Part shown: in pieces, positions 1-64,000 of the stretch
How positions within the stretch are numbered: position 1 is the first letter of the stretch
Layout of the letters: every line of letters begins with the position of its first letter
Assembly (NCBI RefSeq): GCF_000407365.1
Contig: NZ_ASVU01000001.1
Location: 1,645,501 to 1,709,500 of the forward strand
From: Enterococcus asini ATCC 700915
GTDB lineage: Bacteria; Bacillota; Bacilli; Lactobacillales; Enterococcaceae
Direction: 5' to 3'
DNA: 64,000 bases
Notes under the pieces: model-generated
What the model was told of the DNA's origin: nothing
Seen by the model: the letters and a program-made list of their open reading frames with translations, nothing else
The model's database searches: none
Program-made: the position numbers and the translations under genes

Positions 1-294
1 TCAAAACAAGGAATCCCCGTTGCAGAATTCGAGGACTTTATCGCTGCTTTGGCAGGTTATGATAAGATAAAAGTAGTTGGTTTGATGACGATGGCACCTT
101 TTGCCTCGACAGCAGCCGAACAGCGAGACGTTTTCACGCAATTGGCCTTGTTACGAGATCAAATTCAGAGTAAAGCACTTTCCTGGGCCCCATGTCATGA
201 GCTAAGCATGGGCATGAGCAATGATTACCCCGTGGCAATCGAAGCAGGAGCGACGTTTGTTCGTGTCGGTAGCGCATTGTTTCAGGAGGAATAA
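1..294 (+). CDS. yggS: YggS-family PLP homeostasis protein, C-terminal part
   Basis: The frame is open from the first base, so the N-terminus lies upstream. The visible 97 residues contain VGLMTMAPF and then ELSMGMSNDYPVAIEAG followed by a VRVGSALF ending, which are the conserved C-terminal blocks of YggS/YlmE proteins (alanine-racemase-like barrel that binds pyridoxal phosphate and buffers it in the cytosol). Family members are about 220-230 residues, so more than half is missing. The gene ends 13 bases before sepF, whose ribosome site (AAAGGAGG) begins right at its stop codon. Position before sepF matches the ylmE-sepF-ylmG-ylmH order at the end of Firmicute division clusters. Identification is firm; catalytic lysine is outside the window. 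Confidence 0.93.
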   Translation, partial: SKQGIPVAEFEDFIAALAGYDKIKVVGLMTMAPFASTAAEQRDVFTQLALLRDQIQSKALSWAPCHELSMGMSNDYPVAIEAGATFVRVGSALFQEE

Positions 295-307
295 AGGAGG
301 AAACCCA

Positions 308-841
308 ATGAACATTTTAAGCAAGTTCACTGATTTTTTTGGCTTGTCTGAAGAGGAAGACATGGAGTATGAAGTGGAAGCAGTGGCGCCAGCCCGGACA
401 GTCCAACCAACTCCCCAAGTAACCCCTAAGAAGAAAGTCACAATTAGTGAACCTCAAACAAGTTATCAAAAAGCAGCACCGGTACAAGAAGAAAAAGTCG
501 TGTCCATTCATCAAAATCCACGACCTGTTCAACAAAAAAAGGTTACGCAAAGAGTCAAAGGCGAGCCCGTGGTAAAGATTTCCATCTTGGAACCACGGAA
601 CTACAACGAGATTCAGAGCATTGCCAAACGCTTGTTGAACAATGAAGCGGTTTTGATTAATTTCCATAAGGTGGAAGAAGATCAAGCAAGACGCATCGTG
701 GACTTTTTGACGGGGACTGTGTACGCCCAAGACGGGGACATCACCCGGGTAGGAGACGAAATCTTCCTTTGTACGCCAAAAGATGTGGCCGTAGAAGGTG
801 TGCAAGCACTCTATGATGAACAAGTGGCCTTTGAGGTCTAA
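308..841 (+). CDS. sepF: Cell division protein SepF
   Basis: 177 residues. SepF binds FtsZ and anchors and aligns the Z-ring at the membrane. The N-terminus MNILSKFTDFFGL is the amphipathic membrane-binding helix; a variable acidic and Pro/Gln/Lys-rich linker covers roughly residues 18-100; the C-terminal globular domain carries ILEPRNYNEIQSIAKRLLN and the typical block around VLINFHKVEEDQARRIVDFL, ending in the conserved VYAQDGDI...GDEIFLCTP segment. The ATG at 308 is chosen because it follows AAAGGAGG and gives the family N-terminus; an earlier ATG in frame (221) would lie inside yggS. Located between yggS and yggT as in other Firmicutes. Confidence 0.96.
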   Translation: MNILSKFTDFFGLSEEEDMEYEVEAVAPARTVQPTPQVTPKKKVTISEPQTSYQKAAPVQEEKVVSIHQNPRPVQQKKVTQRVKGEPVVKISILEPRNYNEIQSIAKRLLNNEAVLINFHKVEEDQARRIVDFLTGTVYAQDGDITRVGDEIFLCTPKDVAVEGVQALYDEQVAFEV

Positions 842-858
842 CTAAGGGGGAGTCAACA

Positions 859-1140
859 ATCATCTTTCAACTGTTGAACTTATTTATTAAACTTGTGGAT
901 TTGTACTCCATGGTTTTAGTGATTTATGCGCTTTTGTCCTGGATGCCTGGAGGATATGAATCTGGTATTGGCCGGCTATTGGCAAAGATTTGTGAACCAT
1001 TCTTAAATCTCTTTCGCAAATTGCCACTGTCTTTTGGGCCAGTAGACTTTAGCATTATGATTGCCATTTTGGCATTGAATTTTGGTGGCCGGATTATTTA
1101 CCAGTTGTTGTGGAATCTGGCTGTGCGACTGTTGTATTAA
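859..1140 (+). CDS. YggT family membrane protein (YlmG), with apparent ATC start
   Basis: About 93 residues with two hydrophobic segments, one around LVDLYSMVLVIYALLSWMPG and one near the C-terminus around FSIMIAILALNFGG. This is the YggT/YlmG family, a small membrane protein linked to division and chromosome segregation, always near sepF. The start is odd. A good Shine-Dalgarno, AAGGGGGAG at 844-852, has no ATG, GTG or TTG at normal distance. In frame, ATC at 859 lies 6 bases after it and gives (M)IFQLLNLFIKLVDLYS, a normal family N-terminus. The first standard start codon, TTG at 874, is 21 bases away and would remove part of the first helix. I therefore place the start at 859, with ATC at 862 or TTG at 874 as alternatives. 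Confidence 0.8.
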   Translation: MIFQLLNLFIKLVDLYSMVLVIYALLSWMPGGYESGIGRLLAKICEPFLNLFRKLPLSFGPVDFSIMIAILALNFGGRIIYQLLWNLAVRLLY

Positions 1141-1164
1141 ACGGGGGAAAGGGGAAATGAGTTC

Positions 1165-1947
1165 ATGAATGCGAATGTGTACCAACATTTTCGTCAGGAA
1201 GAACGCCCCTTTATTGATGGTGTGGCTGATTGGATTGAACAAGTCCAAATGCAGTATGCGCCTTATTTGACGGATTTTCTTGATCCGCGTCAGGCTTATA
1301 TTGTAGAAACGATGATTCGCCAAGAAACGGAGCTGAAATTTCAGTTTCAAGGTGGCTATCAGGCGGCAGAACGAGTGCGGTGTTTGATTTATCCAGATTA
1401 CTATGAACCAACCTTGGATGAATTCGACATTCAATTATTCGAAATTCACTATCCTGTGAAATTTGCTACCTTAGGGCACGGGCGAGTCTTAGGCACACTG
1501 GTCAACAGTGGGGTGAAAAGGGAATACTTTGGGGACATCATCAGTGATGGTCAACGTTGGCAAGTCTTTGTGGCAAAAGAAGTCGCAAGCTATGTCAAAC
1601 TACAGGTTGAAAAAATCGGCAATGTCACCGTTCGCTTGGAAGAGCGCAATTACACGGATATTTTGCTACCAATCGATGCTTGGACCACGGAAAAACTCAC
1701 CGTGAGTTCCCTGCGGTTGGATACGGTAATTTCTAGCGTCTATAATATTTCTCGGCAACGCTCGAAGCAGTTAATCGAGTCGGGGAAAATTAAGGTCAAT
1801 TGGCGGGAAGAAACCCGACCGGATTTTTTGTTGGATTTGTTGGATATTGTGTCCATTAGAGGCTTTGGTCGCATACAGCTCCAAGGACTGGAAGGGCAGA
1901 CGAAAAAAGAAAAGATACGTTTGGTCTTAGGTGTCCTGCGTAAATAA
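1165..1947 (+). CDS. ylmH: YlmH, S4-domain RNA-binding protein
   Basis: 260 residues. The C-terminal third holds an S4 RNA-binding domain (LRLDTVISSVYNISRQRSKQ, then LIESGKIKVNW), preceded by the YlmH-specific N-terminal and central domain seen in proteins of the division cluster. Family knowledge: YlmH binds peptidyl-tRNA-obstructed 50S subunits and can act in ribosome rescue like RqcP. ATG at 1165 follows GGGGAAAGGGGAAATGAG; the alternative ATG at 1156 would leave no spacing. The gene sits between yggT and divIVA, transcribed with them; the gap to divIVA is 22 bases, so the genes are probably one operon. Confidence 0.93.
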   Translation: MNANVYQHFRQEERPFIDGVADWIEQVQMQYAPYLTDFLDPRQAYIVETMIRQETELKFQFQGGYQAAERVRCLIYPDYYEPTLDEFDIQLFEIHYPVKFATLGHGRVLGTLVNSGVKREYFGDIISDGQRWQVFVAKEVASYVKLQVEKIGNVTVRLEERNYTDILLPIDAWTTEKLTVSSLRLDTVISSVYNISRQRSKQLIESGKIKVNWREETRPDFLLDLLDIVSIRGFGRIQLQGLEGQTKKEKIRLVLGVLRK

Positions 1948-1969
1948 ACAAAAAAAGGCGGTAACAACA

Positions 1970-2716
1970 ATGGCATTAACACCACTAGATATTAACAATA
2001 AAAGTTTCTCCACTAAAATGCGCGGCTATAGCCAAGATGAAGTGGATGATTTCATGGACTTAGTCGGCCGTGACTATGAAGAAGCGGTCACCAAAAATCG
2101 TGAACTAGAAAAAGCACTGAAACATGCAGAAGAAAAATTGGAATACTTCAATGAGTTGAAAGACGCTTTGAATCAATCCATTATTGTGGCACAAGATACT
2201 GCGGATAAAGTAAAAACTTCTGCTTCCAAAGAATCAGAAGTAATGATTACATCTGCGCAAAACAAAGCGGATGACCTAGTTTCTACTGCAGAAAAACGGG
2301 CCAATGAATTGACTGCCGCAGCAGAAGCTAAGGCTAAAGAAATCTTAAATGACGCAACGGTTAACGCTCGTCAATTGGCGACTGAAACCAATGATTTGAA
2401 GACGAAGACCCGGGTCTTCCACCAAAACCTTTCCTTGATGTTGCAATCACAATTGGAAATGGTGAAGAGCCCTGAATGGGATGAAATCTTGAAACCATTT
2501 AACAGCTATGTGCAAGATGGTCACGAAGTTTTCAAAGAGCTAGTGGCAAAAGACCTTGACAATGAAGCGGAACCTGAAGTAAACTCGGAAGCAGAAACAA
2601 CAAGTCCAGTGGAAGTCGTGGAAGCCTCCAAGAAAGTCGTGGAGCTAACCGATGAGGACACTGAGGTCAAAGATTTAGAAGATGCCAAGAAACTCTTGGA
2701 TAAAATGGACAAATAA
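1970..2716 (+). CDS. divIVA: DivIVA, cell-pole and division-site coiled-coil protein
   Basis: 248 residues. The N-terminal lipid-binding domain begins MALTPLDINNKSFSTKMRGY and includes the QDEVDDFMD block typical of DivIVA; two coiled-coil segments follow (about 30-70 and 75-160), rich in Ala, Lys and Glu. The tail (about 200-248) is acidic. DivIVA recognises negatively curved membrane and directs septal and peripheral wall synthesis. ATG at 1970 is preceded by AAGGCGG at 1956-1962; a longer frame reaching back into ylmH is rejected. It is the last gene before the T-box of ileS; no hairpin terminator is seen between its stop and the riboswitch. Confidence 0.95.
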   Translation: MALTPLDINNKSFSTKMRGYSQDEVDDFMDLVGRDYEEAVTKNRELEKALKHAEEKLEYFNELKDALNQSIIVAQDTADKVKTSASKESEVMITSAQNKADDLVSTAEKRANELTAAAEAKAKEILNDATVNARQLATETNDLKTKTRVFHQNLSLMLQSQLEMVKSPEWDEILKPFNSYVQDGHEVFKELVAKDLDNEAEPEVNSEAETTSPVEVVEASKKVVELTDEDTEVKDLEDAKKLLDKMDK

Positions 2717-2727
2717 TCAAGCAAGTA

Positions 2728-2949
2728 AAACAGAAAAGTCAATGGCACCTTGTCAGCGAGCCGGAAGCAGGTGAAAGTCCGGTCAAGCTCTGCGATTGAA
2801 AAGATCCTTTACTGCTCTTGGTAGGCGAAGCGCAAGTGAGTAGTCTGCCACGGTTGATGTCGTTACCCATCACACAAGGAGGTTTTACGACCTCGAATTT
2901 GGGTGGTACCACGACACGATCGTCCCTTTTAGGGAGATCGTGTTTTTTT
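2728..2949 (+). ncRNA. T-box riboswitch leader of ileS
   Basis: The leader contains the T-box sequence GGGTGGTACCACG at 2901-2913, which pairs with uncharged tRNA in the antiterminator. Upstream is a long stem I, with GAGCCGGA near 2756 pairing with TCCGGTC and AAGCTC at 2777-2790. An ATC triplet at 2804-2806 is a good candidate for the isoleucine specifier, matching the downstream isoleucyl-tRNA synthetase. The element ends in a strong terminator (2915-2949). Mechanism known for the family: uncharged tRNA-Ile stabilises the antiterminator and lets ileS be transcribed. The specifier position is my inference from the sequence. Confidence 0.93.
2915..2949 (+). terminator. Rho-independent terminator of the T-box
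   Basis: CACGATC-G-TCCCT pairs with AGGGA-GATCGTG and is followed by seven T. It overlaps the end of the T-box sequence, so terminator and antiterminator are mutually exclusive. Confidence 0.92.
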
Positions 2950-2995
2950 GTGCTCCTAGACTGATTGACTGTACTTTGGAAAGGAAGAAAAACAG

Positions 2996-5794
2996 ATGAA
3001 GATGAAAGAAACCTTGCATCTTGGGAAAACAGGATTTCCCATGCGCGGCAACTTGCCGACCCGCGAAGCTCAGTGGCAAAAAGAATGGGAAGAGGCGGAC
3101 ATTTACGGACGCCGTCAAAAGCTAAACGAAGGGAAACCGACCTTTATCCTCCACGATGGACCTCCTTATGCGAATGGGAATATCCATTTAGGCCATTCTT
3201 TGAACAAAATTTCCAAGGATATCATCATCCGCTCCAAATCCATGTCTGGCTTTAGAGCGCCTTATGTTCCTGGTTGGGATACCCATGGTTTGCCAATCGA
3301 ACAAGTTTTGGCCAATAAAGGGATCAAACGCAAGGAAATGTCCATGGAGGAATACCGGGAAAAATGTAAAGAGTATGCCTTGACCCAAGTGGACATGCAA
3401 CGCAATGACTTTAAGCGTCTAGGGGTTGCCGGTGACTGGGATCACCCTTACGTGACTTTGGATGCGGAATATGAAGCGGCTGAAATCCGTGTGTTCGGGA
3501 AAATGGCGGAAAAAGGCTATATCTACAAAGGGTTGAAACCAATCTATTGGTCCCCGTCTTCTGAGTCTTCATTGGCGGAAGCGGAAATCGAGTACAAAGA
3601 TGTGAAATCACCCTCGATTTACGTGGCCTTTAAAGTCGTGGATGGCAAAGAGGTCTTGGATCAAGATACGTCATTGATCATCTGGACGACTACTCCTTGG
3701 ACCATTCCTGCAAACTTAGGGATCTCTGTGAACCCTGATTTTACCTATGTACAAATCGAAGCAGATGGCCAAAAATATGTGGTCGCTAAAGATCTATTGG
3801 ACACTGTGAAAGAAGCAATCGGCTGGGCTGATGTGAAAGTCTTGAAAGAATTCCCTGGGACAGCCATGGAAAACATGACGGCTCAACATCCTTTCTATGA
3901 CCGGACTTCTCTTGTAATGGTGGGGGATCACGTAACACTCGATGCCGGGACTGGCTTGGTTCATACTGCGCCAGGACACGGGGAAGATGACTACATCATC
4001 GGGAAGAAATACGGCTTAGACATCTTGTCTCCTGTGGACTCTCGTGGGGTCTTCACGGAAGAAGCACCAGGCTTTGAAGGTATCTTCTACGACAAGGCTA
4101 ATCCGATGATTACCGACTTACTAAAAGAAAAAGGCGCATTGTTGAAACTAGACTTCTTCACCCATAGCTACCCTCATGACTGGCGGACGAAGAAACCGGT
4201 AATCTACCGGGCAACGCCACAGTGGTTTGCTTCCATCGATAAATTCCGCCAAGACATCTTAGACGAAGTGGAAAAAGTCGATTGGGTCATTCCTTGGGGG
4301 AAAACCCGATTGTACAATATGATCCGGGATCGCGGCGACTGGGTAATTTCTCGTCAACGGGCGTGGGGCGTACCATTGCCAATCTTCTATGCGGAAAATG
4401 GCGATGCAATCTTAACACCGGAAACCATCGAACACGTGGCACAATTGTTTGAAGAGCACGGTTCAAATATCTGGTTTGAAAAAGAAGCCAAACAATTATT
4501 GCCAGCGGGCTTCACCCATCCAGGTTCACCAAATGGCGAATTCACCAAAGAAAAAGACATCATGGACGTGTGGTTCGACTCTGGTTCATCCCATGAAGCA
4601 GTCTTGCGCAATCGTCCGGAACTTCACTTCCCAGCAGACCTTTACTTGGAAGGCTCTGACCAATACCGGGGCTGGTTCAACTCTTCCATCACGACCAGTG
4701 TTGCCATTAACGGCGTAGCACCTTACAAAGCGGTCTTGTCCCAAGGCTTCACTTTGGACGGGGAAGGTCGCAAGATGAGTAAGTCTTTAGGCAATACGAT
4801 TGCCCCAGATAAAGTCATCAAACAAATGGGTGCGGATATCTTGCGCTTGTGGGTGACCAGTGTGGATACGGAAGCCGATGTGCGGGTATCTATGGAAAAC
4901 TTGAATCAAGTCGCCGAAGTATACCGGAAGATCCGCAATACCATGCGTTTCCTTTTGGCAAATACCACCGACTTTGAACCTGCCACAGATACAGTAGCCT
5001 ACGAAGACTTGCGTCCAGTCGACAAGTACATGTTAATCCGTTTGAATCAAACGATCCAAACCGTACGGGACAAAGGCTATGACAAGTATGACTTCGTGAC
5101 GATCTACAAAACGATCTTGAACTTCTTAACGGTGGAATTGTCTTCCTTCTACTTGGACTTTGCCAAAGATGTGGTGTATATCGAATCAGAAGATGCCCCT
5201 GCTCGTCGTAGCATGCAAACGGTCTTCTACCAAACCGCAGTGGCTTTGACGAAACTGTTGACGCCAATCTTGCCTCATACAGCGGAAGAAATCTGGAGCT
5301 ACTTGAAAGAAGAAGAGGAATACGTGCAATTAGCGGAATTCCCAGCGTATCAAACTTTCGCTAACCAAGAAGAATTGTTGGATACTTGGAGTGCTTTTAT
5401 GGACTTCCGGGATGAAGTCTTGAAAGCTTTGGAAGCCGCTCGGAATGAAAAACTTATCGGCCGCTCCCTTGAAGCAAAATTAAGCGTCTATCCATCTGAA
5501 CAAGTGGCGGATCTCTTGCGGGCTGTGGACAGTGATTTGGCCCAATTATTGATCGTCTCTCCTGATTTCTTAACCGTTTATCCAGCGGGAACTGTTGCAC
5601 CAGAAGCAGCGATGAAATTTGAAGACGTGGCTTTATTAGTGGAAAAAGCAGAAGGGGAAGTTTGCGAACGTTGCCGTCAAGTCAAAAAAGACGTAGGTAG
5701 CGACGAAAAATTGCCAACCCTTTGCGCAAGCTGTAGTGAAATCGTGGAAGCCAACTATCCCGAAGCTGTAGCAGAAGGTTTTGAAACAAAATAA
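2996..5794 (+). CDS. ileS: Isoleucyl-tRNA synthetase
   Basis: 932 residues, class I synthetase that charges tRNA-Ile. The HIGH signature is HLGH in [16 protein letters not shown] (about residue 60-70); KMSKS occurs in [12 protein letters not shown] (about 595). The central CP1 editing domain with the [11 protein letters not shown] block is present, as is [12 protein letters not shown]-terminal zinc finger is visible as CERCRQ...CASC (about residues 890-915). Start ATG 2996 lies about 10 bases after AAGGA; a second ATG at 3002 is too far. It is controlled by the isoleucine T-box just upstream and ends at a strong terminator. The Firmicute-type eukaryote-unlike form is expected from the zinc tail. 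Confidence 0.98.
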
Positions 5795-5815
5795 AAGTAT
5801 TACGCTAGCTAAGCG

Positions 5816-5855
5816 GCCCTGTTGCAAACAAGCACGTTTGCAACAGGGCTTTTTT
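5816..5855 (+). terminator. Terminator after ileS
   Basis: GCCCTGTTGCAAAC pairs perfectly with GTTTGCAACAGGGC across a 6-base loop, followed by six T. Confidence 0.95.
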
Positions 5856-6060
5856 GTCCGGAAAAAGCAGGTGGCATCATGTTTAAAAAAGGTGGGTCTG
5901 ATGAGGCCAGCGTGTTTGGTTTAAGCACCATATCGGAACGAAAGCCTATTTTTCACATGTCATGTTAGGAAATCGAGCGTTATCTTTGCATCGGTGTGTT
6001 AGATTTTTGCTTGTTTCCGAACATTCGGCTTTAAAACTTTTCGTTCCCAGTGAAAAAAGA
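5856..6060. other. Gene-free stretch between ileS and gltB promoter
   Basis: About 205 bases between the ileS terminator and the gltB promoter. No credible open reading frame with a ribosome site, no repeat and no further hairpin with a T-run were seen. Upstream activator sites for gltB could lie here but none is recognisable. Confidence 0.5.
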
Positions 6061-6089
6061 TTTACAACGTTTCTTAAAGCTAGTACACT
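6061..6089 (+). promoter_or_regulatory. Predicted sigma-A promoter of gltBD
   Basis: TTTACA at 6061-6066, 17-base spacer, TACACT at 6084-6089. The ATG of gltB is 45 bases further on. Confidence 0.65.
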
Positions 6090-6091
6090 GT

Positions 6092-6116
6092 TGAAAATTA
6101 GAATTTTCAGACTATT
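6092..6116 (+). promoter_or_regulatory. Inverted repeat and CodY-like box in gltB leader
   Basis: TGAAAATT-AG-AATTTTCA (6092-6109) is a perfect 8-bp inverted repeat at the expected transcription start. Overlapping it, AATTTTCAGACTATT (6102-6116) matches the CodY consensus AATTTTCWGAAAATT at 13 of 15 positions. Binding here would block transcription of gltBD when branched-chain amino acids and GTP are plentiful. This is inferred from sequence only. Confidence 0.5.
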
Positions 6117-6134
6117 AGAAATCGAGGTGTCAGG

Positions 6135-9100
6135 ATGAGAAAAAAACTAGCGGACGAAGCGTTATTATACGATCCAGCTTTTGAAAAAGATGCCTGTGGA
6201 ATGGGTTTTATCGCCCAAAAAGATGGCAAAAGCTCGCATTTATTAGTAGAACGGGCTTTGACCATGTTGGCCCGCATGAATCATCGGGGAGGTACTGGGG
6301 CAGAACCGGATACTGGCGATGGAGCCGGGATTTTAATGGCTTTACCGGATACTTTCTTTCAAGAGAAAGCCCAAGAAGCCGGAATTGAATTACCAGCCAA
6401 AGGTGAGTATGCCGTGGGGATGCTCTTTTTACCGAAAGAACAAAAGAAAAAAGTGGAGTTGCAAAAGGCCCTGGTCACAGACATCCTTGCGTCAGGTTTT
6501 GATGTCTTATGGACCCGGGATGTGCCTTATAATTTTTACAATTGTGGTCCTGGTGCTCAGGCGGTGATGCCGAGCTTTTTACAGATTTTTATCGAAAAGC
6601 CCTTGGATATGCAGACTGGGCGAGATTTTGAAGATCACCTCTTTTATCTGCGCCGGAAACTGGAAAAAAGCTATGATGCCAATGAAGTTTCCCTGTGCAG
6701 TCTCTCCTCTAAAACCATCGTTTACAAAGGGATGCTTCACGCCTATCAAGTGGCGGAGTTCTTCCCGGACTTAGTCGATCCGTCCATGGCGACGAGTATC
6801 GCATTGACTCACTCACGTTTTTCCACTAATACTTTTCCTAGTTGGGATCGGGCCCAACCTTTTCGTTTCTTGGCTCATAATGGGGAAATCAACACTCTCC
6901 GGGGCGCCGAAAACTGGATGCACAGCCACAATATCGAAGTCTACAACGAGGACAATTCCGACTCAGCCAAGTTGGAAAACTGTCTGGAATACTTGTATCG
7001 CAATGGCCGGGACATTCCCCATGCTTTGATGATGCTCGTGCCGGAAGCCTGGTCCAAAGAGACGAAACTCTCGGCAGAATTGACCGCATTTCATGAATAC
7101 AACGCAAGCTTTATGACGCCTTGGGATGGACCGGCTGCTTTGTGCTTTACAGACGGTGACATCGTAGGGGCAGCTTTGGATCGTAATGGTTTGCGGCCTT
7201 CCCGTTATTCCATTACAAAAGACGGCTTTATCATTGTGGCTTCGGAAAGTGGCGTCGTGGACTTGCCTCCGGAAACGGTCATTGAAAAAGGTGTCTTAGG
7301 TCCGGCGAATCTCTTTTTGGTGGATACCCGCAGCGGTCAAATCTTCCGCAATGCAGAAATTAAAGATCAGTATGCCAAGGCTCAGCCTTATGAAATCTGG
7401 TTGGCAGAAAACCGTCTAGAACTCGGGGAATTGACCGAACAAATCCCCGTACAGCGACATTTTGAAAAAGCAGAATTGGAACGCCTATGGAAACTTAACG
7501 GCTACACGGAAGAAATGACGCGCACAGTGATTGCTCCCATGGCAGAAAAAGGGGAAGAGCCCGTGATTTCCATGGGGTACGATGCACCTTTAGCGGTTTT
7601 AAGTGAACAGCCCCAGTCCTTATTTACCTACTTTAAACAACAGTTTGCCCAAGTCACCAATCCGCCAATCGATGCGATTAGAGAAGAAGTGGTCATCGGC
7701 ACGGAATTGTTCTTAGGTCGGGATGGGGATATTCGCAAAGACGTGGCGGAAAACTGCCGCAAACTGAAAGTCAACAGTCCGCTTTTGTCCACGGATGACT
7801 TTGAGAAATTACTAGCTTTAGATGATGGTCAGCAAAAAACGGCGGTTCAGTCGATTTTGTACAAACGGGATGTAGACAATCCCAACAGTCTCCAACAAGC
7901 CATGGAAGTCTTGTGCAAAGAAGCAGAAGCCCAAGTGGATGCCGGTGTCTCGATTCTTGTCTTAACGGATCGGCAACGGAAAAAAGGGGATGTGGCGATT
8001 CCGATTTTATTAGCGGTGTCCGGTCTCTATAATTATTTGGTGCGACAAGGGAAAGGTTCTTTGGTTTCTTTAGTGGTGGACTCTGGCGAAGTCTGCGAAG
8101 TGCATCACTGTGCTTTACTAATCGGCTATGGGGCCAGTGGGATTCATCCGTACTTGGCCTACGCTACCTTAGATGTATACGGTTTAAGCGATAAGGTAGA
8201 AAACTATCGGAAAGCCTGCGAAAAAGGTCTTGTAAAAGTCATGTCTCGCATGGGGATTTCCACCGTGGCAGGATATCAAGGGGCACAGCTCTTTGAAGCT
8301 CTAGGGATTGCTAGCCAGGTCACGGAGCAGTATTTCACCGGGACGGCTTCTCGAATCGGTGGCTTGAACTTGACTCAGATTGAAGGGGAGTACGACCGAC
8401 GCTATGAAGCGGCCTATGGGAGTTTTGCCAAAGACTTCTTGCCTTCTGGGGGGAGTTTCCAGTACAAGGCCGATGGAGAGCATCATCTGTACAATCCAAA
8501 GACGATTTACAATTTCCAAAAAGCCGTGCGCAGTGGAGACTATGCTCTTTATCGTAAGTACGCCACTGAAATGAATGAAGAAATGCTGGCGACCCCCACG
8601 ACTTTGCGGAGCATGTGGGAGTTTACCGGAGGACAAAAGATTCCGCTAAGTGAAGTAGAACCGGCTAGTAGCATTGTCAAACGCTTTAAGGTAGGGGCCA
8701 TGTCCTATGGGTCCTTAAGCGAGGAGGCCCACAAGTGTCTGGCCGAAGCGATGAATTCCATCGGGGCGAAATCCAACTCCGGGGAAGGTGGGGAAAATCC
8801 CAACCGCTTCAAGCCAACGAAAGACGGCCGCAACTTTAACAGTAAAATCAAACAAGTAGCTTCCGGACGCTTTGGGGTCAATACGGAATACTTAATGAGC
8901 GCCGAAGAATTGCAAATCAAAGTTGCCCAAGGTGCGAAACCGGGAGAAGGAGGCCAATTGCCCGGGAATAAAGTCTTTCCTTGGGTGGCAGAAATCCGAG
9001 GCTCCACGCCTGGAGTGCGTTTGATTTCCCCACCACCTCATCATGATATTTATTCCATTGAGGACTTGGCCCAGTTGATTTATGACTTGAAAGCTGTCAA

Positions 9101-10625
9101 TCCTTACGCCCGAATCAATGTGAAATTAGTCTCTTCTACCGGAGTCGGAACCATTGCTACGGGAGTCGTGAAAGCCGGGGCGGATGTGGTAGTAATCGCA
9201 GGCTACGATGGCGGAACAGGGGCTTCTCCACGAAATTCCGTGCGAGATGCAGGCCTGCCTTTAGAAATGGGCTTGGCGGAGGCCCACCAGACTTTGGCTT
9301 TGAACAACTTACGTCAGCGGGTGACCTTAGAAACCGATGGAAAATTAATGACCGGTCGCGACATTGCCATTGCGACTTTACTTGGGGCCGAAGAGTACAG
9401 CTTTGCTACCTTGGCTTTGGTGGCCATTGGCTGTGTGATGATACGAGTCTGTAGTTTGAACACGTGTCCTGTGGGCATTGCCACGCAAGATCCCAAGTTG
9501 CGCAAGTTCTTTGCCGGCAAGCCGGAATACGTGGTAAACATGATGCACTTTTTGGCAGAAGACTTGCGAGAAGTCATGGCGGAATTAGGCTTTAAGACCA
9601 TTGACGAAATGGTGGGCCATACGGAAGTCTTGAAACCTCGTTTTGTGGCGAAAGGCAAGGCCAAATCCTTGGACTTCTCAAAAATTCTCGGCACGACGAT
9701 TGGGATTGAGCGCAAGACCCAAGATCCTTTCTTAGAAAAACGCCAATGGCCGGAGTTGGATGCTTTTGCCAAAGGGGCCATTGAAGAAAAACAAGCGGTC
9801 ACGGTGACAGAAGACATTAACAACGTTCAGCGTTCGGTAGGAGCTCGCGTAGCCGGCTGGGTCGCAGAGCGCTTTGGCAATTATCGCTTGGATCAAGGCT
9901 TGTTGAACTATACCTATCGCGGGATTGCCGGGCAGAGTTTCGGTGCTTTTACCGTGCAAGGGATGCAGTTAAAACTGATTGGGGAAGCCAATGACTATGT
10001 GGGCAAAGGTTTGAGCGGGGGCCGGCTAATCATCGTGCCACCGGAAAATGCCGCGTATGATGTGGAGCACTCACCGATTGTGGGGAACGTAGCCTGCTTT
10101 GGGGCAAGTCGCGGGGAGGCTTTCTTTAGAGGTCTGGCCGGGGAGCGTTTTTGCGTCCGCAATAGTGGCGCCAAAGTCGTAGTAGAAGGCGTCGGGGACA
10201 ATGGTTGCGAGTACATGACCGGGGGCGTGGCCGTGATTCTAGGCCAAGTCGGGCGCAATTTTGGCGCCGGCATGAGTGGTGGTGTGGCTTATGTTCATGA
10301 TCCGGAGCAGACTTTTGCTACAAAATGCAATCTGGAAATGGTGGACCTCTACGCTTTTGATGAAACAGCGGGGGACGACATTCTCGAAGAACTTTTGAGC
10401 CAACACTTTGCGTTTACTGGTTCCACAAAGGCCAAAGCACTATTGGACAACTGGGAAGTGGCGCAAAAGGAATTTGTCAAAGTCTACCCTCGGGAATACC
10501 ACGCGGTCCACGACGCTATGGCAGAATACGAAAAAGCTGGATTTACCGGATTGGAACAAGTGACAAAAGCATTTGAAAAGGTCAGCGGGCAAACGGTTTT
10601 GGCCGCTGGCAAGGAGGGACGATAA
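6135..10625 (+). CDS. gltB: Glutamate synthase large subunit (GOGAT)
   Basis: 1496 residues, the normal size of bacterial ferredoxin/NADPH GOGAT alpha subunits. It transfers the amide of glutamine to 2-oxoglutarate. The glutaminase is an N-terminal-nucleophile domain: Cys21 in DACGMGF would become residue 1 after removal of a 20-residue propeptide. The FMN/synthase domain follows in the second half (GRFGVNTEYL, GAKPGEGGQLPG, GGTGASPRNS), with the 3Fe-4S ligands in CVMIRVCSLNTCPVGIATQ (C-x5-C-x4-C). The C-terminal GXGXG domain has repeated glycine patterns around GKGLSGGRLI and NFGAGMSGGVAYV. RBS GAGGTG at 6124. It overlaps no neighbour and is separated from gltD by one base, so the two are co-translated. 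Confidence 0.97.
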   Translation: MRKKLADEALLYDPAFEKDACGMGFIAQKDGKSSHLLVERALTMLARMNHRGGTGAEPDTGDGAGILMALPDTFFQEKAQEAGIELPAKGEYAVGMLFLPKEQKKKVELQKALVTDILASGFDVLWTRDVPYNFYNCGPGAQAVMPSFLQIFIEKPLDMQTGRDFEDHLFYLRRKLEKSYDANEVSLCSLSSKTIVYKGMLHAYQVAEFFPDLVDPSMATSIALTHSRFSTNTFPSWDRAQPFRFLAHNGEINTLRGAENWMHSHNIEVYNEDNSDSAKLENCLEYLYRNGRDIPHALMMLVPEAWSKETKLSAELTAFHEYNASFMTPWDGPAALCFTDGDIVGAALDRNGLRPSRYSITKDGFIIVASESGVVDLPPETVIEKGVLGPANLFLVDTRSGQIFRNAEIKDQYAKAQPYEIWLAENRLELGELTEQIPVQRHFEKAELERLWKLNGYTEEMTRTVIAPMAEKGEEPVISMGYDAPLAVLSEQPQSLFTYFKQQFAQVTNPPIDAIREEVVIGTELFLGRDGDIRKDVAENCRKLKVNSPLLSTDDFEKLLALDDGQQKTAVQSILYKRDVDNPNSLQQAMEVLCKEAEAQVDAGVSILVLTDRQRKKGDVAIPILLAVSGLYNYLVRQGKGSLVSLVVDSGEVCEVHHCALLIGYGASGIHPYLAYATLDVYGLSDKVENYRKACEKGLVKVMSRMGISTVAGYQGAQLFEALGIASQVTEQYFTGTASRIGGLNLTQIEGEYDRRYEAAYGSFAKDFLPSGGSFQYKADGEHHLYNPKTIYNFQKAVRSGDYALYRKYATEMNEEMLATPTTLRSMWEFTGGQKIPLSEVEPASSIVKRFKVGAMSYGSLSEEAHKCLAEAMNSIGAKSNSGEGGENPNRFKPTKDGRNFNSKIKQVASGRFGVNTEYLMSAEELQIKVAQGAKPGEGGQLPGNKVFPWVAEIRGSTPGVRLISPPPHHDIYSIEDLAQLIYDLKAVNPYARINVKLVSSTGVGTIATGVVKAGADVVVIAGYDGGTGASPRNSVRDAGLPLEMGLAEAHQTLALNNLRQRVTLETDGKLMTGRDIAIATLLGAEEYSFATLALVAIGCVMIRVCSLNTCPVGIATQDPKLRKFFAGKPEYVVNMMHFLAEDLREVMAELGFKTIDEMVGHTEVLKPRFVAKGKAKSLDFSKILGTTIGIERKTQDPFLEKRQWPELDAFAKGAIEEKQAVTVTEDINNVQRSVGARVAGWVAERFGNYRLDQGLLNYTYRGIAGQSFGAFTVQGMQLKLIGEANDYVGKGLSGGRLIIVPPENAAYDVEHSPIVGNVACFGASRGEAFFRGLAGERFCVRNSGAKVVVEGVGDNGCEYMTGGVAVILGQVGRNFGAGMSGGVAYVHDPEQTFATKCNLEMVDLYAFDETAGDDILEELLSQHFAFTGSTKAKALLDNWEVAQKEFVKVYPREYHAVHDAMAEYEKAGFTGLEQVTKAFEKVSGQTVLAAGKEGR

Positions 10626-10626
10626 G

Positions 10627-12066
10627 ATGGCAGATCCTTTTGGCTTTTTGAAATACCCCCGAAAAGACAATCCGTATCGGGAAGTGACCGAGCGCATTAG
10701 TGACTGGCGGGAATTGCAAGTACCCCTGGCAGAAGACGAGCGTCGGGAGCAAGCGGCGCGCTGTATGAACTGTGGGATTCCTTTTTGTCACTCCGGGAGT
10801 TTTTATGGGGAACAGCGGGCGGTCTCCGGCTGTCCCAATGACAACTTAATCCCGGAATGGAACGACTTAATCTATCAAGGCCAAGACAAAGCGGCCTTTG
10901 AGCGTTTAGCCAAAACCAATCCTTTACCGGAAATGACTGGCCGGGTCTGTCCTGCTCCTTGTGAGAAAGGCTGTACCGAGTCCCTAAACGGTGACGGGGT
11001 GGCGATCCATGACAATGAGCGCTACATCATCGACAAAGCCTTTGAAGAAGGTTGGGTCAAAGAAGAAGGTCAGCCGGGGGAATCCACCGGCTTTAAAGTC
11101 GCCATCGTGGGTTCTGGTCCCGCGGGTTTGTCGGCGGCTTGGCGCTTAAATCAATTGGGCCATCAAGTGACGGTCTATGAACGCAGCGATCGTTTCGGCG
11201 GCCTTTTAATGTACGGGATTCCCAATATGAAACTGGATAAAGGCATTGTAGAGCGCCGGATTCAGTTGATGAAAGAGCTGGGAATTAGTTTTGTGGCCAA
11301 TACCGAAATCGGCGTGGATATTGAAGCAGCGGAATTATGCCAAGCCTATGATCGGGTAATCTTAGCTACCGGAGCTAGTGTGCCCCGGGACTTGCCCGTT
11401 CCAGGGCGGCAATTACAAGGAATTCGCTTTGCGGTGGACTATCTGACGGAAGTGACCAAAGACGTCTTGAAGCACGGAAAAGATGCCACGTCTCAGAAAC
11501 TTGCCGGAAAAAATGTGATTGTGATCGGTGGCGGCGATACGGGAAATGACTGCGTGGGGGCGGCCATTCGCCAAGGAGCGAAAAGTGTCCGTCAGCTTGA
11601 AATCACGCCGGCTCTACCGAATCAGCGCCAAAGTAGTAATCCTTGGCCGGAATATCCCTTTGTGAACAAACTAGGCTATGGGCAAGAAGAAGCGCAAGCG
11701 GTCTTCGGGGAGCCGATTTCTTTGTACAGCCGTAGCACCACTGGCTTTATCGGTGCCGAACGGGGGCAAGTTATCGGTGTGGAAACCGTTGAAGTCGACA
11801 ATCATTTCCAACCCATTCCGGGAACGGAAGCAGTCTTCAAAGCCGATGTCATACTCTTAGCTATGGGCTTTACTGGAGCGGAACAAGCCTTGTTTGAAGC
11901 TTTCAATGTGAAGGAAATCTTGACCGATTACACCACAAACAACGAACGGGTCTTGGTAGCCGGGGATGCCAAACGAGGGCCGAGCCTCGTAATCTGGGGC
12001 ATTCGCGAAGGCCGTAAAGCCGCGGAAAAAGTCGACGCTTCACTGCGGTCGTTGATTTATCAGTAA
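10627..12066 (+). CDS. gltD: Glutamate synthase small subunit (NADPH, FAD, Fe-S)
   Basis: 479 residues. It takes electrons from NADPH and passes them through FAD and Fe-S clusters to GltB. The N-terminal Fe-S region shows CMNCGIPFCHSG, then SGCPNDN and GRVCPAPCEKGC. The FAD-binding fold is VAIVGSGPAGLSAAW (about residue 155) and the NADPH fold is NVIVIGGGDTGNDC (about 300); the closing GDAKRGPSLVIWGIREG block is typical. The ATG at 10627 follows AAGGAGGG located in the last codons of gltB; gltB stop and this start are one base apart. A longer frame starting at 10573 is inside gltB and rejected. Ends at a hairpin shared with zwf. Confidence 0.97.
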   Translation: MADPFGFLKYPRKDNPYREVTERISDWRELQVPLAEDERREQAARCMNCGIPFCHSGSFYGEQRAVSGCPNDNLIPEWNDLIYQGQDKAAFERLAKTNPLPEMTGRVCPAPCEKGCTESLNGDGVAIHDNERYIIDKAFEEGWVKEEGQPGESTGFKVAIVGSGPAGLSAAWRLNQLGHQVTVYERSDRFGGLLMYGIPNMKLDKGIVERRIQLMKELGISFVANTEIGVDIEAAELCQAYDRVILATGASVPRDLPVPGRQLQGIRFAVDYLTEVTKDVLKHGKDATSQKLAGKNVIVIGGGDTGNDCVGAAIRQGAKSVRQLEITPALPNQRQSSNPWPEYPFVNKLGYGQEEAQAVFGEPISLYSRSTTGFIGAERGQVIGVETVEVDNHFQPIPGTEAVFKADVILLAMGFTGAEQALFEAFNVKEILTDYTTNNERVLVAGDAKRGPSLVIWGIREGRKAAEKVDASLRSLIYQ

Positions 12067-12082
12067 GAATTTGTGCAAACTA

Positions 12083-12127
12083 AAAAGCGGGGAACCTACT
12101 GAATCTCAGTGGTTCCCTCGCTTTTTT
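12083..12127. terminator. Bidirectional terminator between gltD and zwf
   Basis: AGCGGGGAACC and GGTTCCCTCGCT form the stem, flanked by A-run on one side and T-run on the other, so it can stop both convergent transcripts. Confidence 0.88.
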
Positions 12128-12131
12128 ATTT

Positions 12132-13649
12132 TTACAACAATCCTCGATTGCGATACCATTCTTCCGGTTCCCAAATCCAGTTAAAGCCATCTTTTTCCAC
12201 TAATTCAAAAGCGGCTTTAGGACCCATGGTACCGGCTGGGTAATTTGGAAAGTCTGGCGTTTCATCATCCCAAGTGTGGCGAATAGCGTCCACAATGCGC
12301 CATGATTGGGCGACTTCATCCCAGTGGGTGAAGTTGGTGGAGTCGCCGTTTAAGACATCTAAAATCAGCCGTTCGTAAGCTTCCGGGCTATTTTCTACGG
12401 TTTCGGCACTGTGACGGTAGTCCAGTTTCACCGGTGTGGTCTTAAAGTCTGCGCCGATTTCCTTGCCATTTAAGGTCAAGCTGAAACCTTCTGTGGGTTG
12501 GATGTAAATCGTCAAGACGTTTTCTGGTAATTCCCGTTCTGGGCAATCTTTATGCACATCGGTTTTAAAGAGGTTAATCGGCACTTGTTTAAAGACGATG
12601 TTGATTCGAGTGCCTTTTTCTGTCAGACGTTTACCAGTACGGATGTAAATTGGGACTCCGGACCAGCGGAAATTGTCCACGGTAAAGCGGCCGGCTACGA
12701 AGGTTTCTGTGGTGGAGTCAGGAGCCACATTGGCTTCTTCTCGATACCCAACATAGTCGCTGCCGTTAATGCGCCCTGGGGCGTATTGCCCTCGGACGAA
12801 ATAGCGATTGACTTCTTCTGGAGTGTAAATCCGCACGGCGTTTAAAGCTTTGATTTTTTCCGTCCGAATCTCTTCGTCGCAAAAGGCTGCCGGTGGTTCC
12901 ATTAACAACAAGGAAAGAATTTGCAAGATATGGTTTTGTACCATGTCTTTTAAGGCGCCACTCTTGTCGTAGTAGCCACCGCGATCTTCCACGCCGAGGC
13001 TTTCCGCTAAGTTGATCTGCACATTGGCGATGTAGCGGTTGTTCCACAAGGATTCAAAGAGGTTGTTCCCAAAGCGAATGGCGGAAATGTTTTGAATCAT
13101 TTCTTTCCCGAGATAATGATCGATGCGGTAAATCTCGGACTCGTCAAAGGTTGCAGTAATCGCTTGATTCAAGGTGGTAGCACTGGCTAAATCTGAGCCA
13201 AATGGTTTTTCGATTACCACCCGGTGGAAGCCTTTGGTATCAGTCATCCCTTGGGCTTTTAGCTCTTTTACGATGACCCCAAAAAAGCTCGGAGACATGG
13301 CTAAGTAGAAGAGGCGATTGCCTGCTAAGTCGTATTTTGCATCTAAGGTATCGCTGAGTTTTTTCAGCGTGATGTAATGCTCAGGATCTTGTACATCATG
13401 GGACTGGTAGTAGAAGTGACTAGCAAAGCTTTGCGCTTCTGCACTAGTCGGGTCTAAATCACTAATGGATTTTTGGACAACGGCGCGGAAATGCTCATCG
13501 CTCCATTCTCTTCTAGCGGTGCCGATGATGGCGAAGTTATTTTGCAAAGAGCCCTTGCGAAAGAGCCGGAAGAGGGAAGGGTAGAGTTTGCGGTAAGCCA
13601 AATCCCCCGTGGCGCCAAAAATGGTCAGTAAAACTTTCTTTTCAGTCAT
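12132..13649 (-). CDS. zwf: Glucose-6-phosphate 1-dehydrogenase
   Basis: 505 residues. First step of the oxidative pentose phosphate pathway, producing NADPH. The NADP-binding motif is GATGDLAYRKLYPSL near the N-terminus and the substrate motif is RIDHYLGKE (about residue 180), including the catalytic histidine region. Start: AAGGAG (plus-strand CTCCTT at 13662-13667) is 12 bases from ATG at 13649 but only 3 from TTG at 13658; ATG giving MTEKKVLLTIFGATGD is preferred. The ribosome site overlaps the end of the upstream regulator gene, separated by 17 bases, so both are probably one transcript. NADPH produced here could feed GltD next door. Confidence 0.96.
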   Translation of the reverse strand: MTEKKVLLTIFGATGDLAYRKLYPSLFRLFRKGSLQNNFAIIGTARREWSDEHFRAVVQKSISDLDPTSAEAQSFASHFYYQSHDVQDPEHYITLKKLSDTLDAKYDLAGNRLFYLAMSPSFFGVIVKELKAQGMTDTKGFHRVVIEKPFGSDLASATTLNQAITATFDESEIYRIDHYLGKEMIQNISAIRFGNNLFESLWNNRYIANVQINLAESLGVEDRGGYYDKSGALKDMVQNHILQILSLLLMEPPAAFCDEEIRTEKIKALNAVRIYTPEEVNRYFVRGQYAPGRINGSDYVGYREEANVAPDSTTETFVAGRFTVDNFRWSGVPIYIRTGKRLTEKGTRINIVFKQVPINLFKTDVHKDCPERELPENVLTIYIQPTEGFSLTLNGKEIGADFKTTPVKLDYRHSAETVENSPEAYERLILDVLNGDSTNFTHWDEVAQSWRIVDAIRHTWDDETPDFPNYPAGTMGPKAAFELVEKDGFNWIWEPEEWYRNRGLL

Positions 13650-13666
13650 GGAATCCAACAGCTCCT

Positions 13667-14314
13667 TTATATTTGATCCACAAAGATGGTCATGGCCGCC
13701 TTATGGCTAACCGAACAACTTTGTGTTTCATTTTCAATCGTAATTGGACCTTCGTATGCGGCACAATCTGTAATGGTGTAACAATCGCCAATGCCGATAC
13801 CTAAAGAAACTAGGTAATCCAACAATTCTTTTTCATCCAAGACCCGGGCGATGCGAATCCGATCCCCTACTTGGTAATCGGCTAAGGTCATGCGTTTGAC
13901 TTCTTGGACTTTTTCTTTTGCCCCTGGAATGACGCCACCGTGTGGGCATTGTTTAGGATCCCCTAAGTAGTCCGCTAGATTTTGGGCGAGTTTTTCTGAG
14001 GTCACGTGTTCTAAGACCTCGGCATCGTCGTGAACCTCATTCCAAGAGTAATTCAAGTGTTCCACTAGAAAGACTTCCCAAAGTCGGTGTTTGCGCAAGA
14101 GATTGCTGGCGGAGACGAGACCTGCTTCGGTCAGCTGTACTCCTTGATAGGCGGTGTGGGCGACTAGGCCTTCTTTGACTAGCTTGGTCAACATTTCGCT
14201 AACCGAAGCGGCGGATACAGATAGGCCGGCTACGATTTGTTTGTTGTTGATTTTTTGCTGGTCTCCCCCTAATTCTAGAATCAGTTTCAAATAATCTTCT
14301 CGATTGGGTGTCAC
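13667..14314 (-). CDS. efaR: DtxR-family metal-dependent repressor (EfaR/MntR type)
   Basis: 215 residues. An N-terminal winged helix (TPNREDYLKLILELGG, then IVAGLSVSAASVSEMLTKL) is followed by a metal-binding dimer domain (HRLWEVFLVEHLNYSWNEVHDDAEVLEHV, PHGGVIPG) and a C-terminal SH3-like FeoA domain (about 140-215). Proteins of this type sense Mn2+ or Fe2+ and repress metal uptake. I use GTG at 14314 because it gives the family start MTPNREDY and lies well placed after AAAGGAATGAGG; ATG at 14323 would touch the ribosome site. In E. faecalis, from memory, the gene beside zwf is EfaR; that link is the basis for the symbol. Confidence 0.88.
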   Translation of the reverse strand: MTPNREDYLKLILELGGDQQKINNKQIVAGLSVSAASVSEMLTKLVKEGLVAHTAYQGVQLTEAGLVSASNLLRKHRLWEVFLVEHLNYSWNEVHDDAEVLEHVTSEKLAQNLADYLGDPKQCPHGGVIPGAKEKVQEVKRMTLADYQVGDRIRIARVLDEKELLDYLVSLGIGIGDCYTITDCAAYEGPITIENETQSCSVSHKAAMTIFVDQI

Positions 14315-14464
14315 AGACCTCATTCCTTTCCAATGAGACTAACGAGAGAAAGCTGGAAAAACCTCGCTAAAAGCTCGCAGTCGACACTGTCAATTCTACC
14401 AAAAAAAACAGACGGTGGCTAATTATCCTGACCGTACTTACTGAGTTTAGGCAATAAACGTAGG

Positions 14465-14500
14465 AAACGAGCCTTCCCTAAAGGAAAGACTCGTTTTTTC
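14465..14500. terminator. Hairpin terminator after the M29 aminopeptidase
   Basis: AAACGAG...CTCGTTT closes a stem with an inner CTTCC/GGAAAG. The T-run is strong on the plus strand (TTTTTT) but weak on the minus strand, although the two flanking genes are both on the minus strand. It may still stop the aminopeptidase transcript. Confidence 0.55.
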
Positions 14501-14519
14501 GTGCGCCCATTCAATTAGC

Positions 14520-15755
14520 TTAGGCCCAGTCGCCATTGCGGAAGACTGGAATCACGGTGCCGTCTGCTTTGATGCCGTCGATATCCATCTGATCAGACCC
14601 TACCATGAAGTCCACGTGGGTATGGCTACGATTTAGCCCGGCCGCATCCAGTTCTTCTTCACTCATTTCCGTACCACCTTGTAAATTAAAGGCATAGGCG
14701 GAACCAAAAGCCAAGTGGTTAGAGGCATTTTCGTCAAATAATGTATTGAAGAAAATAATGCCGGATTGAGAAATTGGAGAAGGATCAGGGACTAAAGCGA
14801 CTTCCCCTAAGTGTTTGGCGCCTTCGTCTGTGTCCAGCAATTTCGCCAAGACTTCTTCCCCTTGTTCGGCTGAGAAGTCGACTACTTTCCCATCTTTAAA
14901 AGTAAACTTCATTCCGGAGATGATATTGCCGGCGTAGCTCAGTGGTTTGGTGCTGGAGATAACTCCGTCCACCCGCCGACTGTCAGGAGCGGTGAAGACT
15001 TCTTCTGTAGGCATATTGGCCATGAATTTTTCGCCCCGGCTGTTGAAGCTACCGGCGCCTTCCCACAGGTGGTTTTCCGGCAAGCCGATTACGATGTCGG
15101 TGCCTGGAGCGGTGTAGTGCAAGCTGACGAATTGTTCTTTGTTCAATTCCGCGGCTTTTTCCGCTAATTTTGCATCATGGGCTTTCCATGCGGCTACCGG
15201 ATCATCACTATAAATCCGCGTAGTCTTGAAGATCTCGTCCCAGAGTTTTTCTTGTGCGGCAGCTGGCTCTAAGTCAGGGAAGACTTTTTGGGCCCATTCT
15301 TGGCCGGCTGCGGCTACCACGGTCCAGCTGATTTTGTTTGCTTGGGTTGCTTTGCGAATATTGGCTAAGGCTTTACCAGAAGCTTGTTGGTAGCTCGCCA
15401 CTCGATCGGCATCGGTGCCGGCTAAGGCGTCTGGGCTAGAAGAAACCACGCTAATGCGGCTGGCTCCTTTGGCTAACCAATCATCCCCGCGGTCCACAAT
15501 GTATTGAGGTAGCTCAGTCAGGCGGTCTTCTGCAGCATATAAGAAGAAGTCCTTGTTAATCGCATCATCGGTCCATTGTAAGATGACCTCTGCGGCGCCG
15601 AGTTCGTAAGCTTTTTTGGTGATCAAGCGTGCCAATGGTGCTTGGTCTACAGCGATGGATAACACCACGGTGTGGCTTTTTTCCACATTTACGCCGACTT
15701 CAACAATCAATTGGGCGTATTTTTCTAGGTTTTGCTCAAAGCGGTTGTCTGACAT
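14520..15755 (-). CDS. M29 family aminopeptidase (AmpS/PepS)
   Basis: 411 residues, matching the M29 thermophilic-aminopeptidase family, dinuclear metalloenzymes that remove N-terminal residues from peptides in the cytosol. Visible family blocks are GTDIVIGLPENHLWEGAGSF, FMANMPTEEVFTAPD, and the C-terminal LNRSHTHVDFMVGSDQMDIDG with metal-binding His and Asp. ATG at 15755 (MSDNRFEQNLEKYAQ) is chosen because GGAGGG lies 6 bases before it; the longer reading frame upstream is AT-rich and unlike the family. Transcribed away from the TetR gene at 16002. Confidence 0.92.
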   Translation of the reverse strand: MSDNRFEQNLEKYAQLIVEVGVNVEKSHTVVLSIAVDQAPLARLITKKAYELGAAEVILQWTDDAINKDFFLYAAEDRLTELPQYIVDRGDDWLAKGASRISVVSSSPDALAGTDADRVASYQQASGKALANIRKATQANKISWTVVAAAGQEWAQKVFPDLEPAAAQEKLWDEIFKTTRIYSDDPVAAWKAHDAKLAEKAAELNKEQFVSLHYTAPGTDIVIGLPENHLWEGAGSFNSRGEKFMANMPTEEVFTAPDSRRVDGVISSTKPLSYAGNIISGMKFTFKDGKVVDFSAEQGEEVLAKLLDTDEGAKHLGEVALVPDPSPISQSGIIFFNTLFDENASNHLAFGSAYAFNLQGGTEMSEEELDAAGLNRSHTHVDFMVGSDQMDIDGIKADGTVIPVFRNGDWA

Positions 15756-15792
15756 GAAATCCCTCCAAAGAATCATTATTATAAACACAATT

Positions 15793-15821
15793 ATGATAAC
15801 ATCCTCACTGGCTAGAAACAA
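15793..15821 (-). promoter_or_regulatory. Possible promoter of the M29 aminopeptidase
   Basis: On the minus strand, TTGTTT (15816-15821), 17-base spacer, TATCAT (15793-15798). Only moderate consensus. Confidence 0.35.
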
Positions 15822-15909
15822 CTGGCAGGCTCCACAAAGTCATTTTGTCAAAAAAAGGCTTTCTAAAAGACAAGATAACACCATCCAGGGAAATTAAATG
15901 ACGAAAATC

Positions 15910-15949
15910 TCAAACTGTTTTTGAGTTTGAAAAAAAAACATGGTACAAT
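15910..15949 (+). promoter_or_regulatory. Promoter and candidate operator of the TetR gene
   Basis: TTGAGT (15921-15926), 17 bases, TACAAT (15944-15949). The inverted repeat TCAAACT...AGTTTGA (15910-15916 and 15924-15930, 7-base spacer) covers the -35 box and is a plausible self-operator. Confidence 0.55.
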
Positions 15950-16001
15950 ATTTATAGCAAAGAAGTGCGACAGAAGTACATAAACGATAGGGAGAACGAT
16001 T

Positions 16002-16571
16002 ATGGCAAGAAAGAAGACAATAACAAGGGATCAAATTTTAGACGCAGCGTATACCGTTGTTTCTACAGAAGGCTTTTCTCGTTTTACTGCTCGGAATATT
16101 GCGGCGAAGATGAACTGCTCCACGCAACCGATTTATTTAGAATTCCAGAACATGGAAGACTTAAAGATGGCTTTGATTAAAAAAGTTTACGAACACTTGG
16201 CAAATGATATTTTCCCTGTGGTGCACACTGGGAACAAAGTCAATGATTTGGTGTTAAATTACGTAGGCTTTGCGACGAAAGAACGGCGCTTGTACCGGGC
16301 GATGTACTTGGAAGAGTACGGTGGCGGCCAAGAGATGCAAGAGTTTTCTTCAAACTACTACAAATCATTGGTTCAAGCAGAACCGCGCTTTAAAGATTTG
16401 TCAGAAGAACAGATCAATTCCTTGCACATGGGGACTTGGATCGTGGCAACGGGGATTGCGACGTTGATGTCTTCTGGGATCATTCAACCGACAGAAGAGC
16501 AGATTGTCCGTTTGGTAGATGAAACCATGGACAGTATTTTAGCCCGTAAAGAACCAATTCAACTTTCTTAA
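16002..16571 (+). CDS. TetR/AcrR family transcriptional regulator
   Basis: 189 residues. The N-terminal helix-turn-helix is clear: TRDQILDAAYTVVSTEGFSRFTARNIAAKMNCSTQPIYLEFQ across residues 8-50, the usual TetR pattern. The C-terminal ligand domain (about 60-189) has no recognisable specific signature. ATG at 16002 follows AGGGAGAACGATT. It is divergent from the M29 aminopeptidase and is followed by a YbjQ gene after 180 bases. Its targets are unknown; its own promoter holds an inverted repeat that it may bind. Confidence 0.88.
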   Translation: MARKKTITRDQILDAAYTVVSTEGFSRFTARNIAAKMNCSTQPIYLEFQNMEDLKMALIKKVYEHLANDIFPVVHTGNKVNDLVLNYVGFATKERRLYRAMYLEEYGGGQEMQEFSSNYYKSLVQAEPRFKDLSEEQINSLHMGTWIVATGIATLMSSGIIQPTEEQIVRLVDETMDSILARKEPIQLS

Positions 16572-16624
16572 CCGGCATTTGTGGCCTGTGACAGAAGTCA
16601 AAACAAGCTGATTTTTCCAAATGA

Positions 16625-16668
16625 GCCATTCTGCTTTTCACGACTGGTGAAAAGGCGGACTCAATGGC
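16625..16668 (+). other. Imperfect stem-loop after the TetR gene
   Basis: GCCATT...CTTTTCAC-GACTG-GTGAAAAG...AATGGC. It is followed by GTTTGTTT, not a pure T-run, so it is at best a weak terminator. Confidence 0.4.
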
Positions 16669-16752
16669 GTTTGTTTGGCGGGTTCATTTGTTTTTAAGAC
16701 TTTTGGTACAGGCTTTTTTTCACACTTTTTCAACAAAAAAGGAGGAGTTTTC

Positions 16753-17073
16753 ATGATTGTTACGACAACGAACGGCGTACAAGGCAAACAAGTAGAAAGC
16801 TATCAAGGAATTGTTTTTGGGGAAGTCATCACCGGAATTAACGTGTTAAAAGACCTGGGTGCGGGGATGCGCAATTTCTTTGGGGGACGTTCGAAATCCT
16901 ATGAAGAAGAGTTGACCCTAGCCCGAGAAGAAGCCATTGAAGAGATGAAACAACGGGCCCAAGAATTAGGGGCGGATGCGATTATCGGCATGAAGATGGA
17001 CTACGAAGTTTTGGGTTCAGATAATGGCATGTTAATGGTGACTTGCTCCGGTACAGCGGTGACCTTTTTGTAA
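16753..17073 (+). CDS. YbjQ family (UPF0145) protein
   Basis: 106 residues. Matches the YbjQ/UPF0145 family, annotated as putative heavy-metal-binding domain proteins that form pentamers; the true role is not established. Visible features are the block [21 protein letters not shown], a helical middle ([21 protein letters not shown]) and the typical [15 protein letters not shown] then [11 protein letters not shown] end. ATG at 16753 follows AAAGGAGGAG at 16739; the open frame upstream starting at 16675 has no ribosome site. It stands alone between a TetR gene and map. Confidence 0.88.
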
Positions 17074-17108
17074 AAACACCTCATTTCTTAAACTTCAAGC
17101 AAGGGAGA

Positions 17109-17138
17109 TTGGCGTAAATTCCTTGCCTATGATAGAAT
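17109..17138 (+). promoter_or_regulatory. Predicted promoter of map
   Basis: TTGGCG (17109-17114), 18 bases, TAGAAT (17133-17138), 34 bases before the map start. Confidence 0.5.
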
Positions 17139-17172
17139 AAGAACGATTTTATAAGAGGAGAATGAGGTAAAT

Positions 17173-17937
17173 ATGATAACATTAAAATCACCACGGGAAA
17201 TCGAAACGATGCGGGAATCCGGTGAACTATTAGCAGATGTTCATAAACAGTTGCGGGACTTTATCAAACCAGGTATCACTAGCTGGGATATCGAAGTCTT
17301 TGTAAGAGACTATATTGAAAGCCACGGGGGCATTGCGGCTCAAATTGGCTTTGAAGGCTATGAATATGCCACTTGTATCAGTATCAACGACGAAATCTGT
17401 CACGGCTTTCCTCGGAAGAAACCACTAAAAAGTGGTGATTTGGTTAAAGTCGACATGTGTATCGATCTAAAAGGCGGCATTTCCGACTCTTGTTGGGCTT
17501 ATGTGGTAGGAGAAAGCACACCAGAAATCGACAATTTGATGGCCGTTACGAAAAAAGCTTTGTATTTAGGAATTGAACAAGCCCAAGTTGGCAATCGAAT
17601 TGGCGATATTGGCCATGCTATTCAAACTTATGTAGAAGGGGAAAATCTGGCAGTAGTCCGAGACTTTATCGGTCACGGTGTCGGCCCAACCATTCATGAA
17701 GAACCAGCCGTTCCTCATTACGGGGAAGCGGGCAAAGGCTTGCGTTTGAAAGAAGGCATGGTGATCACCATTGAACCCATGGTGAACACTGGAACATGGA
17801 AAATGAAAATGGATCCCAATGGTTGGACGGCGTACACCTTAGACGGTGGCTTGAGCTGTCAGTATGAACACACCATCGCCATCACAAAAGAAGGGCCAGT
17901 CTTGTTGACTTCTCAAGGCGAAGAAGGCACTTATTAA
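17173..17937 (+). CDS. map: Methionine aminopeptidase, type I
   Basis: 254 residues. Removes initiator methionine from nascent proteins using two metal ions. The metal ligands are visible: VKVDMCIDLKGGISDSCWAY holds two aspartates, FIGHGVGPTIHEEP the histidine, MVITIEPM the first glutamate and CQYEHTIAIT the last. It has the small insertion around KMKMDPNGWTAYTLDGG seen in Lactobacillales proteins. ATG at 17173 is preceded by AGAGGAGAATGAGG. The next gene yihY follows after 31 bases, probably in the same transcript, then the TagO-like gene. Confidence 0.96.
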   Translation: MITLKSPREIETMRESGELLADVHKQLRDFIKPGITSWDIEVFVRDYIESHGGIAAQIGFEGYEYATCISINDEICHGFPRKKPLKSGDLVKVDMCIDLKGGISDSCWAYVVGESTPEIDNLMAVTKKALYLGIEQAQVGNRIGDIGHAIQTYVEGENLAVVRDFIGHGVGPTIHEEPAVPHYGEAGKGLRLKEGMVITIEPMVNTGTWKMKMDPNGWTAYTLDGGLSCQYEHTIAITKEGPVLLTSQGEEGTY

Positions 17938-17968
17938 AGTTGGATCCGAAAATGAGTGGAGGATGTCT

Positions 17969-18904
17969 ATGAAATGGTTACAGAAACTAAGGAACAATGA
18001 GTCCCTTAAAAGGCTGTTAGCCATTGGCAAACAACGCTTTAGTGACGCAGAATTAGGGAACAGCAGCGTAGTGGTAGCTTATTACTTGCTGCTGTCCTTA
18101 TTCCCCTTATTAATCGCCATTGGCAACTTGTTGCCCTTTTTTCGGATTGATCCCAATGGTATTTTGCCTTATTTGGAAAATGTTATGCCGGCGGAAATTT
18201 ATAGCTTCCTAGGACCAGCGATTCACAGTTTGTTGACGCAAAGTTCCGGGGGCTTGCTTTCCATCTCCGCTATTGCGGCGGTTTGGTCTGCTAGTCAAAG
18301 TATCAATGCTTTGCAAGGGGCCATGAACAAGGCTTACGGAGTACCGAATCGGGAAAATTTCATCATTGTCCGGATTGTTTCAGTGTTGATTTTGCTCTTG
18401 CTGTTAGCCGGGGGCTTAGGGGCGACGATTGTTCTAGGGGTCGGCAAGGCGGTTTTAGATGCCTTACAACCGATTTTTGGCTTTTCCGGAGAAATCATCA
18501 AAACCTTCCAGACTTTGAAATGGCCCGCGACAATTCTGGCATTGTTATTGATCATGACGGTCATTTATTGGCTGGTACCCAATGCTCGGGTGCGAGTTTT
18601 CGCTGCTTTTCCAGGAGCGGTTATCGCCACGATTGGTTGGTTATTACTAGGACAACTTTTCGGGTTGTATACCCGTTTTTTTGCTGCTCGAGTCAGTGGG
18701 TATCAAATCATTGGGAGTTTTATTGTGCTGATGATCTGGCTGAATTTGGCGGCGGGAATCACGCTGTTTGGGGGCATCGTTAATGCGATTATCGCGACAT
18801 ATAAGGGTGGCGGTAGTGTGGAAAAACGCCACGGGCCCCTTAGTCGGATGACTACCAAGCTTAAAAAGCGCTTGACCAAAGACACCCCTTCAAAAGAAGA
18901 GTAG
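17969..18904 (+). CDS. YihY/BrkB family membrane protein
   Basis: 311 residues with about six membrane segments. The family is widespread and its transport function, if any, is unknown; older annotation as ribonuclease BN or virulence factor is not supported. Typical blocks are ELGNSSVVVAYYLLLSLFPLL, SQSINALQGAMNKAYGV and WLVPNARVRVFAAFPGAV, then the GSFIVLMIWLNLAAGI helix. A basic cytoplasmic tail ends the protein. ATG 17969 has GGAGG 6 bases before it; ATG 17963 touches the ribosome site. The stop is 10 bases before the next gene, so translation is likely coupled. Confidence 0.9.
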   Translation: MKWLQKLRNNESLKRLLAIGKQRFSDAELGNSSVVVAYYLLLSLFPLLIAIGNLLPFFRIDPNGILPYLENVMPAEIYSFLGPAIHSLLTQSSGGLLSISAIAAVWSASQSINALQGAMNKAYGVPNRENFIIVRIVSVLILLLLLAGGLGATIVLGVGKAVLDALQPIFGFSGEIIKTFQTLKWPATILALLLIMTVIYWLVPNARVRVFAAFPGAVIATIGWLLLGQLFGLYTRFFAARVSGYQIIGSFIVLMIWLNLAAGITLFGGIVNAIIATYKGGGSVEKRHGPLSRMTTKLKKRLTKDTPSKEE

Positions 18905-18914
18905 AAAGTGAGAC

Positions 18915-20318
18915 ATGATTGTGCCTTATTTTGCCTTTACATTTATTTTGCAATTTTTCATAACATTAATCTTGTCTTTGGTTTTGACGCCGCTTGTCAA
19001 AGTCTTGGCTTGTAAAATTGGCGCCGTGGACATGCCAAATGCCCGGCGCATTAATAAGAAACCCATGCCTTCTGCCGGGGGATTGGCCATTTTTACGGCC
19101 TTTTCTGTCTCGGTTTTGTTTGGCTTTCGGGAAATTGAGCTCTTTAAAGTTACCTGGCCTATCGTTTTAGGTGGGGCAATCGTGGTGGTTACTGGGCTGT
19201 TAGATGATATTTTTGAACTAAAGCCTTGGCAAAAGCTGATTGGCATTACGCTAGCGGCTTTGGAGGCCTTTTTTGTGGCCGGGATTGAGATGGATAGTAT
19301 CAGCTTTCCTTTCTTTGGAAAATGGGAGCTGGGCTGGTTAAGTCTGCCGGTGACGATTTTGTGGATTTTGGCTTTGACCAATGCGGTGAACTTAATCGAC
19401 GGCTTAGACGGTTTGGCAGCAGGGGTTTCCATTATTGGCTTGACCACTTTGGGGATTATCTCCTTTTTCTTCTTGCTACCGAATGACAGTCTGTATACCA
19501 CGATTATCATCTTCACTTTAGTGGCGGCTATTGCCGGCTTTTTCCCTTATAATTTTTTCCCGGCTTCGATTTATCTCGGGGATACCGGGGCGCTGTTTCT
19601 CGGCTATATGATTTCTATCGTTTCCATGACCGGCTTAAAAAACGCCACCTTTATCTCCATTATGACCCCCATGTTGATTTTAGGAGTGCCGATTACGGAT
19701 ACGGTTTACGCCATGATTCGTCGGAAATTTAACAAGCAAAAGATTTCTTCGGCGGATAAGATGCACTTGCATCATCGTCTGATTTCCATTGGGTTTACTC
19801 ATCGAGGGGCTGTCTTGACCATTTATGCCTTGGCCTTAGTTTTCTCTTTTATCGCCTTATTGATGAACTATGCCAGCACCACGGCGATGATTCTTTTGAT
19901 TATCGCCACTATGGTGGGCTTGGAACTCTTTATTGAAGTCATCGGTCTGGTAGGAGAGAACCGTCAGCCTTTGATCACCATGTTGAAATTCGTCGGCAAC
20001 CGCCAATACCGAAATGAAGTCTTGCACCGGGAAAAGGCGGATGAACCAGCGGACTCGCTACCTGAAGAAAAAGTTCATGAACCAGATGAACTAGGCAATA
20101 CGAAAGAATTTAACAATGAAGAACTCTTGCAACGTTTAAAAGAGTCTTTGGCAGCAAATAAAGCCGCGGTAGATGTCAAAACTGCCGAAAAAACACCGGA
20201 ACAAAAGGAAACGACTGAAGCGCCAGAATCCGGCGAACCAGAGGATGGAAAGAAAGAAGCTTCAACCCCGAAAGCCCCAACTTATGCTACTCGCTCTGAG
20301 CGGCATAAAAATAAATAA
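18915..20318 (+). CDS. tagO: TagO/WecA-type undecaprenyl-phosphate GlcNAc-1-phosphate transferase with charged tail
   Basis: 467 residues. The first 360 or so are a multi-spanning glycosyl-1-phosphate transferase of the MraY/WecA superfamily, which starts wall polymer synthesis by moving GlcNAc-1-P onto undecaprenyl phosphate. Motifs seen: PMPSAGGLAIF, LDDIFELKPWQKL, NAVNLIDGLDGLAAG with catalytic aspartates, and KMHLHHRLISIGF (HHR motif). The last 100 or so residues are highly charged and rich in Glu, Lys, Pro and Ala, with no domain I recognise; that makes the protein about 110 residues longer than ordinary TagO. Role in teichoic acid or the Epa polymer is inferred. A strong terminator follows. 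Confidence 0.9.
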   Translation: MIVPYFAFTFILQFFITLILSLVLTPLVKVLACKIGAVDMPNARRINKKPMPSAGGLAIFTAFSVSVLFGFREIELFKVTWPIVLGGAIVVVTGLLDDIFELKPWQKLIGITLAALEAFFVAGIEMDSISFPFFGKWELGWLSLPVTILWILALTNAVNLIDGLDGLAAGVSIIGLTTLGIISFFFLLPNDSLYTTIIIFTLVAAIAGFFPYNFFPASIYLGDTGALFLGYMISIVSMTGLKNATFISIMTPMLILGVPITDTVYAMIRRKFNKQKISSADKMHLHHRLISIGFTHRGAVLTIYALALVFSFIALLMNYASTTAMILLIIATMVGLELFIEVIGLVGENRQPLITMLKFVGNRQYRNEVLHREKADEPADSLPEEKVHEPDELGNTKEFNNEELLQRLKESLAANKAAVDVKTAEKTPEQKETTEAPESGEPEDGKKEASTPKAPTYATRSERHKNK

Positions 20319-20338
20319 GTGATTGACAAGCGTAGTTA

Positions 20339-20369
20339 AGCTCTGACCTTTAGTGGTCAGAGCTTTTTT
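20339..20369 (+). terminator. Terminator after the TagO-like gene
   Basis: AGCTCTGACC and GGTCAGAGCT form a perfect 10-bp stem followed by six T. Confidence 0.93.
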
Positions 20370-20437
20370 AAGGAGCTTTTTCTTTTCTTTGTGAGAAGTG
20401 TTACAATAGCAGATGATTTCTTGTAAGGAGGCACTTT

Positions 20438-21187
20438 ATGACCAATACAGCCACATTGCAAATACGACAATTGGCCTATCGCCAGGAAAAGGAAATTTTA
20501 CGGGATGTTACTCTCGATTTGACCGCCAATCAAATCTATACCGTTATCGGTCCATCTGGAGCAGGGAAGACCACCTTGCTTCGAATCTTAGCCGGGTTAC
20601 TGACCCCCACATCTGGCGCGTTGACTTTAGGGGAGGTGGACTATCGGCCTCAAGATCATCGCATTGCTTTGGTTCCCCAAGACTATGGTTTGCTGCCTTG
20701 GCAGACGGCTAGAAAGGCAGTGGCCAGTGCTATGAAGATCAGTAAAGGCAGTTTGACCCCCTCAGATCAAAAAGTTATGGACCAACTCTTTTTAGATATG
20801 GATTTTGTGGAAGAACAAAATCGCTACCCGAGTCAGCTCTCCGGTGGTCAGCGCCAAAGAGTTGCCATTACCCGCGCTTTTGCTTGCGAAAGTGAGCTAT
20901 TGTTAATGGACGAGCCGTTTTCGGCCTTGGATGCCTTAAGTCGTGGCCGGGCCCAAGAGTTGTTTATTACCAACTGGATGAAACATCCTACCCGGACGGT
21001 TTTGATTACCCATGATGTTACCGAGGCACTGTTGATCGGCCATCAAGTAATCGTTATGGGGAAAAATCCCGGTCAGATTAAAGAAGTCTTCTCCTCGCCT
21101 TTGCAAGACAAAAGAAACTTAGCCGGGGCTTTGGACAGCGGCATATTAGAACAAAGTGCCAGCCAGTTAAGGAGGGAATTAGCATGA
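20438..21187 (+). CDS. ABC transporter ATP-binding protein (nitrate/sulfonate/thiamine-precursor class)
   Basis: 249 residues with Walker A GPSGAGKTT (about residue 43), signature LSGGQRQR, Walker B LLLMDEPFSALD and the switch histidine in VLITHDVTEA. The class resembles SsuB/TauB/ThiZ, which energise uptake of small organic anions or pyrimidine precursors. ATG 20438 follows AAGGAGG. It overlaps the permease gene by 4 bases (ATGA), so they are translationally coupled. No substrate-binding protein is found here, so substrate cannot be assigned. Confidence 0.9.
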   Translation: MTNTATLQIRQLAYRQEKEILRDVTLDLTANQIYTVIGPSGAGKTTLLRILAGLLTPTSGALTLGEVDYRPQDHRIALVPQDYGLLPWQTARKAVASAMKISKGSLTPSDQKVMDQLFLDMDFVEEQNRYPSQLSGGQRQRVAITRAFACESELLLMDEPFSALDALSRGRAQELFITNWMKHPTRTVLITHDVTEALLIGHQVIVMGKNPGQIKEVFSSPLQDKRNLAGALDSGILEQSASQLRRELA

Positions 21188-21927
21188 AACGACGAATTCT
21201 TTCTTTTACCGGAGCCGGAATTTTCTTATTAGCGATTTGGCAAGTAGCCAGTATGCTCCTGGCAAAAACATTGTTGCCTAGTCCGGTGACGGTTTTTCAA
21301 GCGATTCCTGATTTGGTGCAGCGAGATTTATTTCATCATTTAGGAGCTAGCCTGTGGCGGATTACCTTAGGGATGGTCTTAGCGGTCCTTTTAGGATTTT
21401 TATTAGGACTGTTAATCGCCAGTCTGCCGCGCTGGAAGAACTTTTTTGATCCTTTGGTATATTTGACTTATCCGATTCCGAAAATGGCACTGTTGCCGAT
21501 TGTTATGCTTTTAGGAGGCTTAGGGGATTTATCCAAGGTGATTATGATTGTGCTGATTGTGACGCCGCAAGTATTGGTGGCAGTCAGAGACGCCATTGAA
21601 GAAATCCCGGAACATTATTACGATGTGTATCGGGTGATTGGGGCTTCTTCTTGGCAACGTTTCGGAAAAATCACGTTTCCAGCAACCTTACCGGCGATTT
21701 TTAGTACGTCACGGGTTTCTTTGGGCACGGCGATTTCGATTCTATTTTTCACCGAGAATTACGGTACGGAATTTGGTATGGGGTATTTTATTATGGATGC
21801 GTGGATGCGCATGGATTATCCCGCCATGTACGCTGCTATTTTGATCTTAAGTCTGCTAGGTTTAGTCTTATTTGTGGCGTTGGATCTTTTGGCTAAAGGC
21901 GTCATGCCTTGGCGTAAATCTGCTTAA
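21184..21927 (+). CDS. ABC transporter permease (SsuC/ThiX-like)
   Basis: 247 residues with about six membrane helices. The coupling EAA-like loop is EIPEHYYDVYRVIGASSWQRF, characteristic of binding-protein-dependent permeases. The N-terminal helix begins MKRRILSFTGAGIFLLAIWQ. Start ATG overlaps the stop of the ATPase gene. The pair lacks the third gene, a lipoprotein or periplasmic-type binding protein, that normally completes this type of importer; after this gene comes a terminator and an unrelated metal ATPase. A binding protein encoded elsewhere is likely. Confidence 0.9.
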   Translation: MKRRILSFTGAGIFLLAIWQVASMLLAKTLLPSPVTVFQAIPDLVQRDLFHHLGASLWRITLGMVLAVLLGFLLGLLIASLPRWKNFFDPLVYLTYPIPKMALLPIVMLLGGLGDLSKVIMIVLIVTPQVLVAVRDAIEEIPEHYYDVYRVIGASSWQRFGKITFPATLPAIFSTSRVSLGTAISILFFTENYGTEFGMGYFIMDAWMRMDYPAMYAAILILSLLGLVLFVALDLLAKGVMPWRKSA

Positions 21928-21939
21928 CCATCCTTTTTT

Positions 21940-21977
21940 GAAGAAAAGCGTCTTTTCGGCGCGTTTCTTCTTTTTTT
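21940..21977 (+). terminator. Terminator after the ABC permease
   Basis: GAAGAAA-A-GCG pairs with CGC-G-TTTCTTC with one mismatch, followed by seven T. Confidence 0.85.
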
Positions 21978-21979
21978 AG

Positions 21980-22009
21980 TTGACACATGAATGAATGTTC
22001 ATATATAAT
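21980..22009 (+). promoter_or_regulatory. Promoter and ArsR-type operator of the metal ATPase
   Basis: TTGACA (21980-21985), 18 bases, TATAAT (22004-22009), the strongest consensus promoter in the window. The spacer holds ATGAATGAATGTTCAT (21987-22002), an ATGAA-N6-TTCAT inverted repeat of the kind bound by ArsR/SmtB metal sensors. A second TGA-N7-TCA-like site follows at about 22014-22028. Confidence 0.7.
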
Positions 22010-22057
22010 ACAAATGAGGAATGGTTCATGTATTCAGTTTCAAAGGAGTGAGAAATA

Positions 22058-24208
22058 ATGGAAAAAATTTACTATTTAAAAGGTTTAGATTGTGCGAATT
22101 GTGCGGCGAAGATTGAACGGGGGGTTCAAGGATTACCTGGCGTAGCAGAGGCCAATGTGGATTTTATGAATCAAAAATTAGCCGTTACCTATCAAGACGA
22201 AACAGCCGAGGCAGAAGCTGTGGCAATGCAAAAAATTGCGCAGTTGGAACCAGATGTGGAAGTCTCCACAAGCCCCAGCGGTACACCGGTGAAAACTAGT
22301 TGCGATGGTTCTTGTGAAGGAGATGCGCACCATCACGAAACCCAGCAGAATCAAAACACTCCGCAACCAAGTTTCTGGACGCAACTGCAAGACCATTGGG
22401 ATTTGGTGCGGATTATCGTAACCGCTGTGGCTTTACTGGCATTAGTCTTGTGGCAGCCTACAGGTTTGGTACGCATCGTTTCATACGTGCTAGTTTATTT
22501 ACTAATCGGTGGGGACATCGTAAAACGAGCAGTTACCAATTTGTTTCAAGGGGAAGTCTTTGATGAAAACTTCCTGATGACCATTGCCACTGTGGGCGCG
22601 TTGTTTATTGGGGAATACCCTGAAGCGGTTTTGGTGATGTTCTTGTATCAAATCGGTGAATTTTTGCAAGACTTTGCGGTAGATCGCTCCCGGAAAAACA
22701 TCAAGGAATTAATGGATGTGCGCCCGGATAGCGCTCGGGTTTTAGTAGGCGGACAGGAACAAATCATGGATCCCGCCGCTGTTACAGTGGGGAGTCTGGT
22801 AGTAGTCAATCCCGGGGAAAAGATTCCCTTAGATGGTGTCATAAAAGAAGGCAAGAGTTCTTTGGACACTTCCGCGCTTACGGGAGAATCCCTACCTAAA
22901 GATGTGGTAGCCGGGGATGAAATCCTCAGCGGAATGATTAATCAAGCCGGACGCTTGGTCATCGAGACGACGAAAGACTACGGCGCTTCCACCGTGTCAA
23001 AAATCTTGGAACTAGTGGAAAATGCCAGCAGTCAAAAAGCTCCAGCAGAAAAATTCATTACGAAATTTGCCCGCTATTACACGCCGGCCGTAGTCTTGTT
23101 GGCCCTGTTAATCGTGGCGGTACCTACGCTGTTCTTTGGGGGCGACTTCCATGAGTGGCTTTATCGGGGATTAACTTTCTTAGTAATCTCTTGTCCTTGT
23201 GCTTTGGTGATTTCCGTGCCTTTGAGTTTCTTTGCAGGGATCGGTGGCGCCAGCAAAGCCGGTGTCTTAATCAAAGGCTCCAATCATTTGGAAACTTTGG
23301 CGAAAGTTGACACGGTAGTTTTTGACAAAACCGGTACTTTGACAGAAGGCAAATTCGGCGTGGATGAAGTCAGTGGACCATTACCTGAAAATGAAATTTT
23401 GGCCTATGCAGCGGCGCTAGAACAACATTCCAGTCACCCGATTGCTCAATCGATTTTAAAAGCTTATCAAGGAACTCCCCAAGCTGTGACCGAGGTTCAA
23501 GAAGTAGCCGGTCACGGGATTACCGGAAGCGTTCAAGGTGTGCAAGCGGCGATTGGCAATCAAAAATTGCTCCAATCATTAGGTATTACAGCTCCTGAGC
23601 CAGTTGGGGTGGGGACTGTCTTGTACGTGGCAGTTGCCGGTAAGTACGCAGGACAAATTGTAATCAATGACCAAATTAAACCGGATGCCAAAGAAACGAT
23701 TCAAGCTTTGGGTCAAAACGGCGTGAAAACTACGGTAATGCTTACAGGGGATAATCCGCAAGTCGCGCAATCTGTAGCTAAAAAACTCGGCTTGACCAAA
23801 TTCTTTGCTGGGTTATTACCCGAAGACAAGGTTCATCACGTGGAAGCTCTTACCAAAGAAGCCCAAGGAAAAGTGGCTTTTGTGGGGGATGGTATCAATG
23901 ACGCACCGGTTTTAGTCACAGCCGATGTGGGCGTGGCCATGGGAGGCGTAGGAAGTGACGCCGCCATTGAAGCAGCGGATGTGGTCATCATGAACGACCA
24001 ACCTTCCAAATTGGTACAAGGAATGAAGATTTCCCGGAAGACACTGAAAATCGTCAAACAAAATATCCTGTTTGCTTTGATTGTCAAAAGCTTGGTGATG
24101 CTCCTAGGGACATTAGGCTATGCCTCAATGGCCGCCGCCGTCTTTGCCGATGTGGGCGTGACCTTACTAGCCGTCCTCAATGCCTTGCGTTGTCTTAAAG
24201 CAAAATAA
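22058..24208 (+). CDS. cadA: CadA-type heavy-metal-exporting P-type ATPase
   Basis: 716 residues, P1B-type ATPase for divalent soft metals such as Cd2+, Zn2+ or Pb2+. N-terminal metal-binding domain has GLDCANCAAKIE (Cys12 and Cys15), followed by a Cys/His-rich linker (CDGSCEGDAHHHE, about 88-100). The transport site is SCPCALV with CPC at 379-381, the phosphorylation site is DKTGT with Asp423, and the hinge is GDGINDAPVL (about 609). TGESLP marks the actuator domain. ATG at 22058 follows AAAGGAG. Cadmium or zinc export is assigned from CPC plus the ATPase pattern and the linker; the metal is not proved. It is flanked by its own strong promoter and terminator. Confidence 0.93.
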   Translation: MEKIYYLKGLDCANCAAKIERGVQGLPGVAEANVDFMNQKLAVTYQDETAEAEAVAMQKIAQLEPDVEVSTSPSGTPVKTSCDGSCEGDAHHHETQQNQNTPQPSFWTQLQDHWDLVRIIVTAVALLALVLWQPTGLVRIVSYVLVYLLIGGDIVKRAVTNLFQGEVFDENFLMTIATVGALFIGEYPEAVLVMFLYQIGEFLQDFAVDRSRKNIKELMDVRPDSARVLVGGQEQIMDPAAVTVGSLVVVNPGEKIPLDGVIKEGKSSLDTSALTGESLPKDVVAGDEILSGMINQAGRLVIETTKDYGASTVSKILELVENASSQKAPAEKFITKFARYYTPAVVLLALLIVAVPTLFFGGDFHEWLYRGLTFLVISCPCALVISVPLSFFAGIGGASKAGVLIKGSNHLETLAKVDTVVFDKTGTLTEGKFGVDEVSGPLPENEILAYAAALEQHSSHPIAQSILKAYQGTPQAVTEVQEVAGHGITGSVQGVQAAIGNQKLLQSLGITAPEPVGVGTVLYVAVAGKYAGQIVINDQIKPDAKETIQALGQNGVKTTVMLTGDNPQVAQSVAKKLGLTKFFAGLLPEDKVHHVEALTKEAQGKVAFVGDGINDAPVLVTADVGVAMGGVGSDAAIEAADVVIMNDQPSKLVQGMKISRKTLKIVKQNILFALIVKSLVMLLGTLGYASMAAAVFADVGVTLLAVLNALRCLKAK

Positions 24209-24256
24209 AAACTTCTCGAAGCAGTCTAATCTGGGCTGCTTCGAGAAGTTTTTTTA
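24209..24256. terminator. Bidirectional terminator after cadA
   Basis: ACTTCTCGAAGCAG pairs with CTGCTTCGAGAAGT (14 bp), followed by a T-run on the plus strand and by T-run on the minus strand as well. It overlaps the end of the small minus-strand gene. Confidence 0.93.
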
Positions 24257-24409
24257 ATGATTTTTTGACCGCCATTTGATGGTGTGCTTAGTTGGGCGTA
24301 GTTTTTTGACTGCTACGCCTTTTTTGTCCACGTTAATGGCGTACTGGCTTTCTTTCATGCGGTCCCGCAAGCCTTCTGCGGTTTCGCGAATCACTTCGGT
24401 AATCTTCAT
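24254..24409 (-). CDS. Small hypothetical protein, 51 residues
   Basis: A gene too short for common length filters. The ATG (plus-strand CAT at 24407-24409) is preceded by AAAGGAGGCGGCGAC, one of the best ribosome sites in the window, and the frame runs 51 codons to a TAA inside the cadA terminator. Residues 1-26 (MKITEVIRETAEGLRDRMKES and beyond) look like a short amphipathic helix, residues 27-51 are very basic (KKGVAVKKLRP, KHTIKWRSKNH). No membrane segment or known motif is seen. It is convergent with cadA and lies downstream of the TetR gene at 24484 on the same strand, 74 bases away. Function unknown; a nucleic-acid-binding or regulatory peptide would fit the charge but is speculation. 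Confidence 0.7.
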   Translation of the reverse strand: MKITEVIRETAEGLRDRMKESQYAINVDKKGVAVKKLRPTKHTIKWRSKNH

Positions 24410-24483
24410 GTCGCCGCCTCCTTTTTCTTTAATCCTATCTTACTGTAGGGTTTCCGGCAACTAAAAAGCCGGCCAATTAGCCT

Positions 24484-25089
24484 TTAGTTTTCGATTTCGA
24501 TGCCTAGTACGGTCAGATGGCCATTGCCGATTAATTTGATCACCAATTTTGCTAAATCTTCTGGGGCCATGGGGGAGTCCGTGGTTAGCCACCAGTGCAA
24601 AGTTCCGATAAAAATCGAGGTCATGTATTCGATGATAAAATCCATGGGGACTTCGATATCATTTTCCGTAATCTTTAGGCGGTTAAAAATATGGGCATAC
24701 TCCGCATCGAGAATGTCCGCGATTTTTTTCCGCAAGGTTTCCATAGCGGCACCATCCATAATGGTCAAGTAAAAGCGCCGATTGCGCTGGATGTTCTTGT
24801 AAATATGGGTCAGCAAGACTTCGATTTGCTTCACCCGCAAGCGATTGCCTTGGACCAAATCTTTCGGGGAGAGCACCGAGGTGAAGGCCTCAATGGCGAA
24901 GTCGAAAATGGTATCGTAAAGGTCTTGCTTGTCTTTGTAATGGGCATAAAAGGTCGCCCGGTTAATCATCGCCCGTTGAGAGATGTCCTGAACAGTAATC
25001 TGATCATAGCCTTTTTCTTCTACCAGTTGGATGAAAGCTTCGATAATCATTTTATTGGTCCGGCGCACCCGTAAGTCGGTTTTTTTCAT
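24484..25089 (-). CDS. TetR/AcrR family transcriptional regulator
   Basis: 201 residues. The helix-turn-helix is DLRVRRTNKMIIEAFIQLVEE plus GYDQITVQDISQRAMINRATFYAHYKDK, the usual TetR N-terminus. The C-terminal half resembles the TetR_C families of regulators with a large ligand pocket, no specific ligand evident. ATG 25089 is preceded by AAGAGGAT with 6-base spacing. It is divergent from the giant activase gene; the shared 166-base region holds a CAACAC-N11-GTGTTG inverted repeat, suggesting this regulator controls itself and the activase. The small 51-residue gene lies just downstream. Confidence 0.87.
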   Translation of the reverse strand: MKKTDLRVRRTNKMIIEAFIQLVEEKGYDQITVQDISQRAMINRATFYAHYKDKQDLYDTIFDFAIEAFTSVLSPKDLVQGNRLRVKQIEVLLTHIYKNIQRNRRFYLTIMDGAAMETLRKKIADILDAEYAHIFNRLKITENDIEVPMDFIIEYMTSIFIGTLHWWLTTDSPMAPEDLAKLVIKLIGNGHLTVLGIEIEN

Positions 25090-25106
25090 TTTTATCCTCT
25101 TCTTTC

Positions 25107-25129
25107 CAACACAATCTAACAAAGTGTTG
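25107..25129. promoter_or_regulatory. Candidate TetR operator between the divergent genes
   Basis: CAACAC (25107-25112) and GTGTTG (25124-25129) form a 6-bp inverted repeat around 11 bases just upstream of the TetR start. A further CAAACGTTCACG / CAAACGTCACG direct repeat is at 25164-25175 and 25206-25216. Confidence 0.45.
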
Positions 25130-25159
25130 CTTATCTTACGCTTTGAAGGGGATTGTGTA

Positions 25160-25188
25160 TTGTCAAACGTTCACGAAGTCATTAAAAT
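25160..25188 (+). promoter_or_regulatory. Predicted promoter of the activase gene
   Basis: TTGTCA (25160-25165), 17 bases, TAAAAT (25183-25188). Confidence 0.5.
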
Positions 25189-25255
25189 AGTTGTGAGTAT
25201 TATATCAAACGTCACGTAGGATATTCAACACAGTGTGGGAAAAAGGATGAATAAA

Positions 25256-28200
25256 ATGAAATTAAGAGCTGGGATCGACGTAGGTTCAACTACCGTCAAA
25301 TTAGTCATTCTGGACGAAAACAACCAAACAATTTTTGCAAAATATGAACGGCACTTTTCTGATGTGAAAACCGCCACAAAGAAGGTTTTTAAAGAAGCCC
25401 AAGCCGTCGTGGGGGATCAAAAACTCGCACTGACAATTACCGGTTCTGGGGGCATGGGTTTAGCCGAAGTCTTGGACATTCCCTTTGTGCAAGAAGTCAT
25501 CGCCTGTACCCGCACAGTAGAAGAAATCATTCCGGAAACGGATGTGGTAATTGAACTCGGTGGGGAAGATGCCAAAATAACCTTTTTCGAGGGGGCTTTG
25601 GAACAGCGGATGAACGGGAGCTGTGCTGGGGGGACTGGGGCTTTTATCGACCAAATGGCAGTTCTCTTGAAAACCGATGCCAATGGGGTCAATGAACTGG
25701 CTAAGGGCTATACTCAACTCTATCCAATCGCTTCTCGCTGTGGCGTGTTTGCGAAAACGGATGTACAACCTTTGATCAATGAAGGGGCCGCTAAAGAAGA
25801 TATCGCTGCGAGTATTTTCCAAGCCGTGGTGAATCAAACCATCGCCGGGCTAGCTGCCGGCCGGAAAATTAAAGGCAAGGTGGCCTTTTTAGGGGGGCCG
25901 TTGTTCTTTATGTCCGAGTTGCGGAAACGGTTTATCGAAACCTTGGATATTGCACCGGAAGATGTGGTTTTCCCGGAAAATCCCCAGCTTTTCGTGGCCA
26001 TGGGAGCGGCGATTTTTGCCGAAGAACAAGAAGAACAAACCTTAGCAGATTTGCTTTTAGCCTTGGATCATGGGGATCAAAACCGCTTGGCACCCAGTGA
26101 TACATTGGAACCATTGTTTCACAATGAAGAGGAACTAGCGGAATTCCGCAACCGTCACGCGCAAGCTACGGCCCAAGAAAAACCACTGGCGAGTCATCAC
26201 GGGGCAGCCTTTTTAGGCATCGATGCGGGATCTACCACCACGAAAGTTATCCTAATGGACGATGCCTATCGTATTTTGTATTCTCACTATGGCAATAATG
26301 AAGGCCAGCCTTTGGAAACCACCATTGCGGTGTTGGAAGACTTATACGACAAGATGCCAGCAGATGTCTACATCGCCAAATCCGCAATTACCGGTTATGG
26401 AGAGCATTTGATTAAAAATGCGTTGAAGGTGGACATCGGGGAAGTGGAAACCATGGCACACTACAAAGCGGCCAATCACTTCCAACCGGGGGTAGACTTC
26501 ATCCTAGACATCGGTGGCCAAGACATGAAGGCTATGACCATTAAAGAAGGCGTTTTGTCTTCTATTCAGTTGAATGAAGCTTGCTCTTCTGGCTGTGGGT
26601 CCTTTATTGAAACCTTTGCCAAATCCTTGAACTATGACGTGAAAGAATTTGCTTTAGAAGCCACGAAATCACGGCAACCAGTGGATTTAGGTTCACGTTG
26701 TACCGTCTTTATGAACTCCAAAGTGAAACAAGTGCAAAAAGAAGGCGCTACCGTGGCGGACATTTCTGCCGGGTTGTCTTATTCTGTGATTAAAAATGCC
26801 ATTTATAAAGTGATCAAGATTCGCCGTCCCGAAGAATTAGGGGAAAAAATCGTCTGCCAAGGGGGCACTTTCTACAATGAGTCCGTCTTACGAGCCTTTG
26901 AGCAGATCAGTGGTCGAGAAGTCGTGCGTCCATCCATCGCTGGTTTAATGGGTGCTTATGGTGCAGCCATCATCGCCTTAGAAAACAGTGAATTAGGAGA
27001 AGAAAGCACCTTGTTGTCTTTAGAAGACTTAGCCGAATTCTCCACGGAAAAAGAATTCACCCACTGTAATCTTTGCGAAAATAACTGTATGTTGACCGTG
27101 TCCATCTTTTCTGACGGCCGCCAATTTATCACTGGGAACCGTTGTGAAAAAGGCGCCCGCATTAAAATCGACCGGAAAGACCGCAAAGTCAATCTAGTGG
27201 ATTACAAATACAAACGCCTCTTTAAATATCGTTCTTTGAAAGAAAAAGACGCCCCAAGAGGGATCGTGGGAATTCCCCGAGTCTTGAATATGTACGAAAA
27301 TTACCCATTGTGGCATACCTTCTTTACGGATCTTGGCTTCCGGGTACAACTATCTCCACGGTCGAACAAAGATCTCTATGAAAAAGGCATGGACACGATT
27401 CCTAGTGATACTGCTTGCTATCCGGCAAAAATCGCCCACGGGCATATCCAGTCTTTAATCGACCAACAAGTGCCTTTGATTTTCTACCCCGGGGTAGTCT
27501 TTGAGCGGCAAGAGTCTGCCGAGGCCGACAATCACTTTAACTGTCCAATCGTTCAAAGCTATCCGGATGTGATCCGTAACAACGTGGATGAAATCAGAGA
27601 AGGGAAAGTGGATTATCGCAATCCATTTATCAACTTATCCGATGAAGCCTCCGTGGCGGAAGTTTTAGGGCGGACCTTTAGCGATTTAGGCATTACCCAA
27701 GCAGAGATCACCCAAGCTTTGCATCACGGATATGAAGAACTGGAAAACTTTAAAGAAAAAATCCGTCAAAAAGGGGAAGAAACCCTGGCGATGTTGACGG
27801 CGAAAAATCAACGGGGTGTGGTGGTCTCCGGTCGTCCATATCATTTGGATCCGGAAATCAATCACGGGATTGCCGATGTGATCACCCAAGAAGGCTTCCA
27901 CGTATTAACGGAAGATTCCATTTCCCATTTAGGAGATGTGGGCAATCTGCGAGTGGTCAATCAATGGGTGTATCATTCTCGCCTTTATGCGGCAGCGCGA
28001 GTAGTTGCCAAGTCCAAACAGTTGGAACTAGTTCAATTAAATTCCTTTGGGTGTGGACTGGATGCTGTAACGACAGACCAAGTGGAAGAAATCATGGATC
28101 AGTACGGCAAGATTTACACGGTGCTGAAAATCGATGAGGGTTCTAACCTTGGGGCGATTCGTATTCGTCTGCGTTCACTAAAAGCTGCCGTAAACGAACG

Positions 28201-29500
28201 GGAGAAGATTAATTTCATCCCAACGAAACGCTACGAGGAACCAGAAAAGATCGTCTTTACCAAAGAAATGCGCAAACGCCATACCTTGCTCATGCCGATG
28301 CTAAGCCCAATTCACCAAGAAGGCTTAGTAGACTTGGCTCTGAAAGCTTCTGGCTACGATGTAGTCTGCTTGCCCGCAGAAGACAAAGAAGCGGTCAACG
28401 TAGGCTTGAAATACGTGAACAACGATGCTTGCTATCCAGCGATTATTTCCATCGGCCAATTGGTAGAAGCGTTGCAAAGTGGCAAGTATGATTTAAACAA
28501 CACTAGTGTAATGATGACCCAAACCGGTGGGGGCTGTCGGGCAACGAACTACATTCCATTGCTTCGAAAGGCCTTAAATGACGCGGGCTTCCCTCAAATA
28601 CCAGTGGTGTCCGTTTCCATGGGGAACAAAGGGGTCGAACAAAATCCAGGCTTTAAGTTCACGTTACCTATGTTAAAACGCATCGTGGTAGCTTTCTTGT
28701 ACGGGGACCTCTTCGAACGGGTGGTGTACCGCACTCGGCCTTATGAATTGGAAAAAGGCCAAATCGACCGTCTTCATGAAGAATGGCTACAAAAAGTCGC
28801 AAAAAATGTGAAGAACGGTTCATTGACTCAATTCAATCGGAACATGAAAGCCATTATCAAGGACTTTGACCAAGTACCATTGTCCGATGAACGAAAACCA
28901 CGTGTGGGAGTGGTAGGAGAAATTCTCGTGAAATACTCCCCAACCGCCAATAACGACATTGTACGTCTTTTGGAAGCAGAAGGTGCCGAAGCCGTGGTGC
29001 CAGATATTATCGGCTTTATGAACTATTCCTTGTACAACCAAATCTGGAAGTACGAAAATTTAGGTATGGCCAAGAAGAGTAAGGTCTTGGCAGAATTGGC
29101 CATTCGCATTATTGAAATGGTGGAAAAACCAATGGACAAAGCGCTACGAGCATCGAAGCGGTTTGAAGGGTTACACTCCATTTATCAGTTGGCTGACGAC
29201 GCTAGTCAAATCCTCTCCATTGGGAATCATACCGGGGAAGGTTGGTTCCTAACCGGGGAAATGATCGACCTCTTGAAGACCGATGTGCACAATATCGTCT
29301 GCATGCAACCTTTTGGCTGTCTACCGAACCACGTGGTGGGTAAAGGGGTCATTAAAGAATTGCGTCATCAATACCCGAAAGCCAATATTGCAGCAATCGA
29401 CTACGATCCCGGAGTGTCTCTGGTCAACCAGTTGAACCGGATTCGTTTGATGATGGCTACGGCTAACAAAACCTTAAAAGAAGAAACTTTAGGAGTTTGA
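25256..29500 (+). CDS. Giant 2-hydroxyacyl-CoA dehydratase activase-related protein
   Basis: 1414 residues. Two ASKHA-type ATPase units lie in tandem, residues about 3-258 ([41 protein letters not shown]) and about 316-580 ([40 protein letters not shown]). These are the HgdC/BadF/BadG fold; the cysteines in the C-A-G and C-S-S-G-C-G motifs are those that hold the bridging 4Fe-4S cluster in activators. The C-terminal 750 residues match the DUF2229/HgdB-like activase-associated region, with HCNLCENNC and many cysteines. Family proteins of about 1400 residues occur in gut Firmicutes, function unproved. Start 25256 is chosen: AAGG then 7 bases; earlier in-frame starts touch the ribosome site. No dehydratase subunit genes are adjacent. 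Confidence 0.88.
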
Positions 29501-29550
29501 GGTGTACCAAAAGGGGATTTTGTGGTCTACGCAAATAAATAGTACGTCTA

Positions 29551-29586
29551 AGCAGGTGCGGTCTAATAAGGCTGCACCTGCTTTTT
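29551..29586 (+). terminator. Terminator after the activase gene
   Basis: AGCAGGTGC pairs with GCACCTGCT across about 14 bases, followed by five T. Confidence 0.9.
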
Positions 29587-29616
29587 AGGACAATATTTAA
29601 ATTTCTTCAATAACAT

Positions 29617-29645
29617 TTGCCAATAAGGTATATACCAGTTATAAT
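29617..29645 (+). promoter_or_regulatory. Promoter and palindromic operator of the GntR gene
   Basis: TTGCCA (29617-29622), 17 bases, TATAAT (29640-29645). The perfect palindrome GGTATATACC (29627-29636) fills the spacer and resembles HutC-subfamily operators, so repression by the downstream GntR protein is likely. Confidence 0.72.
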
Positions 29646-29673
29646 TTCATTAAAGAGGAAGGAGCGGATCCGG

Positions 29674-30381
29674 ATGGCGGATAATTTACCAATTTATATT
29701 CAGATACATGATCAGATCAAAAGCAAAATCGAGAGTGGTTTTTGGAAAATCGGGGATCGTTTGCCTTCAGAACGAGACCTTTCTTTGCAGTTTGGCGTCA
29801 GTCGGATGACCTTGCGTCAAGCGATTCAAACTTTGGCGGATGAAGGAATCTTGGAGCGGAAAATCGGCTCTGGTACGTATGTCGCTCGTCAAAAAGTCCA
29901 AGAGCGCATGTCCGGTACTACTAGCTTCACAGAAATTATGCTCTCTCAAGGGCGCACTCCGTCCAGTAAAGTAGTGTCGTACTTTTACACTGCCCCTAGT
30001 TCTTCCGAGATGGAGAAGTTGCGACTACAACCGGATGAACAAATCTTGCGCATGGAACGGATTCGCTATGCGGATGATGTGCCGATTTGTTTCGAGGTGG
30101 CCAGTATTCCCGAACACTTAATCAAAGACTTTAGCAAAGGGGAAGTCACCACTTCTTTGTATAAAACCTTGGCGGAAAAAGGCCAACAAAAAATCGGTGG
30201 GGCCAATCAGACGATTTCTGCTATGCTTGCTTCTGAGCAAATTGCCGACTACTTGCAAATCAAGCGGGGAGATGCGATTTTGCGCATGCGCCAAGTCTCT
30301 TACTTCGAAGACGGCACTCCATTTGAATACGTGCGCACTCAATACGTAGGCAATCGCTTCGAGTTCTACTTGGAAAAATAA
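29674..30381 (+). CDS. GntR family regulator, HutC subfamily (UTRA domain)
   Basis: 235 residues. N-terminal winged helix: PIYIQIHDQIKSKIESGFW, LPSERDLSLQFGVSRMTLRQAI and LADEGILERKIGSGTYVA. C-terminal UTRA effector domain about 85-235, with the MSGTTSFTEIMLSQG start and a typical ending FEYVRTQYVGNRFEFYLEK. Such regulators sense sugar phosphates or other small metabolites. ATG 29674 is preceded by GGAAGGAG about 10 bases earlier; the upstream frame start at 29617 is inside the promoter. The gene stands alone between an activase and dtpT, so its targets besides itself cannot be read from context. Confidence 0.9.
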   Translation: MADNLPIYIQIHDQIKSKIESGFWKIGDRLPSERDLSLQFGVSRMTLRQAIQTLADEGILERKIGSGTYVARQKVQERMSGTTSFTEIMLSQGRTPSSKVVSYFYTAPSSSEMEKLRLQPDEQILRMERIRYADDVPICFEVASIPEHLIKDFSKGEVTTSLYKTLAEKGQQKIGGANQTISAMLASEQIADYLQIKRGDAILRMRQVSYFEDGTPFEYVRTQYVGNRFEFYLEK

Positions 30382-30405
30382 GACCTCTATCAATATAAAA
30401 ATAGA

Positions 30406-30477
30406 AACTAGCCCAGCCAGTTTTGTCTGGGGAAATCTGATGGATTTTCTCAAACAAAGCTAGCGGGGCTTTTTTTG
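30406..30477 (+). terminator. Probable terminator after the GntR gene
   Basis: AGCCC at 30410 pairs with GGGCT at 30466-30470, enclosing a smaller CCAG/CTGG hairpin, and is followed by seven T. The long loop makes it less certain than others here. Confidence 0.45.
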
Positions 30478-30720
30478 ATCGCTTGCTCCGTGCTTTATAC
30501 TTGAAGAATTTTTGTGTAGCAGTGCACGAGAGGAAACCCTTTTTTGGGGAAAGAAACCACGAACAGCTGATTTTTTCTCTGATAAGAAATGAAAATTCTT
30601 CTCATAAAACAAACAAGGAGGAACATTGATTTTAGAATAACCCGGGATAAAAATAAAAAAAATCCCTTTATGAAATGAGATTCTTCTTGCATAAATCCCT
30701 AAGCTCTTAGTGAATTATTC
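30478..30720. other. Gene-free stretch upstream of dtpT
   Basis: About 240 AT-rich bases. Two similar 23- to 24-base copies, GAAATGAAAATTCTTCTCAT (from 30586) and GAAATGAGATTCTTCTTGCA (from 30672), lie 86 bases apart. A ribosome-site-like AAGGAGG at 30615-30621 is followed only by a four-codon frame (TTG at 30626 to TAA at 30638). No protein gene is supported. Confidence 0.5.
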
Positions 30721-30749
30721 TTGAACTTTGTGAATAACAGGAATAAACT
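30721..30749 (+). promoter_or_regulatory. Predicted promoter of dtpT
   Basis: TTGAAC (30721-30726), 17 bases, TAAACT (30744-30749). Confidence 0.5.
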
Positions 30750-30759
30750 AGCTAATGTG

Positions 30760-30774
30760 AATTTTCAGAAAAAT
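30760..30774 (+). promoter_or_regulatory. CodY-like box before dtpT
   Basis: AATTTTCAGAAAAAT matches the consensus AATTTTCWGAAAATT at 14 of 15 positions, just after the predicted transcription start. CodY repression of peptide uptake is known in Lactococcus. Confidence 0.62.
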
Positions 30775-30807
30775 TTCTCTTTCGATGGAGTTAGGAGTAG
30801 TAGTAAG

Positions 30808-32268
30808 ATGGAAAAAGAAAAAACTTTTATGGGACAGCCTAGAGGACTATCCACACTCTTCTTTACGGAAATGTGGGAACGATTCAGTTATTACGGCATG
30901 CGAGCGATTTTGCTTTACTATATGTACGATGCCGTGGTCAACGGCGGGTTGGGCTTGGAGAAAGCCACCGCAGTTGCGATTATGTCAATCTATGGTTCCT
31001 TAGTGTATATGTCCAGTATCGTCGGCGGATGGATTTCCGACCGTTTGTTAGGTTCCCACAAAACCGTGTTCTTCGGTGGGGTCTTCATCATGTTTGGACA
31101 CATTGTGCTAGCCACGCCGTTTGGTTTGCCAGCTTTGTTTGTTTCCATGATTTTGATCGTTATCGGAACCGGGATGTTGAAATCCAACGTTTCTAGCATG
31201 GTAGGACATTTGTACAGCCAAAATGATTTGCGCCGGGATGCCGGTTTCTCTATTTTCTACATGGGGATTAATATCGGGAGCTTGATTGCACCGATTATCG
31301 TTGGAGCTTTAGGTCAAAATGTCAATTATCATTTAGGGTTCTCCATTGCCGCTATCGGGATGTTCTTTGGTTTGTTGCAATATTACTTCCAAGGCAAAAA
31401 AACTTTGCACAATATCGGCACGCAAGTTACCAATCCTTTAGTTGGTGCTGAAAAAACAGCCTTCTTCAAACGGTTTGCCGTGGCAATCGTCTTGGTTATC
31501 GTTTTGTTCGGTGGAGCAGCTCTTTTAGGTCAATTAACCGTTGACTTCTTCATTAACTGCATCAGTGTTCTAGGAATTCTGTTGCCGGTTTATTATTTCA
31601 CTTCCATGTTGCGTTCAAAAGACGTAACAGCGGATGAAAAACAAAAGGTTCGGGCTTATATCCCATTGTTCCTTTCTGCCATTGTCTTTTGGTCATTGGA
31701 AGAACAAGGCTCCTCAATTTTGGCCTTGTTTGCAGCAGAGCGGACCCAAGCGACTTTGTTTGGTATCAACATCCCTGCTAGTATGTACCAAACCTTGAAC
31801 CCATTATTTGTTGTCTTACTGACACCAGTCTTTGTCTGGTTGTGGACGAAAATGGGTAAAAAACAACCAACTACCGAAGTCAAATTTGCACTAGGCTTAA
31901 TCTTTGCCGGATTGTCTTTCGTACTTTTAATGTTCCCAAGCTTGTTCTTCGGCGTGGATCAACGGGTTAGCCCAATGTGGTTAGTCGCTAGCTTCTTCAT
32001 CATGATTGTCGGGGAAATGTGTCTTTCTCCAGTGGGGCTTTCCGTCACTACGAAATTAGCGCCAAAAGCCTTTGAAGCACAAACCATTGCCATTTGGTTG
32101 TTGGCAGATGCGTCTTCACAAGCAATCAATGCCCAAATCGCGCGTTTCTACACACCAAGCACAGAAGGCATGTACTTTGCCGTTGTCGGTGGGGTAGCAG
32201 TCGTAGCCGGTATTTTACTTTACATGATTCGCAAACCGATTCGTCGTTTGATTGGCGAAATTCATTAA
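30808..32268 (+). CDS. dtpT: Di-/tripeptide:proton symporter, POT family
   Basis: 486 residues with about 14 membrane segments. It imports di- and tripeptides with protons. The signature FFTEMWERFSYYGMRAILLYYM at the N-terminus holds the conserved ExxER motif of peptide transporters; the second block is FSIFYMGINIGSLIAPIIVG, and a later EEQGSSILALFAAERT segment has the conserved Glu pair typical of DtpT. ATG 30808 gives MEKEKTFMGQPRGLSTLFF, the usual N-terminus; AGGAG lies 10 bases before it. A longer frame upstream covers promoter and CodY box, so is rejected. Single gene with its own promoter and terminator. Confidence 0.94.
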   Translation: MEKEKTFMGQPRGLSTLFFTEMWERFSYYGMRAILLYYMYDAVVNGGLGLEKATAVAIMSIYGSLVYMSSIVGGWISDRLLGSHKTVFFGGVFIMFGHIVLATPFGLPALFVSMILIVIGTGMLKSNVSSMVGHLYSQNDLRRDAGFSIFYMGINIGSLIAPIIVGALGQNVNYHLGFSIAAIGMFFGLLQYYFQGKKTLHNIGTQVTNPLVGAEKTAFFKRFAVAIVLVIVLFGGAALLGQLTVDFFINCISVLGILLPVYYFTSMLRSKDVTADEKQKVRAYIPLFLSAIVFWSLEEQGSSILALFAAERTQATLFGINIPASMYQTLNPLFVVLLTPVFVWLWTKMGKKQPTTEVKFALGLIFAGLSFVLLMFPSLFFGVDQRVSPMWLVASFFIMIVGEMCLSPVGLSVTTKLAPKAFEAQTIAIWLLADASSQAINAQIARFYTPSTEGMYFAVVGGVAVVAGILLYMIRKPIRRLIGEIH

Positions 32269-32278
32269 GAACTTTACC

Positions 32279-32318
32279 CAAAAAAGCCCGGAAATCCATG
32301 GATTTCCGGGCTTTTTTC
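32279..32318. terminator. Bidirectional terminator between dtpT and yigZ
   Basis: GCCCGGAAATCCATGGATTTCCGGGC (32286-32311; palindrome with no separate loop sequence) flanked by A-run and T-run. Confidence 0.94.
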
Positions 32319-32947
32319 TATTCAATAGGAATTTCTTCATAACCGGTTGCGCCTCGGGTGATGGTCACTTGTCCTTGTAAGAGGTCGATGATTTCAGCTT
32401 CAAAATTTTCCACTTGCTCTTCGTCTACTCGACAGATTACCGTGACTTTTTCGGCGAAGATCGTTTCTTTAATGGTGGTTTCTGGCAGACTGTTTTGCAG
32501 TTTGCCCAGTAAGCTGTAATCCAAGTCTAAACTGATTTCTTGTTGGAGTTTACCCATAACTAAGCCCACAGTCTGCAATCCATGGGAGACGGCATGGGAA
32601 TAAGCCCGAATCAGCCCCCCGGCGCCGAGCTTAATTCCGCCGAAATAACGGGTGACTACCACGCAGACATTGATTAGGTCATTTTTTTTCAAGACTTCCA
32701 GCATCGGGACGCCGGCTGTTCCGCTCGGTTCGCCATCGTCACTGGAACGCTGAATTTCACTGTGTTCACCAATAAGGTAGGCGCTACAGTTGTGGTTGGC
32801 TTTCCAATGTTCTTTTTTGATACCTTGGATAAATACTTTGGCTTCTTCTTCACTGGTCACTCGTTTCAGGTGACAGAGAAAGCGGGATTTTTTGATTTCA
32901 GTCTCCGCCAGGCCATCGGTTTTAATCGTTTTATAAGTTGCCTGCAT
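32318..32947 (-). CDS. yigZ: YigZ/IMPACT family protein
   Basis: 209 residues. Family members (YvyE, YigZ) are related to eukaryotic IMPACT; cellular role in bacteria is not settled. Typical blocks are EIKKSRFLCHLKRV, HWKANHNCSAYLIG, RSSDDGEPSGTAGVPMLEVL and VVVTRYFGGIKLGAGGL. A C-terminal DUF1949-type ferredoxin-like domain covers about 135-209. Start ATG at 32947 is preceded by AGGGTG. Divergent from the DUF7662-like gene, with a back-to-back promoter pair between them. Confidence 0.93.
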   Translation of the reverse strand: MQATYKTIKTDGLAETEIKKSRFLCHLKRVTSEEEAKVFIQGIKKEHWKANHNCSAYLIGEHSEIQRSSDDGEPSGTAGVPMLEVLKKNDLINVCVVVTRYFGGIKLGAGGLIRAYSHAVSHGLQTVGLVMGKLQQEISLDLDYSLLGKLQNSLPETTIKETIFAEKVTVICRVDEEQVENFEAEIIDLLQGQVTITRGATGYEEIPIE

Positions 32948-32973
32948 CTTCTCACCCTCTCTTTATTAGCTTT

Positions 32974-33002
32974 AGTATAGGGATTTTTTGGCTGTGAGGC
33001 AA
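32974..33002 (-). promoter_or_regulatory. Predicted promoter of yigZ
   Basis: On the minus strand TTGCCT (32997-33002), 17 bases, TATACT (32974-32979). Confidence 0.55.
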
Positions 33003-33011
33003 CGGCAATAC

Positions 33012-33040
33012 TTGTCAGTTGTGTGAAAAATTGGGATAAT
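33012..33040 (+). promoter_or_regulatory. Predicted promoter of the DUF7662-like gene
   Basis: TTGTCA (33012-33017), 17 bases, GATAAT (33035-33040). With so little room to the ATG (20 bases after -10) the leader is only about 13-14 bases. Confidence 0.55.
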
Positions 33041-33059
33041 GGTGAAAAGAGGTGTTCCC

Positions 33060-33350
33060 ATGTCCCAGCGGAAAAAGAAATACGATATCATCACCCAATA
33101 CTTAAAGAAGAATAACGGGAGTCAAGTGACATTGACGTTCACGCAGTTTGATGAGCTCTTGTTTCCCGCCAGTGGCTTGCCAAAGACCGCGCGGCACCAA
33201 AAGGATTGGTGGGCTAATGACCATAACAATCCACAAAATGGCGCGTATGCGTGGATTAATGCCGGCTATGAGGTAGTCCATGTCAATTTAGAAAAAGAAT
33301 ATGTGGTTTTTAATAAGTTGCTTAAAAGCAACTGGTTAATGGGTTCTTAA
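33060..33350 (+). CDS. Small protein with DUF7662-like domain
   Basis: 96 residues. The sequence YDIITQYLKKNNGSQVTLTF, then LPKTARHQKDWWANDH and WINAGYEVVHVNLEKEYVVF, matches the DUF7662 pattern, which I know as the N-terminal domain of some modification-dependent restriction proteins and also as free-standing small proteins. The conserved W-W, H and aromatic residues suggest a binding domain, possibly for nucleic acid; no catalytic motif is visible. ATG 33060 has GAGGTG 6 bases before it; the longer frame (33039) is rejected. It is a single gene divergent from yigZ and no nuclease partner is adjacent. Confidence 0.7.
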   Translation: MSQRKKKYDIITQYLKKNNGSQVTLTFTQFDELLFPASGLPKTARHQKDWWANDHNNPQNGAYAWINAGYEVVHVNLEKEYVVFNKLLKSNWLMGS

Positions 33351-33362
33351 AAAATGGAATCG

Positions 33363-33415
33363 TTGACAAATATAACAGATAAACTATAATGAAGTAGGGT
33401 ATAAGGGATTATCCC
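33363..33415 (+). promoter_or_regulatory. Promoter and leader palindrome of the PTS IIB gene
   Basis: TTGACA (33363-33368), 16 bases, TATAAT (33385-33390). The leader contains GGGAT-T-ATCCC (33405-33415) inside a larger near-palindrome ATAAGGGATTATCCCATAA, a possible operator or RNA hairpin shortly before the ribosome site. Confidence 0.65.
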
Positions 33416-33438
33416 ATAAATATAAAGGGGCGATTATG

Positions 33439-33759
33439 ATGGCAAAGAAAACAATCATGTTAGTATGTTCTGCTGGTATGAGTACCAGTCTATTAGTAAC
33501 GAAGATGCAAAAAGCAGCGGAAGCACAAGGCATAGACGCTGATATCTTCGCAGTATCTGCTTCTGACGCAGACAACAATTTGGAAGCGAAACCAGTTGAT
33601 GTTTTGCTTTTAGGCCCCCAAGTTCGTTTTATGAAGGGTGACTTTGAAAAACGCTTGGCTGGGAAAAACATTCCTTTAGACATCATCAACATGGCGGACT
33701 ACGGCATGATGAACGGGGAAAACGTTTTGAAACAAGCAATTTCCCTAATCGAAGGCTAA
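33439..33759 (+). CDS. PTS IIB component, lactose/cellobiose family
   Basis: 106 residues (107 if ATG 33436 is used). The phosphorylated cysteine is in MLVCSAGMSTSLLVTKM, the IIB(cel/lac) signature, and LLLGPQVRFMKGDFEKRL is the conserved mid-segment. The protein would pass phosphate from IIA to a cellobiose- or chitobiose-like sugar, but no IIA, IIC or glycosidase gene is adjacent: upstream is a DUF7662 gene and downstream comFA. It has a strong own promoter and terminator. So it is an orphan IIB, either serving distant IIC proteins or acting as a regulator. Confidence 0.9.
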   Translation: MAKKTIMLVCSAGMSTSLLVTKMQKAAEAQGIDADIFAVSASDADNNLEAKPVDVLLLGPQVRFMKGDFEKRLAGKNIPLDIINMADYGMMNGENVLKQAISLIEG

Positions 33760-33777
33760 AATCCAAAAATTTCCACA

Positions 33778-33809
33778 AAAGACATCCTTACCAAAGGGTG
33801 TCTTTTTTT
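33778..33809 (+). terminator. Terminator after the PTS IIB gene
   Basis: AAAGACA-T-CC pairs with GG-G-TGTCTTT, then a run of seven or eight T. Confidence 0.88.
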
Positions 33810-33861
33810 GTGCTTGAAAAGCGGCTAAAGTACGTATCTCCTTAAAAAAGGAGGTCAAGAT

Positions 33862-35154
33862 ATGCAGGGCAAACAAGAGCTTTATCCAAAAGGCACGGGG
33901 CCAAAAGATGCCCACACAAGACCAGGAATCGCTTTTTATAAAGGGCGCCCTCAGTGTCAGCGCTGTGGCACTTGGATCGCCGAGAATTGTCGTCTGGAAA
34001 ATGGTGCTTACTTTTGCCCCGGGTGCCTGTTATTAGGTCGCGTGACGGAGTTTCATGAGCTGGTGACCGATGTAACGCCGATCGCAAGACCGAAAGAAGT
34101 AGTCCCGTGTGTCTGGTCAGGGACTTTGACTGCAAAACAAGCAGTCGTGGCCATAGCCTTAAAAGAGTGTTTAGACAAAAGACAAAATGCGTTGTTATGG
34201 GCGGTGACGGGCTCGGGGAAGACGGAGATGCTGTTTCCCATGCTGGAACAGGCTTTTCAAGAAGGATTGCAAGTTGCTTATGCCACACCACGAATCGATG
34301 TGTGCAACGAGGTCTACCCACGATTGCGGCAAGCCTTTCCTAGTGGAGGAATTTTATTGCGTCACAGTCAAGGGGAAGAATGGGGAGATTTTCAATTGCT
34401 CGTGGCTACCACTCATCAGCTCTTGCATTTTTATCGGGCGTTTGACTTGTTGATCATCGATGAAAGTGACGCTTTTCCTTATGTGGACAATCCTGTGTTG
34501 CACCAGGCCAGTCGCTTAGCGGTGAAAGAACAGGGGATTACGGTACATTTGACGGCTACCCCTAGTCGGGAATTAAAACAGAAGCGAGAAAAGGAAAACT
34601 GGTGCTTGTTAACGTTGTTTCAGCGGTATCATAAGCGCCCTTTAGTCGTGCCGGAATTATGCTTTATGGAAAATTGGCACAAGTTGCCGGAGAGAAAAAG
34701 AGGACTAAAAAAGCTGGCCCGGCTTTGTGAAACATTGTTAAAGGACAACCGGCTGTTGCTATTTTGTCCGCAAATCGACTACTTAAAACGACTAGAGCAA
34801 GCTCTGCAACCTTATCTTGCCCAGTGGCGGGTAACCAGTGTCTCCGCCCGGGATGAAAAGCGTCAGGAAAAGATTCAAGGAATGCGAGAAGGGGAATGGG
34901 ACGTGTTGCTTACAAGTACGGTTCTGGAGCGCGGGGTGACCTTTGCCAATGTCTCGGTAGTTGTTTTGGGAGCAGATCATGAAGTTTTTACGAAAAGTGT
35001 ATTGATTCAGATTGCCGGACGGGTGGATCGTCTCGGGGAATATCGACACGGACGAGTGGTCTTTTGCTACCAGGAGCAGACTTATCCTCTTCGTCAGGCC
35101 ATCGTTGAGATCAAAGCCATTAATCGCAAAAGGGGGCAAGAAGATGCATTGTAA
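33862..35154 (+). CDS. comFA: ComFA, competence DNA helicase
   Basis: 430 residues. ComFA is an ATP-dependent DNA translocase that helps pull single-stranded DNA through the competence channel. An N-terminal zinc finger is visible (CQRCGTW and CPGC, about 33-55). Walker A is AVTGSGKTE, the DEAD-like Walker B is LLIIDESDAF, and motifs HLTATPSRE, LTSTVLERGVTFANVSVVVLGAD and QIAGRVDRLGEY follow. ATG 33862 has AAAGGAGG 6 bases before. Its stop overlaps the comFC start by 11 bases, so both are coupled. No competence promoter box was recognised. Confidence 0.95.
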   Translation: MQGKQELYPKGTGPKDAHTRPGIAFYKGRPQCQRCGTWIAENCRLENGAYFCPGCLLLGRVTEFHELVTDVTPIARPKEVVPCVWSGTLTAKQAVVAIALKECLDKRQNALLWAVTGSGKTEMLFPMLEQAFQEGLQVAYATPRIDVCNEVYPRLRQAFPSGGILLRHSQGEEWGDFQLLVATTHQLLHFYRAFDLLIIDESDAFPYVDNPVLHQASRLAVKEQGITVHLTATPSRELKQKREKENWCLLTLFQRYHKRPLVVPELCFMENWHKLPERKRGLKKLARLCETLLKDNRLLLFCPQIDYLKRLEQALQPYLAQWRVTSVSARDEKRQEKIQGMREGEWDVLLTSTVLERGVTFANVSVVVLGADHEVFTKSVLIQIAGRVDRLGEYRHGRVVFCYQEQTYPLRQAIVEIKAINRKRGQEDAL

Positions 35155-35824
35155 CTATTGTCAAAAGCCGATTGTCAGAAATCTCAAAGTCAAAGAAATC
35201 CTTTTTCCTTGGACGCTACCTATTAGTGAACTTTGCGATGATTGCCGCAAGTCTTTTGTGCCCTTAAAAAAGGCGGGAAGCTGTCCCGGCTGTATGCGAC
35301 AAGCAGCGAGCTTTTGCCTGGATTGTCAGGCTTGGCAACGACAGTACCCTGACTACGAATTCGCTCACGAAGCACTTTTTGCTTATGAAGATAGCTTTGC
35401 CCAGTGGTTAGCAATGTATAAATTTACCGGGGATTATCGTCTTCGGTGGACCTTTGCCCAAGAAGTCCGGCAAGCGTTGAAAAAGTATCCGGGATTTATC
35501 CTTTGCCCCATCCCTCTGGCAAAAGAGCGCTGGCAAGAGCGAGGCTTTAATCAGACTACGGGCTTTTTACAAGCAGCCGGAAGTAGCTATCAGGAGTTAT
35601 TGCACCGGACAAAACAAGATCTTCCTCAATCCAAAAAAACACGAGAGGAACGCTTACGCCTGGCACAGCCTTATCGTCTGGCGGTCTCGCCGGAAAAGAT
35701 TTATGGGAAAAAGATTTTATTGGTGGATGACGTGTATACGACCGGTCGAACTTTATTTCATGCTGCCCGGATTTTGCTGACGGCTCACCCGGCCCAAATT
35801 CGCACTTTTTCCTTGGCTCGATAA
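35144..35824 (+). CDS. comFC: ComFC, competence phosphoribosyltransferase-like protein
   Basis: 226 residues. N-terminal zinc-binding part with CNYC, CDDC, CPGC and CLDC pairs (within the first 65 residues); C-terminal phosphoribosyltransferase-like domain with the PRPP loop VDDVYTTGRTL. Needed with ComFA for DNA uptake. The ATG at 35144 starts MHCNYCQKPIV and overlaps the comFA stop in another frame; the longer frame from 35012 lies within comFA. RBS GGGGGCAAGAAG. In E. faecalis relatives the same pair precedes hpf, as it does here. Confidence 0.93.
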   Translation: MHCNYCQKPIVRNLKVKEILFPWTLPISELCDDCRKSFVPLKKAGSCPGCMRQAASFCLDCQAWQRQYPDYEFAHEALFAYEDSFAQWLAMYKFTGDYRLRWTFAQEVRQALKKYPGFILCPIPLAKERWQERGFNQTTGFLQAAGSSYQELLHRTKQDLPQSKKTREERLRLAQPYRLAVSPEKIYGKKILLVDDVYTTGRTLFHAARILLTAHPAQIRTFSLAR

Positions 35825-35861
35825 TATCCTAAGAATCTGCTGAATTTGGTAGCGTTTCAGT

Positions 35862-35889
35862 TTGCAAAAAGGTTAGAGTTCGCTATAAT
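35862..35889 (+). promoter_or_regulatory. Predicted promoter of hpf
   Basis: TTGCAA (35862-35867), 16 bases, TATAAT (35884-35889), followed by a roughly 65-base leader. Confidence 0.6.
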
Positions 35890-35958
35890 AAAAGTAAGAA
35901 GAGGGAGCGAGAGTGGTCCTTGCTCTTTCTTTAGTGGTAGACGAAAGGGGCAATTGCT

Positions 35959-36513
35959 ATGTTCAGATACAATGTACGGGGAGAAAATATAGAGGTTACC
36001 GAGGCAATTCGTGACTATGTGGAGAAGAAAGTCAGCAAATTGGAACGCTACTTTACCGATGTGCCAGAAGCGACTGCACATGTGAATTTAAAAGTGTACA
36101 CCGAAAAAACTGCAAAGGTTGAAGTAACGATTCCATTGCCATACTTGGTGTTGCGAGCAGAAGAAACTTCACCAGATCTTTACGCAAGTATCGACTTGGT
36201 GGTCGACAAATTGGAACGCCAAATCCGCAAGTTCAAAACGAAAATTAATCGTAAATCTCGGGAGACAGCACTACCAGATTCCGACGCAATGGTTTTGTTT
36301 AACAATGAAGCCGGCGAAGAAGAAAATGGCACCGACTTGGACATTGTCCGGACGAAACGACTGTCATTGAAACCAATGGACAGCGAAGAAGCGGTCTTGC
36401 AAATGAACATGTTGGGACACAACTTCTTCATCTTTGAAGATGCTGAAACCAATGGAACAAGCATCGTATATCGTCGGAAAGATGGTAAATACGGTTTAAT
36501 CGAAACCGACTGA
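35959..36513 (+). CDS. hpf: Long-form ribosome hibernation promoting factor
   Basis: 184 residues. It dimerises ribosomes into 100S particles in stationary phase. The N-terminal HPF/YfiA domain is about 1-100 ([32 protein letters not shown]), and the C-terminal dimerisation domain is about 125-184 ([47 protein letters not shown]-like ending). The long form typical of Firmicutes. ATG 35959 follows GAAAGGGGCAATTGCT. Single gene with own promoter and terminator between comFC and secA. Confidence 0.96.
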
Positions 36514-36521
36514 TGATTGTA

Positions 36522-36548
36522 AGCGGAGGCAAGCCCTCCGCTTTTTTT
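36522..36548 (+). terminator. Terminator after hpf
   Basis: AGCGGAGG pairs with CCTCCGCT across a 4-5-base loop and is followed by seven T. Confidence 0.93.
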
Positions 36549-36670
36549 GTGTTTAGCTAACTAGCAACCGTGAGCGAATGTTTTTTGAATGGTAAAAAGG
36601 CTCGAATCTAGCCCCTTTGTAAAAACAGGTAACGCTTTTTTTAATTCTTGCTCTATGGGCCTTCTAACTA

Positions 36671-36699
36671 TTTCCTTTGGGGAAAAGTAATGATAGAAT
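36671..36699 (+). promoter_or_regulatory. Possible promoter of secA
   Basis: TTTCCT (36671-36676), 17 bases, TAGAAT (36694-36699). The -35 is poor. Confidence 0.3.
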
Positions 36700-36754
36700 A
36701 GATTGGAGAGTTTTTACTTTGAAACAATTTGATTTGAAGGAGAGTCATCTATAA

Positions 36755-39283
36755 ATGGCCAATTTTTTACGTAAAATTATTGAGAGCGACAAAAAAGAAT
36801 TAAAACGATTAGACAATATCGCGAATCAAGTAGAAAGTTACGCTTCTGCTATGGAAGCATTATCCGACGAACAGCTGCGGGATAAATCGGTAGAATTTCG
36901 GGAACAGTTGAAACAAGGCAAAACCTTGGATGATATCTTACCAGAAGCCTTCGCCGTGGTTCGTGAAGGGGCACGCCGGGTCTTAGGCCTGTATCCATAC
37001 CATGTACAGATCATGGGTGGGATTGTGCTTCACGATGGGAATATCTCGGAAATGCGTACCGGTGAAGGGAAAACCTTGACTGCGACCATGCCGGTTTACT
37101 TGAACGCGCTAAGTGGCGAAGGGGTTCACGTAGTTACCGTGAATGAATACTTAGCTACCCGGGACTCCACGGAAATGGGTGAATTGTACAATTTCTTAGG
37201 TTTGACTGTGGGCTTGAATTTAAACTCCATGTCACCAGAAGAAAAACGGGCGGCCTACGCTTGCGATATCACCTACAACACCAATAACGAACTAGGCTTT
37301 GACTACTTGCGAGACAACATGGTTGTTTACCGCAATCAAATGGTTCAACGGCCATTGAACTTCGCATTGGTGGATGAAGTGGACTCAATCTTAATCGATG
37401 AAGCCCGGACTCCGTTGATCATCTCTGGTCAAGCGGAAAAATCCACTGCTTTGTACACTCGCACGGACAATTTTGTGAAGCGTCTAAAAGAAGAGGAAGA
37501 CTACAAGATTGACATTCAATCCAAGACGATTGGCTTAACCGAGGCCGGGATTGAAAAGGCAGAAGAAACCTTTAACTTAGAAAACTTGTACGATATCGAA
37601 AATACGCCATTGACCCACCACATGGATCAAGCATTGCGTGCAAACTACATCATGTTGCGAGACATCGACTATGTAGTCCAAGAAGGCAAAGTTCTGATTG
37701 TAGACCAATTTACGGGGCGGATCATGGATGGTCGTCGTTACTCCGATGGGTTGCACCAAGCCATCGAAGCCAAAGAAGGCGTGGAGATTGAAGACGAAAC
37801 CAAGACCATGGCGACGATTACCTTCCAGAACTACTTCCGGATGTACAAAAAGCTTGCCGGGATGACTGGTACAGCGAAGACGGAAGAAGAAGAGTTCCGG
37901 GAAATCTACAACATGCAAGTTATCCAAATTCCGACAAACCGGCCAATTGTCCGGGATGACCGGGCGGATCTTTTGTACCCAAGCTTAGACAGCAAGTTTA
38001 AAGCCGTGGTACAAGACATTAAAGACCGTCATCGGAAAGGCCAACCAATCCTAGTGGGGACTGTGGCCGTGGAAACCTCCGAACTCTTGTCGAATTTATT
38101 GAACAAAGAACAAGTTCCACACGAAGTTTTGAATGCGAAAAACCACTTTAAAGAAGCGGAAATCATCTTAAATGCCGGTCAAAAAGGCGCTGTTACCATT
38201 GCGACCAATATGGCCGGTCGAGGAACCGATATTAAGTTGGGTCTCGGTGTTGCCGAACTTGGCGGTTTGGCCGTTATTGGTACCGAACGTCATGAATCTC
38301 GCCGGATTGACAATCAGTTGCGAGGACGTTCCGGTCGTCAAGGGGATCCAGGTGTGTCTCAATTCTACCTTTCCTTAGAAGACGATTTGATGAAGCGTTT
38401 TGGCTCCGATCGGATTAAAGCCTTTATGGAACGTTTGAATGTGGCAGAAGAAGACCAAGTGATCCAATCCAAGATGATCACTCGTCAAGTGGAAACCGCG
38501 CAAAAACGCGTGGAAGGAAACAACTACGATACCCGGAAAAACGTCTTGCAATACGATGACGTAATGCGGGAACAGCGGGAAGTCATGTATGGTCAACGAC
38601 AAGCCGTGATCATGGAAGAAAATGATCTTTCCAAGACCATGATGAACATGGTAAAACGCACGATTGATCGGGTAGTAGACGCCCATACGCTTTTGGAACA
38701 AAGCGAGTGGAAGCTAGATGGTATCGTGGACTTTGCAGGCAATGCTCTGGTTCATGAAGACACGATTTCGGTAGACGACTTAAAAGGCAAGGATGCTCAA
38801 GGGATCAAGGACTACCTTTACAGTCGTGCAGAAGAAATCTTCCAACAAAAGAGTGAACAACTAAACAGTCCAGAACAATTATTGGAATTTGAAAAAGTTG
38901 TCATCTTGCGAGTGGTGGACTCAAAATGGACCGATCATATCGATGCCATGGACCAATTGCGTCAGTCTATTGGTTTACGGGCGTACGGCCAAAACAATCC
39001 ATTAGTGGAATACCAAACAGAAGGTTACAACATGTTTGAAGACATGATTGGTGCCATTGAATACGATGCGACGCGCCTCTTCATGAAAGCGGAAATCCGT
39101 CAAAATGTTCAACGGGAACAAGTAGCCCAAGGAGAACCAGAACAAACGCCAGAACAGGCTGCTGAAACCAGTGCAGGACAACAACGTCCGGTTCACGTGG
39201 AAAAAGTTGGCCGTAATGATCCTTGTCCTTGTGGGAGTGGTAAGAAGTACAAAAACTGTCACGGCAAGGGAAAATCTTTCTAA
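36755..39283 (+). CDS. secA: Preprotein translocase ATPase SecA
   Basis: 842 residues, the motor that pushes preproteins through SecYEG. Motifs: N-terminal [24 protein letters not shown] (Walker A region), [19 protein letters not shown], the cross-linking domain, GTVAVETSE, and [14 protein letters not shown] in motor domain 2. The C-terminal zinc tail is [22 protein letters not shown], used for SecB or ribosome contact. ATG 36755 follows AAGGAGAG. It precedes prfB as in most Firmicutes; the stem-loop at 39329-39358 lies between them. Confidence 0.98.
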
Positions 39284-39285
39284 TT

Positions 39286-39358
39286 TTGACAAAAGTCCAA
39301 AAAACTGGCACAATATCATAGGATATCGACGAGGTGGGGACGGATGTCTCCACCTCGT
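39286..39358 (+). promoter_or_regulatory. Promoter and stem-loop in the prfB leader
   Basis: TTGACA (39286-39291), 17 bases, CACAAT (39309-39314). Downstream ACGAGGTGGGGAC pairs with GTCTCCACCTCGT (39329-39358, loop GGAT) about 32 bases before the prfB start, followed by only a short T-run. It may be a leaky terminator or attenuator. Confidence 0.6.
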
Positions 39359-39389
39359 TTTGATGAATGAAATAAAAGGAGCGATTGTG

Positions 39390-40497
39390 ATGGAATTAGC
39401 AGAAATCCGCAATACCTTAGAAGAAATGCAAACCAAAATCAACAGCTTCAGGGGGTCTCTTTGACTTAGATCAGTTGGAAGAAGACATTGCCGAAGCCGA
39501 ACACAAAATGGCCGAACCGGGCTTTTGGGACGATGGAGAAGCCGCCCAAGCCGTGATCAATGAAAACAACGCCAACAAAGCGGCCTATGATTCATTCCAG
39601 AAGTTAGCAGAAGAAGTGGATGAACTGAATATGCTAACGGAAATGGTGGCAGAAGAACCAGATCCAGACTTGGAAGAAGAATTAGTCGAACGCCTTCACA
39701 CCTTGTCAGAACAGATGAAGTCTTATGAATTGTCCATGCTACTAGACGAGCCTTACGATCACAACAATGCGATTTTGGAATTGCATCCGGGGGCTGGGGG
39801 CACGGAATCACAAGACTGGGGGAGCATGCTGCTACGCATGTACACTCGCTGGTCGGAACAACACGGTTATCAAGTGGAAACCTTGGATTACCAAGCCGGG
39901 GATGAAGCCGGCATTAAAAGTGTGACCTTATTGATCAAAGGCTACAATGCCTATGGGTATTTGAAATCGGAAAAAGGGGTTCACCGACTAGTGCGGATTT
40001 CACCTTTTGATTCGGCGAAACGGCGACATACATCATTTTGTTCTGTGGATGTGATGCCAGAATTAGACGGCAATATCGACATTGAAGTCAATCCTGACGA
40101 CATTCGCGTAGATGTTTTCCGGGCGAGTGGGGCTGGGGGTCAGCACATTAACAAGACCTCTTCTGCGGTTCGGATTACCCATGAACCAACGGGAATCGTG
40201 GTTTCCAGTCAGGCTCAACGCTCCCAATTCCAAAACCGGGACACTGCCATGAGTATGTTGAAAGCCAAACTTTATCAATTGGAATTGGAAAAACAAGAAC
40301 AAGAAGCGGCAGCACTTCGAGGAGAACAGTTGGAAATCGGCTGGGGATCACAAATTCGCTCCTATGTCTTCCATCCTTATTCCATGGTGAAAGATCATCG
40401 CACCAATCACGAAACCGGCAATGTCCAAGCAGTCATGGATGGGGATCTCGATGGCTTTATCGACGCTTATTTGAAGTTGAAATTGAATCACGAGTAA
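39390..40497 (+). CDS. prfB: Peptide chain release factor 2 with programmed +1 frameshift
   Basis: The gene is in two frames: 39390-39461 (24 codons) and 39463-40497. The shift site is AGGGGGTCTCTTTGAC at 39450-39465, in which the internal Shine-Dalgarno AGGGGG, the CTT slip codon and the UGA stop (39462-39464) are all present. RF2 recognises UGA, so low RF2 favours the shift and makes more of it, an autoregulatory loop known in many bacteria. Full product about 368 residues, with SPF near [11 protein letters not shown] and GGQ in [15 protein letters not shown]. Start ATG 39390 after AAAGGAG. It lies between secA and ftsE. Confidence 0.97.
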
Positions 40498-40602
40498 AGA
40501 ACCTATGAAATGAAATGTAAATGTAACCTGTTGAAAGCAAGATGCAATATTCGTATGCTATACTACGTGAGTATTGAAAACTAGTAAGATGGAGAGATAG
40601 CC

Positions 40603-41289
40603 ATGATTGAAATGAAGGATGTAATGAAGAAGTACTCCAATGGTACGACTGCCATCCGTAATATTACCGTCAACATCGATCAAGGTGAGTTTGTTTACGT
40701 GGTCGGGCCTTCTGGTGCCGGCAAGTCCACCTTTATCAAGTTGATGTATCGGGAAGAAAAAGCGACAAAAGGTGTTTTAAATGTTGCTGGTTACGACCTG
40801 GTGAAAATCAAAAACCGTGATGTTCCCCTGTTGCGCCGGGAAATCGGCGTCGTCTTTCAGGATTATAAATTATTACCAAAGAAGACCGTGTATGAAAACG
40901 TGGCCTATGCCATGCAAGTTATCGGACGTAAACCGCGGGATATCAAGAAACGAGTTATGGAAGTGCTGGACTTAGTGGGCTTGAAGCACAAAGTCCGGGT
41001 TTTCCCTAGTGAACTTTCCGGTGGGGAACAACAACGGGTCTCTATTGCTCGGGCTATTGTTAACACACCGAAAGTCATGATTGCCGATGAACCGACCGGG
41101 AACTTGGATCCAGAAAACTCTTGGGAAATCATGAAGCTCTTGGATCGGATCAATGCCCAAGGAACAACCGTGGTAATGGCAACTCATAATTCCACGATTG
41201 TAAACACAATCCGTCACCGGGTAATTGCGATTGAAAATGGACGCATTATTCGCGACCAAGCGGAAGGGGAATACGGATACGATGATTAG
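40603..41289 (+). CDS. ftsE: Cell division ATPase FtsE
   Basis: 228 residues, ABC-type ATPase. With FtsX it drives cell-wall hydrolases at the septum. Walker A GPSGAGKSTFIKLMY, signature LSGGEQQRVSIARA, Walker B MIADEPTGNLD. ATG 40603 follows GGAGAG. It overlaps ftsX by 8 bases, so the pair is coupled. An extended -10 TGCTATACT lies near 40557, so a promoter in front is possible. Order secA-prfB-ftsEX is standard in Firmicutes. Confidence 0.97.
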   Translation: MIEMKDVMKKYSNGTTAIRNITVNIDQGEFVYVVGPSGAGKSTFIKLMYREEKATKGVLNVAGYDLVKIKNRDVPLLRREIGVVFQDYKLLPKKTVYENVAYAMQVIGRKPRDIKKRVMEVLDLVGLKHKVRVFPSELSGGEQQRVSIARAIVNTPKVMIADEPTGNLDPENSWEIMKLLDRINAQGTTVVMATHNSTIVNTIRHRVIAIENGRIIRDQAEGEYGYDD

Positions 41290-42166
41290 AACTTTTTTCC
41301 GTCATTTGTTGGAAAGTATTAAGAGTCTCAAGCGTAATGGCTGGATGACGGTGGCTTCAGTAAGTGCCGTGACCATTACCTTGTCATTGGTGGGGGTCTT
41401 CATGGCTGTGATTATCAATGCCACCAAGCTTGCAGAAGACATCGAAAGTAACGTAGATGTCTCTGTCTTTATCGAATACGGCACGAAACAGCCGGAAATC
41501 GATGCTTTAGAGAAAGAACTAAAAGGCTTAGACGATGTGAAAGGTGTTAAATTTTCCAGCGCTGATGCCGAACTAGAAAAAATCAAGAAATCCATGGGAC
41601 CTAAATGGGATCTCTTTGATGAAGATAGTAACCCGCTTTACGACGTTTTTGTGGTCAGCACCACAGATCCGAAGCAGACCAAACACGTAGCGAAGGAAGC
41701 CGGGGAGTTGGAAAATGTCTACAAGGCCGATTACGGTGGTTTGGAATCTGAAAAGATCTTCAAAATTTCCGAAGTAGTCAAGACTTGGGGACTAGCAGCA
41801 GCGGCACTCTTGCTTTTTGTGGCGATGTTCTTGATTTCCAATACGATTCGAATTACGATTATTTCTCGTCAACGAGAAATTCAAATCATGCGTCTCGTGG
41901 GGGCAAAAAACGGCTACATTCGTTGGCCATTCTTCCTAGAAGGTGGTTGGATCGGTTTGATTGGTTCCTTGATTCCCGTAGCATTAATGGTCTTTGGCTA
42001 TCAAAAAGTCTACGAAATCCTGAACCCGATTCTTCTGCGTTCCAATTACAGCATGGTAAAACCTGGGGACTTTAGCTTGCAGATTTCCTTGGTCTTAGTG
42101 GCCGTGGGCTTCGTCATCGGTTCATTGGGTTCTGTTCTATCCATGCGTCGTTTCTTAAAAGCCTAA
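41282..42166 (+). CDS. ftsX: Cell division protein FtsX
   Basis: 294 residues. Four membrane helices: one N-terminal (VTITLSLVGVFMAVIINAT), then a large extracellular domain (about 60-165) that contacts a peptidoglycan hydrolase regulator, and three C-terminal helices. ATG 41282 starts MIRTFFRHLLESIKSLKRNG and lies within the last codons of ftsE, out of frame. Longer frame start at 41225 is rejected because it is inside ftsE. Terminator follows. Confidence 0.96.
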   Translation: MIRTFFRHLLESIKSLKRNGWMTVASVSAVTITLSLVGVFMAVIINATKLAEDIESNVDVSVFIEYGTKQPEIDALEKELKGLDDVKGVKFSSADAELEKIKKSMGPKWDLFDEDSNPLYDVFVVSTTDPKQTKHVAKEAGELENVYKADYGGLESEKIFKISEVVKTWGLAAAALLLFVAMFLISNTIRITIISRQREIQIMRLVGAKNGYIRWPFFLEGGWIGLIGSLIPVALMVFGYQKVYEILNPILLRSNYSMVKPGDFSLQISLVLVAVGFVIGSLGSVLSMRRFLKA

Positions 42167-42170
42167 ATCC

Positions 42171-42207
42171 TAAAAGAATCTTGCTTTTTGGCAGGGTTCT
42201 TTTTTTG
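42171..42207 (+). terminator. Terminator after ftsX
   Basis: AAAGAATCTTGC pairs with GCAGGGTTCTTT (with G:T and one mismatch) around a 6-base loop, followed by a T-run. Confidence 0.8.
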
Positions 42208-42229
42208 CTTTTGGCGCTTAGGCTGTAGC

Positions 42230-42258
42230 TTTACAAGTTTTCGTAAGTTCGTTATGCT
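42230..42258 (+). promoter_or_regulatory. Predicted promoter of cls
   Basis: TTTACA (42230-42235), 17 bases, TATGCT (42253-42258), 30 bases before the start codon. Confidence 0.55.
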
Positions 42259-42288
42259 AATTGTAAGAAAGCGGTCGGGGGACGGAAA

Positions 42289-43737
42289 ATGACGGTAATT
42301 ACAAATAATTTGGTTACGATTATACTGGTGGCAAATATCTTGCTGTCCTTTATCATCGTGTTTCGGGAACGTCGGGATACGGCGCAGACCTGGGCGTGGT
42401 TGTTGGTTTTGAATTTTATTCCTGTGGTGGGATTTGTTTTGTATTTCTTCTTTGGTCGCGGAATCTCCAAAGATAAGATTTTTGACTTAAAGATGCAAGG
42501 AAAAATCGGGATGAATGTGGAAATCGAAGAGCAGCAGCAAGCTTTGCAGCGTGACCTTTTCCCACAACCTCCCACGGCTCGAGTAGATGCCAAACAACTG
42601 ATTTACATGCTGACGGTTTATGAACGAGCTTTGTACACCACGACCAATCAGGTACAGCTATTTACCGATGGGCGTGAAAAATTCGACGCCTTGCTGGCAG
42701 ATATCGCCAAAGCTAAAAATCACATTCACATGGAATACTATATTTTTCGCGGGGACCACTTGGGGCAGGAACTCTTGGCAGCCTTAGTCGCCGCCGCTAA
42801 AAAAGGGGTTAAGGTCCGGCTCTTGTTAGACGCCTGGGGTTCTAACGGGGTGGCCGGTCATTTCTTTGAGCCATTGAAAGCCGTGGGCGGAGAAGTTACT
42901 TTTTTCTTTCCCCTGTTTGTGCCGTATTTGAATCCTCGGATTAACTACCGAAACCACCGGAAAATCGTGGTGATCGACGGTCAGATTGGGTATACCGGGG
43001 GCTTCAATGTAGGGGATGAATACTTAGGTTTGGTCGAAAAATTTGGCTATTGGCGGGACAACCATCTGCGGATTGCCGGGCCGGCGATTTACAGTTTGCA
43101 AAACCGGTTTTTGATGGACTGGAACTCCCAGCATCAAGATGAAATCTCCTATGCCAAGAAATATTTCCCTGAGCTGGAAGAAACCGGGCAAGTCGCCATG
43201 CAAGTGGTGACCAGTGGCCCGGATTCGGATTATCAGCAGATTAAGATGACTTATTTAAAGATGATCAATATGGCGAAAAAAGAAATCTTGATTCAAACGC
43301 CTTACTACATTCCCGATGGCTCCATTCACGAGGCCTTGAAATTAGCATTGCTTTCTGGAGTGCGAGTGGAGTTACAGATTCCCAATAAACCGGATCATCC
43401 CCTAGTGTACTGGGCTACTTATTCCTTTGCGGCGGAACTCTTGGCTTATGGAGCAGAGGTGGCCACTTATGAAAATGGCTTTATTCATGCCAAGACCATG
43501 GTTATCGACGGGGGCATTGCTTCCGTAGGCTCGGCGAATATCGACGTGCGGTCCTTCCGCTTGGATTTTGAAGTTAACTGCATCCTCTATGATGCGAAAA
43601 TGGCCCAAGAAGTCCGTCAAGCATTCTTTAGAGACCAGCGCTTGTGTCAGCCACTGACGGAAGAACGCTATCAACAGCGAGGGGTAATCATCAAATTAAA
43701 AGAAGGTTTGGCCCGTTTGATTTCGCCATTACTTTAG
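42289..43737 (+). CDS. cls: Cardiolipin synthase (PLD family)
   Basis: 482 residues. Joins two phosphatidylglycerols to cardiolipin at the membrane. Two N-terminal transmembrane helices (TIILVANILLSFIIVF and WLLVLNFIPVVGFVLYFFFG), then two phospholipase-D domains with HKD motifs: NHRKIVVIDGQIGYTGG (about residue 223) and HAKTMVIDGGIASVGSANID (about 403). ATG 42289 follows GGGGGACGGAAA. Cardiolipin synthase mutations accompany daptomycin resistance in enterococci, which makes its closeness to liaXYZ noteworthy though not proof of linkage. Confidence 0.96.
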   Translation: MTVITNNLVTIILVANILLSFIIVFRERRDTAQTWAWLLVLNFIPVVGFVLYFFFGRGISKDKIFDLKMQGKIGMNVEIEEQQQALQRDLFPQPPTARVDAKQLIYMLTVYERALYTTTNQVQLFTDGREKFDALLADIAKAKNHIHMEYYIFRGDHLGQELLAALVAAAKKGVKVRLLLDAWGSNGVAGHFFEPLKAVGGEVTFFFPLFVPYLNPRINYRNHRKIVVIDGQIGYTGGFNVGDEYLGLVEKFGYWRDNHLRIAGPAIYSLQNRFLMDWNSQHQDEISYAKKYFPELEETGQVAMQVVTSGPDSDYQQIKMTYLKMINMAKKEILIQTPYYIPDGSIHEALKLALLSGVRVELQIPNKPDHPLVYWATYSFAAELLAYGAEVATYENGFIHAKTMVIDGGIASVGSANIDVRSFRLDFEVNCILYDAKMAQEVRQAFFRDQRLCQPLTEERYQQRGVIIKLKEGLARLISPLL

Positions 43738-43768
43738 GGAATTTTTGTCTTTCGGAAATAATTGCAAT

Positions 43769-43796
43769 TTGCAGGAGCCTGACTTTTTGGTAGAAT
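43769..43796 (+). promoter_or_regulatory. Predicted promoter of pstS
   Basis: TTGCAG (43769-43774), 16 bases, TAGAAT (43791-43796). No TTTACA repeats typical of a PhoP box were found in front of pstS. Confidence 0.5.
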
Positions 43797-43871
43797 GAAC
43801 TTGTTTGTGGCATACCGCGGACAATTAATCGCCTGTCATGAAACAGGTAAGATGCGTGAAGGAGCAATGAA

Positions 43872-44723
43872 ATGAAAAAAATCGTAATCGCCTTGGGCTT
43901 ATCCATGGTTCTCCTCCTTAGTGGCTGTGCCAAATGGATCGACCGAGGAGAGTCCATCACCGCGGTGGGGTCTTCCGCCTTGCAACCTTTAGTGGAAACC
44001 GTGGCTGAAGAATACCAAACCAAAAATCCAGGGAAATTTATCAACGTCCAAGGGGGCGGTAGTGGGACTGGTTTGAGCCAAGTCCAATCCGGTGCGGTGG
44101 AAATCGGCAATTCGGACTTGTTTGCAGAAGAAAAAAGTGGGATTCGCGCGGATGAACTTTTGGATCATAAAGTGGCCGTAGTGGGCATCACCCCCATCGT
44201 CAATAAAAAAGTCGGGGTCACCAACTTAACCATGGACCAGCTAAAAGGCATTTTTCTAGGAGAGATTACCAACTGGAAAGACGTCGGCGGCGTGGACCAG
44301 AAGATCGTCGTGCTAAACCGGGCGGCCGGTTCTGGAACCCGGGGAACCTTTGAAAAATGGGTTCTAGACGGAGAAACAGCGATTCCTGCTCAGGAACAAG
44401 ACTCCAGTGGCATGGTGCGTCAAATCGTTTCTGATACACCCGGGGCCATTAGCTACGTGGCGTTTTCCTATGTGACCGATGATGTGATGACGTTAAAACT
44501 AGAAGGTGTCGCACCAACGGATGAAAATGTGACCACGAATCAATGGCCGATTTGGGCTTATGAACACATGTATACTAAGGAAAATCCGGATGCATTGACA
44601 AAGGAATTCTTAGCGTACATTCTTTCTGATGAAGTTCAAGAAAAAATCGTAGGGGAATTAGGTTATATCCCGGTTTCTGCTATGCAGGTCGAACGGGATT
44701 GGCAAGGCAATGTAATCGACTAA
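43872..44723 (+). CDS. pstS: Phosphate-binding lipoprotein PstS
   Basis: 283 residues. Signal peptide with lipobox LSGC (Cys19), so it is a membrane-anchored lipoprotein that captures phosphate for the Pst transporter. Ligand pattern ITAVGSSALQPLVE and GGGSGTGLSQV with Ser/Gly/Thr contacts, and later NRAAGSGTRGTFE and ISYVAFSYV, are PstS hallmarks. ATG 43872 follows AAGGAGCAATGAA; ATG 43869 would also be in frame? it is not (the preceding ATGAA reads a different phase), so 43872 stands. It is separated from pstC by 212 bases with a PhoP box and a long hairpin. Confidence 0.95.
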   Translation: MKKIVIALGLSMVLLLSGCAKWIDRGESITAVGSSALQPLVETVAEEYQTKNPGKFINVQGGGSGTGLSQVQSGAVEIGNSDLFAEEKSGIRADELLDHKVAVVGITPIVNKKVGVTNLTMDQLKGIFLGEITNWKDVGGVDQKIVVLNRAAGSGTRGTFEKWVLDGETAIPAQEQDSSGMVRQIVSDTPGAISYVAFSYVTDDVMTLKLEGVAPTDENVTTNQWPIWAYEHMYTKENPDALTKEFLAYILSDEVQEKIVGELGYIPVSAMQVERDWQGNVID

Positions 44724-44725
44724 AC

Positions 44726-44753
44726 TTTACATAAACTTTACAATAAGTTTATA
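44726..44753 (+). promoter_or_regulatory. PhoP box (three direct repeats) between pstS and pstC
   Basis: TTTACA (44726), TTTACA (44737) and TTTATA (44748) are spaced exactly 11 bp apart, the periodicity of PhoP binding sites in Bacillus. They begin 3 bases after the pstS stop codon. Confidence 0.72.
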
Positions 44754-44789
44754 GGAAATTGACGTTGCTCTCCTAAAATAAAATAGGAT

Positions 44790-44861
44790 GAAAAAAGCAG
44801 GGAGACAGGGCGCGTTCTTCTCCGCCAGGGGCGTGAAGAGGCGAGGTCTGCTGCTTTTTTC
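44790..44861 (+). terminator. Long hairpin with T-run between pstS and pstC
   Basis: GAAAAAAGCAGGGAGAC pairs with GTCTGCTGCTTTTTTC over a long insert that can fold further. It is followed by T-run and could stop transcripts from pstS or attenuate those for pstC. Confidence 0.7.
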
Positions 44862-44935
44862 AGGTCTGGCTTTGCCGTTTGCAAAAGCTTTTATGCCCCA
44901 GGTCGCTTCAGTGGGGAAATGAAGGAGGAATTGTT

Positions 44936-45862
44936 TTGGACGAAGATGTGAAAAAAGCGCTATTAACAAAATCCAAGCGCGCTCGCATGGAACAACGAGG
45001 AAAACTGATTAGTTTTTTGTGTATCGCCCTAATCGTGGCGGTGGTTGTCTCCATCTTTTACTTTGTTGCCAGCAAGGGTTTGGCGACGTTTTTTAAGGAT
45101 AAGGTCAATGTATTCTCCTTTCTTTTTGGAACGGACTGGAATCCGAGCCAGCTAGGACCGGATGGAAAGCCTCAAGTGGGGGCTTTGCCCATGATTGCCG
45201 GCTCCTTTATCGTAACGTTCCTTTCCGCCATTGTAGCGACGCCTTTTGCTATTGGGGCGGCAGTCTTTATGACGGAAATCTCTCCTAAACAAGGACAAAA
45301 AATCTTACAACCGGTTATCGAATTACTGGTGGGGATTCCTTCAGTAGTTTATGGGTTTATCGGTCTATCCGTGATTGTCCCGGCCGTGCGCTCTGTATTT
45401 GGTGGCACCGGCTTCGGGATTTTAGCCGGAACCTTTGTCTTGTTCATCATGATTTTGCCCACGGTGACCACTATGACCGTGGATGCTTTAAAAGCTGTGC
45501 CTCGGCATTATCGGGAAGCGTCCTTGGCCTTAGGAGCGACCCGCTGGCAGACGATTTATAAAGTGGTCTTGCGGGCGGCCGTTCCGGGTATTTTAACCGC
45601 GGTGGTCTTCGGTATGGCTCGGGCCTTTGGGGAAGCGTTGGCTATCCAAATGGTAATCGGGAACGCGGCTTTAATGCCAAATTCCTTGGTAACTCCGGCC
45701 TCTACTTTGACTTCGATTTTGACCATGGGTATCGGGAATACGATTATGGGTACGGTAGAAAACAACGTACTGTGGTCCTTAGCCTTGATTCTCTTACTAA
45801 TGTCACTACTCTTCAATATCATCATCCGCTTGATTGGCAAAAAGGGGGCCTTTAGCAAATGA
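44936..45862 (+). CDS. pstC: Phosphate ABC transporter permease PstC
   Basis: 308 residues with six membrane helices. TTG 44936 is chosen: AAGGAGG at 44922-44928 lies 7 bases before it, while no ATG is at proper distance and a longer frame (44879) has no ribosome site. Signature LVGIPSVVYGFIGL, VDALKAVPRHYREASLALGATRWQTIYKV (EAA loop). N-terminal cytoplasmic segment (DEDVKKALLTKSKRARMEQR) precedes the first helix. Stop overlaps the pstA start by 4 bases. With PstA it forms the membrane channel. Confidence 0.95.
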   Translation: MDEDVKKALLTKSKRARMEQRGKLISFLCIALIVAVVVSIFYFVASKGLATFFKDKVNVFSFLFGTDWNPSQLGPDGKPQVGALPMIAGSFIVTFLSAIVATPFAIGAAVFMTEISPKQGQKILQPVIELLVGIPSVVYGFIGLSVIVPAVRSVFGGTGFGILAGTFVLFIMILPTVTTMTVDALKAVPRHYREASLALGATRWQTIYKVVLRAAVPGILTAVVFGMARAFGEALAIQMVIGNAALMPNSLVTPASTLTSILTMGIGNTIMGTVENNVLWSLALILLLMSLLFNIIIRLIGKKGAFSK

Positions 45863-46743
45863 ATGCGAAACGTTCGGATAAAATCGCCACTGGAGTGCTT
45901 TATGCCGTTTCAGGGACTATCGTTTTAATCTTAGCTGCCTTGCTGTTGTACATCTTGGTGCGGGGGGTACCCCATATTTCTTGGGAGTTCTTGACCGCTC
46001 CTTCCAAAGCCTATCAAGAAGGCGGTGGGATTGGCATCCAGTTGTTTAACTCCTTTTACTTGCTGTTGATCACCATGATTATCAGTTTTCCCATTTCTTT
46101 AGGGGCGGGAATTTATTTGTCTGAATACGCCAAGAAAAATTGGCTGACAGACGTGATTCGCACTTCCATTGAAATCTTAAGTTCCTTGCCTTCTGTCGTA
46201 GTGGGGCTGTTTGGTTTCTTAGTTTTCGTAATTCAGTTTGGCTACGGCTTTTCCATTATCTCTGGCGCCTTGGCTTTAACCTTTTTCAATCTGCCACTGT
46301 TAACTAGAAACGTGGAAGAATCTTTACGGGCAATCCACTACACGCAACGGGAAGCCGGCTTAGCACTAGGTTTGTCCCGGTGGGAGACGGTTTTGCGAAT
46401 CGTAGTGCCGGAAGCTACTCCAGGGATTTTAACCGGGATTATCTTAAGCTCTGGCCGAATTTTTGGGGAAGCCGCAGCGCTGATCTACACTGCCGGGCAA
46501 AGCGCACCGGCTTTGGATTTCTCCAACTGGAATCCACTAAGTGTGTCGAGTCCCATTAGCATCTTCCGGCAAGCGGAAACTTTGGCCGTGCATATTTGGA
46601 AGATCAATACCGAGGGCACGATGCCAGATGGCGCAGCAGTTTCTGCCGGTGCCTCTGCCGTGCTGATCATTGCCGTGCTCTTGTTTAACTTCGCAGCTCG
46701 GGCTGTGGGCAAACGCTTGTATAAGAAAATGACTTCCGCATAG
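45859..46743 (+). CDS. pstA: Phosphate ABC transporter permease PstA
   Basis: 294 residues with six membrane helices. Motif SSLPSVVVGLFGFLVFVIQFG and EAA loop ESLRAIHYTQREAGLALGLSRWETVLRI are the conserved features. ATG 45859 overlaps the pstC stop (ATGA), so the two are translated together. It continues into pstB1 after 14 bases. Confidence 0.96.
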   Translation: MNAKRSDKIATGVLYAVSGTIVLILAALLLYILVRGVPHISWEFLTAPSKAYQEGGGIGIQLFNSFYLLLITMIISFPISLGAGIYLSEYAKKNWLTDVIRTSIEILSSLPSVVVGLFGFLVFVIQFGYGFSIISGALALTFFNLPLLTRNVEESLRAIHYTQREAGLALGLSRWETVLRIVVPEATPGILTGIILSSGRIFGEAAALIYTAGQSAPALDFSNWNPLSVSSPISIFRQAETLAVHIWKINTEGTMPDGAAVSAGASAVLIIAVLLFNFAARAVGKRLYKKMTSA

Positions 46744-46757
46744 ATTGGAGCAAAACG

Positions 46758-47561
46758 ATGAGTTACGATATGAATGATCGCCATTTGATCACCTTTGATA
46801 AAGATGACAAGGTTGCCTTGTACACGGAAGACTTAAAGGTCTGGTACGGGCAAAACGAAGCCATCCATGGGGTGGACTTAGAATTTGAAAAAAATTGTAT
46901 CACGGCTTTGATTGGGCCTTCTGGTTCCGGGAAATCAACTTACTTGCGGTCTTTGAACCGGATGAATGATGGAATCTCTGGCACTAACGTTACTGGGAAA
47001 ATCATGTACAAAGATGTAGATGTCAATCGCAAAGACATCGATGTCTACGAAATGCGCAAACGCATTGGCATGGTGTTTCAACGGCCAAATCCTTTTAGTA
47101 AGTCGATTTATGAAAATATCACTTTTGCCCTAAAGCGCCACGGGGAGCGGGACAAACAAAAGTTGGACGAAATCGTGGAATCAAGCTTGAAGCAAGCCGC
47201 TTTGTGGGAGCAAGTGAAAGACAATTTGCATAAAAGCGCATTGGCATTATCCGGGGGACAGCAACAACGCCTGTGTATCGCCCGGGCGATTGCCATGAAA
47301 CCAGATATCTTGCTTTTGGATGAACCGGCTTCTGCTCTGGATCCGATTTCCACCGGGACCGTGGAAGAAACCTTAGTCAATTTGAAAGAAAACTATACGA
47401 TTATCATTGTGACTCACAATATGCAACAAGCCGCTCGGATTAGCGATTACACCGCCTTTTTCTATATGGGCAGTGTATTGGAATACGATGAAACCCGAAA
47501 AATCTTTACCCGGCCGAAGATCAAGGCCACGGAAGATTACGTATCAGGGCACTTTGGCTAA
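46758..47561 (+). CDS. pstB: Phosphate ABC transporter ATPase PstB, first copy
   Basis: 267 residues. Walker A GPSGSGKSTYLRSLNRMND, signature [14 protein letters not shown], Walker B LLLDEPASALDPIS. Has a longer N-terminus (MSYDMNDRHLITFDKDDKVALY) than the next PstB. ATG 46758 follows TTGGAG. Two pstB genes in a row are normal in Lactobacillales; which copy supplies ATP hydrolysis under which condition is unknown. 12 bases separate it from pstB2. Confidence 0.95.
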   Translation: MSYDMNDRHLITFDKDDKVALYTEDLKVWYGQNEAIHGVDLEFEKNCITALIGPSGSGKSTYLRSLNRMNDGISGTNVTGKIMYKDVDVNRKDIDVYEMRKRIGMVFQRPNPFSKSIYENITFALKRHGERDKQKLDEIVESSLKQAALWEQVKDNLHKSALALSGGQQQRLCIARAIAMKPDILLLDEPASALDPISTGTVEETLVNLKENYTIIIVTHNMQQAARISDYTAFFYMGSVLEYDETRKIFTRPKIKATEDYVSGHFG

Positions 47562-47573
47562 GGAGGAAGCGGC

Positions 47574-48332
47574 ATGTCTGAATCATTGATTTCATCACAA
47601 GATTTACATTTGTATTACGGTAAAAAAGAAGCCTTAAAGGGTATTACCATGGGCTTTGAAGAAAATCATATTACGGCATTGATCGGTCCTTCCGGCTGTG
47701 GCAAGTCGACTTACTTGCGGACTTTGAACCGGATGAATGACTTGATTCCCGGAGTGACCATTACGGGCAATGTCCAATACAAAGGCAACGACATTTACAG
47801 TCCGAAACAAGACATCGTCGAGTTGCGCAAAGAAATCGGCATGGTCTTCCAACAACCGAATCCTTTTCCATTTTCCATTTACGAAAATGTCATCTATGGG
47901 TTAAAATTAAAAGGAGAAAAGGACAAAGAGAAACTGGACCAAGTGGTAGAAGAAAGTCTCAAGGCGGCATCTGTTTGGGATGACGTGAAAGACAAGCTTC
48001 ACACCAGTGCCCTGTCACTATCCGGTGGCCAACAACAGCGGGTTTGTATCGCTCGGGTGTTGGCGGTGGATCCGAAAATCATCCTTTTAGATGAACCGAC
48101 CAGTGCCTTAGACCCGATTTCTTCCGGGAAGATCGAGAACACGCTGTTTCATCTGAAAGAGCGCTACACCATGATCATCGTGACGCACAATATGTCCCAA
48201 GCCTCTCGGATATCCGATAAGACTGCCTTTTTCTTAGACGGCAATTTAATCGAATTTGACGATACCAAGAAGATTTTCCTAGAACCAAAGAAAAAAGAAA
48301 CAGAGGATTACATTTCTGGCCGTTTTGGCTAA
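47574..48332 (+). CDS. pstB: Phosphate ABC transporter ATPase PstB, second copy
   Basis: 252 residues. Walker [20 protein letters not shown], signature [14 protein letters not shown], Walker [15 protein letters not shown]. The two copies share the same framework but differ at many positions, so the duplication is old and not an assembly artefact. ATG 47574 follows AAGGAGGAAGCGGC. phoU follows after about 29 bases. Confidence 0.95.
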
Positions 48333-48361
48333 TAGTGAGGAGAAAGCGAGGAGTAAAGGTT

Positions 48362-49039
48362 ATGTTGCGGACACAGTTTGAAGAGGAATTGCTCAATCTC
48401 CACAATCAGTTTTACGAAATGGGGATGATGGTAAGTAATGCCGTGCATAAATCGGTAAAAGCTTATATTAAGCACGATAAGGAATTAGCCCGATCAGTGA
48501 TCGATCACGATATCGAGATCAATGATATGGAAGTCCGTTTGGAGAAGAAAAGCTTTGAAATGATTGCTTTGCAACAGCCGGTGACCACCGACTTGCGGAT
48601 GATCATCACTGTCATGAAAGCCAGCTCCGACTTAGAGCGTATGGCAGATCACGCGGTATCCATTGCCAAGTCGACTATCCGAGTGAAAGGGGAAACTCGG
48701 ATTCCGGAAATCGAAAAGCAAATTTCTGATATGAGTGATTACGTGAAAAAAATGGTGGACAATGTGTTGATTGCCTACGTGAAAACCAACGAAAAAGATG
48801 CCCGCTTGATTGCGGATATGGATACCCGGATTAATGACTACTATTCAGAAATCTATCATGAAGCCATTAAGTCCATGCAGGAAAATCCGGCGACCGTCAT
48901 TAGCGGGAGTGACTATCTATCCGTAGCCCAATATTTGGAACGCATTGGAGATTATGTGACCAATATCTGCGAGTGGATCGTCTACTTGGCTACCGGTAAA
49001 ATTACCGAGTTGAACTCCAACCATGATGAAATGGTGTAA
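48362..49039 (+). CDS. phoU: PhoU, phosphate transport regulator
   Basis: 225 residues. Two PhoU three-helix repeats with the metal-binding pattern EIEINDMEVRLE and DLERMADHAVSIAKS, then a second copy (ADMDTRINDYYSEIYHE, YLERIGDYVTNICEW). PhoU restrains Pst uptake and the Pho signalling kinase. ATG 48362 is preceded by CGAGGAG; the longer frame from 48335 is less likely. End of the pst operon; a terminator follows. Confidence 0.95.
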   Translation: MLRTQFEEELLNLHNQFYEMGMMVSNAVHKSVKAYIKHDKELARSVIDHDIEINDMEVRLEKKSFEMIALQQPVTTDLRMIITVMKASSDLERMADHAVSIAKSTIRVKGETRIPEIEKQISDMSDYVKKMVDNVLIAYVKTNEKDARLIADMDTRINDYYSEIYHEAIKSMQENPATVISGSDYLSVAQYLERIGDYVTNICEWIVYLATGKITELNSNHDEMV

Positions 49040-49052
49040 GCCTGACTTAAAC

Positions 49053-49086
49053 AAGATACCTGTCCTTTAAGGATGGGTATTTTTTG
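49053..49086 (+). terminator. Terminator after phoU
   Basis: AGATACC-T-GTCC pairs with GGA-T-GGGTAT, followed by six T. Confidence 0.83.
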
Positions 49087-49142
49087 TTGGAAAATTCCTT
49101 TGCCAGAGAATCCGTCTGAAGTTGGGGCAAAGTTCGGTCTTT

Positions 49143-49177
49143 AGTCCTATGACATTTCTTTCTTTTCTTGGCATAAT
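49143..49177 (+). promoter_or_regulatory. Predicted liaXYZ promoter and LiaR-like half-palindrome
   Basis: ATGACA (49149-49154), 17 bases, CATAAT (49172-49177). The -35 lies inside AGTCCTATGACA (49143-49154), an AGTC-N4-GAC pattern of the type bound by LiaR/VraR response regulators. Confidence 0.5.
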
Positions 49178-49229
49178 AGCAATGTAAGATGAACTTGCAA
49201 AAAAATACAATCAAGGAGGCTCATTTTCC

Positions 49230-50777
49230 ATGAATGAACGAGAACGAGTATTGGACTTAGTAAAAAAAGGTGTACTCTCAACGGAAGAAGCCTTAGACCT
49301 ATTGGAAGGCCTAGCCAAGGAAAAAGGCGAAAAACATATTCAAAAGGCCAATGAAGAAGTAATTGCTGAGAAGAAAGACGCTGTCGATCGTCTATTAGAA
49401 GATCCAGAAGATAAAGATTTTGCCCAAGATATCCAAGATCAAGAAGCCGAGGATAAGAAAACCCTCGATAGTCTGTTAGACGACTTGGCGACCGAAGCAA
49501 ATCGAACTTCTGTGGAATTAGACGAAGTCAATGTGGAACTAGCCGGTGTGGCCAGCCAATTGGCAGAAGCACAAAGCAAACTGATGGAGTTGAACACCAA
49601 GGAAGAATTGGATATTTTATCCGATGAAGAATTGGCCGAAAGAAAAGAATTAGAAGCAGAATTGAAAGCTTTGGAACTCTCCCAAGAAGACTTAGAAGCG
49701 GAAAAAGAAAATCTTGAATCCCACTTAAAGGGTGTCAAGAAAGATCAATGGTCTCAAATGAAAGACGATTTCCGCAGCAAATTCAACGACGAATGGAAAG
49801 ATCAAGCTTCCGATGCGTTGAACCAAGCTGGAGAAAAAATGGCCGAAGCCGGTAGCCAAATCGGCAAACTATTGAAGCAAACTTTCTCCACCGTGTCTCA
49901 AACGTTGAATGACAATGTGGAATGGAAAGACATTAACATGAGAGTGCCGGGAGTGGCTAACACCAAGTTCGACCATACCTTTGAATTCGATGCGAGTGAA
50001 GCAACGATTCTCGATGTAAAAGTTGCGAATGGGAATGTGGAATTTGATGTTTGGGAAGAAGATCACGTGAAAGTGGACGCCAAAATCACGCTTTACGGCA
50101 AGATGGATGGCGCAACGCCACTAGATGCTTTCAATGCCCGCAGTCGCATGGAAGTCGACGATGATCATATCCTCTTCCACGTACCAAATAAACGGGTCCG
50201 GGCAGATTTGACTTTCTACCTACCAACTCAAGTGTATGACCATGTGGCACTAAAACTGCTAAACGGGAACGTCGTAGTGAAGAAATTAGAAGCCAAAGAT
50301 GTCTACACCCAATCAACTAATGGGAACATGGACTTTAAAGAAATCGATGCCACGATGTTGGAAATCAACGGTGTCAACGGGAACATTACCGTGGCTAGTG
50401 GGGATGTGCGGGATACCATCATCGAAAACGTGAATGGGAATATCACCGTGAAGACGACTCCTCAAACCATCGGTGCTTCCTTAGTCAATGGAGACATTCG
50501 CTTGACCTTTGCCGGCACGAACTTGAAAAAAGTTGACGCCAGCTCCGTAAACGGCACGGTGAAAGCAGCCTTTGCGCCGACTTTAGGCTTGGAAGGTACT
50601 GCTAAGACGAGCCTCGGGAAGATCAATTCACGCATGAGCGACTATGAAGTGATTCGGGAGAAAAAAGCGAAGATGAACCAATTGTTGCAATTCCGCCGAG
50701 TGGCTGAAGATAGCTGGGCACAAATCGAACTAGCAACTACTACTGGGAACGTTTTAATTAAAGATACGGATCAATAA
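49230..50777 (+). CDS. liaX: LiaX, cell-envelope stress protein (DUF4097)
   Basis: 515 residues. N-terminal half is alpha-helical and coiled-coil rich, beginning MNERERVLDLVKKGVLSTEEALDLLEGLAKEKG and running through a long acidic helix (about 60-215). C-terminal half (about 240-515) is a beta-strand-rich DUF4097 domain with repeated NGN pattern (VANGNVEFDVW, LLNGNVVVKKL, STNGNMDFKEI, GVNGNITVAS, NVNGNITVKT, LVNGDIRL). In E. faecalis LiaX is released to the surface and restrains the LiaFSR response to daptomycin and antimicrobial peptides. ATG 49230 with AAGGAGG. First gene of liaXYZ. No signal peptide is visible, so export is not explained by the sequence. Confidence 0.92.
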   Translation: MNERERVLDLVKKGVLSTEEALDLLEGLAKEKGEKHIQKANEEVIAEKKDAVDRLLEDPEDKDFAQDIQDQEAEDKKTLDSLLDDLATEANRTSVELDEVNVELAGVASQLAEAQSKLMELNTKEELDILSDEELAERKELEAELKALELSQEDLEAEKENLESHLKGVKKDQWSQMKDDFRSKFNDEWKDQASDALNQAGEKMAEAGSQIGKLLKQTFSTVSQTLNDNVEWKDINMRVPGVANTKFDHTFEFDASEATILDVKVANGNVEFDVWEEDHVKVDAKITLYGKMDGATPLDAFNARSRMEVDDDHILFHVPNKRVRADLTFYLPTQVYDHVALKLLNGNVVVKKLEAKDVYTQSTNGNMDFKEIDATMLEINGVNGNITVASGDVRDTIIENVNGNITVKTTPQTIGASLVNGDIRLTFAGTNLKKVDASSVNGTVKAAFAPTLGLEGTAKTSLGKINSRMSDYEVIREKKAKMNQLLQFRRVAEDSWAQIELATTTGNVLIKDTDQ

Positions 50778-50790
50778 GCTGAAAGGGCAG

Positions 50791-50822
50791 GGGTGACTTT
50801 GATGAGACAGTCAAAGTTGCCC
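50791..50822 (+). other. Stem-loop between liaX and liaY
   Basis: GGGTGACTTTGA and TCAAAGTTGCCC pair over 12 positions (two G:T) around an 8-base loop. No T-run follows, so an RNA-processing site or mRNA stabiliser is as likely as a terminator. Confidence 0.55.
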
Positions 50823-50919
50823 TAAGCCTAGCTCAGTAAAATCTGATTGATGCAACAAGAAAAAGGATGAAAAATCCTTTGAAATACGGTAAAATTTGAC
50901 AGGATAGAGGTGAGCAATT

Positions 50920-51234
50920 ATGCGAAAGAATTTAACAAAATCTCCAGATAACGTCGTATTAACAGGTACTTTAGGCGGGATTGCCGAATTTATTGGCATC
51001 GATGCCACAATCATTCGTGTGGTCTATGTCTTCTTGTCCTTAGTGACAACTGGTTTTCCTGGTGTCCTGTTGTACATCGTCATGGCGTTAGTGATTCCTT
51101 CTGGTAAAGGCGGACGTCGCCCATCATCCGGGAATCCTTATCATTCTGGCTCAAAAGGTAGCTACAAGCAATTTCGCCAAGAGCCGCCAAAAGAAGTCGA
51201 AAAAATCGATGACGATGACTGGAGTGACTTCTAA
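50920..51234 (+). CDS. liaY: LiaY, PspC-domain membrane protein
   Basis: 104 residues. PspC domain with one clear membrane helix (VVYVFLSLVTTGFPGVLLYIVMALVIP) near residues 30-60 and a basic, Ser/Gly-rich tail ending in an acidic patch. Mediator between LiaX and membrane remodelling in enterococci. ATG 50920 follows AGAGGTG. Its stop codon TAATG overlaps the liaZ start. It is separated from liaX by 142 bases containing a stem-loop. Confidence 0.93.
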   Translation: MRKNLTKSPDNVVLTGTLGGIAEFIGIDATIIRVVYVFLSLVTTGFPGVLLYIVMALVIPSGKGGRRPSSGNPYHSGSKGSYKQFRQEPPKEVEKIDDDDWSDF

Positions 51235-51596
51235 TGACGTACTTCCAACGTTTAGTGGTAAACACGGTGACGTTTATCGCCTTGACGGTGCTTATGCCTA
51301 GCCAGTTTCACGTGGCAAGCCTTTTGACGGCGCTCATTGCGGCCTTTGTGCTTTCGATTCTAAACGGGATTGTACGTCCCATCTTAGTCATCCTGTCATT
51401 ACCGTTGAACGTCTTAAGTTTAGGCTTGTTCACCTTTGTGATCAACGGCGCCATGTTGAGCCTGACCTCGTCCTTAGTAGGAGCAAACAGCTTTGGTTTT
51501 GCTTCCTTTGGGTCGGCTTTATTGGTCGCGGTAATCATGTCCATCGTAAATGTGATCGTCACCGAACACGCCTTAGATAAGTACAACAACGACTAA
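51234..51596 (+). CDS. liaZ: LiaZ, phage-holin-like membrane protein
   Basis: 120 residues with four hydrophobic segments, matching the DUF/phage-holin IV (YvlD) family. Start overlaps the liaY stop by one base; coupled translation is likely. In E. faecalis, liaXYZ form one regulon member controlled by LiaR. Terminator follows within a few bases. Confidence 0.92.
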   Translation: MTYFQRLVVNTVTFIALTVLMPSQFHVASLLTALIAAFVLSILNGIVRPILVILSLPLNVLSLGLFTFVINGAMLSLTSSLVGANSFGFASFGSALLVAVIMSIVNVIVTEHALDKYNND

Positions 51597-51626
51597 ACCT
51601 CTTCTCCTAGTGAGAGGAGGTTTTTT
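51597..51626 (+). terminator. Terminator after liaZ
   Basis: AACCTCTTCTC pairs with GAGAGGAGGTT, followed by six T. Confidence 0.92.
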
Positions 51627-51820
51627 GGTTTTTCGTAACCATTCAAATCAAAACATGATACAATTATTATGAGGAAAGTTTTAGAAAAACAAAACGATCA
51701 GAAAAAATCAGGAAAGGAGCAACGCTTGTTTAGCGAAAGGCTAGCTATTTTACTCGAAATGTTTTGATTAAAAAATGATGGTATTTTACAGAAAAATCAG
51801 GAGAAGAGGATCGTGATGAC

Positions 51821-52936
51821 ATGGAGACATTGATTGAAGGGGTAGTGGGGATGGGGCAAGAACCCGGACGTCTAGTGATGATGCTAATCGGGGGCTTGCT
51901 GTTGTATCTGGGCATTAAGAAGGAGTACGAGCCTACTTTACTGGTACCCATGGGCTTAGGAACGATTTTGGTGAACTTTCCCGATTCCGGGGTGTTGAGT
52001 GCCGCAGGAGAGCCTGGCGCCTTTCAGATTTTATTCGATGCGGGGATTAAAACCGAGCTCTTTCCCTTGCTATTATTTATCGGGATTGGGGCAATGATTG
52101 ACTTTGGACCCCTTTTGCAAAATCCCTTCATGCTCTTATTTGGGGCTGCAGCCCAATTCGGAATCTTTTTTACCGTGATTTTAGCAATTTTATTAGGTTT
52201 TGATTTAAATGATGCGGCGTCTATCGGTATTATCGGTGCGGCGGATGGGCCGACGTCGATTTTTGTGGCCAATACGTTGAATTCCCAGTACATGGGAGCC
52301 ATTATGGTGGCGGCTTATTCGTATATGGCCTTGGTGCCGATTATTCAGCCGGTGGCGATTAAAGCCGTCACCACGAAAAAAGAACGGCAAATTCGCATGA
52401 CCTATCGCGCAGGAGAAGTCTCGAAAACGGCGAAGATTTTATTTCCCATTGTGATTTCCTGTGTGGCGGGCTTGATTGCACCAGTCTCACTGCCCTTAGT
52501 GGGATTCTTGATGTTTGGAAACTTGTTGCGAGAATGTGGTGTTTTGGACCGGTTATCGATCTCCGCACAAAATGAACTGGTGAACTTGGTCAGTATTCTG
52601 TTGGGCTTGTCGATTTCTGTGAGTATGCACTACGAGGACTTTTTGAAAGTCGACACACTCTTGGTTATCTTCTTAGGCTTAATCGCGTTTATTATGGATT
52701 CGGTGGGAGGCGTGTTGTTTGCCAAACTGCTGAATCTCTTTCGGAAAGAAAAAATCAATCCCATGGTGGGGGCAGCGGGAATTTCGGCCTTTCCTATGTC
52801 CAGTCGGGTGATTCAAAAGATGGCCACGGAAGCCGATCCACAAAACTTTATTCTCATGCATGCAGCGGGAGCCAATGTTTCCGGTCAGATTGCTTCCGTG
52901 ATTGCCGGGGGCTTGCTACTAGCGTTGTTGACTTAA
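51821..52936 (+). CDS. Sodium-translocating decarboxylase beta subunit (OadB/GcdB family)
   Basis: 371 residues with about ten membrane segments. Family members drive Na+ export using decarboxylation energy (oxaloacetate, glutaconyl-CoA or methylmalonyl-CoA). Conserved patterns: GIKKEYEPTLLVPMGLGTILVN, the repeat GIGAMIDFGPL and IGIIGAADGPTSIFVAN, and VGAAGISAFPMSSRVIQKMATEAD in the second half. ATG 51821 follows GAAGAGGATCGTGAC. The only partner nearby is the 45-residue gene downstream; no alpha subunit or biotin carrier is in this window. Confidence 0.92.
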   Translation: METLIEGVVGMGQEPGRLVMMLIGGLLLYLGIKKEYEPTLLVPMGLGTILVNFPDSGVLSAAGEPGAFQILFDAGIKTELFPLLLFIGIGAMIDFGPLLQNPFMLLFGAAAQFGIFFTVILAILLGFDLNDAASIGIIGAADGPTSIFVANTLNSQYMGAIMVAAYSYMALVPIIQPVAIKAVTTKKERQIRMTYRAGEVSKTAKILFPIVISCVAGLIAPVSLPLVGFLMFGNLLRECGVLDRLSISAQNELVNLVSILLGLSISVSMHYEDFLKVDTLLVIFLGLIAFIMDSVGGVLFAKLLNLFRKEKINPMVGAAGISAFPMSSRVIQKMATEADPQNFILMHAAGANVSGQIASVIAGGLLLALLT

Positions 52937-52951
52937 TAAGGAGGAAAAACC

Positions 52952-53089
52952 ATGGTGAATCTAACCGATTTAAGCAAAGGGTTTGAATTATTGGTCTTAG
53001 GCTGGGGAGGCGTCTTCCTTGTTTTGTTTATCATTTATTTAGCCGCCAAAGCGTTGACCAAATTATTTCCAGTGAAAAAAGAGCAGTAA
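52952..53089 (+). CDS. Small OadG-like membrane subunit, 45 residues
   Basis: 45 residues, too short for usual length filters. ATG 52952 follows AAGGAGGAAAAACC. One transmembrane helix (LVLGWGGVFLVLFIIYLAA), then a short basic end. Gamma subunits (OadG) of sodium-pump decarboxylases are small single-helix proteins that anchor the complex, and the position just 15 bases after the beta subunit, in the same orientation, fits. The usual Pro-rich zinc-binding tail of OadG is absent, so this is a reduced version. Confidence 0.72.
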   Translation: MVNLTDLSKGFELLVLGWGGVFLVLFIIYLAAKALTKLFPVKKEQ

Positions 53090-53105
53090 GGAGTAAGTTG
53101 TAACT

Positions 53106-53142
53106 AAAAGAGAGCCTACCCTTTGTCGGTGGGCTCTCTTTT
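53106..53142. terminator. Bidirectional terminator between the decarboxylase subunit and pepF
   Basis: AAAAGAGAGCC-T-ACC pairs with GGT-G-GGCTCTCTTTT; T-run on both strands. Confidence 0.93.
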
Positions 53143-53145
53143 AGT

Positions 53146-54843
53146 TTATCCTAGTGCGTCTTCGGGAACTTCTTGCAAGTATTCGGCTACAGCTTTGATG
53201 GTTTCGTCTAAAGCTCCAGCTTCAAATGGGGAACGCAAGTGGGCAATGTCCAAAATTTCCAAGAAGGTTTTGGTACCTCCCACTTGGCAAATAGCCAAGT
53301 AATCCGCCCAAGCGGTTTCGTCATGGTCCACTTGGAATCTCTTCCAGAATTGGAACGCACAGACTTGCGCCAAGGTGTAGTCGATATAGTAGAAAGGATC
53401 TTGGAAGATATGACCTTGGCGGAACCAATACAAGCCGCGGTCTAGGTTTTCATCTTCTGAATAGTCACGCTCTGGACAATATTGCCGTTCTAATTTGCGC
53501 CAGCAAGCTTTCCGTTCTGCTGGTGTCCATTCAGGATGTTCGTAGACTTCTTGTTGGAAATGATCCACCAAAACCCCATAAGGTAAGAACTCCAACGCAT
53601 CACTTAAATGAGCAAACTTATATTTTTGCGTTTGTTCTTTAAAGAAATGCTCCATCCAAGGCCAAGCGATGAATTCCATGGACATGGAGTGAATCTCGCA
53701 GGACTCGAAATTCGGAAAGACGATTTCCGGCTCCTTGATCCAGCGGGATTCGAAACATTGGAAGGCATGGCCGGCTTCATGAGTCAAGACATCCACATCT
53801 CCAGAGGTGCCGTTAAAATTGGCAAAGATGAAAGGGGCTTGGTAGTCAGCGATATAGGTACAGTAGCCCCCGGTTTGTTTCCCAGGTTTACTTAAAAGGT
53901 CTAAAAGGTCTTGATCTTTCATGAAGTCAAAGAACGTGCCGGTTTCCGGGGACATCTCTTGGTACATCTTTTGGGCTGCGGCTACCAATTCTTCCGGGGT
54001 GCCTTGAGGTTTCGCATTGCCAGTAGGGTAAACTAGACTCAAATCATAATTTTTCAATTTGGTTAGGTGATTCCGTTTGGCTTGGCGATCGTAAAGGACT
54101 TTGGTTGCCGGTACGACTTTTTCCAAGATTTCTTTGCGATAGGTCTCAATCATGGAACGGTTGTAGTCCCAGCGATTCATCTTCACATCGGCGAATTCGC
54201 CGTAGTTGGCAAAACCGAGACTTTTGGCAATCCTGTCTCTGACTTTCACCATCTCGTCGTAAATGGCATCGAACTCCGCTTCATGAGTGACGAAAAAGTC
54301 GGTTACGGCCAACTGAGCGGCTTTGCGGACGCTACGATCGGTGGACTGACTAAAGGGCGTCATTTGCGGAATCGTCCGTAGTTCACCTTCAAAGTCAATC
54401 TGCGCAGAAGCTACTAATTTGCTGTAAGCAGAAGCCAGCTGGTTTTCCTTTTGAAATAAAGGAATCAGTTTTTCATCAAAGAGTTTCACCCGGCTTTCGG
54501 CAAATAAGAAAAGTGTTTCAGGATATTTTTCCCGTAACTCGGCCACAGTTGGCGCGCTTAATAAGGCTTGATAAAACTGGAAATCCAGCGATTCAAAATG
54601 GGGCAAGTACTCGTTCCACCAGTCGTCTTCTGCTTCGTAAAAGGCATCTTTGGTATCAATGGAATAGCGGATGCTTGCTAAATTCATGGCCGTGTCCACT
54701 TGTCGGCGGAGTTCATTTAAGTGATCCATGGCCTGGATTGCTTCGGACACATCCGTCGTGTCCAGTTTTTTTACCCAAGTGAGATACTCTTTTTGGTAGC
54801 TGTCAAAATCAGGTCGCTGATAAGAATATTCAGAAAATTTCAT
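53146..54843 (-). CDS. pepF: M3 family oligoendopeptidase (PepF-like)
   Basis: 565 residues. Zinc metallopeptidase that cuts short peptides in the cytosol; active site HEAGHAFQ (HExxH) about residue 355 with the distal Glu downstream at FESCEIHSMSMEF. Size is slightly shorter than classical PepF (about 600), matching the M3B subgroup. Start cat at 54841-54843, AAGGAGG 10 bases before. Its first codons lie inside a 14/15 CodY-like box (54825-54839 plus strand). Stops at a bidirectional terminator. Role in peptide use links to dtpT. Confidence 0.93.
   Translation of the reverse strand: MKFSEYSYQRPDFDSYQKEYLTWVKKLDTTDVSEAIQAMDHLNELRRQVDTAMNLASIRYSIDTKDAFYEAEDDWWNEYLPHFESLDFQFYQALLSAPTVAELREKYPETLFLFAESRVKLFDEKLIPLFQKENQLASAYSKLVASAQIDFEGELRTIPQMTPFSQSTDRSVRKAAQLAVTDFFVTHEAEFDAIYDEMVKVRDRIAKSLGFANYGEFADVKMNRWDYNRSMIETYRKEILEKVVPATKVLYDRQAKRNHLTKLKNYDLSLVYPTGNAKPQGTPEELVAAAQKMYQEMSPETGTFFDFMKDQDLLDLLSKPGKQTGGYCTYIADYQAPFIFANFNGTSGDVDVLTHEAGHAFQCFESRWIKEPEIVFPNFESCEIHSMSMEFIAWPWMEHFFKEQTQKYKFAHLSDALEFLPYGVLVDHFQQEVYEHPEWTPAERKACWRKLERQYCPERDYSEDENLDRGLYWFRQGHIFQDPFYYIDYTLAQVCAFQFWKRFQVDHDETAWADYLAICQVGGTKTFLEILDIAHLRSPFEAGALDETIKAVAEYLQEVPEDALG
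54825..54839. promoter_or_regulatory. CodY-like box over the start of pepF
   Basis: AATATTCAGAAAATT matches AATTTTCWGAAAATT at 14 of 15. It covers codons 2-6 of pepF, so binding would act as a roadblock. Coding constraint may produce it by chance. Confidence 0.4.
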
Positions 54844-55051
54844 GCGAGAAAAACCTCCTTTTTACTTGATTCTAGCCCCTGGTCACGGTGCATACGACCA
54901 TGGCAGAATCCATTATCCAAATGATAGCACAAAGGGGGGATTTTCGGCAGTCTTTCTCTAGGGTTTCCACCGCAAAAGCGTGTTTTTTTTTGAGAGATAG
55001 GGTAGAATAAAACAGTGAATGAAAAATGAAAAGAAGAAATGAGGGAAACCG

Positions 55052-55987
55052 ATGGCGGAATTTGTAACGGTTAGCCAAATGGTTCAAAAATTAAATTTAG
55101 AAGTCGTATCTGGTTCCTCAGAAGGCTTAGAACGTGCGATTACGATTGCGGATATTTCCCGGCCAGGTTTGGAGTTAACAGGCTACTTCAACTATTACTC
55201 CCATGACCGGATTCAACTTTTTGGTTCCAAGGAGATGACGTTTGCCCAGCGGATGATGCCGGAAGAACGCTTGATGGTCTTGCGCCGGATGTGTACGCCG
55301 GATACCCCAGCTTTTGTTATTTCTCGAGGCTTGTCCGTGCCAGAAGAAATGTTGGAAGCTTGTGAGGAACACGATGTGCCAATTTTGCGCTCGCCTATTG
55401 GTAGTTCTCGTCTTCTAGGGGAAATGACGAGTTATCTCGGGGGCTTCTTAGCACCACGAACCAGTGTCCACGGCGTGTTGGTGGATGTTTATGGACTAGG
55501 GGTCTTGATTCAAGGGGATAGCGGTATCGGGAAAAGTGAAACGGCTTTGGAATTAATCAAGCGTGGGCATCGCTTAATCGCCGACGATCGGGTGGATGTC
55601 TACCAACAAGATGAATTGACTCTAGTCGGGGAGCCCCCAGCAATTTTGCAACACTTAATCGAAATTCGCGGTATCGGAATTATCGATGTGATGAATCTAT
55701 TCGGGGCTTCCGCGGTGCGAGGCAGTATGCAAGTACAATTGGCGGTATATTTGGAAGCTTGGGCGAAAGACAAGAAATATGATCGTTTAGGTACGGCGGA
55801 TACTACCATTGAAATTGCCGAAGTGGATGTGCCCCAAATCAAGATTCCTGTGAAAACCGGGCGCAATGTGGCGATTATCATTGAAGTTGCGGCGATGAAC
55901 TTCCGGGCCAAAGCCATGGGCTATGATGCCACAAAAACATTTGAAGAGCGCTTGACCCAACTCATCGCTCAGAATTCGGATGAGTAG
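55052..55987 (+). CDS. hprK: HPr(Ser) kinase/phosphorylase
   Basis: 311 residues. It phosphorylates HPr on serine, giving the partner of CcpA in carbon catabolite repression; it also reverses the reaction. N-terminal domain about 1-130; Walker [10 protein letters not shown] and the HprK signature [20 protein letters not shown] follow. ATG 55052 after GAGGGAAACCG. A -10 TAGAAT (55003-55008) lies before it without a good -35. Order hprK-lgt-gpsA-galU is the Lactobacillales arrangement. Confidence 0.96.
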
Positions 55988-55997
55988 GAGGATGCAG

Positions 55998-56819
55998 ATG
56001 GTAGGAATGATTGATCGTGTGGCATTTCGCTTGTTTGGCTTAGAGATTTACTGGTATGCCTTGATTATCGTCTCGGCGGTTATCTTAGCCATGTGGTTGG
56101 CCTCAAGAGAAGCCGTGCGTGTAGGCTTAAAAGCCGATGATGTGACGGACTTTATGTTAGTAGGCTTGCCCTTGGCGCTAGTGGGCGCTCGTTTGTATTA
56201 CATTCTCTTTGATTTGGAACCGTATCTCCAAGATCCGATTCAAATTTTTAATGTCCGATCCGGAGGCTTAGCGATTTACGGCGGGCTGATTGCGGCGATT
56301 ATTTGGCTCTTTTTCTTTTGTCGTTATAAGTTTATCAATATGTGGACGTTTCTCGATATTGCGGCGCCCACAGTTATCCTAGCCCAAGGAATCGGGCGTT
56401 GGGGCAACTTTATGAATCATGAAGCCTATGGACCGAAAACCAGCTTGGCTTTCTTGGGAAAATTGCATTTGCCGCAATTTATTATCGACAATATGCACAT
56501 CGATGGAGCGTACCGGCAACCGACTTTCCTTTATGAATCCAGCTGGAATTTCTTAGGGTTTATCGTCTTGATCTTGTTACGAAAGCAAAAGTTCTTCAAA
56601 CAAGGGGAAGTTTTCCTAGCCTATGTGGCTTGGTATAGCTTCGGTCGCTTTTGGATTGAGGGCTTGCGGGAAGATAGCTTGTACATCGGTAGTATCCGGG
56701 TATCCCAGCTCTTGTCCGTGGTGCTTTTTGTAGGAGCAATCGCACTGGCTTTGCTACGGCGACGCCAAGGGGTGAAGGACTACGATCGTACACTAGGCAA
56801 TGACCAAAAGATTCTTTGA
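55998..56819 (+). CDS. lgt: Prolipoprotein diacylglyceryl transferase
   Basis: 273 residues, about seven membrane helices. It attaches diacylglycerol to lipobox cysteines of secreted lipoproteins such as PstS. The Lgt signature is RWGNFMNHEAYG; YGGLIAA and the conserved HTFLYES-like WNFLG region follow. Several ATGs exist (55980, 55992, 55998); AGGAGG at 55986-55991 is 6 bases before ATG 55998, so that start is used. Tight spacing after hprK suggests coupling. Confidence 0.95.
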   Translation: MVGMIDRVAFRLFGLEIYWYALIIVSAVILAMWLASREAVRVGLKADDVTDFMLVGLPLALVGARLYYILFDLEPYLQDPIQIFNVRSGGLAIYGGLIAAIIWLFFFCRYKFINMWTFLDIAAPTVILAQGIGRWGNFMNHEAYGPKTSLAFLGKLHLPQFIIDNMHIDGAYRQPTFLYESSWNFLGFIVLILLRKQKFFKQGEVFLAYVAWYSFGRFWIEGLREDSLYIGSIRVSQLLSVVLFVGAIALALLRRRQGVKDYDRTLGNDQKIL

Positions 56820-56882
56820 TATTTGATAATAGTTGCGCCCTGACGTATGCTTAGTACGCAGGTTCGCAAAGGAGGAAGACAA

Positions 56883-57893
56883 GTGAAACAAAAAATTGCA
56901 GTCTTAGGTCCCGGTTCTTGGGGCACGGCTTTGGCACAAGTCTTGGCAGAAAATGGTCATGACGTGCGTATTTGGGGAAATTTACCCGCTCAAATTAATG
57001 AAATCAATACGTATCATACGAATCGTCACTATTTACCGGACAATAAGATTCCCGATAGTATCGTGGCTTATACGGATTTAGCAGAAGCGATTGCAGATTG
57101 TGATGCGATTTTGTTCGTAGTACCGACAAAAGCCATGCGCTCTGTGGCCCAACAATTTGCGGCAACGGTTCAAAATAAACCAGTGATTATCCATGCTTCA
57201 AAAGGATTGGAGCAAGATACCCATAAGCGGATTTCGGAAGTCTTGTTAGAAGAAATTCCTGAAACGCATCGCCAAGCGGTAGCTGTTCTTTCTGGTCCTA
57301 GTCATGCCGAAGAAGTGATCAATCACGACATCACTACGATTACCGCAGCTAGTACCGATTTAGAGGCGGCGCGCTATGTGCAAGATTTATTTATGAATGA
57401 TTACTTCCGGATTTACACCAATACCGATGTAATCGGTGTGGAAACCGGAGCGGCTTTGAAAAATATCATCGCCATTGGTGCCGGAGCGATTCACGGTCTA
57501 GGCTTTGGGGATGATGCAAAAGCGGCGATTATGACTCGGGGACTAGCGGAAATCAGTCGCTTAGGAGTCGCGATGGGCGCCAATCCATTGACCTTTATCG
57601 GGTTAAGCGGTGTGGGAGACTTGATCGTCACCTGTACGAGTGTGCACTCGCGAAACTGGCGGGCGGGGAACCTTTTAGGTAAAGGCCACAAGCTAGAGGA
57701 AGTTTTGGAAAACATGGGGATGATCGTAGAAGGGGTCTCCACCACAAAAGCAGCTAGGGAGCTTGCGCAAAAACTTCACGTGGAAATGCCGATTACCCAA
57801 GCAATTTACGATGTTTTATATGAAGGCAAAGACATTAACGTCGCAGCCAAAGAAATCATGCTCCGGGATGCGCGGGAAGAAAATGAATTTTAA
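56883..57893 (+). CDS. gpsA: Glycerol-3-phosphate dehydrogenase (NAD(P)+)
   Basis: 336 residues. It reduces dihydroxyacetone phosphate to sn-glycerol 3-phosphate for phospholipid synthesis. Rossmann fold [15 protein letters not shown] at the N-terminus; the C-terminal all-alpha domain has [16 protein letters not shown] and [24 protein letters not shown] with the catalytic Lys. GTG 56883 is used: AAAGGAGG lies 6 bases before. The frame from 56847 has no ribosome site. Confidence 0.96.
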
Positions 57894-57918
57894 AGAGGGA
57901 ATAGGGAGGAAAACTTGT

Positions 57919-58839
57919 ATGAAAGTCAAAAAAGCGGTGATTCCAGCTGCGGGGTTAGGAACGCGATTTTTACCTGCCACAAAAGCGATGGCCAAGGAAA
58001 TGTTGCCCATTGTGGACAAGCCAACTATCCAATTTATCGTAGAAGAAGCGTTAAAATCCGGGATTGAAGACATTTTGATCGTTACCGGAAAAGCCAAACG
58101 CCCGATTGAAGACCATTTCGATTCCAATATTGAATTGGAAACCAACTTGCGGGAAAAAGGCAAGACGGAACTCTTGAAATTAGTGGAAGAAACCACGGAT
58201 GTAAACTTACACTTTATCCGTCAGTCTCATCCCCGGGGATTGGGCCATGCGGTCTTGCAAGCAAAAGCTTTTGTGGGAAATGAACCCTTTGTGGTCATGC
58301 TTGGGGATGACTTGATGGAAGACGAGATTCCTTTGACGAAACAATTGATCAATGACTATGAAAAGACTCATGCTTCCACGATTGCCGTAATGAAAGTGCC
58401 TCATGAAGACACGTCAAAATACGGTATCATTGATCCAGAAGCAGAAGTAGCTCCCGGTTTGTACAACGTGCGCAACTTCGTAGAAAAACCAAATCCAGCT
58501 GATGCCCCTAGTGATTTGGCGATTATCGGTCGTTACTTATTGACTCCGGAAATCTTCGAAATCTTGGAAAACCAAGCGCCCGGTGCCGGGGATGAAATCC
58601 AATTAACCGATGCCATTGATACATTGAATAAAACCCAACGCGTGTTTGCCCAAGAGTTTACTGGTAAACGCTATGACGTGGGAGATAAGTTTGGCTTTTT
58701 GAAAACTAGTATCGAGTATGGGTTAGGCCATCCTGAGGTGAAAGACCAATTACGGCAGTTCATCGAAGAATTAGGAGAAGAACTCCGGGCTGAAGATGCG
58801 AAAAACGCTCCGAAGAAAGCCGAAAAAAACGCAGACTAG
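57919..58839 (+). CDS. galU: UTP-glucose-1-phosphate uridylyltransferase
   Basis: 306 residues. Makes UDP-glucose for cell wall polymers and glycolipids. N-terminal [21 protein letters not shown] is the nucleotidyltransferase signature. A charged tail follows the catalytic domain. ATG 57919 has GGGAGGAAAACTTGT before it; a longer frame overlaps gpsA and is rejected. Last gene of the hprK operon; an unusually large hairpin terminator follows. Confidence 0.96.
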
Positions 58840-58868
58840 TCCAGTGACTAGTGAAAGCTAGCGAATCG

Positions 58869-58957
58869 ATTCGAACATTCAGCAGGAAAGATGCCTCGGC
58901 GTCACAGGTCGCACAAATTGAGTGAGACCTACTCCTGGGGATGTTCGAATTTTTTTG
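58869..58957 (+). terminator. Large branched terminator after galU
   Basis: ATTCGAACAT (58869-58878) pairs with ATGTTCGAAT (58941-58950), followed by T7. Inside, CAGGA/TCCTG and AGGTC/GACCT can form further stems, so this is a branched structure of about 82 bases instead of a simple hairpin. Confidence 0.85.
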
Positions 58958-58997
58958 GGCTTTTAGCTGTTAGAGCTTTAGAAAGGTGTGTTTTCAT

Positions 58998-59026
58998 TTG
59001 TGCTTCAAAAGCGGTAATGATATGCT
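58998..59026 (+). promoter_or_regulatory. Predicted promoter of the DUF948-YtxH pair
   Basis: TTGTGC (58998-59003), 17 bases, TATGCT (59021-59026). Confidence 0.5.
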
Positions 59027-59065
59027 TAGATTAGTACGAAAATGGATGAAGGAGGCGTCGTGTAC

Positions 59066-59485
59066 ATGAGTGGAGGAGAGATCGCAGCCTTGATCGCAGC
59101 CGTGGCATTTGCCATTTTGGTTGTGTTTATAGTGCGACTGCTATTACAAGTTTCCAAAACAGTGACCAAAGTCAATCAAACGGTGGATGAAGCCAATACT
59201 ACAATCCGGGTGGTAACCAAGGATGTGGATGTGCTATCCAGCGAAGTCGAGGGACTTTTGGTCAAAACCAATGCGTTGCTAAACGACGTAAATGGCAAGG
59301 TAGCGACCATCGATCCGCTGTTTACCGCAGTGGCAGACTTAAGTGAAAGTGTTTCTGATTTGAATCGTTCTGGGAAACAAGCAATTTCCAAATTAGGAGC
59401 GGTCACGAAGACTACGGCCCAAGCGACCGTCGCCGGCAAGGTTGGCCAAACAGCAATGAAATTCTTTAAACAACGTAATCAATAA
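59066..59485 (+). CDS. DUF948 family membrane-anchored coiled-coil protein
   Basis: 139 residues. One N-terminal membrane helix (IAALIAAVAFAILVVFIVRLLL) followed by a long helical part rich in Val, Thr, Asp and Ser with methyl-accepting-protein-like heptads (VNQTVDEANTTIRVV). DUF948 proteins pair with YtxH as general-stress membrane proteins in Firmicutes. ATG 59066 is 10 bases after AAGGAGG; GTG 59060 is possible. Confidence 0.82.
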   Translation: MSGGEIAALIAAVAFAILVVFIVRLLLQVSKTVTKVNQTVDEANTTIRVVTKDVDVLSSEVEGLLVKTNALLNDVNGKVATIDPLFTAVADLSESVSDLNRSGKQAISKLGAVTKTTAQATVAGKVGQTAMKFFKQRNQ

Positions 59486-59498
59486 TGGAGGGATTAAG

Positions 59499-60092
59499 AT
59501 GAGTAAAACGAGTAGTTTCTTATTAGGTGCAGTTGTGGGCGCCAGTGCGGCAGCCGTAGCAGCAGTTTTATTAGCCCCTGAATCTGGGAAAGAAATGCGG
59601 GAAAAACTGGCTGAAAGAGCCGATGACTTATTGGACGCAGTTAGCGATTACGCCGATGTTTTGAAAGAAAAAAGCGCCGACTTAACCGAAGTTGCCAAAG
59701 AACAAGGACATAAATTAAGCCAACAAGCCGAAGATTTAACGGATAATTTAAAACAAAAAGCCAGTGATTCCACTGGCGATTTGGCCGATTCCTCAGAGGA
59801 TTTATTGGCCAATTTGAAAAAACAAACCGGGGATTTGACCAAACGTTTTAAAAAATCCGCCGAAGATGTGAAAGATCAAAGCGCTGACTTATTAGCCGAC
59901 GTGGATGATGCCCAAGCAGACATCATCATCGAAGCCAAAGAAGCCGCTACCGAGATGAAATCAGAAGCAGAAAGTGCTCTGGATGAAGTGCAACCCGCAG
60001 CCGAAGATTTGGTAGACAATGCCATTGAAGCCACTGAAGACGTGAAAGACCAAGTGGTAGAAGCAGGCGAAAGCTTGAAAGAAAAAGAATAA
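59499..60092 (+). CDS. YtxH domain protein with LEA-like repeats
   Basis: 197 residues. N-terminal single helix (FLLGAVVGASAAAVAAVLLAPESGKEMR), the YtxH domain. The rest is a long, highly charged helix of near 11-residue units rich in Asp, Lys, Ala and Gln (AEDLTDNLKQK, SSEDLLANLKK, KSAEDVKDQSA), resembling group 3 LEA desiccation proteins. It is 13 bases after DUF948, so they form an operon. Role in stress protection is inferred from the family. Confidence 0.88.
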   Translation: MSKTSSFLLGAVVGASAAAVAAVLLAPESGKEMREKLAERADDLLDAVSDYADVLKEKSADLTEVAKEQGHKLSQQAEDLTDNLKQKASDSTGDLADSSEDLLANLKKQTGDLTKRFKKSAEDVKDQSADLLADVDDAQADIIIEAKEAATEMKSEAESALDEVQPAAEDLVDNAIEATEDVKDQVVEAGESLKEKE

Positions 60093-60107
60093 AACTGATT
60101 GGTAAGT

Positions 60108-60148
60108 AAAAACACCCGCTGACTCTTTTGGTCAGCAGGTGTTTTTTT
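60108..60148 (+). terminator. Terminator after ytxH
   Basis: AAACACC-GCTGACT and AGTCAGC-GGTGTTT-like arms (one bulge), followed by seven T. Confidence 0.88.
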
Positions 60149-60238
60149 ATTAGTTGGGCGTGGAGCCCTGTTGAGGTCGCACAGCGTCCGAAACAAAAAA
60201 CTACCCGCTATGCGGGTAGAGAATCAGTGGCTATGCCA

Positions 60239-60305
60239 CCAAAAATCCCATTCCTGTCGTACAATTGGGTTGTTCAGGCTCAATTGAAAGGAATGGGATT
60301 TTTGG
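60239..60305 (+). promoter_or_regulatory. Inverted repeat hiding the tnpA start
   Basis: CCAAAAATCCCATTCCT (60239-60255) and AGGAATGGGATTTTTGG (60289-60305) form a perfect 17-bp stem over the ribosome site and TTG start; an inner CAATTG/CAATTG stem lies between them. It resembles the IS200 leader hairpin that keeps transposase translation low. Confidence 0.85.
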
Positions 60306-60775
60306 CAAATAAAACAAACAGCTTAGCGCATACAAAATGGATGTGTAAGTATCATATTGTATTTACACCAAAGTATAGACGGAAAGTAATTTACAATCAA
60401 GTAAGGCGAGATTTAATTGAGATCTTCCAACTCTTGTGCAAGTACAAAGGAGTCGAAATTATCGAAGGACATATGATGCCAGATCATGTTCATATATTGG
60501 TAAGTATTCCACCCAAAATTAGTATCTCTTCATTTGTTGGCTATTTAAAGAGCAAAAGTGCCTTACAAATTTTTGATCGTCATGCCAACTTGAAATATAA
60601 GTATGGCAATCGAAAATTTTGGGCAGAAGGATATTATGTTAGTACCGTGGGATTAAACGAAAAAACAATCGCAAAGTATATTCGGGAACAGGAATCACAC
60701 GATATCGCACTCGATAAATTGAGTGTACGAGAATATGAAGACCCATTTTCAGATGGTGGCTTCAGAAAAAAATAA
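60302..60775 (+). CDS. tnpA: IS200/IS605-family TnpA transposase
   Basis: 157 residues. HUH endonuclease with MCKYHIVFTPKYRRKVIY near the N-terminus, HVHIL in GHMMPDHVHILVSIPP (catalytic His pair) and the catalytic Tyr in EKTIAKYIREQESH. TTG 60302 is used because it gives MANKTNSLAHTKWM, the usual IS200 start, with AAAGGA 10 bases before; ATG 60293 is alternative. Transposes as single-stranded DNA with no target duplication. Gene appears intact. Confidence 0.92.
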   Translation: MANKTNSLAHTKWMCKYHIVFTPKYRRKVIYNQVRRDLIEIFQLLCKYKGVEIIEGHMMPDHVHILVSIPPKISISSFVGYLKSKSALQIFDRHANLKYKYGNRKFWAEGYYVSTVGLNEKTIAKYIREQESHDIALDKLSVREYEDPFSDGGFRKK

Positions 60776-60905
60776 ACCGGTTTGACCGGTAAGTGAAAGT
60801 GCCAAGGGCATTGAGCCTGAACAAAGTGAAGGATAACGTCTTTAGGCGTAGCCATAGCAACAAGGGGTTACACCCGCAGAGCAAACCACCCGTTAGACGG
60901 GTGGT
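60776..60905 (+). repeat. Structured 3' tail and right-end hairpin of the IS
   Basis: After tnpA come several short hairpins: ACCGGT-TTG-ACCGGT (about 60778), ACGTC-TTTA-GGCGT (60836 onward) and the right-end ACCACCCGT-TAG-ACGGGTGGT. This tail is longer than is needed for the terminal hairpin only and resembles the end region of tnpB-type IS605 members, where an RNA guide scaffold is made. Confidence 0.5.
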
Positions 60906-60921
60906 AATGATTGCACGAAAT

Positions 60922-62025
60922 CTAGTCGATAATTTGCAATTCTTTTGGTGTCTTGGTAAATGGCACACAGCCGTCTTCGGTTACGTAGACACAGTCTTCA
61001 ATGCGGACGCCGACTTTTCCTGGAATGTAAATGCCGGGTTCGATGGAGAAGCACATGCCTTTTTCGATAACCAAATCATTGCCTTCTACTAATGAAGGGA
61101 ATTCGTGAACGGTAGTACCGATGCCGTGACCTAGGCGGTGGTTAAAGTACTCCCCGTAGCCTGCTTCTGTAATGACGCCACGGGCAATGGCATCCAACTC
61201 AGCCGCAGTAACTCCAGGACGAACTGCTTTTTGAGCCGTTTCTTGCGCCAAGAGAGTCAAGTTGTAGATTTCTTTTTGGAAAGCAGTTGGTTCTTTGTAG
61301 GCTACGGTTCGAGTGGCATCACTACAGTAACCTTTCCAAACAACACCTAAGTCAAAGAGAACCAATTCATTTTCTTTGATTTGGTTCTTGCCTGGCACAC
61401 CGTGAGGACTAGCCGCGTTGGCACCGGCTAAGACGATGGTGTCAAAGCTCATTTGGGAAACTCCTTGGCGCTTCAATTGGTATTCGATTTCAGCGACGAT
61501 TTCAGCTTCTGGGACGCCGGCTTTAATCGCATTAAAGCCAATGCGGAAGGCTTCGTCTGCCCAAGCGCCGGCTTCTAACATGGTTTTGATTTCGCTATCG
61601 GTTTTAAGCAACATCAAGCGTTGCAAAACTGGAGTGATATCCAAGGAGAAGTCACAGCCGGGAAATAGACCTTGTAGGATTTCAAAACGGTCTAGGGTCA
61701 GGGCATTTTTTTCCAAGGCGATTTTTTTTGGTGCAGGGTAACGGGCCAAAATGGCAGCTTTAATCATTTCCCAAGGATTTTCGCTATCTAAGTAGCCTAG
61801 GACATCGTAAGCCCAGCTGCTGTTTTCCGCGTCTTCGATTTCCAAAGCAGGAGTGAAAAGGAAAGGATCGCCATTAGCGGGAATGAACAAGGCCAAGATA
61901 CGTTCGTGAGGATCACTAGTATAACCGCTGAGATAAGCGATACGGCCAGGATCTGCCACGTATGCGAGATCTGCGCCACTTTGTTGCAAGGATGCTTGTA
62001 GTTCCGTAATCTTTGTTTGATTCAT
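60922..62025 (-). CDS. pepQ: Xaa-Pro dipeptidase / aminopeptidase P family (M24B)
   Basis: 367 residues. The C-terminal pita-bread domain has the metal ligands DLGVVWKGYCSDATRT, RLGHGIGTTVHEFPSL, EKGMCFSIEPGIY and VRIEDCVYVTEDG. Cleaves dipeptides ending in proline; consistent with a peptide-use role near ccpA. ATG 62025 has GAGG before it. The IS200 right end lies only about 15 bases beyond its stop, so the native terminator is gone or lies beyond the IS. Divergent from ccpA. Confidence 0.95.
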   Translation of the reverse strand: MNQTKITELQASLQQSGADLAYVADPGRIAYLSGYTSDPHERILALFIPANGDPFLFTPALEIEDAENSSWAYDVLGYLDSENPWEMIKAAILARYPAPKKIALEKNALTLDRFEILQGLFPGCDFSLDITPVLQRLMLLKTDSEIKTMLEAGAWADEAFRIGFNAIKAGVPEAEIVAEIEYQLKRQGVSQMSFDTIVLAGANAASPHGVPGKNQIKENELVLFDLGVVWKGYCSDATRTVAYKEPTAFQKEIYNLTLLAQETAQKAVRPGVTAAELDAIARGVITEAGYGEYFNHRLGHGIGTTVHEFPSLVEGNDLVIEKGMCFSIEPGIYIPGKVGVRIEDCVYVTEDGCVPFTKTPKELQIID

Positions 62026-62056
62026 CTGGAAAGCCTCTTTTCTTTAAATTACTATC

Positions 62057-62086
62057 ATTATACCACGTTCTTAAAAATACCTGAAA
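62057..62086 (-). promoter_or_regulatory. Predicted promoter of pepQ
   Basis: On the minus strand TTTCAG (62081-62086), 18 bases, extended -10 TGGTATAAT (TATAAT at 62057-62062). Confidence 0.55.
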
Positions 62087-62123
62087 GAAACAGATAATTT
62101 TCATGAAAGGGATAATAAAACGG

Positions 62124-62186
62124 TTGCATTTTGTGAAATATCATGCTATTCTAGCTAAGAAATGTAAAGCGTATTTTCTGAAAATG
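62124..62186 (+). promoter_or_regulatory. Promoter of ccpA with CodY-like site
   Basis: TTGCAT (62124-62129), 17 bases, TATTCT (62147-62152). Downstream TATTTTCTGAAAATG (62172-62186) matches the CodY consensus at 13 of 15, and TGTAAAGCGTATTTTC overlaps a cre-like sequence with one extra base. Confidence 0.5.
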
Positions 62187-62207
62187 CAAAAATAGAGGAG
62201 TAGTAAG

Positions 62208-63209
62208 ATGGATAAACAAACAATTACGATTTATGATGTTGCCCGGGAAGCAAATGTTTCCATGGCCACCGTATCACGGGTAGTCAATGGCAATCCGAAT
62301 GTGAAGCCAACAACCCGTAAGAAAGTCTTGGAAGTCATCGACCGCTTAGACTACCGCCCAAATGCCGTGGCTCGTGGTTTGGCCAGCAAAAAAACGACAA
62401 CAGTTGGGGTTATCATTCCTGACGTGAGCAATATGTTCTTTGCATCATTGGCACGGGGGATTGACGACGTGGCTACGATGTACAAATACAACATCATCTT
62501 GGCCAACTCTGACGGCGACAGCCAAAAAGAAGTCAACGTGTTGAACAACTTGTTAGCAAAACAAGTGGATGGGGTCATCTTTATGGGGCACCACATCACC
62601 GACGAAATCCGTGGGGAATTCTCCCGCTCAAAAACACCAGTGGTCTTAGCTGGTTCCATCGATCCCGATGAACAAGTGGGTTCTGTCAATATCGACTATG
62701 CGGAAGCAACCAAAGATGCAGTGAGCTTGTTGGCACAAAACGGCAACAAGAAAATCGCCTTTGTCAGCGGTGCCTTAATCGACCCAATCAACGGCCAAAA
62801 TCGCTTGAAAGGCTACAAAGAAGCTTTGAAAGCAAATGACTTGGATTACAACGAAGGCTTGGTCTTCGAAGCGAAATACACCTTTAAAGACGGTTTGTCT
62901 TTAGTGGATCGGATTTTGAACAGTGGTGCAACTGCCGCTTTTGTGACAGATGATGAATTAGCCATTGGGATCTTAGACGGCTTAACCGACGCTGGGGTAA
63001 AGGTTCCAGAAGACTTCGAAATCATCACCAGCAACAACTCCTTGTTAACGGATGTGGCGCGACCACGGTTGTCTTCCATTACCCAACCTTTGTATGATAT
63101 CGGTGCGGTTTCCATGCGTCTTTTGACAAAGATGATGAACAAAGAAGAAGTAGACGAAAAAACCATCGTCCTACCTTATGGCATCGACAAAAAAGGCTCT
63201 ACCAAATAA
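62208..63209 (+). CDS. ccpA: Catabolite control protein A
   Basis: 333 residues, LacI family. Helix-turn-helix ITIYDVAREANVSMATVSRVVNGNPNVKP and hinge NAVARGLASKKTTTVGVI match CcpA; then a periplasmic-type core (GVIIPDVSNMFFASLARGIDD). It binds HPr-Ser-P and controls carbon genes at cre sites. ATG 62208 is preceded by GAGGAG. Convergent with the PBP gene, divergent from pepQ, as in E. faecalis. Confidence 0.97.
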   Translation: MDKQTITIYDVAREANVSMATVSRVVNGNPNVKPTTRKKVLEVIDRLDYRPNAVARGLASKKTTTVGVIIPDVSNMFFASLARGIDDVATMYKYNIILANSDGDSQKEVNVLNNLLAKQVDGVIFMGHHITDEIRGEFSRSKTPVVLAGSIDPDEQVGSVNIDYAEATKDAVSLLAQNGNKKIAFVSGALIDPINGQNRLKGYKEALKANDLDYNEGLVFEAKYTFKDGLSLVDRILNSGATAAFVTDDELAIGILDGLTDAGVKVPEDFEIITSNNSLLTDVARPRLSSITQPLYDIGAVSMRLLTKMMNKEEVDEKTIVLPYGIDKKGSTK

Positions 63210-63218
63210 TTTCAAAAA

Positions 63219-63252
63219 AAAGCTCCCGGGATAAAATCCCGGGAGCTTTTTT
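63219..63252. terminator. Bidirectional terminator between ccpA and the PBP gene
   Basis: AGCTCCCGGGAT pairs with ATCCCGGGAGCT over a 3-base loop, with A-run before and T-run after. Confidence 0.95.
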
Positions 63253-63277
63253 GCCATTTTACACCGGCAGCAAAGGA

Positions 63278-64000
63278 TTAATCCTCTGCTGCTTTTTCGT
63301 CTGCTTCGCTACTTGGTGTCGTTTTTTCGTCATTGTCTTTGCTGCTGGAACTAGAGCTGGAATCACCGTCAGTCTCTTTGTCCTTTTCATCCGCTTCTTC
63401 TTTGTCCGTTTTGTTATCGGTTTTCTCACTGCTATTTTTTGTACCGTTACCGAAAATCTTGCCCCAGTAATCTTTGTAATCATCATCGGTACCACCAATC
63501 CCAAATTTATACGTGCTCTTGGCTGGTTCTCCAGTGGACCAAAGCGAAGTAGCGGTTTGGGTCGGTACGGTTTGTTCCTTGCCGTTGATTTTGACCTTGC
63601 CAGGTAATTCACCGGTTGCGGTGGCGACTTCCACTTGTTTGACGCCATCGGCTAACTCAAAGGTATCGTTTAAAGCAAAGATATCTGGATTGGCATTGTA
63701 GATGCGATTGATCAAATAGGCCATGTAGGTCCCGGTACGGGTGCTAGCACCTCGGTCATTTTCCACTTGGTTGTTTTCAATCCCGGACCAACTGCCCACG
63801 GTAATGGAAGGAGTGGAGACGATCAACCAGGAGTCCTTGTAGCCGTCGGATGATCCGGTTTTGCCGACCCAGTCTGCTTGGCCTAAGTACCAGTTGACCC
63901 CGTTTAAGACACTCTTGAAGGGACTGGTCAGCCCATTGTTGATAATGTCTCGCATTAAATCATTCATAATCGAAGCTGTTTCTTTTGTAAAGACTTGTAC
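63278..64000 (-). CDS. Class A penicillin-binding protein, C-terminal part
   Basis: 241 residues are visible; the frame stays open to the right edge, so the start lies outside. The transpeptidase KTG box is in DWVGKTGSSDGYKDSW, and GSWSGIENN and WSTGEPAKSTYKF follow. Class A PBPs (PBP1A type) polymerise and crosslink peptidoglycan outside the membrane. The last 60 or so residues are a hydrophilic tail rich in Ser, Asp, Glu and Lys (after FGNGTKNSSEK). Located convergent with ccpA, as pbp1A is in E. faecalis. Confidence 0.9.
   Translation of the reverse strand, partial: VQVFTKETASIMNDLMRDIINNGLTSPFKSVLNGVNWYLGQADWVGKTGSSDGYKDSWLIVSTPSITVGSWSGIENNQVENDRGASTRTGTYMAYLINRIYNANPDIFALNDTFELADGVKQVEVATATGELPGKVKINGKEQTVPTQTATSLWSTGEPAKSTYKFGIGGTDDDYKDYWGKIFGNGTKNSSEKTDNKTDKEEADEKDKETDGDSSSSSSSKDNDEKTTPSSEADEKAAED

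Follow-up and report, generated by a model that had tools for sequence, protein, structure and literature searches.

In Bacillus subtilis, the phosphate transporter operon pstSCABB is PhoP/PnpR-controlled, and in the standard Firmicutes layout the box for the regulator lies before pstS and drives the entire operon. In Lactococcus, the genes for two binding proteins, pstF and pstE, are arranged in tandem. PHO boxes have been described as being built from an 11-base repeat unit (PMC4415409, excerpt). Streptococcus pneumoniae has the two systems Pst1 and Pst2, one of them a constitutive and the other a PnpR-controlled transporter (PMC4913102, excerpt). In E. faecalis, EF1759 has been described as a phosphate-binding lipoprotein (PMC4501811, excerpt) and EF1758 as a transporter component (PMC7701990, excerpt). 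For E. faecium, cross-talk between VanS and PhoB is reported in a review (PMC4415409, excerpt), so that it matters which genes are true Pho targets in this species. Among the matches listed in the open-access literature, none was a study of how Pho controls pst in enterococci.

We analyzed the pst locus in a stretch of 64,000 nucleotides from Enterococcus asini ATCC 700915 (contig NZ_ASVU01000001.1, positions 1,645,501 to 1,709,500), in the following called the window. Like the PhoP/PnpR-controlled pst operons of Firmicutes, the locus has TTTACA-like repeats at 11-base pitch that are predicted to activate a phosphate ABC transporter. In the layout of the B. subtilis type the box precedes pstS, whereas in the window it follows the pstS gene that adjoins pstC (pstS1) and would drive pstC and the genes beyond it, a second gene (pstS2) standing under a separate box. 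Two PstS paralogues per transporter are also present in Lactococcus (pstF-pstE), Floricoccus, Isobaculum and genome G051. In these, both genes lie before pstC, whereas the family of the window has the pstS2 type on its own at another place and the pstS1 type without a Pho box (one exception, Enterococcus sp. PF1-24, was found). S. pneumoniae, as portrayed in the excerpt, resembles the window in apparently combining one constitutive and one PnpR-controlled phosphate system, but it doubles whole transporters, whereas the genome analyzed here doubles the binding protein only, with one transporter that is presumably shared. We consider it probable that the pst locus consists of two transcription units, with pstS1 as a housekeeping gene, and pstCABB-phoU and the stand-alone pstS2 gene under Pho control.

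Organization of the pst locus

The plus strand of the window carries secA, prfB, ftsE, ftsX, a cardiolipin-synthase-type gene, pstS, pstC, pstA, two pstB-type genes, phoU and then liaX- and pspC-like genes. The putative liaX-like gene borders the pst locus. NCBIfam names pstS and pstC, and the other genes of the window carry putative names, partly based on similarity. The genes pstS, pstC, pstA, pstB and phoU follow each other on one strand in the order of a standard operon. The features of the locus are:

43768-43796, plus strand: predicted sigma-A-type promoter of pstS1, TTTGCA-17-TAGAAT, without Pho half-sites (promoter scan and comparison)
43872-44723, plus strand: pstS1, phosphate-binding lipoprotein gene adjoining pstC (TIGR02136, 311.1 bits, cut-off 206.6)
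44726-44764, plus strand: box of four PhoP-type half-sites with a pitch of 11 bases (TTTACA at 44726, TTTACA at 44737, TTTATA at 44748, TTGACG at 44759)
44774-44779, plus strand: putative -10 element TAAAAT, 9 bases past the last half-site
44789-44862, plus strand: terminator-like leader hairpin, -36.9 kcal/mol, with T-run at 44855-44860
44936-45862, plus strand: pstC with TTG start, at the head of the transporter unit presumed to be Pho-controlled (TIGR02138, 296 bits, cut-off 196.45)
45859-49039, plus strand: pstA, two pstB-type ATPase genes and phoU (open frames; names from similarity and gene order)

For pstC, we agree with an earlier interpretation of this DNA, made without database searches (the sequence-only reading), that the gene starts with the TTG at 44936; an in-frame TTG at 44879 would lengthen the frame.

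A Pho-type promoter between pstS1 and pstC

The pattern TTTACA-N5-TTTACA-N5-TTTATA, which had been reported directly after pstS, is indeed present as an exact match at 44726-44753. Two bases separate it from the TAA stop codon of pstS1 (44721-44723), and it lies in the 212-base gap between this stop codon and the TTG of pstC. With up to three mismatches allowed, the pattern has no other match in the window (expected number 0.07; at least one match in 6 of 100 shuffles). A relaxed three-repeat pattern matches the 2.57 Mb genome at a single place, which is the pstS1-pstC gap, and its reversed control has 0 matches. For a relaxed two-repeat pattern, nine sites were found in the genome versus four for the reversed control. 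Exact copies of TTTACA-N5-TTTACA are present in the genome at two sites only, the pstC promoter and the promoter of pstS2.

Alignment of the corresponding gaps of relatives showed half-sites at 11-base pitch, followed by nine bases and a -10 element of the type TANA(C/A)T. It was through this alignment that the fourth, weaker half-site (TTGACG at 44759) and the -10 element of the window were located. Last repeat, nine bases and -10 element could be placed in 65 of the 72 relatives with a box in the gap, the nine-base spacing being built into the search. Two sequence marks of a Pho promoter are found in the window, namely TTTACA-like repeats at 11-base pitch and a -10 element at fixed spacing without a -35 hexamer. 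We infer that PhoP binds to the box in the gap, and the Pho transcript is predicted to start near 44786. Two sigma-70-like matches from a simple promoter scan overlap the box (44699-44726 and 44716-44744); such matches occur at background frequency.

A promoter model in the form of a 54-base matrix was built from 65 loci of other species (62 distinct sites), with the window excluded. The model omits four of the 72 loci, in which no -10 element was found (L075, L103, L104, L112), and three mis-anchored ones (L039, L056, L083). Scores of the gap sites of relatives are in-sample, and scores of the window, of pstS1 and of pstS2 are out-of-sample. The gap site of the window reaches 43.7 bits, and the runner-up place on both strands of the 64 kb scores -14.9. 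Among the candidate sites in the genome, only those of pstC and pstS2 score above 0, and further Pho targets are therefore not claimed.

The best candidate for the regulator is a PnpS-like pair at C1:1541167-1543604. PnpS is the top family for its kinase (391.7 bits, just below the cut-off of 400), and the OmpR-type regulator gene that adjoins the kinase gene is below every cut-off shown. The best match to the PhoB/PhoR models, at C1:241995-244490, was rejected, as it resembles WalRK (YycF above cut-off; the kinase query was partial).

The upstream region of pstS1

The claim that no PhoP box lies before pstS held up. The best place in 400 upstream bases has a promoter-model score of -31.1, which is ordinary for the window, and the Pho box that a standard operon has before pstS is absent. 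In the 300 bases upstream of pstC-linked pstS genes, the two-repeat box score is 8-10 (of 12) in 77 of 78 loci and resembles that of resampled sequence. The single score of 11 comes from Isobaculum, in which a pstS2-type gene is linked to pstC. In this scoring, the assignment of start codons was loose in several loci, the upstream region of L077 falls within the gene itself, and the 300 bases of L082 were too short to include its box.

The sigma-A-type promoter of pstS1 was listed by a promoter scan of the window that gave 14 matches versus 11.3 expected, which is background. Comparison shows that a promoter with a 17-base spacer lies 25-100 bases upstream of pstS1 in 38 of 79 loci (including the window), versus 49 of 790 resampled sequences; none of this strict form was found upstream of pstS1 in 41 of the 79 loci. 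On the best reading, pstS1 would be a housekeeping gene that is independent of PhoP.

In the pstS1 leaders of PF1-24 and part of the avium group (L082:4245-4476, L053:3123-3310, L069:3003-3186), there are repeats near an element with TAGTTGAATGRTATACGGCAYGAAAATA; in L082 and L069, its copies are spaced by 102 or 156 bases. The exact pattern of this element occurs in five of 199 loci, three of them from one genome, and it has no Rfam match at gathering score.

A separate second binding-protein gene

A second pstS gene, pstS2, is located on the same contig at C1:136913-137698, 1.55 Mb away, and is 62% identical to pstS1. No other pst genes were found around it in the 3.8 kb examined, and immediately 5' of it there is a series of Pho half-sites. 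When the upstream regions of pstS2 from this genome and 29 relatives were scored, 12/12 was obtained in 14, 11/12 in 14 and 10/12 in two. While 28 of the 30 score 11-12, only eight of 390 resampled pstS1 upstream regions reach 11 and none reaches 12; the two scores of 10 are within chance. On the promoter model, 26 of the 30 exceed the highest background score in the window and four are below it, suggesting that the promoter design is alike in most. In G023 and G035, pstS2 lies about 6-7 kb 3' of pstC, so that "separate" is a more exact description than "distant".

These data bear on the proposal, made in the sequence-only reading, that phosphate starvation raises the transporter genes separately from the binding protein. 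As far as the transporter genes and the adjacent pstS are concerned, separate control is backed by the comparison. The sequence-only reading could not take account of pstS2, which lies outside the window and has a Pho-type promoter of its own; starvation therefore probably raises a binding protein too, which would not be PstS1.

Conservation of the layout

Eighty loci were fetched via pstC similarity from Enterococcus, Tetragenococcus, Pilibacter, Vagococcus, Isobaculum, Floricoccus and some uncultured bins, a set that overlaps in species with the 36 genomes of the family considered below. Two of them (L058, L113) had no pstS upstream and were omitted from the gap count (n = 78). The two-repeat box score in the pstS-pstC gap was 12/12 in 71 loci, 11/12 in one and 8/12 in six (PF1-24, two Vagococcus, Isobaculum and two Floricoccus). 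The comparison of pst loci, which had been named as a check for other enterococci, thus found the gap box in 72 of 78 loci; two of 390 resampled gaps reached 12. An ftsX/cls/prfB neighbourhood surrounds the pst genes in 65 of the 78 loci, with PF1-24 and 12 others outside it.

Among the 36 genomes of the family, the gap box was present in all 31 with a stand-alone pstS2 and in none of the five without (raw counts, kinship ignored). Its distance from pstC is at most 260 bases in 28 of the 31, and more than 260 bases in G006, G017 and G030. The five exceptions (G015, G016, G020, G022, G029) may represent only about three events. Enterococcus sp. PF1-24 (G020) has one pstS gene with the box 5' of it, and G029 has a pstS2-type gene that heads a second pst operon.

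Two observations were made on the side. A second pst locus with an upstream Pho-type box is found in G015, G016 and G029 (L166-L169, L171, L172), and there is no strict box at their ftsX-linked locus. In G022, the pstC-linked pstS (L170:3204-4051) seems broken, as its two matched pieces are separated by a stop and are in different frames. The genome yielded no further pstS.

In the wider order, none of 18 genomes had a strict box in the pstS-pstC gap, and among the fetched loci the gap layout is therefore seen in the family of the window only. This set leaves out G038, G047 and G053, and also G040 and G046, which have a distant pst type only. Seven of the 18 (G036, G041, G044, G048, G051, G054, G057) have a strict box 5' of the pstC-linked pstS or of the first gene of a tandem pair. 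The co-occurrence of gap box and stand-alone pstS2 breaks down outside the family of the window: G042, G049 and G055, which belong to another family, carry pstS2 as a separate gene and no strict box in the pstS1-pstC gap. Both the pstS1 and the pstS2 type are also found outside the family of the window. In Isobaculum and G051, a tandem of the two types precedes pstC, and each of the two genes has Pho-type sites 5' of it; in Floricoccus the tandem is in reverse order.

Separation of pstS1 from the box

A compact terminator lies between pstS1 and the box in nine loci, for example in E. dispar, E. canintestini, E. canis and E. hermanniensis; no terminator was found 5' of the box in the species of the window. 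The terminator scan covered pstS1-pstC gaps of less than 700 bases, from 70 of the 78 loci and the window, and no terminator-like hairpin was found in 49 of these 71 gaps; where the gap is short, transcripts of pstS1 may thus run on into pstC. In eight loci of the avium group, pstS1 and pstC are separated by 1.5-3.1 kb, and the box is at a constant 148-151 bases from pstC. The two loci read, from E. avium and MJM16, have genes between pstS1 and pstC, one of them on the opposite strand in MJM16. E. devriesei has kept the box, and pstS was not found within 6 kb of its pstC. The constant spacing in the avium group and the case of E. devriesei indicate that the box goes with pstC.

By eye, the inserts between pstS1 and pstC at L053:4167-5986 and L057:2861-5986 contain AraC-regulator and glyoxalase-type genes, and that of L057 also a minus-strand hydrolase-type gene.

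The leader hairpin

The long hairpin with a T-run that had been seen before pstC was recovered at 44789-44862, with 1 of 200 shuffles being equally stable. It has the structure of an intrinsic terminator, a stable hairpin followed by a T-run, with a long and bulged stem; it is absent from the output of a simple terminator scan with loops of 3-8. The fold of the entire stretch 44780-44935 has a z of only -1.28 (23 of 200 shuffles equally stable), and the significance is therefore that of the hairpin and not of the entire gap. Its position just past the predicted Pho start makes the hairpin a candidate leader terminator that would act on Pho transcripts. It might serve there as an attenuator, as a 5' stabiliser or as a partial terminator at which pstS1 transcripts end as well.

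The sister species E. diestrammenae and Enterococcus sp. CU9D share this feature, with hairpin and T-run at the matching place. In the species of the window, E. diestrammenae and CU9D, the T-run begins 75, 66 and 68 bases past the -10 element, and 4, 1 and 0 of 500 shuffles of the stretch from the -10 element to the T-run are equally stable, respectively. For CU9D, a differently cut stretch gave 14 of 200 equally stable shuffles versus the 0 of 500. The leaders of the three species are 49-61% identical and the promoters 80-91%; the hairpin structure is kept, although the sequence has changed. For the first 81 or fewer bases of the leader, 0 of 200 shuffles are equally stable in these three species, and 37 to 148 of 200 in seven others of the genus; the hairpin is thus present in three of ten species. 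The notion that box and hairpin form one unit was not borne out, as the box is widespread and the hairpin was found in those three species of the ten, and the hairpin is apparently newer than the box.

Several other candidates for the hairpin region were rejected. Rfam 15 had no gathering-score match in the window; the sole weak match in 43700-45000, snR67 (E 0.13, far below gathering, inside pstS), is noise. A mobile or repeated hairpin was dismissed, as the genome contains the 164-base stretch starting at 44785 only once (best other match 18 bases, E 0.68). So was a leader peptide from the ATG at 44788, whose frame passes through the hairpin; on visual inspection, this frame is not kept in the leaders of the two sister species.

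In E. caccae, E. moraviensis and relatives (L087, L089, L091, L093, L095), 230-491 bases lie between box and pstC, with several hairpins after the box, some of them repeated.

Discussion

In the arrangement with two transcription units, pstS1 would be transcribed from its own sigma-A-type promoter, with no dependence on PhoP. The genes pstC-pstA-pstB-pstB-phoU would be driven by the Pho promoter in the gap, where phosphorylated PhoP (PnpR) on the four 11-base repeats would substitute for a -35 element, and pstS2 would be driven by its own Pho promoter. With plentiful phosphate, PstS1 would be present and the transporter scarce. In starvation, PstCAB and PstS2 would increase jointly, so that the shared transporter would be fed mainly by PstS2. 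In E. asini and its two sister species, the Pho transcript would open with the terminator-like hairpin, and part of it would stop at about 60-75 bases unless RNA polymerase is allowed past. A more far-reaching version, which we regard as rather improbable, is that Enterococcaceae swap a housekeeping PstS1 and a starvation PstS2 on one transporter, and that in the clade of the window a newly evolved attenuator would release a starvation-induced small RNA of about 60-75 bases and place pstCAB under a second control, at the RNA level.

The same locus could be an ordinary operon with an internal booster. The sigma-A promoter would then give a transcript from pstS1 to phoU, the Pho promoter would only add pstC-phoU transcripts in starvation, and the hairpin would trim read-through, leaving more PstS1 than PstC. 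Many relatives do have a short gap free of terminator-like hairpins (the 49 of 71 gaps), and in ABC importers the binding protein is usually in excess over the membrane parts. Such an operon is at odds with the terminators 5' of the box in nine loci, with the genes inserted between pstS1 and the box in the avium group, and with E. devriesei, and we judge it to be unlikely. For the hairpin taken by itself, there is an explanation that is compatible with two units: it may be a plain terminator of pstS1 that lies 3' of the Pho promoter, partly passed by Pho transcripts and unregulated. The three hairpin species are without a compact terminator before the box, which several sister species have, and this would be in line with such a role; the T-run, however, is fixed at 66-75 bases past the -10 element in all three despite the diverged sequence. 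We see this explanation as quite possible, with somewhat less than an even chance of being correct.

Another idea of the sequence-only reading was a displacement of pstS relative to its operator. The comparison, in which most of the family shows the order pstS-box-pstC, lends no support to this as a recent or local event. An insertion of pstS1 between a Pho operator and pstC in the lineage of the window, or a move of pstS1 off its operator, would be in keeping with PF1-24, where the box precedes pstS1, and with the Pho-type sites 5' of both tandem pstS genes in Isobaculum and G051. With pstS1-box-pstC in nearly the entire family and the shared ftsX/cls/prfB neighbourhood in most loci, we hold it to be very improbable. 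PF1-24 is outside this neighbourhood, yet so are 12 other loci, and its location alone is thus no proof that PF1-24 is the derived case. Finally, the repeats in the gap might be a chance or functionless match. This explanation is contradicted by the shuffles and the uniqueness in window and genome, by conservation in the loci of relatives and by the promoter-model score; we rejected it, its probability being practically negligible.

As to the origin of the two-unit layout, the gap box could be the former promoter of a pstS2 gene that once lay between pstS1 and pstC, as one does in Isobaculum and G051. In a FastTree analysis of 145 pstS sequences, the pstS1 and pstS2 types separate; the root split has a support of 14 and several inner splits have less than 50, and because of this weak deep support the origin stays a suggestion.

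The two-unit arrangement provides a concrete wiring diagram for enterococcal phosphate uptake. It predicts that the annotated pstS gene adjoining pstC would not be a reporter of phosphate starvation, and that the separate pstS gene would be one. Since the pump genes and pstS2 are predicted to be Pho-switched and pstS1 appears to have an ordinary promoter, one pump may be served by two differently controlled binding proteins, which would make the family a testable case of two binding proteins on one importer.
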